Part shown: positions 1 to 11,757 of the stretch, in pieces
How positions within the stretch are numbered: position 1 is the stretch's first letter
Layout: each line of letters begins with the position of its first letter
Assembly: GCA_001399705.1 (NCBI GenBank)
Contig: LJCR01000031.1
Span: forward strand, 1-11,757
Source of the DNA: Kouleothrix aurantiaca
GTDB taxonomy: Bacteria > Chloroflexota > Chloroflexia > Chloroflexales > Roseiflexaceae
Length of the DNA stretch: 11,757 nt
Reading direction: 5' to 3'
Translations under genes and position numbers: made by a program
The notes under the pieces: generated by a model
The model's database searches: none
Seen by the model: the letters and a program-made list of their open reading frames with translations, nothing else
Told to the model about the DNA's origin: nothing

Positions 1-7
1 GCGAAGG

Positions 8-442
8 ATGGCCCGCGGGGAGGGGCAGCGGCCGTTCTCCGAGCTGCGCCTGGACCGGCACGAGCCAAAGCTGCTCTGGTTCGGCGAGCTGGCATCGGAC
101 GACAAGCTGCCGGACGTGCTGGGGGCCTGTCAGCAGGCGCTGCTGGCCCATGAGGGGCGCGCGCTCGCGTTCTGGACGCTGTACGCGGACCGGCCCGACG
201 CCGCGCAGATCCTGCACCTGCGCGTCTCCTATGAGGCGCAGCCCGGCGGTACAACGTCGCTTCCGGCCGAGTTTTGGGTGGCGCTGCACCCGCACCGCAA
301 GGCGCGCGGTCGCACCGCCGCCGCGGCGCTTCAGCGCTATGTCGAGAGCTGGCTTGCGATGACGCGCCTGAGCGTCGAGCCGCTGGCCGAGGGGTACGCG
401 CGGGGCTTGAGCGCGCTCTGGTCGCGGCTTGGCGCGAGGTAG
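8..442 (+). CDS. Unknown 144-aa protein (start uncertain, possibly cut by window edge)
   Basis: I do not recognise this gene. The ATG at 8 is used because it is the first in-frame start. The frame is open to the window edge and no clear ribosome site lies before it, so the true start may lie outside. The product is soluble-looking, with no signal peptide or membrane segment. It begins basic, has a Trp/Phe-rich middle (FWTLYADRP, EFWVALHPH) and ends in amphipathic helices. It lies before the 454-482 promoter, so it is probably not part of the next transcription unit. Its coding nature rests on a long open frame with third-position G/C preference like the genes that follow. Function is not inferred. 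Confidence 0.6.
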   Translation: MARGEGQRPFSELRLDRHEPKLLWFGELASDDKLPDVLGACQQALLAHEGRALAFWTLYADRPDAAQILHLRVSYEAQPGGTTSLPAEFWVALHPHRKARGRTAAAALQRYVESWLAMTRLSVEPLAEGYARGLSALWSRLGAR

Positions 443-453
443 CAGCACCGTAC

Positions 454-482
454 TTGACAAAGATATCATAACCTGATATGAT
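454..482 (+). promoter_or_regulatory. Sigma-70 type promoter with overlapping inverted repeat
   Basis: TTGACA (454-459) and TATGAT (477-482) are separated by 17 nt, which is a near-perfect vegetative promoter. The spacer and -10 box contain an inverted repeat: ATATCA, five bases (TAACC), TGATAT, ending inside the -10 element. This AT-rich island stands out in a GC-rich window. Transcription would start near 489 and leave about 45 nt of leader before the ATG at 534. The repeat is placed where a repressor would block polymerase, so it may be an operator. That role is inference, because no regulator gene is recognised nearby. Confidence 0.75.
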
Positions 483-533
483 TTAGTTATGTAAACCTGT
501 TCGTGCGATTGCACTACTTTCAAGGATCGGTCG

Positions 534-1184
534 ATGCGCCGCACATACTGCTCTGAGACACTCATCAAACCTGATCACGTTGACGTCGATCGCATTGACA
601 CGCGTGGCGCGACCACGTTTTTCGTCGCCGATACACGGATCTACGCCGGCTACTTCGCCCCTGAACTGTCCGCCTGGCTGGTTGGATGGGCGCCGGCTGA
701 TTTCGACGGGCGCGAGGTTGCGGCCTGGGCGCAGGCGCGCGACGGCGCGGAGATAGCGTGGACGCGCGATGCCTTCCAGCCCGCCGCCTGCGTCGACGGC
801 GAGATCGCCGCGTGGCGCACGCGGACGCCAGGGTATACCTATCTTCTGGATCACCCCAAAGGGCGCGACGGCCTCTGGCCGGCCATCCCGATCGCAGAGG
901 CGGCCGTCGGGACGACGATCCGGCACCCCGAGAATTCGCTGGCGCTGGCGTTCCGGCGCCCGCTCGACGCGGCGGAAATCGCGCAGCTCTGCGACCGGGC
1001 GCGCTTCTTTGTACGGCACTTCGTCCGGCCGGCGGAGATCCGCCTGGACATCAATGAGCGCATTGTGGCGCTGGGTATCGACGACATCTTCCGCGCGCCC
1101 GATGAGCCGATCGAGCTGCTGGGCTTTCGCATCATCACGATAGCGGCAAACGGGACGCGCAGCGTCGAAACCAGCCCCGCGTAG
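534..1184 (+). CDS. Unknown 216-aa protein
   Basis: I do not recognise this gene. The start at 534 is supported by AAGGA at 522-526, seven bases upstream, and by the promoter at 454-482. The protein looks like a soluble mixed alpha/beta protein with several aromatic residues in the N-terminal half (FFVADTRIYAGYF, AWLVGW). The C-terminal third ends in a hydrophobic strand-like segment (LLGFRIITIAA). No catalytic motif or zinc ligand pattern is evident. The next gene begins 20 nt after its stop with its own ribosome site, so the two are probably co-transcribed. It may be an accessory or phage/plasmid-type cargo protein; function is unknown. Confidence 0.7.
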   Translation: MRRTYCSETLIKPDHVDVDRIDTRGATTFFVADTRIYAGYFAPELSAWLVGWAPADFDGREVAAWAQARDGAEIAWTRDAFQPAACVDGEIAAWRTRTPGYTYLLDHPKGRDGLWPAIPIAEAAVGTTIRHPENSLALAFRRPLDAAEIAQLCDRARFFVRHFVRPAEIRLDINERIVALGIDDIFRAPDEPIELLGFRIITIAANGTRSVETSPA

Positions 1185-1204
1185 ACGGCAATTCGAGGAC
1201 TACA

Positions 1205-1726
1205 ATGATGAACAACAACCACACCTGGCTGCTCCCGGCCATCAAGGAGGCAATCCGCGCCGGCAACCTGGCACTGGCCCGCTCGCTGGCAGCTCTGGGC
1301 AAAACGAATAAGATCTCCGGCATTCCGCTGCTTGAGGCCATTCGGCGCGGCGAGGAGTGTCTGGAGGCGCTTCAGGTGATGGTGGACGCGCCGGCCTCCT
1401 TCGCTACATTCGACGCCTACGCCGCCGCGATCCCGGCGGGAGAGCGCTATCGCAACTGGCTTGGCGACACACCCGGCCTGCGCCTGATCGCCGGCACGGG
1501 ATGGCACGACGGCCTGCCAGGCGGCTACCTGTGGGCTTACGCCAAGCAGCGCGCCGATGGGTGGTGTGTGCTTGTCGGCGACTGCGACGACGGCCTCATC
1601 CGCAAGCGGTGCGCGAGCGCGGACGAGGCGCACCAGGCCCTGGACGACCTGGCGACGCTGGCGCCTTTCGCGATGCACGAGCTGGACGCGTTCGGCTATG
1701 AGTCGGAGTCAACAACTGCCAGCTAA
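1205..1726 (+). CDS. Unknown 173-aa protein
   Basis: I do not recognise this gene. GAGGA at 1195-1199 precedes ATG 1205, with a second in-frame ATG at 1208 that gives a better spacing of eight bases. The first 60 residues look helical and resemble two short helix-turn-helix or ankyrin-like hairpins (AIKEAIRAGNLALARSLAAL). The second half holds a Gly/Trp-rich strand region (GTGWHDGLPGGYLWAYAKQ, then GWCVLVGDCDDG) and a final helix. There is no signal peptide. It follows the 534-1184 gene by 20 nt and probably shares its promoter. The tnpB element begins immediately after its stop codon and points the opposite way, so the element may have landed just behind this gene without breaking it. Confidence 0.7.
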   Translation: MMNNNHTWLLPAIKEAIRAGNLALARSLAALGKTNKISGIPLLEAIRRGEECLEALQVMVDAPASFATFDAYAAAIPAGERYRNWLGDTPGLRLIAGTGWHDGLPGGYLWAYAKQRADGWCVLVGDCDDGLIRKRCASADEAHQALDDLATLAPFAMHELDAFGYESESTTAS

Positions 1727-1900
1727 TCCTTCGACAAGCTCAGGGAAGCAGCAGGCAGCTTGCGTCTCAACCCGAAGTCAAAAGCAACGGATTGGACACG
1801 ATTGGCTGGTTGACAGGCAGCCCGCCGGCAGCAGTTCTACCACCATCGGCATGGTACTTGGCCGCGATGTTGCGAGCAGCGTTCAGGTCGGCATTGAGAT
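1727..1900 (-). ncRNA. Possible omega (right-end) RNA region of TnpB
   Basis: Known IS200/IS605 TnpB proteins use an RNA made from the 3' end of tnpB and the right end of the element, with the guide taken from the flanking DNA. By position, the matching region here is the last part of tnpB exon 2 plus the 1727-1766 tail, read on the minus strand. The guide would then come from the 3' end of the 1205-1726 gene, in antisense. No structure was verified and both ends are placeholders. The outer intron lies upstream of this region, so such an RNA could be made with or without splicing if processed from the 3' end. Confidence 0.25.
1728..1745. repeat. Short dispersed-type motif at the element's right end
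   Basis: CCTTCGACAAGCTCAGGG lies two bases after the stop of the 1205-1726 gene. From memory, this core is a widely dispersed short motif in many environmental bacterial genomes. I could not confirm this here and it occurs once in the window. It may be an independent intergenic repeat or part of the right end of the tnpB element. A weak hairpin, AAGC paired with GCTT on the minus strand, lies between it and the tnpB stop. The annotation is tentative. Confidence 0.3.
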
Positions 1901-1988
1901 GAAATCCACACTGCCGACATTTGAAGACGCTCTGGGAACGGCGGTTGGTGCGGGCACGATGCCCACAGCAGCTACATGTCTGCGAGGT
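1767..1988 (-). CDS. tnpB: TnpB RNA-guided nuclease, exon 2 (C-terminal zinc ribbon and RuvC-III)
   Basis: This is the C-terminal 73 residues of TnpB, read from 1988 down to the TGA at 1769-1767. It has no start codon and makes sense only when joined to exon 1. It begins TSQTCSCCGH, exactly the residues that follow VDPRH in TnpB proteins. It contains the zinc ribbon (CSCC, then CRQC) and the RuvC-III motif LNADLNAARNI with the catalytic Asp (residue 346 of the joined protein). The tail (GGRTAAGGLPVNQP) is typical of the family. Joining exon 1 and exon 2 keeps the frame without loss or gain of a residue, which is the best evidence that the interrupting segment is an intron and that the gene is not decayed. 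Confidence 0.92.
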   Translation of the reverse strand, partial: TSQTCSCCGHRARTNRRSQSVFKCRQCGFHLNADLNAARNIAAKYHADGGRTAAGGLPVNQPIVSNPLLLTSG

Positions 1989-1991
1989 GTC

Positions 1992-2026
1992 GGGTAGCAG
2001 GGCGGCATTGCTGCCACCCCGCCCCC
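1992..2026 (-). ncRNA. Domain VI of the outer group II intron, with branch-point adenosine
   Basis: Read 2026 to 1992, the strand folds into one hairpin. GGG (2026-2024) pairs with CCC (1994-1992), and GGCG pairs with TGCT with wobbles. GGGTGGC (2019-2013) pairs with GCCGCCC (2006-2000) around the six-base loop AGCAAT. The adenosine at 1995 is unpaired between the two lower helices and lies seven positions from the 3' end (1989), the usual place of the lariat branch point. This independently supports the 3' splice site chosen from the TnpB reading frame. Confidence 0.85.
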
Positions 2027-2029
2027 TAA

Positions 2030-2063
2030 GAACTGTACGGGCCAGTTTCCCGGCATACAGCTC
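2030..2063 (-). ncRNA. Domain V of the outer group II intron
   Basis: This is a 34-nt hairpin read 2063 to 2030. It starts GAGCTGTATGCC, has the GGAAAC tetraloop region, and ends CCGTACAGTTC. It carries the AGC triad and the paired GAGC/GTTC ends typical of bacterial group II domain V. The stop codon of the encoded protein (2073-2071) is only seven bases upstream, as expected for an ORF filling domain IV. A three-base linker (TTA) separates it from domain VI. Confidence 0.92.
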
Positions 2064-2070
2064 AAGCCGT

Positions 2071-2946
2071 TCAAACGCTCGTTTCCGAACGCGGTTTCGC
2101 TACGGCCTTTCCTTGACTATGGACCTGCATATGGCAATTGGGATGCAGCAGCATACAGTTCTCCGCTCGGTCGGTGCCTCCATGCGTGCGCCAAATCAGG
2201 TGATGACTATGCCATCCCGTGATCTCGCTGATCTTCTGGTTGCACACCGGGCAGAGCCCACCTTGCTCTTTCCAAAGGCGCAGCAGGCGTCTTCTCCCGC
2301 GCAGCTTCCCCCTCATCTTCACGTCCATACGTGCCTCAAAGTAGGGTTCCCACTCAGGATCGAACGGGTTGGCTTGGCCTTTGACTTTGCTGTGTCGTGT
2401 GATTGGCACGCTGCTGGCTTGAAACAAATGAACTGGACGCAGCTTCCCGCTTTTGCCGGGAACCTCGCCACGAAAGATCCAGGCTTGTCCTCCGACTGGC
2501 CGGAAGTAGCGCTTGCGCAGCCAGCCAGCCGATTTGCTCGGATGCCGTCGTTTGGCCCAGCGCCATATTTTCTCGAAGACCACATGGTCCACAGTGCTGA
2601 AGGTCTGCTTGCTCACGACGTGGCAGTGGTAGGTGGCCCAACCGCGGATGATTGGGTTGAGTTTCTGGATGACTTCGCCCGACGTCGCCTGCCGATTTCC
2701 CTTCAAGACCGTGCGCACTTGCTGGAACAGGGTTATGCGGCTCTTACCGGACGGTGTGATGAGCAGTTTGGTCTGTTTGCCGTTCCGATACTTGCGGATG
2801 TGCTGCCCCAGGAAGTCAAACCCGTCCGTGATATGCGTGAGGCTGGTTTTCTCTGGCGAAAGCGTCAAGCCTCGTTCGCTCATGAACTGCTCCACGAGCG
2901 GTCGGATTTCATCTCGCAACAGCGCTTCACTCGCGCCCGTGACGAT
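2071..2946 (-). CDS. ltrA: Outer-intron RT/maturase/HNH protein, exon 2 (C-terminal half)
   Basis: This is the C-terminal 291 residues of the outer intron's encoded protein, joined in frame to exon 1 at 6202-5366. It starts IVTGASEALL, the normal continuation of the YADDF active-site strand. Next come the RT-6/7 part (LSPEKT, then THITDGFDFLG, around residues 308-326 of the joined protein), the maturase domain X (IIRGWATYHCHVVSKQTF, about 378-395) and a DNA-binding region. Last is a C-terminal HNH endonuclease: CPVC at 511-514, HH at 527-528, ending NCHMQVH. Together the two parts make a 570-aa protein of ordinary family length with every domain present. The frame also runs about 36 codons upstream into inner-intron sequence, but those codons are domain VI and not protein. 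Confidence 0.9.
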   Translation of the reverse strand: MVTGASEALLRDEIRPLVEQFMSERGLTLSPEKTSLTHITDGFDFLGQHIRKYRNGKQTKLLITPSGKSRITLFQQVRTVLKGNRQATSGEVIQKLNPIIRGWATYHCHVVSKQTFSTVDHVVFEKIWRWAKRRHPSKSAGWLRKRYFRPVGGQAWIFRGEVPGKSGKLRPVHLFQASSVPITRHSKVKGQANPFDPEWEPYFEARMDVKMRGKLRGRRRLLRLWKEQGGLCPVCNQKISEITGWHSHHLIWRTHGGTDRAENCMLLHPNCHMQVHSQGKAVAKPRSETSV

Positions 2947-2949
2947 ATA

Positions 2950-3008
2950 CCAGTCGGAGACGGCGCTTGCCACCGGTTTCCCGGCAGTGCTGGACCCGCC
3001 TCCGCTGG
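2950..3008 (-). ncRNA. Domain VI of the inner group II intron, with branch-point adenosine
   Basis: Read 3008 to 2950, CCAGCGGAG at the 5' side pairs with CTCCG and CTGG at the 3' side. A single adenosine at 2954 is left bulged between those two segments, eight positions from the 3' end at 2947. The distal part of the stem is GC-rich. This places the 3' end after CTGGTAT and agrees with the frame needed to restore YADDF-IVTG, giving two independent lines of evidence for the same boundary. Confidence 0.85.
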
Positions 3009-3011
3009 CCC

Positions 3012-3045
3012 GAACCCGGCGTACACCTTTCGATCTACCGGGCTC
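3012..3045 (-). ncRNA. Domain V of the inner group II intron
   Basis: This is a 34-nt hairpin read 3045 to 3012. It begins GAGCCCGGTA, has a CGAAAG apical loop and ends GCCGGGTTC. GAGCCCGG pairs with CCGGGTTC, and the AGC triad and paired GAGC/GTTC ends are kept. Length and plan match the outer intron's domain V, but the sequence differs clearly. The two introns are therefore different lineages and not copies of one another. The encoded protein's TGA (3053-3051) is five bases upstream, and a three-base GGG linker leads to domain VI. Confidence 0.92.
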
Positions 3046-3050
3046 TCCCG

Positions 3051-4763
3051 TCAACGCTTAGCGCCATGCAGTCGGCGATGACAAGCAACACACACTGCGA
3101 GTGCTTGTTGCGGGTGATGTCGATGCGTCTCGTGCCAGGGTGGGTCGTGATGCACTTCGTCCACGAGTTGCGTGCCGCAGACTTCGCAAACTGCTGTTCT
3201 CATTCGCACCGCTGTTACCAGCCGGCGTTGTCCTATCCGGTCGCCTTCTTGTCCCGCCCAGACATGCTGGTCCCACCAGCATTCATCTCCGGTTCCGGGC
3301 GCGGGTAGCACGTCGGTGTGGATGTCGCCCAGGTAGGGATGGGGTGGATACCCCAGGCGTAGGGCTTTCCGTGGGATACCGCTGAGGCGCGGGATGCGAA
3401 CCGCCTGTTCGCCCATCATTGCCCCGAGGTGAAAGTAGCCAACCTCGCGTAGATGTGGCGGCAGTGTGTACATGCGGTAGACCGCCTTTGCACCCAATGT
3501 CCGCTGCTTCCGCCGACAGTAGCTCCAGATCTCGCGGTAGATGAAGCCGTCCAAGCTGTCCATCAGCCGACTTTCTGCTGCGTAGGCGTAGTAGTTGCCC
3601 CAGCCCCGGATCAGACCCGCCAGGGCCGTGAACGCGGCCACCTCATCAGTGAAGGTATAGCGCGTAATCTCCTTCACCGCGTCGCGGAAACGCCGGATTG
3701 CGCGCTCCGAGACCCGCGAGAAGAAGCACCACTGGCCATCACTCCAGCGTTTGTCGCCCTGCATGCGATACCCAAGAAAGTCGAACCCGTCGTCGATGTG
3801 GGTGATGAGGGTCTTCTCTTCTGACAACCGTAGATGGAGTTCGTCCGCCAGGAAAGTTTTAATCTCGGCCTTGATTTCCTCGGCCCGAGACCGACTGCCG
3901 TTCCAGACGGCGACCCAATCATCGGCATAACGAGTAAGCATGAGCGTGCCCCCAATTTCGGTTTTGCGGCGATATTGGAGAGATGAGGGCGCCAGATGTG
4001 CCCACTCGGGCCGGACGCGGTAGGTACGCAGATACCAGGCGTCAAACTCGTGGAGGAACACATTGGCCAGGACAGGGCTACAAACTGCCCCTTGCGGCGT
4101 CCCCGCCGACGGATAGGTCACCCGACCGTCCTCCCAAATGCCGCATCGCAGCATCGTGGTAATCAGGTCCAGGAACGTCTCGTCCTGTATCCGTTGTTTG
4201 AGAACCCGCCGCAAGAGCCGATGCTCGATTTCGTCGAAGCACGCCGCTATATCGCCCTCGATGATCCACTTGAAGCCCATGCGCGGGTCGCTTGTTGCGC
4301 GGCGGAGGGCGCTGAGGGCGTGGTGGGTGGACCGTAGGGGTCGGAACCCCCACGAGCAAGGAAGAAAGACACTCTCATAGATCGGCTCCAGGACCATCTT
4401 GACGGCGGCCTGAACAGTCCGGTCGCGGAGAGTGGCGATACCAAGCGGGCGTAGCTTGCCGTTGGCTTTAGGGATGTAGACGCGTTTGACCGGCTGCGGG
4501 TGGTAGGTTCCGGCCACCAACTCGGCGTGCAGTTGGTGAACCAGATTGCTCCGCCCGTCCGGATTGGTATCGAGACGTCCCTTGGTCACGCCGTCGAGAC
4601 CAGACGTACTGCTGCCTTTATTGGCCAGCACCGTTTCCAGTCCCGTGCGTAACCAGCCTTCGTCACAGACGAACCGATAGAGGCGCTTGTGCCGCTCGGC
4701 CGGTTGCGCGAGCGTGCGCTGTGCCAACTCGGTCTGGATTTTCAGGATTTGCGTCGTATCCAC
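3051..4763 (-). CDS. ltrA: Inner-intron reverse transcriptase/maturase/HNH endonuclease, intact
   Basis: This 570-aa protein helps fold and excise its own intron and would drive retrohoming. The start is GTG at 4763, preceded by AAAGG six bases away, with an in-frame TAA just upstream that excludes any earlier start. Domains in order: RT fingers with VKRVYIPKANGKLRPLGI (92-109), GDIAACFD (170-177), GTPQGAVCSPVLAN (221-234), the catalytic YADD (279-282), LSEEKT and DDGFDFLG (313-331), domain X around LIRGWGNYYAYAAESRL (384-400), and a C-terminal HNH. The HNH has CEVC (526-529), HH (538-539) and CVACHRRLH (558-566). No frameshift or missing key residue is seen. Its own active-site motif is YADDW, unlike the YADDF whose codons the intron occupies. 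Confidence 0.95.
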   Translation of the reverse strand: MDTTQILKIQTELAQRTLAQPAERHKRLYRFVCDEGWLRTGLETVLANKGSSTSGLDGVTKGRLDTNPDGRSNLVHQLHAELVAGTYHPQPVKRVYIPKANGKLRPLGIATLRDRTVQAAVKMVLEPIYESVFLPCSWGFRPLRSTHHALSALRRATSDPRMGFKWIIEGDIAACFDEIEHRLLRRVLKQRIQDETFLDLITTMLRCGIWEDGRVTYPSAGTPQGAVCSPVLANVFLHEFDAWYLRTYRVRPEWAHLAPSSLQYRRKTEIGGTLMLTRYADDWVAVWNGSRSRAEEIKAEIKTFLADELHLRLSEEKTLITHIDDGFDFLGYRMQGDKRWSDGQWCFFSRVSERAIRRFRDAVKEITRYTFTDEVAAFTALAGLIRGWGNYYAYAAESRLMDSLDGFIYREIWSYCRRKQRTLGAKAVYRMYTLPPHLREVGYFHLGAMMGEQAVRIPRLSGIPRKALRLGYPPHPYLGDIHTDVLPAPGTGDECWWDQHVWAGQEGDRIGQRRLVTAVRMRTAVCEVCGTQLVDEVHHDPPWHETHRHHPQQALAVCVACHRRLHGAKR

Positions 4764-5365
4764 GACTAACCTTTATTCCATTGGAGTGGCGGTTGACCTG
4801 GCTCCCTTCGCCCTGTGACGGCGCTACCGTCTCCGTGGCCGGACGTGACCCCGGCGACTACTATGGAGCCTCTGCCCTGCGCGCCCCGATCACCTGAAGC
4901 GAGGTCAGCCGCCACCGATTGGTGGTGAGGCAGGATGCGCGCAGTTCCCACGTTCCTATGCGGAGCCTCGAACAGACGGACGTAGGTCACCGTCAAGCCC
5001 CTTTGGTGCAGCAGCACCCTCGGGTTCGGTGGTCCCTCCTGGTGTCGTAGGGAGAGACCATAGCCGACTGGACAGCGTTCCCTGGGCGACTTCACCCCAG
5101 GTACCGAACCCTCCTGGCGTGTCAGCCGCTTACGCCAGGTTCGCGGTAGAGAGGCCACGGTTTCGACGTGATTGCCTGACCATATCCGTCCTTAGCCTGG
5201 TGCCATTCCAGGGATGTGCGACTTCCCCGGTTTGACCCTTGTGTCTCCCCCGGCGAGCCCTCGCCTCCCGGTTGCTCGACCGAAAGGCTAGGGGGATAGG
5301 CTTACCGCTCTACGACCAGCAGCAGGTGCTCGCGCACCATGCTCCGCATAAGCCTCGTGGCGCAC
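4764..5365 (-). ncRNA. 5' ribozyme portion (domains I-IV start) of the inner group II intron
   Basis: These 602 nt between the 5' splice site and the encoded protein hold no credible gene. They should form domains I to III and the start of domain IV. One element can be recognised. CCTGGG and CCCAGG form a perfect 6-bp stem around the loop GTGAAGTCG (on the minus strand, near 5099-5079). In the loop, GAAGTCG (5093-5087) can pair with the last seven exon bases CGATTTC, with one G-U pair. Such a loop is what exon-binding site 1 should look like, and it lies about 273-279 nt from the intron start, a usual distance. The rest was not folded. Confidence 0.75.
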
Positions 5366-6202
5366 GAAATCGTCAGCATACCGTACCACGTTAATCTTGG
5401 CTTGCTGCCCACGCCGGGTGGTTGGCGGATGTCGTTGGCGAACTGCCCGTTCCAGGCCGTCAAGCGCCAGATTGGCGAGGACAGGCGAGATTATTCCCCC
5501 CTGTGGCGTGCCTGCCTCGCTGGTGTGAAGGACGTGTCGGTCCATGTAACCCGCCTTCAGCCACTTCCGCAATATGGCTTTGTCCATTGGTATGTGGGCC
5601 AAGAGCCAGTCGTGACTGATTCGGTCAAAGCAGGCTTGGATGTCGCCCTCCAGGATCCATTGCGGCGACGCCTTCTTGGCCAGCGTGATGAAGCATTGCT
5701 CGATGGCGTCGGCGGTAGAGCGTTCAACCCGAAAGCCGTAGGAGTTCGGGTCGCCAGTCGTCTCCGCAACCGGGTTGAGGGCCAGCAGGTAGAGTGCTTG
5801 CATGGCCCGGTCGTGCATGGTTGGGATACCCAAGGGGCGTTGTTTGCCGTTGCTTTTCGGAATGTACACGCGCCGCAGCGGTTTAGGGTGATAGCAGCGG
5901 TGGCGCAACGCTTGTATGGCGGCGGCCTTCGTTTCTGGCGTTTCCCAGGTCACTTGGTCGACGCCAGGGGTCCGTTTGCCCTGGTTTTCCGTCACCCGTT
6001 TGACGGCAAGGGCTTTGCCGCTGAACGAGTGGGTCAGCAGCCGTTGCAGGGCTTTGACCTTGCCCCAGCGGCCTTCCTGCGTTGCCTTCACGATACGCGC
6101 TTGGAGCCGACGCACGTTTTGGTGGGCCTGTTGCCAGTCGATGGCGTGCCAGGCCACCTGCTCGTGGGGAGCCGCACCAGCCTGCCGAGGCATTGCCGTC
6201 AT
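5366..6202 (-). CDS. ltrA: Outer-intron RT/maturase/HNH protein, exon 1 (N-terminal half)
   Basis: This is residues 1-279 of the outer intron's protein. The start is ATG 6202, with AAGGGAG (6217-6211) eight bases upstream. It holds the N-terminal RT region typical of the family ([19 protein letters not shown], 45-63), [18 protein letters not shown] (110-127), EGDIQACFD (185-193), [15 protein letters not shown] (231-245) and YADDF (275-279). Coding stops making sense exactly after YADDF, where the inner intron starts. Without splicing, translation runs on for about 25 foreign residues to a TAG at 5290-5288. That would give a 304-aa product with the catalytic aspartates but no thumb, domain X or HNH. 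After splicing the protein continues with IVTGASEALL. Confidence 0.93.
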
Positions 6203-6814
6203 CTGCTTTGCTCCCTTGGTCGGTTAGCCAAACTTTCTCGTGACGAACGACCCGTCGGAAGTCTGCCCGCTTTCGCGTCGGATGATGTTGCTCGTGGCTC
6301 AACCCGTATCCGCCTTATTACAAAGCGGCATTCGCTTGCTCCGACATCCTGTACCCGCACCGCGTGTGGCTGGTCTTGCGACGAGCTTACCCAAAGGGAG
6401 CGATACGGGCTTACCGTGTTCCGCCGCCAGAACGCTGATGGGGTAGGTCCGCTCTATTCACCGGCAGTACTGATGCCCATGACACAGGACGACAACAACC
6501 TGTGTGCCGACTGCGTAGCCTTTTGGCTCAAGCCTGACAGCGCCTTTGGCTCGTTAGACCTTACGATGTTTATCAAGCGTTCGCATATGCTGACCATACC
6601 ATCGACCCTAGGCCCTGTCCGTCGTGGCGCTGACAGACGCACTATTGCCTCACGGCGCCGGTGCCAGTCTTGCGACTGCGGGTACATTGTCCGAGGGCTT
6701 CGCACAGTTCGTTACCTAGCTGCACTACCTCGTAGGGTACTGCTGATGGGACAGCAGGTTCTGTCAGAGCAACGCGCTCAGCAGAACAATTCTGGCGGCG
6801 ACTTCACGTCGCAC
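6203..6814 (-). ncRNA. 5' ribozyme portion (domains I-IV start) of the outer group II intron
   Basis: These 612 nt lie between the 5' splice site and the encoded protein and contain no credible gene. A 7-bp hairpin is visible on the minus strand (6505-6482, arms ACACAGG/CCTGTGT) with the loop TTGTTGTCGT, about 317-326 nt from the intron start. Its TGTCG can pair with CGACA of the 5' exon, whose last bases are GCGACAT, leaving the final T unpaired. This is the best candidate for exon-binding site 1. A second, unstructured sequence complementary to all six of CGACAT occurs at 6342-6347. Domains II and III should fill the remainder; I did not fold them. Confidence 0.7.
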
Positions 6815-7750
6815 ATGTCGCGGGTCAACCGCAACCACCGTACAGCCCCGTTCCTCGGCTTTGTACCTGATAAAGCCCTTGAGTTGGGCGAACGACCAGG
6901 AGTGCATTCGGCGCTTGGTTTTGGTACGCCGTTTGGCCTTCATTCGCCGTCTGATGTCCTTGAGGTTTTCCAGCACGATCGTTCCGCCCGGCGGAGCCGC
7001 CTGAACGATCTGCTTGGAGAGTATATGATCGCAGTCGCGGCGGAAGCGTCTCTGTCGGTGGCGGAGGAGCTTGAGATGCCGTTTTGCGCTGCGTGTGCCT
7101 TTCTTTTGCAATGCTCGCTTGAGATGAAACAGCCGACCTTCGATTGCCTTCCACGCCTTCTTGCCCAAGAAGCGGTTGCTGCTCGTCACAGCGGGACGGC
7201 TGATGCCCAGATCGACGCCAACGACTTGATCAGTCGGCTCGACCTGTGGGGCAGGAACCGTAACGACGATATGCAGCCACCAATGGCCATCCCGCTCAAC
7301 CAGATCGGCGGTATCGGTGGGATAACCCGCATACTTGGCGCTGAAGGAGGGAATACGAAAACGGATCGTCTGCCGCCCGCCCACAAGCGACATACGCACG
7401 GTTTGGCTTTCCCAATCGACCCGGTAGGTGTGAACGTTGTAGCGCGGCGGGCAGGCAAGAGAGCGTGGTTGACTGACCTTCCGGCCAGCGCGTCGGAGCG
7501 CGAGCGCGCTTTTGACTGCCTCGGTGGCTTTGACGCGCGCCTGCACATGCAGGTCACTCACCAGGGCCGGATAGTCGGCTTTGACCGGATAGTACAACGC
7601 ACGGTGCAACTCGATCCCGTTCTTCTCGCTCTGCTGCCAGCCATAGGCGCACACAGCGTTAAAGACCGCCGTAAACTGGCGGCTGGTTTCTGCGAGCATG
7701 GTAGCCTGGGTAGGCGACGGCTCAAGTCGGATACGGATCGTGCGCTGCAT
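6815..7750 (-). CDS. tnpB: TnpB RNA-guided nuclease, exon 1 (N-terminal 312 residues)
   Basis: TnpB is the IS200/IS605 accessory nuclease, an ancestor-like relative of Cas12, that cuts DNA with an element-derived guide RNA. ATG 7750 is chosen because MQRTIRIRLEPSPTQ is the usual family N-terminus. Upstream codons open to 7855 lie in the promoter and flank. Motifs seen: the N-terminal fold, RuvC-I VVGVDLGISRPA with Asp 180, a basic Arg/Lys helix region (about 200-285), RuvC-II TIVLENL with Glu 261, and the lead-in VVAVDPRH at the end. The sequence then becomes intron. Unspliced translation adds about 16 residues and stops at 6764, which lacks the zinc ribbon and last RuvC Asp and so should be inactive. 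Joined to exon 2 the protein is 385 aa, a normal length. Confidence 0.93.
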
Positions 7751-7756
7751 ATGAAT

Positions 7757-7786
7757 AGCATACCATATATAGCACATTTGTGTCAA
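7757..7786 (-). promoter_or_regulatory. Promoter of tnpB at the element's left end, probably giving a leaderless mRNA
   Basis: On the minus strand TTGACA (7786-7781) and TATGCT (7762-7757) are separated by 18 nt. The ATG of tnpB is only six bases after the -10 box, so transcription would begin at or next to the start codon. No Shine-Dalgarno sequence exists in between, which fits a leaderless message. The first five bases of the -35 box, TTGAC, coincide with the presumed target pentamer beside the element. The -35 could therefore be supplied by the insertion site. This is inference from one copy. Confidence 0.55.
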
Positions 7787-7881
7787 TAGAATTGGTTGCC
7801 CGACGCTTCCCCCAGTCGCGCAAACACGACGGTCCCCGCGCCGTAGGAATGTCATATCAACACGAAAGGAGGCCCCTTTTT

Positions 7882-8136
7882 ATGGTGAACCTTGCTGTCT
7901 ACCGCGCGCCTCACGGCGGCGCTTCCTGGAGGATAACGATGATCTACGGCTTCGCACTGGATTTCGATAGTGGCGAGCGAGTTCCGCCGAAGGTCTTCAT
8001 CGCCGAGAACGGCGGTGCCGGTACGGTCGTCGCGCAGGTATTCGAGGAGCCGACTCACCGCGGTGGCGGCCGCCTGATCGAAGGTAGGAGCGTTGCGTAT
8101 TGGCGTGGGCCGTGGTCGAACGACCCGGCCGACTGA
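7882..8136 (+). CDS. Small unknown protein, 84 aa or 65 aa depending on start
   Basis: I do not recognise this gene. Two in-frame starts both have good ribosome sites. ATG 7882 has AAAGGAGG at 7865-7872, nine bases away, and ATG 7939 has GGAGG at 7928-7932, six bases away. The shorter form begins MIYGFALDFDSGERVPPKVF and holds most of the strand-rich, Gly-rich sequence. The longer form adds VNLAVYRAPHGGASWRIT, which also looks like protein. The product is soluble and has no known motif. It is the first gene to the right of the tnpB element and starts a same-strand series reaching 10146. It may have lost its original upstream context to the insertion. Confidence 0.6.
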   Translation: MVNLAVYRAPHGGASWRITMIYGFALDFDSGERVPPKVFIAENGGAGTVVAQVFEEPTHRGGGRLIEGRSVAYWRGPWSNDPAD

Positions 8137-8175
8137 GAGCCCGGGCAGCTCGCCAGGCGAATGCTGGCCCGGCTC
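8137..8175 (+). promoter_or_regulatory. Intercistronic inverted repeat
   Basis: Immediately after the TGA at 8134-8136, GAGCCCGGGCAGC (8137-8149) is nearly complementary to GCTGGCCCGGCTC (8163-8175). Each arm has one unpaired base, and the 13-nt loop is itself partly palindromic. No run of T follows, so it is not a standard intrinsic terminator. It could stabilise the 3' end of the upstream message, attenuate transcription of the next gene, or bind a protein. The next ribosome site is about 50 nt downstream. Confidence 0.45.
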
Positions 8176-8236
8176 AACCAGGACAGAGATGTCCCAGATC
8201 GCCAGGCGTGACCGGGGACGATAGAGGAGCATTCAA

Positions 8237-8722
8237 GTGGGTACTCCAGGCTGGGTTACAATCGTACAGCCGGCTATGGCGACGTTCGAGCAGGAGCGCG
8301 GGGTCGCGACCGGGGCGTGGCAGGAACGCTTCATTGACGAGCGGATTGCCCACGAGCAGGGCGGAGCCGCTCCGACGCTGGCTGTCGAGATCGAGCATTA
8401 CCGCTGCGAGACGATGAGCTGGGATCGGGAAGAGGCAGAGGCCGATCGCCGAGCCCAACGACACGCCGACCGTCTGGGCCAGCCTGTACTCTGGCAGTTT
8501 GACGCGTGGTACGGCTGGGCCACGGTGCAGCCAACGCCGTCCAGCCCCGATGGTTTAGCGCTGGCCGCATGCCAGGCCGAGCGTCTGAGCCTCTCGGACG
8601 CTGCGCTGGCCGCGCTGCTCTCGTCCGCCGGGGTTACGACCGTACTTGCCGCGCGGCAGGTCGCGCGGGGGCTGGCATGCGCGCTGGGCGGGAAGCGCCT
8701 GGTCGTCGTCTGGGAAGACTGA
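8237..8722 (+). CDS. Unknown 161-aa protein
   Basis: I do not recognise this gene. The start is GTG 8237, supported by GAGGAG at 8224-8229 seven bases upstream. It is a soluble protein with a charged helical middle (WDREEAEADRRAQRHADRLG), an aromatic cluster (WQFDAWYGWATVQP) and an Ala/Leu-rich helical C-terminal third ending in the strand RLVVVWED. No catalytic signature is apparent. Its stop at 8720-8722 overlaps the ribosome site of the next gene, which implies translational coupling and a shared transcript. It is part of the 7882-10146 cluster of small genes; its role is unknown. Confidence 0.7.
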   Translation: MGTPGWVTIVQPAMATFEQERGVATGAWQERFIDERIAHEQGGAAPTLAVEIEHYRCETMSWDREEAEADRRAQRHADRLGQPVLWQFDAWYGWATVQPTPSSPDGLALAACQAERLSLSDAALAALLSSAGVTTVLAARQVARGLACALGGKRLVVVWED

Positions 8723-8732
8723 GGAGACCGTG

Positions 8733-8981
8733 ATGGATGTCTATATTGACGGCGAACGCTATGTTCCGGCCGGCACCGTGCTCGCGAACCGCGATGAGCT
8801 GCTGCGCGCGCTCATCGGCCTGTTCTGGGGCTCGACGGCATCCAAGGACGCGGCCTGGTGTGAGCAGGAGGCTCGGACGCTGTATGTGCGGGTCGTCGAG
8901 CAGCCGGAAGGCAGCGCGCCGACGATCAGCGCGTTTCTCGATGGGCTCGCGGCTTCTTTGGCCGCGGGCACGGCGGAGTGA
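8733..8981 (+). CDS. Small unknown 82-aa protein
   Basis: I do not recognise this gene. ATG 8733 is preferred over the longer open frame from 8646. GAGGAG (8721-8726) lies six bases before it, whereas the extra N-terminal residues of the longer frame are Arg/Gly/Trp-rich shadow sequence over the previous gene. The protein begins with the strands MDVYIDGERYVPAGTVL, then a helix (NRDELLRALIGLFWG), a strand with Trp and Cys, and a C-terminal helix. It could be a single small alpha/beta domain. Its TGA (8979-8981) overlaps the possible GTG start at 8978 of the following gene. Confidence 0.65.
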   Translation: MDVYIDGERYVPAGTVLANRDELLRALIGLFWGSTASKDAAWCEQEARTLYVRVVEQPEGSAPTISAFLDGLAASLAAGTAE

Positions 8982-8983
8982 CG

Positions 8984-9619
8984 ATGCGGGAGGCCACCAC
9001 ATCACCTGTGTTGCGCTGCGGCATCTGCGCCCGCCCCGCTCGCGGCGCGGCGGCCCGTCATCCCTGGGTTAACCTGTGGCCGCGGCTGTGCGCAGCCTGC
9101 CGCCGCTGGCTGCCGGATCTGGACGAGCCGCAGCGCGCCGCCATCATCGCCGAGCGCAGGCGCCAGCAAGCCGGGTATTATGAGGCTGCCGCGGCTGTCG
9201 ACCCGGAGCGGGCGCGCGAACTGGCGGCGGAGGTGGCCGGCGCCCGGGGTGATTGCTGGAGAAGTGCCTGGGAAGGCTGGGCGCGTATCCCGGGCGGCGT
9301 GTATGTGGAAGGCTTCATGGCCCCGCTCGGCCGCCACCCGATCGCGCATGGCTGGGTCGAGGACGCGGACGGCGTGGTCCTGGACGTCGCGATGCCGGGC
9401 GAAGGCGCGGTCTACGTAGCCGGTGCGCGCTACATCGGGCAACACGCCCTACACGTGGCCCACGTGCTGCGCGGCGTGCCGTTCCACGCGCGCTTTCCCG
9501 CCGGCTTCTTAGGGCGGACGACAATGTTCGCGGCCGAGCGTGCTTGCTGGCGGGTTCTGGGCTCTGATGTAGGGCCCAGCGCGATAGATCCCGCGCGGCC
9601 GCACAATCGAGGACACTAG
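8984..9619 (+). CDS. Unknown 211-aa protein with N-terminal zinc-ribbon-like cysteines
   Basis: Two CxxC pairs, CGIC (12-15) and CAAC (36-39), with 20 residues between them form a likely zinc-binding knuckle. A helical linker rich in Arg and Ala follows (about 45-80). The C-terminal domain contains GVYVEGFMAPLGRHPIAHGW followed by EDADGVVLDVAMPG. This arrangement (a strand, PIAHGWVED, then VLDV) resembles small uncharacterised phage or plasmid proteins; I cannot name a family. ATG 8984 is preferred, with GGAG at 8974-8977 six bases upstream; GTG 8978 is possible but sits directly on that site. Its last codons contain the ribosome site of the HD gene (GAGGA 9609-9613), so the two are coupled. 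Confidence 0.7.
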   Translation: MREATTSPVLRCGICARPARGAAARHPWVNLWPRLCAACRRWLPDLDEPQRAAIIAERRRQQAGYYEAAAAVDPERARELAAEVAGARGDCWRSAWEGWARIPGGVYVEGFMAPLGRHPIAHGWVEDADGVVLDVAMPGEGAVYVAGARYIGQHALHVAHVLRGVPFHARFPAGFLGRTTMFAAERACWRVLGSDVGPSAIDPARPHNRGH

Positions 9620-9621
9620 CT

Positions 9622-10146
9622 ATGAACCTCGAAGACGCCTTTTTGTTCGCAGCTCAGGCCCACCGGGGCCAGGTGGATAAGCAGGGGCAGCCGTATATTT
9701 TGCACCTGATGACGGTTGTGCTGGCCTGCGACGAGGCTGACCGCGTCGTCGCCGCGCTGCACGACGTGGTCGAAGATCGCCACGCCACGTTGGAGGAGCT
9801 GCGGGCCCGCGGCGTGAGCGAGGGCGACCTGATCGTCCTTGATGCGCTCTCGCGCCGGCCGAAGGAGTCGTACCGCGACTATATCCTGCGGCTGCTCGGC
9901 ACGCCGCGAGCAATCAGGATCAAGGCCCGCGACCTGGACCACAACTTTGGCCGCTTGAGCGGTCTCGCGCCGCGCGACCAGCTCCGGCTCGGCCCACGCT
10001 ACGCCGCCGCGATCGGAGCGCTGATCGCCCTGAGCGGCGGCGCCGTTCAGCTCGACCAGTTCAGTGCCGCGACTCGCGAGCAGCACGCCCGGTTTGCCGC
10101 GCATGCCGGCGACTTCTTGCGCGAGGCGCAGCCAGTACGCTCCTGA
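9622..10146 (+). CDS. Small HD-domain hydrolase of the (p)ppGpp-hydrolase (SpoT/MESH1) type
   Basis: This 174-aa protein has the layout of stand-alone HD hydrolases related to the N-terminal domain of SpoT. Seen: AAQAHRGQVDKQGQPYILH with His 14 and His 28, ALHDVVED with His 47-Asp 48 and Glu 51-Asp 52, LSRRPKESYRDYILR (77-91), and KARDLDHN with Asp 104 and Asn 108 in the position of the family's last metal-binding segment. In this family these residues hold a manganese ion and remove pyrophosphate from (p)ppGpp. MESH1-type members may use other nucleotides such as NADPH. No synthetase, TGS or ACT domain follows. ATG 9622 has GAGGA eight bases upstream, and the previous stop ends two bases before it. 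It is the last gene of the small-gene cluster. Substrate is inferred from family resemblance only. Confidence 0.8.
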   Translation: MNLEDAFLFAAQAHRGQVDKQGQPYILHLMTVVLACDEADRVVAALHDVVEDRHATLEELRARGVSEGDLIVLDALSRRPKESYRDYILRLLGTPRAIRIKARDLDHNFGRLSGLAPRDQLRLGPRYAAAIGALIALSGGAVQLDQFSAATREQHARFAAHAGDFLREAQPVRS

Positions 10147-10475
10147 CCCGACAGAGCCAGCCGGATAGAGGGATGGTCAGGATTCGTCACGAAAGGGCCA
10201 CTCCCACATAGGCGCTGGCCAAATGAGAATAGGTAAGATTTCCGGTTGGCTCACAATGAAATGGTTCTGTCGTCGCGCGTTTACACCTGCATAGGAGTCA
10301 GCGATCAACGATCGAAGCAGATCTGTATGGCCGAAAGCACTGAAAACACACAACAGAAGGGTTCAGAGCGGTCTCAACTACTCCGAAACACCGTGAGCTT
10401 GTATCCGAGAGTGATTAAAGGCGCCTTCGTAGTGGCCCCTTTCTCTCGAACCTTTACCATCCCTCAAAAGGAGTT

Positions 10476-10497
10476 GCGGCGGGCAGTTGCCCGCCGC
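10476..10497 (-). terminator. Possible intrinsic terminator for the minus-strand genes
   Basis: GCGGCGGGCA and TGCCCGCCGC form a perfect 10-bp stem around a two-base centre (10486-10487); in practice the stem would open to a four-base loop. On the minus strand it is followed by AACTCCTTTTGAG, a weak and slightly displaced T-run. It lies about 20 nt after the stop of the putative zinc-ribbon gene, as expected for a terminator of the TPR transcript. On the plus strand it has no T-run. Confidence 0.5.
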
Positions 10498-10516
10498 CAG
10501 TTCCGACTCGGAGCGG

Positions 10517-10662
10517 CTATCCGTTTCGCTCAAGCTGGTAGATCTGCGCCGGCGTGTGGCACACGACACACACGCGGATACTGCCGCTGCGTGGCTCAGT
10601 GCCCACATCGCGCCGACATACGGGCAGTAACCAATAAGGGGAAATTGAAATTCGGTCGGCAA
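10517..10662 (-). pseudogene. Frameshifted small zinc-ribbon protein (about 48 aa)
   Basis: Two overlapping frames each carry half of a sensible protein. From TTG 10662 one frame reads PTEFQFPLIGYCP and then turns to noise. The other frame takes over with VCRRDVGTEPRSG, then IRVCVVCHTPAQIYQLERNG, and stops at TAG 10519-10517. Joined across the DNA TGCCCGTATGT by adding one base (CCC to CCCC), they give a 48-aa protein with CPVC and CVVC, a classic four-cysteine zinc ribbon. The break falls in a C run, so it could be a sequencing error or a real one-base loss. The TTG start has no clear ribosome site. It lies 93 nt after the TPR gene and before the hairpin, so it may be in the same transcript. 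Confidence 0.4.
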
Positions 10663-10755
10663 CCAGCCGGCGTGAATCAGGGCAGGTATTTATTGTTATC
10701 CTATTGGTGACTTTTCGGTGCTTCTAGATTGGTGGTTCGACGGAGTTATGGCTCT

Positions 10756-11757
10756 TCAATAACTTTCGCCCGAGCGCCGCACGATCTCGGCCAGCCGTCC
10801 CCTCACCCGCTCAATATCGCCGTGCCCCGCCGCGAGTTGCGCCTCGTAGACCGCCAGCGCCCGCTCGAAGTAGGATTGCGCGCCAGGCTCATCGCCCTGA
10901 GCATACAGGAGATCGCCAAGCGCCGCACATTTCCAGGCGCTTTCGATATGGTCGCGTCCGAGGGCCAGCTCACAGATCGCCAGTGCTCGCTCCAGGTAGG
11001 CGCGCGCCCCAGCGAAATCTCCTTGATCGCAGAGCAGCATGCCCAGGTTTTTCAGGCTTTGCGCGGTATGGAAATGCGACACGCCGAGCACCGCCTCGCG
11101 CATCGCCAGCGCTCGCTCGTGGTAGCGCCGGGCACCGATATAATCGCCCTGTGCATAGAGTACCTCACCCAGCTCGTTCAGCGTCTGCGCCGTTGCGGTG
11201 TGGTTGGGCGTGAGTATCTGCTCGCGAATCGCTAGCGTCAGTTTGAGGTAGCGCCGGGCGGCGGCGGGCCTGTCCACTTTGAACATCAGGTAGCCAAGAT
11301 TGTTCAGTGTCCGCGCGGTGTCGGCATGCCTGAGGCCGAGCAGGCGCCGCCGAACCGCCAGCGCCCGCTGCAGATAGGGAAAGGCATCGTGATAGCTCCC
11401 CTGGTAGCACAGGAGGTGTCCCAGATTGTTATAACCGTGCGCCGTATCGAGGTGATCTGGCCCCCGTGTTTGTTCCCAGATCGCCAGCGCGCGGTCGTAC
11501 AAACGGTGCGCCTCAGCGAGATGCCCTTGGTAATCGCAAAGCAGACCCAAGCGATTGAGGGCTGCGGCTGTATCCGGGTGGTCGTATGCGAGCACGGCTT
11601 CACGGATGGCGAGCGCCCGAGCGAGGTAGGGCCGGGCCTCCTCGTAGGCGCTCAACAATACGAGCTGCCACCCCAGCTCCGCACAGAGATCAGCCGCGCG
11701 TACGTCGCCTCTCGGCATCGCGGCGTCGGCTATAGCGCGCACGTGCTGCTGGAGCGC
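10756..11757 (-). CDS. Tetratricopeptide-repeat protein, C-terminal part (5' end outside window)
   Basis: The frame is open to the window edge (ALQQHVRAIADAAM begins before any needed start), so at least 333 residues are only the C-terminal part of a larger protein. It consists of about seven TPR units of 42 residues: a partial first unit, then units beginning HPDTAAALNRLG, HLDTAHGYNNLG, HADTARTLNNLG, HTATAQTLNELG, HFHTAQSLKNLG and HIESAWKCAALG. Each ends in A..Y..RALAI.E..LG and the array closes with a short cap. This is the kinesin-light-chain/TPR_12 type, often the sensor or scaffold half of bacterial NB-ARC (STAND) or CHAT-protease proteins. Which one cannot be told here. TPRs bind proteins or peptides. 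At the DNA level the units form a degenerate 126-bp tandem repeat. Confidence 0.9.
   Translation of the reverse strand, partial: ALQQHVRAIADAAMPRGDVRAADLCAELGWQLVLLSAYEEARPYLARALAIREAVLAYDHPDTAAALNRLGLLCDYQGHLAEAHRLYDRALAIWEQTRGPDHLDTAHGYNNLGHLLCYQGSYHDAFPYLQRALAVRRRLLGLRHADTARTLNNLGYLMFKVDRPAAARRYLKLTLAIREQILTPNHTATAQTLNELGEVLYAQGDYIGARRYHERALAMREAVLGVSHFHTAQSLKNLGMLLCDQGDFAGARAYLERALAICELALGRDHIESAWKCAALGDLLYAQGDEPGAQSYFERALAVYEAQLAAGHGDIERVRGRLAEIVRRSGESY

Follow-up and report, generated by a model that had tools for sequence, protein, structure and literature searches.

The question raised by the stretch of DNA analysed here (the window, 11,757 nt in length) is whether a group II intron found inside the RT gene of another group II intron arrived there by accident, or whether it belongs to a lineage that seeks out such genes. 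The window is a whole contig of a MAG of 7.8 Mb in 3843 contigs, with 83.5% completeness and 7.5% contamination, and its minus strand carries three layers, namely a TnpB gene, an outer group II intron within it and an inner group II intron within the outer one. An earlier note on this DNA saw a rare nested pair; the recurrence of the site across the family of the inner intron went unseen. Judging from the sequences compared here, we consider the inner element likely to belong to a lineage of mobile group II introns that home into RT genes at their YxDD codons, largely by EBS pairing.

Three layers on one strand

The layers comprise the following features of the window.

6815..7750, minus strand: TnpB 5' exon, ending DPRH (OrfB_IS605 at 30.2 bits, cut-off 30.5; partial TNB match)
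1989..6814, minus strand: outer group II intron, starting GTGCG and ending CCGAC (Rfam RF02012 and RF00029; exon continuity)
6611..6758, minus strand: outer intron domain I-IV segment (RF02012, 93.5 bits)
5366..6202, minus strand: outer IEP N-half, 279 codons, with VRYADDF at its end (Pfam RVT_N, RVT_1)
5366..5377, minus strand: target codons A-D-D-F, with candidate IBS2 (-12..-7) and candidate IBS1 (-6..-1)
2947..5365, minus strand: inner group II intron, 2419 nt (Rfam; same ends in L004)
5291..5365, minus strand: 5'-terminal 75 bases of the inner intron; read through, they give the 25-aa tail that served as probe in the census
5087..5093, minus strand: candidate EBS1 GAAGTCG, intron 273-279, in a hairpin loop (7/7 pairs, one G-U)
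5063..5068, minus strand: candidate EBS2 GTCGGC, intron 298-303 (6/6 pairs, one G-U; by itself at chance level)
3051..4763, minus strand: inner IEP, 570 aa, with its own YADDW (RVT_1, GIIM; best PDB match LtrA)
3012..3045, minus strand: inner domain V (RF00029 alignment)
2947..3010, minus strand: inner domain VI, in which 2954 is the candidate branch A (RF00029 alignment)
2071..2946, minus strand: outer IEP C-half, with IVTG at its start (Pfam GIIM, HNH)
1989..2065, minus strand: outer domain V/VI (RF00029, 61.1 bits)
1767..1988, minus strand: TnpB 3' exon with the zinc ribbon, resuming TSQTCSCCG (joined translation)

When joined, the two TnpB exons form a single frame across the zinc ribbon, which bears out the claim of the earlier note that the host is a transposon gene. 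Likewise, the outer IEP is cut after YADDF and resumes with IVTG just as that note had it (N-half 6202-5366, C-half 2946-2071), and without the inner intron its halves give a continuous protein of the predicted 570 aa with all the domains claimed (RVT_N, RVT_1, GIIM and HNH). The joined protein aligns through to an uninterrupted IEP of the outer type from the same genome (L001:2-1573), with 317 of 523 positions identical (61%) and no break at the junction. In this uninterrupted relative FADA replaces YADD, and given that change it is probably without RT activity. Elsewhere in the window a TPR-like repeat protein (10756-11742, minus strand) and an HD-like protein (9622-10146, plus strand) were recognised by eye.

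The inner intron and its relatives

The inner intron begins with GTGCGCCACGAG, carrying GTGCG at its 5' end (group II consensus GTGYG), and ends with ACTGGTAT. Its length and its GTGCG are as proposed earlier from the letters alone, and the domain V (3045-3012) and the branch A (2954) proposed with them agree with the Rfam alignment. The covariance-model search that had been suggested as a check finds two domain V/VI pairs on the minus strand, the outer at 61.1 bits and the inner (3047-2947) at 39.0 bits with E 6.9e-5, where the gathering score is 40; the corresponding region of L004, a cyanobacterial relative discussed below, scores 27.9 bits (E 0.015, RF00029). The inner element has domains V and VI with a bulged A and a 3' end of AY, as a group II intron does. 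No Rfam D1-D4 model passes in its 5' half, where the sole match (13.5 bits, E 9.2) is at chance level. This 5' half shows 85% mean column identity to that of L004, and in a two-sequence fold of window and L004, 33 of 162 pairs are kept through changes on both sides.

The inner IEP is an intron-encoded RT/maturase, with LtrA as its best PDB match (E 5.7e-57). Of the RT, maturase and HNH parts once ascribed to it the first two stand, Pfam calling RVT_1 and GIIM, but no HNH domain is called; a C-terminal Cys/His pattern is invariant in 25 of 25 aligned sequences (the inner IEP and 24 family proteins). Inner and outer IEPs share 32% identity over 399 aligned positions, and a tree of 25 rows places the nine close rows together with full support, clearly separate from the outer IEP, in keeping with the proposal of two introns of different lineage.

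A protein search with the inner IEP matched 7786 of 7999 scored candidates. Among the best 120 of these matches, P0001-P0119 lie at 58-95% identity, followed by P0120 at 38%. A scan of genome contigs, of low recall since it relied on six exact 8-residue words from one sequence, returned one relative, L004, a cyanobacterial contig with a 72% identical IEP. In viral contigs no close relative was found by single protein, DNA pattern or alignment, the last giving 71 loci with a best segment identity of 41% and a best full match of 39%. At least 5000 plasmid records match, none reaching 60% identity among the matches listed, and 72 phage records match, all below 60%. Across overlapping genome sets (149, at E 1e-60; 387, 399 and 28, at E 1e-130) the only close copies are those of the window and L004; in one of these sets, four genomes together gave six distant matches, at 37-41%.

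Where the family inserts

Read-through of the intron 5' end gives a tail of 25 aa that contains no RT residue, and this was used as query in a census of 5.8 billion proteins. In both the window and L004 this read-through extends the host protein by approximately VRHEA....HG.RAPAA.RRA..LSP, and the probe consisted of the tail only, everything outside it being masked. With a single tail, 14 of 36 candidates were hits at E<=10, and all 14 read YxDDx-tail. When seven tails were combined in a profile, 54 of 880 candidates were hits, comprising 51 RTs and three non-RT genes. The junction word is plain in 53 of the 54, and in 51 of these 53 the last residue is preceded by [YF]xDD (YADD in 36, FADD in 8, YVDD in 4, YMDD in 2 and YCDD in 1). 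Fifty of these 51 proteins are RTs, the exception being P0169, and the junction one residue past YxDD is found in diverse RTs. The end of a further RT, P0174, looks like the same junction in another frame. One hit, P0135, is apparently L004's own protein (its contig is equally long and its sequence ends alike), which leaves 53 additional hits. RTs were assigned from database Pfam annotation and our own scans, with P0122 lying below the Pfam cut-off and P0159 assigned by motifs alone.

The three non-RT hits are a protein with a weak SnoaL match (P0140, junction MVTDDV), an HTH protein named a transposase by its source (P0143, junction PHAQFY, not after DD), and an HTH-like ORF with the junction ISYADDL (P0169), interrupted right after a YADD-coding stretch. 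That two of the three follow DD-coding DNA hints that these are off-target insertions, and that DNA rather than genes would be recognised. The probe detects phase-0 junctions only, in ORFs of about 154-490 aa, and off-target insertions are therefore under-counted.

The junction was read at the DNA level in two members, the window and L004. The L004 intron begins GTGCGCCACGAGGC after IIRYADDT and stops before MVLFERED, so that the DNA reads YADDT, then GTGCGCCACGAG...GACTGATAT, then MVLF, one residue past the YADD of another RT. This host may also be an intron, to judge from a group-II-D1D4-6 match upstream; its RT is frameshifted upstream of the inserted intron. Taken together, nearly all the detected relatives lie in RT genes, which they interrupt at the catalytic-motif codons, and this pattern suggests a parasite specialised on other retroelements.

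The same observations bear on whether the window joins two introns that were never nested. A MAG so fragmented and contaminated (3843 contigs, 7.5%), with RT motifs as shared sequence, might be mis-assembled, but both junctions are exact and restore the frame of 570 aa. Since L004, on a contig from another phylum, has a junction of the same kind, as do the many truncated RTs among database proteins, we regard mis-assembly as most improbable.

One further idea, that the family protects its own RT genes through YADDW, was considered and set aside: W follows the motif in 23 of 25 aligned family IEPs and in 1 of 51 [YF]xDD junctions, but it is rare in distant loci too (4 of 76 motifs).

Host range

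Clustered at 45% identity, the host N-halves fall into 15 clusters, 12 of RTs and three of non-RT singletons, and the largest groups 31 host proteins together with the outer IEP of the window. Other hosts are of a different kind. P0127, for instance, has as its best PDB sequence match 8ub7 (E 8e-28), the DGR RT of a Bordetella phage. It is DGR-type by motif as well, with PIGNL[TS]SQ and Y[MV]DD, as are P0126, P0132, P0137, P0142 and P0152; the DGR signature given in the excerpts available of two published accounts is (I/V/L)GxxxSQ in RT domain 4, plus YxDD (PMC3521204, PMC4244168). Identical tails are found across RT types, P0126 and P0127 (DGR-type) sharing theirs with P0128 and P0129 (IEPs), and P0132 (DGR-type) sharing its tail with P0133. 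We considered P0133 as a CRISPR RT and rejected this, its best PDB matches being RTs of group II type, with Cas6-RT-Cas1 lower.

Identical tails in different RT types are expected if one intron lineage moved recently between them. This matters for a different account of the census, in which insertion is wide and copies at the catalytic site are those that persist, imprecise loss being punished there. A comparable assumption, that an inner intron is retained where its site is essential for the host intron, is made in a passage of published work (PMC4649490). Identical tails speak for recent spread rather than long retention, however, and P0169, a non-RT gene cut right after a YADD-coding stretch, points to recognition of DNA; we give such survivor bias little credence as compared with homing to the YxDD codons.

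Pairing between intron and target

The candidate EBS1 of the window pairs at 7 of 7 positions (one G-U) with CGATTTC at -7..-1. Two such EBS1 matches are found in the inner 5' half, a result reached by 1.5% of 1000 shuffles. The candidate EBS2, GTCGGC, pairs with the A-D codons in both the window and L004, though EBS2 matches are equally common in shuffles (P 0.52 for the window and 0.37 for L004). Within the 5' half of L004, only the aligned loop is complementary to CGATTTC. This loop shows no pairing with L004's own site, CGACACA (YADDT), and fits YADDF-type DNA instead; another 6-mer of L004, at intron 297, pairs with -7..-2. More distant relatives show pairing of their own close to this position in the intron: L006 pairs 9/9 with its own exon at intron 296, and the candidate EBS1 of L013, TTGCTTC at intron 313, pairs 7/7 (G-U allowed) with its own PQGG site.

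In the mechanism we propose, the spliced lariat and its own IEP would locate the site, largely by pairing EBS2 to the A-D codons and EBS1 to the D-F codons, pairing being the presumed cause of the specificity. Reverse splicing after the codon next to DD, followed by copying into DNA, would complete retrohoming. The insertion in the window is in phase 0, so that exact splicing should restore the host RT, whereas the unspliced host RT would terminate just past the catalytic aspartates. With the host RT truncated there, the outer element would depend on the inner intron splicing first.

It might instead be that the insertions chiefly silence other RTs, with the host RT seldom restored. The frameshift upstream of the intron in the host RT of L004 would suit this, as would the catalytic motif of the L013 host, which is YAYD; the outer IEP of the window is nevertheless intact across 570 aa, and P0136 has an L004-type host N-half in one frame. 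We consider silencing an unlikely account of the insertions, and homing with restoration of the host by splicing remains the reading we prefer.

The wider clade and chimeric IEPs

A sister intron with a 36% identical IEP lies in the same genome as L004 (L013:256-3917). It interrupts another IEP between PQGGV and TSPLLAN, and like the intron of the window it is thus in an RT gene, though at another motif, PQGG; the tree of 25 rows gives no placement of L013 relative to the YADD family. A scan of the flanks of 79 loci found two RT-like stretches on one strand in six (L004, L007, L011, L013, L029 and L048), of which L004 and L013 read as RT-gene twintrons. Most of the distant relatives examined are not in RT genes, and L006 and L007 are located in what we take to be radC, so that RT targeting would not be general in the wider clade. 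On a short contig, L016 (G056:C9:1-8069), two group II IEPs lie on one strand (L007 and L011), and this pair adjoins a gene that is presumably radC.

Such a distribution, with two RT-gene twintrons among six flagged loci of 79, speaks for a one-off twintron in the window, with no site preference. Fifty of the 54 hits of the blind census share the RT-motif junction, however, and we find this account scarcely tenable beside a lineage that homes to the YxDD codons.

Four of 119 family proteins (P0098, P0099, P0101 and P0108) are chimeras that combine a foreign N-part with the family C-part, joined near the same conserved motif of EGDIxxCFDEI type. Compared with 11 references, their N-parts are nearest to P0145 (50%), P0120 (59% and 50%) and the outer IEP of the window (64%), and P0099 and P0045, which come from contigs of equal length, are identical in sequence across much of the C-part. 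These chimeric IEPs are possibly the remains of collapsed twintrons, formed by recombination between a host half and the guest RT; assembly chimerism is an alternative source to be reckoned with. More tentatively still, and with more doubt than conviction, we can imagine a guild of hyperparasites whose guides are antisense to RT motifs (YxDD, and PQGG in the sister), riding many retroelements including DGRs and collapsing into chimeric RTs.

Relation to known nested introns

Nesting of this general kind is documented in the excerpts we draw on, which describe bacterial twintrons, inner introns in ORF regions, archaeal homing into related intron ORFs and nesting in mobile elements. One survey mentions a Wolbachia genome with nested introns and describes mobile elements, including group II introns or related genes, as frequent sites of group II intron nesting (PMC8919778, in part). 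For Thermosynechococcus elongatus, where TeI3 lies in TeI4, a passage by the authors counts insertion into mobile elements as a route of proliferation (PMC2882425). As in the window, a group II intron sits there in the ORF region of another intron at one conserved site, but those inner introns are described as ORF-less and lie between the first and second ATG of the IEP (PMC2882425, in part), whereas the inner intron here has an IEP, a catalytic-motif site and a family spread over several RT families. In Methanosarcina, nested introns are reported to show site-specific homing into the sequences of other group II introns or into RT genes (Dai and Zimmerly 2003, known here by its title and citing papers PMC4424553 and PMC1712230, in part); compared with what these convey, the hosts here include DGR-type RTs and unrelated IEP lineages. 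The Trichodesmium introns T.e.I7 and T.e.I8 are distantly related, each with an IEP, and lie in a protein gene, with sequential splicing shown; the inner one is 154 nt into the host intron and not at an RT motif, and in the excerpt available the authors are aware of no homolog elsewhere in bacteria (PMC4649490). In the open-licence literature we found no account of introns that have the catalytic RT motif YxDD as their special target. What appears to be new is the combination of ordinary group II intron parts with an unusual target.

A lineage that lands on the shared codons of the RT catalytic motif would gain targets in most other retroelements, and the retroelements so targeted would depend on splicing of the inner intron. 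The family offers a natural system in which the parasitism of retroelements by retroelements can be tested. It may also supply a target code for engineered introns, and may be a source of chimeric RTs.
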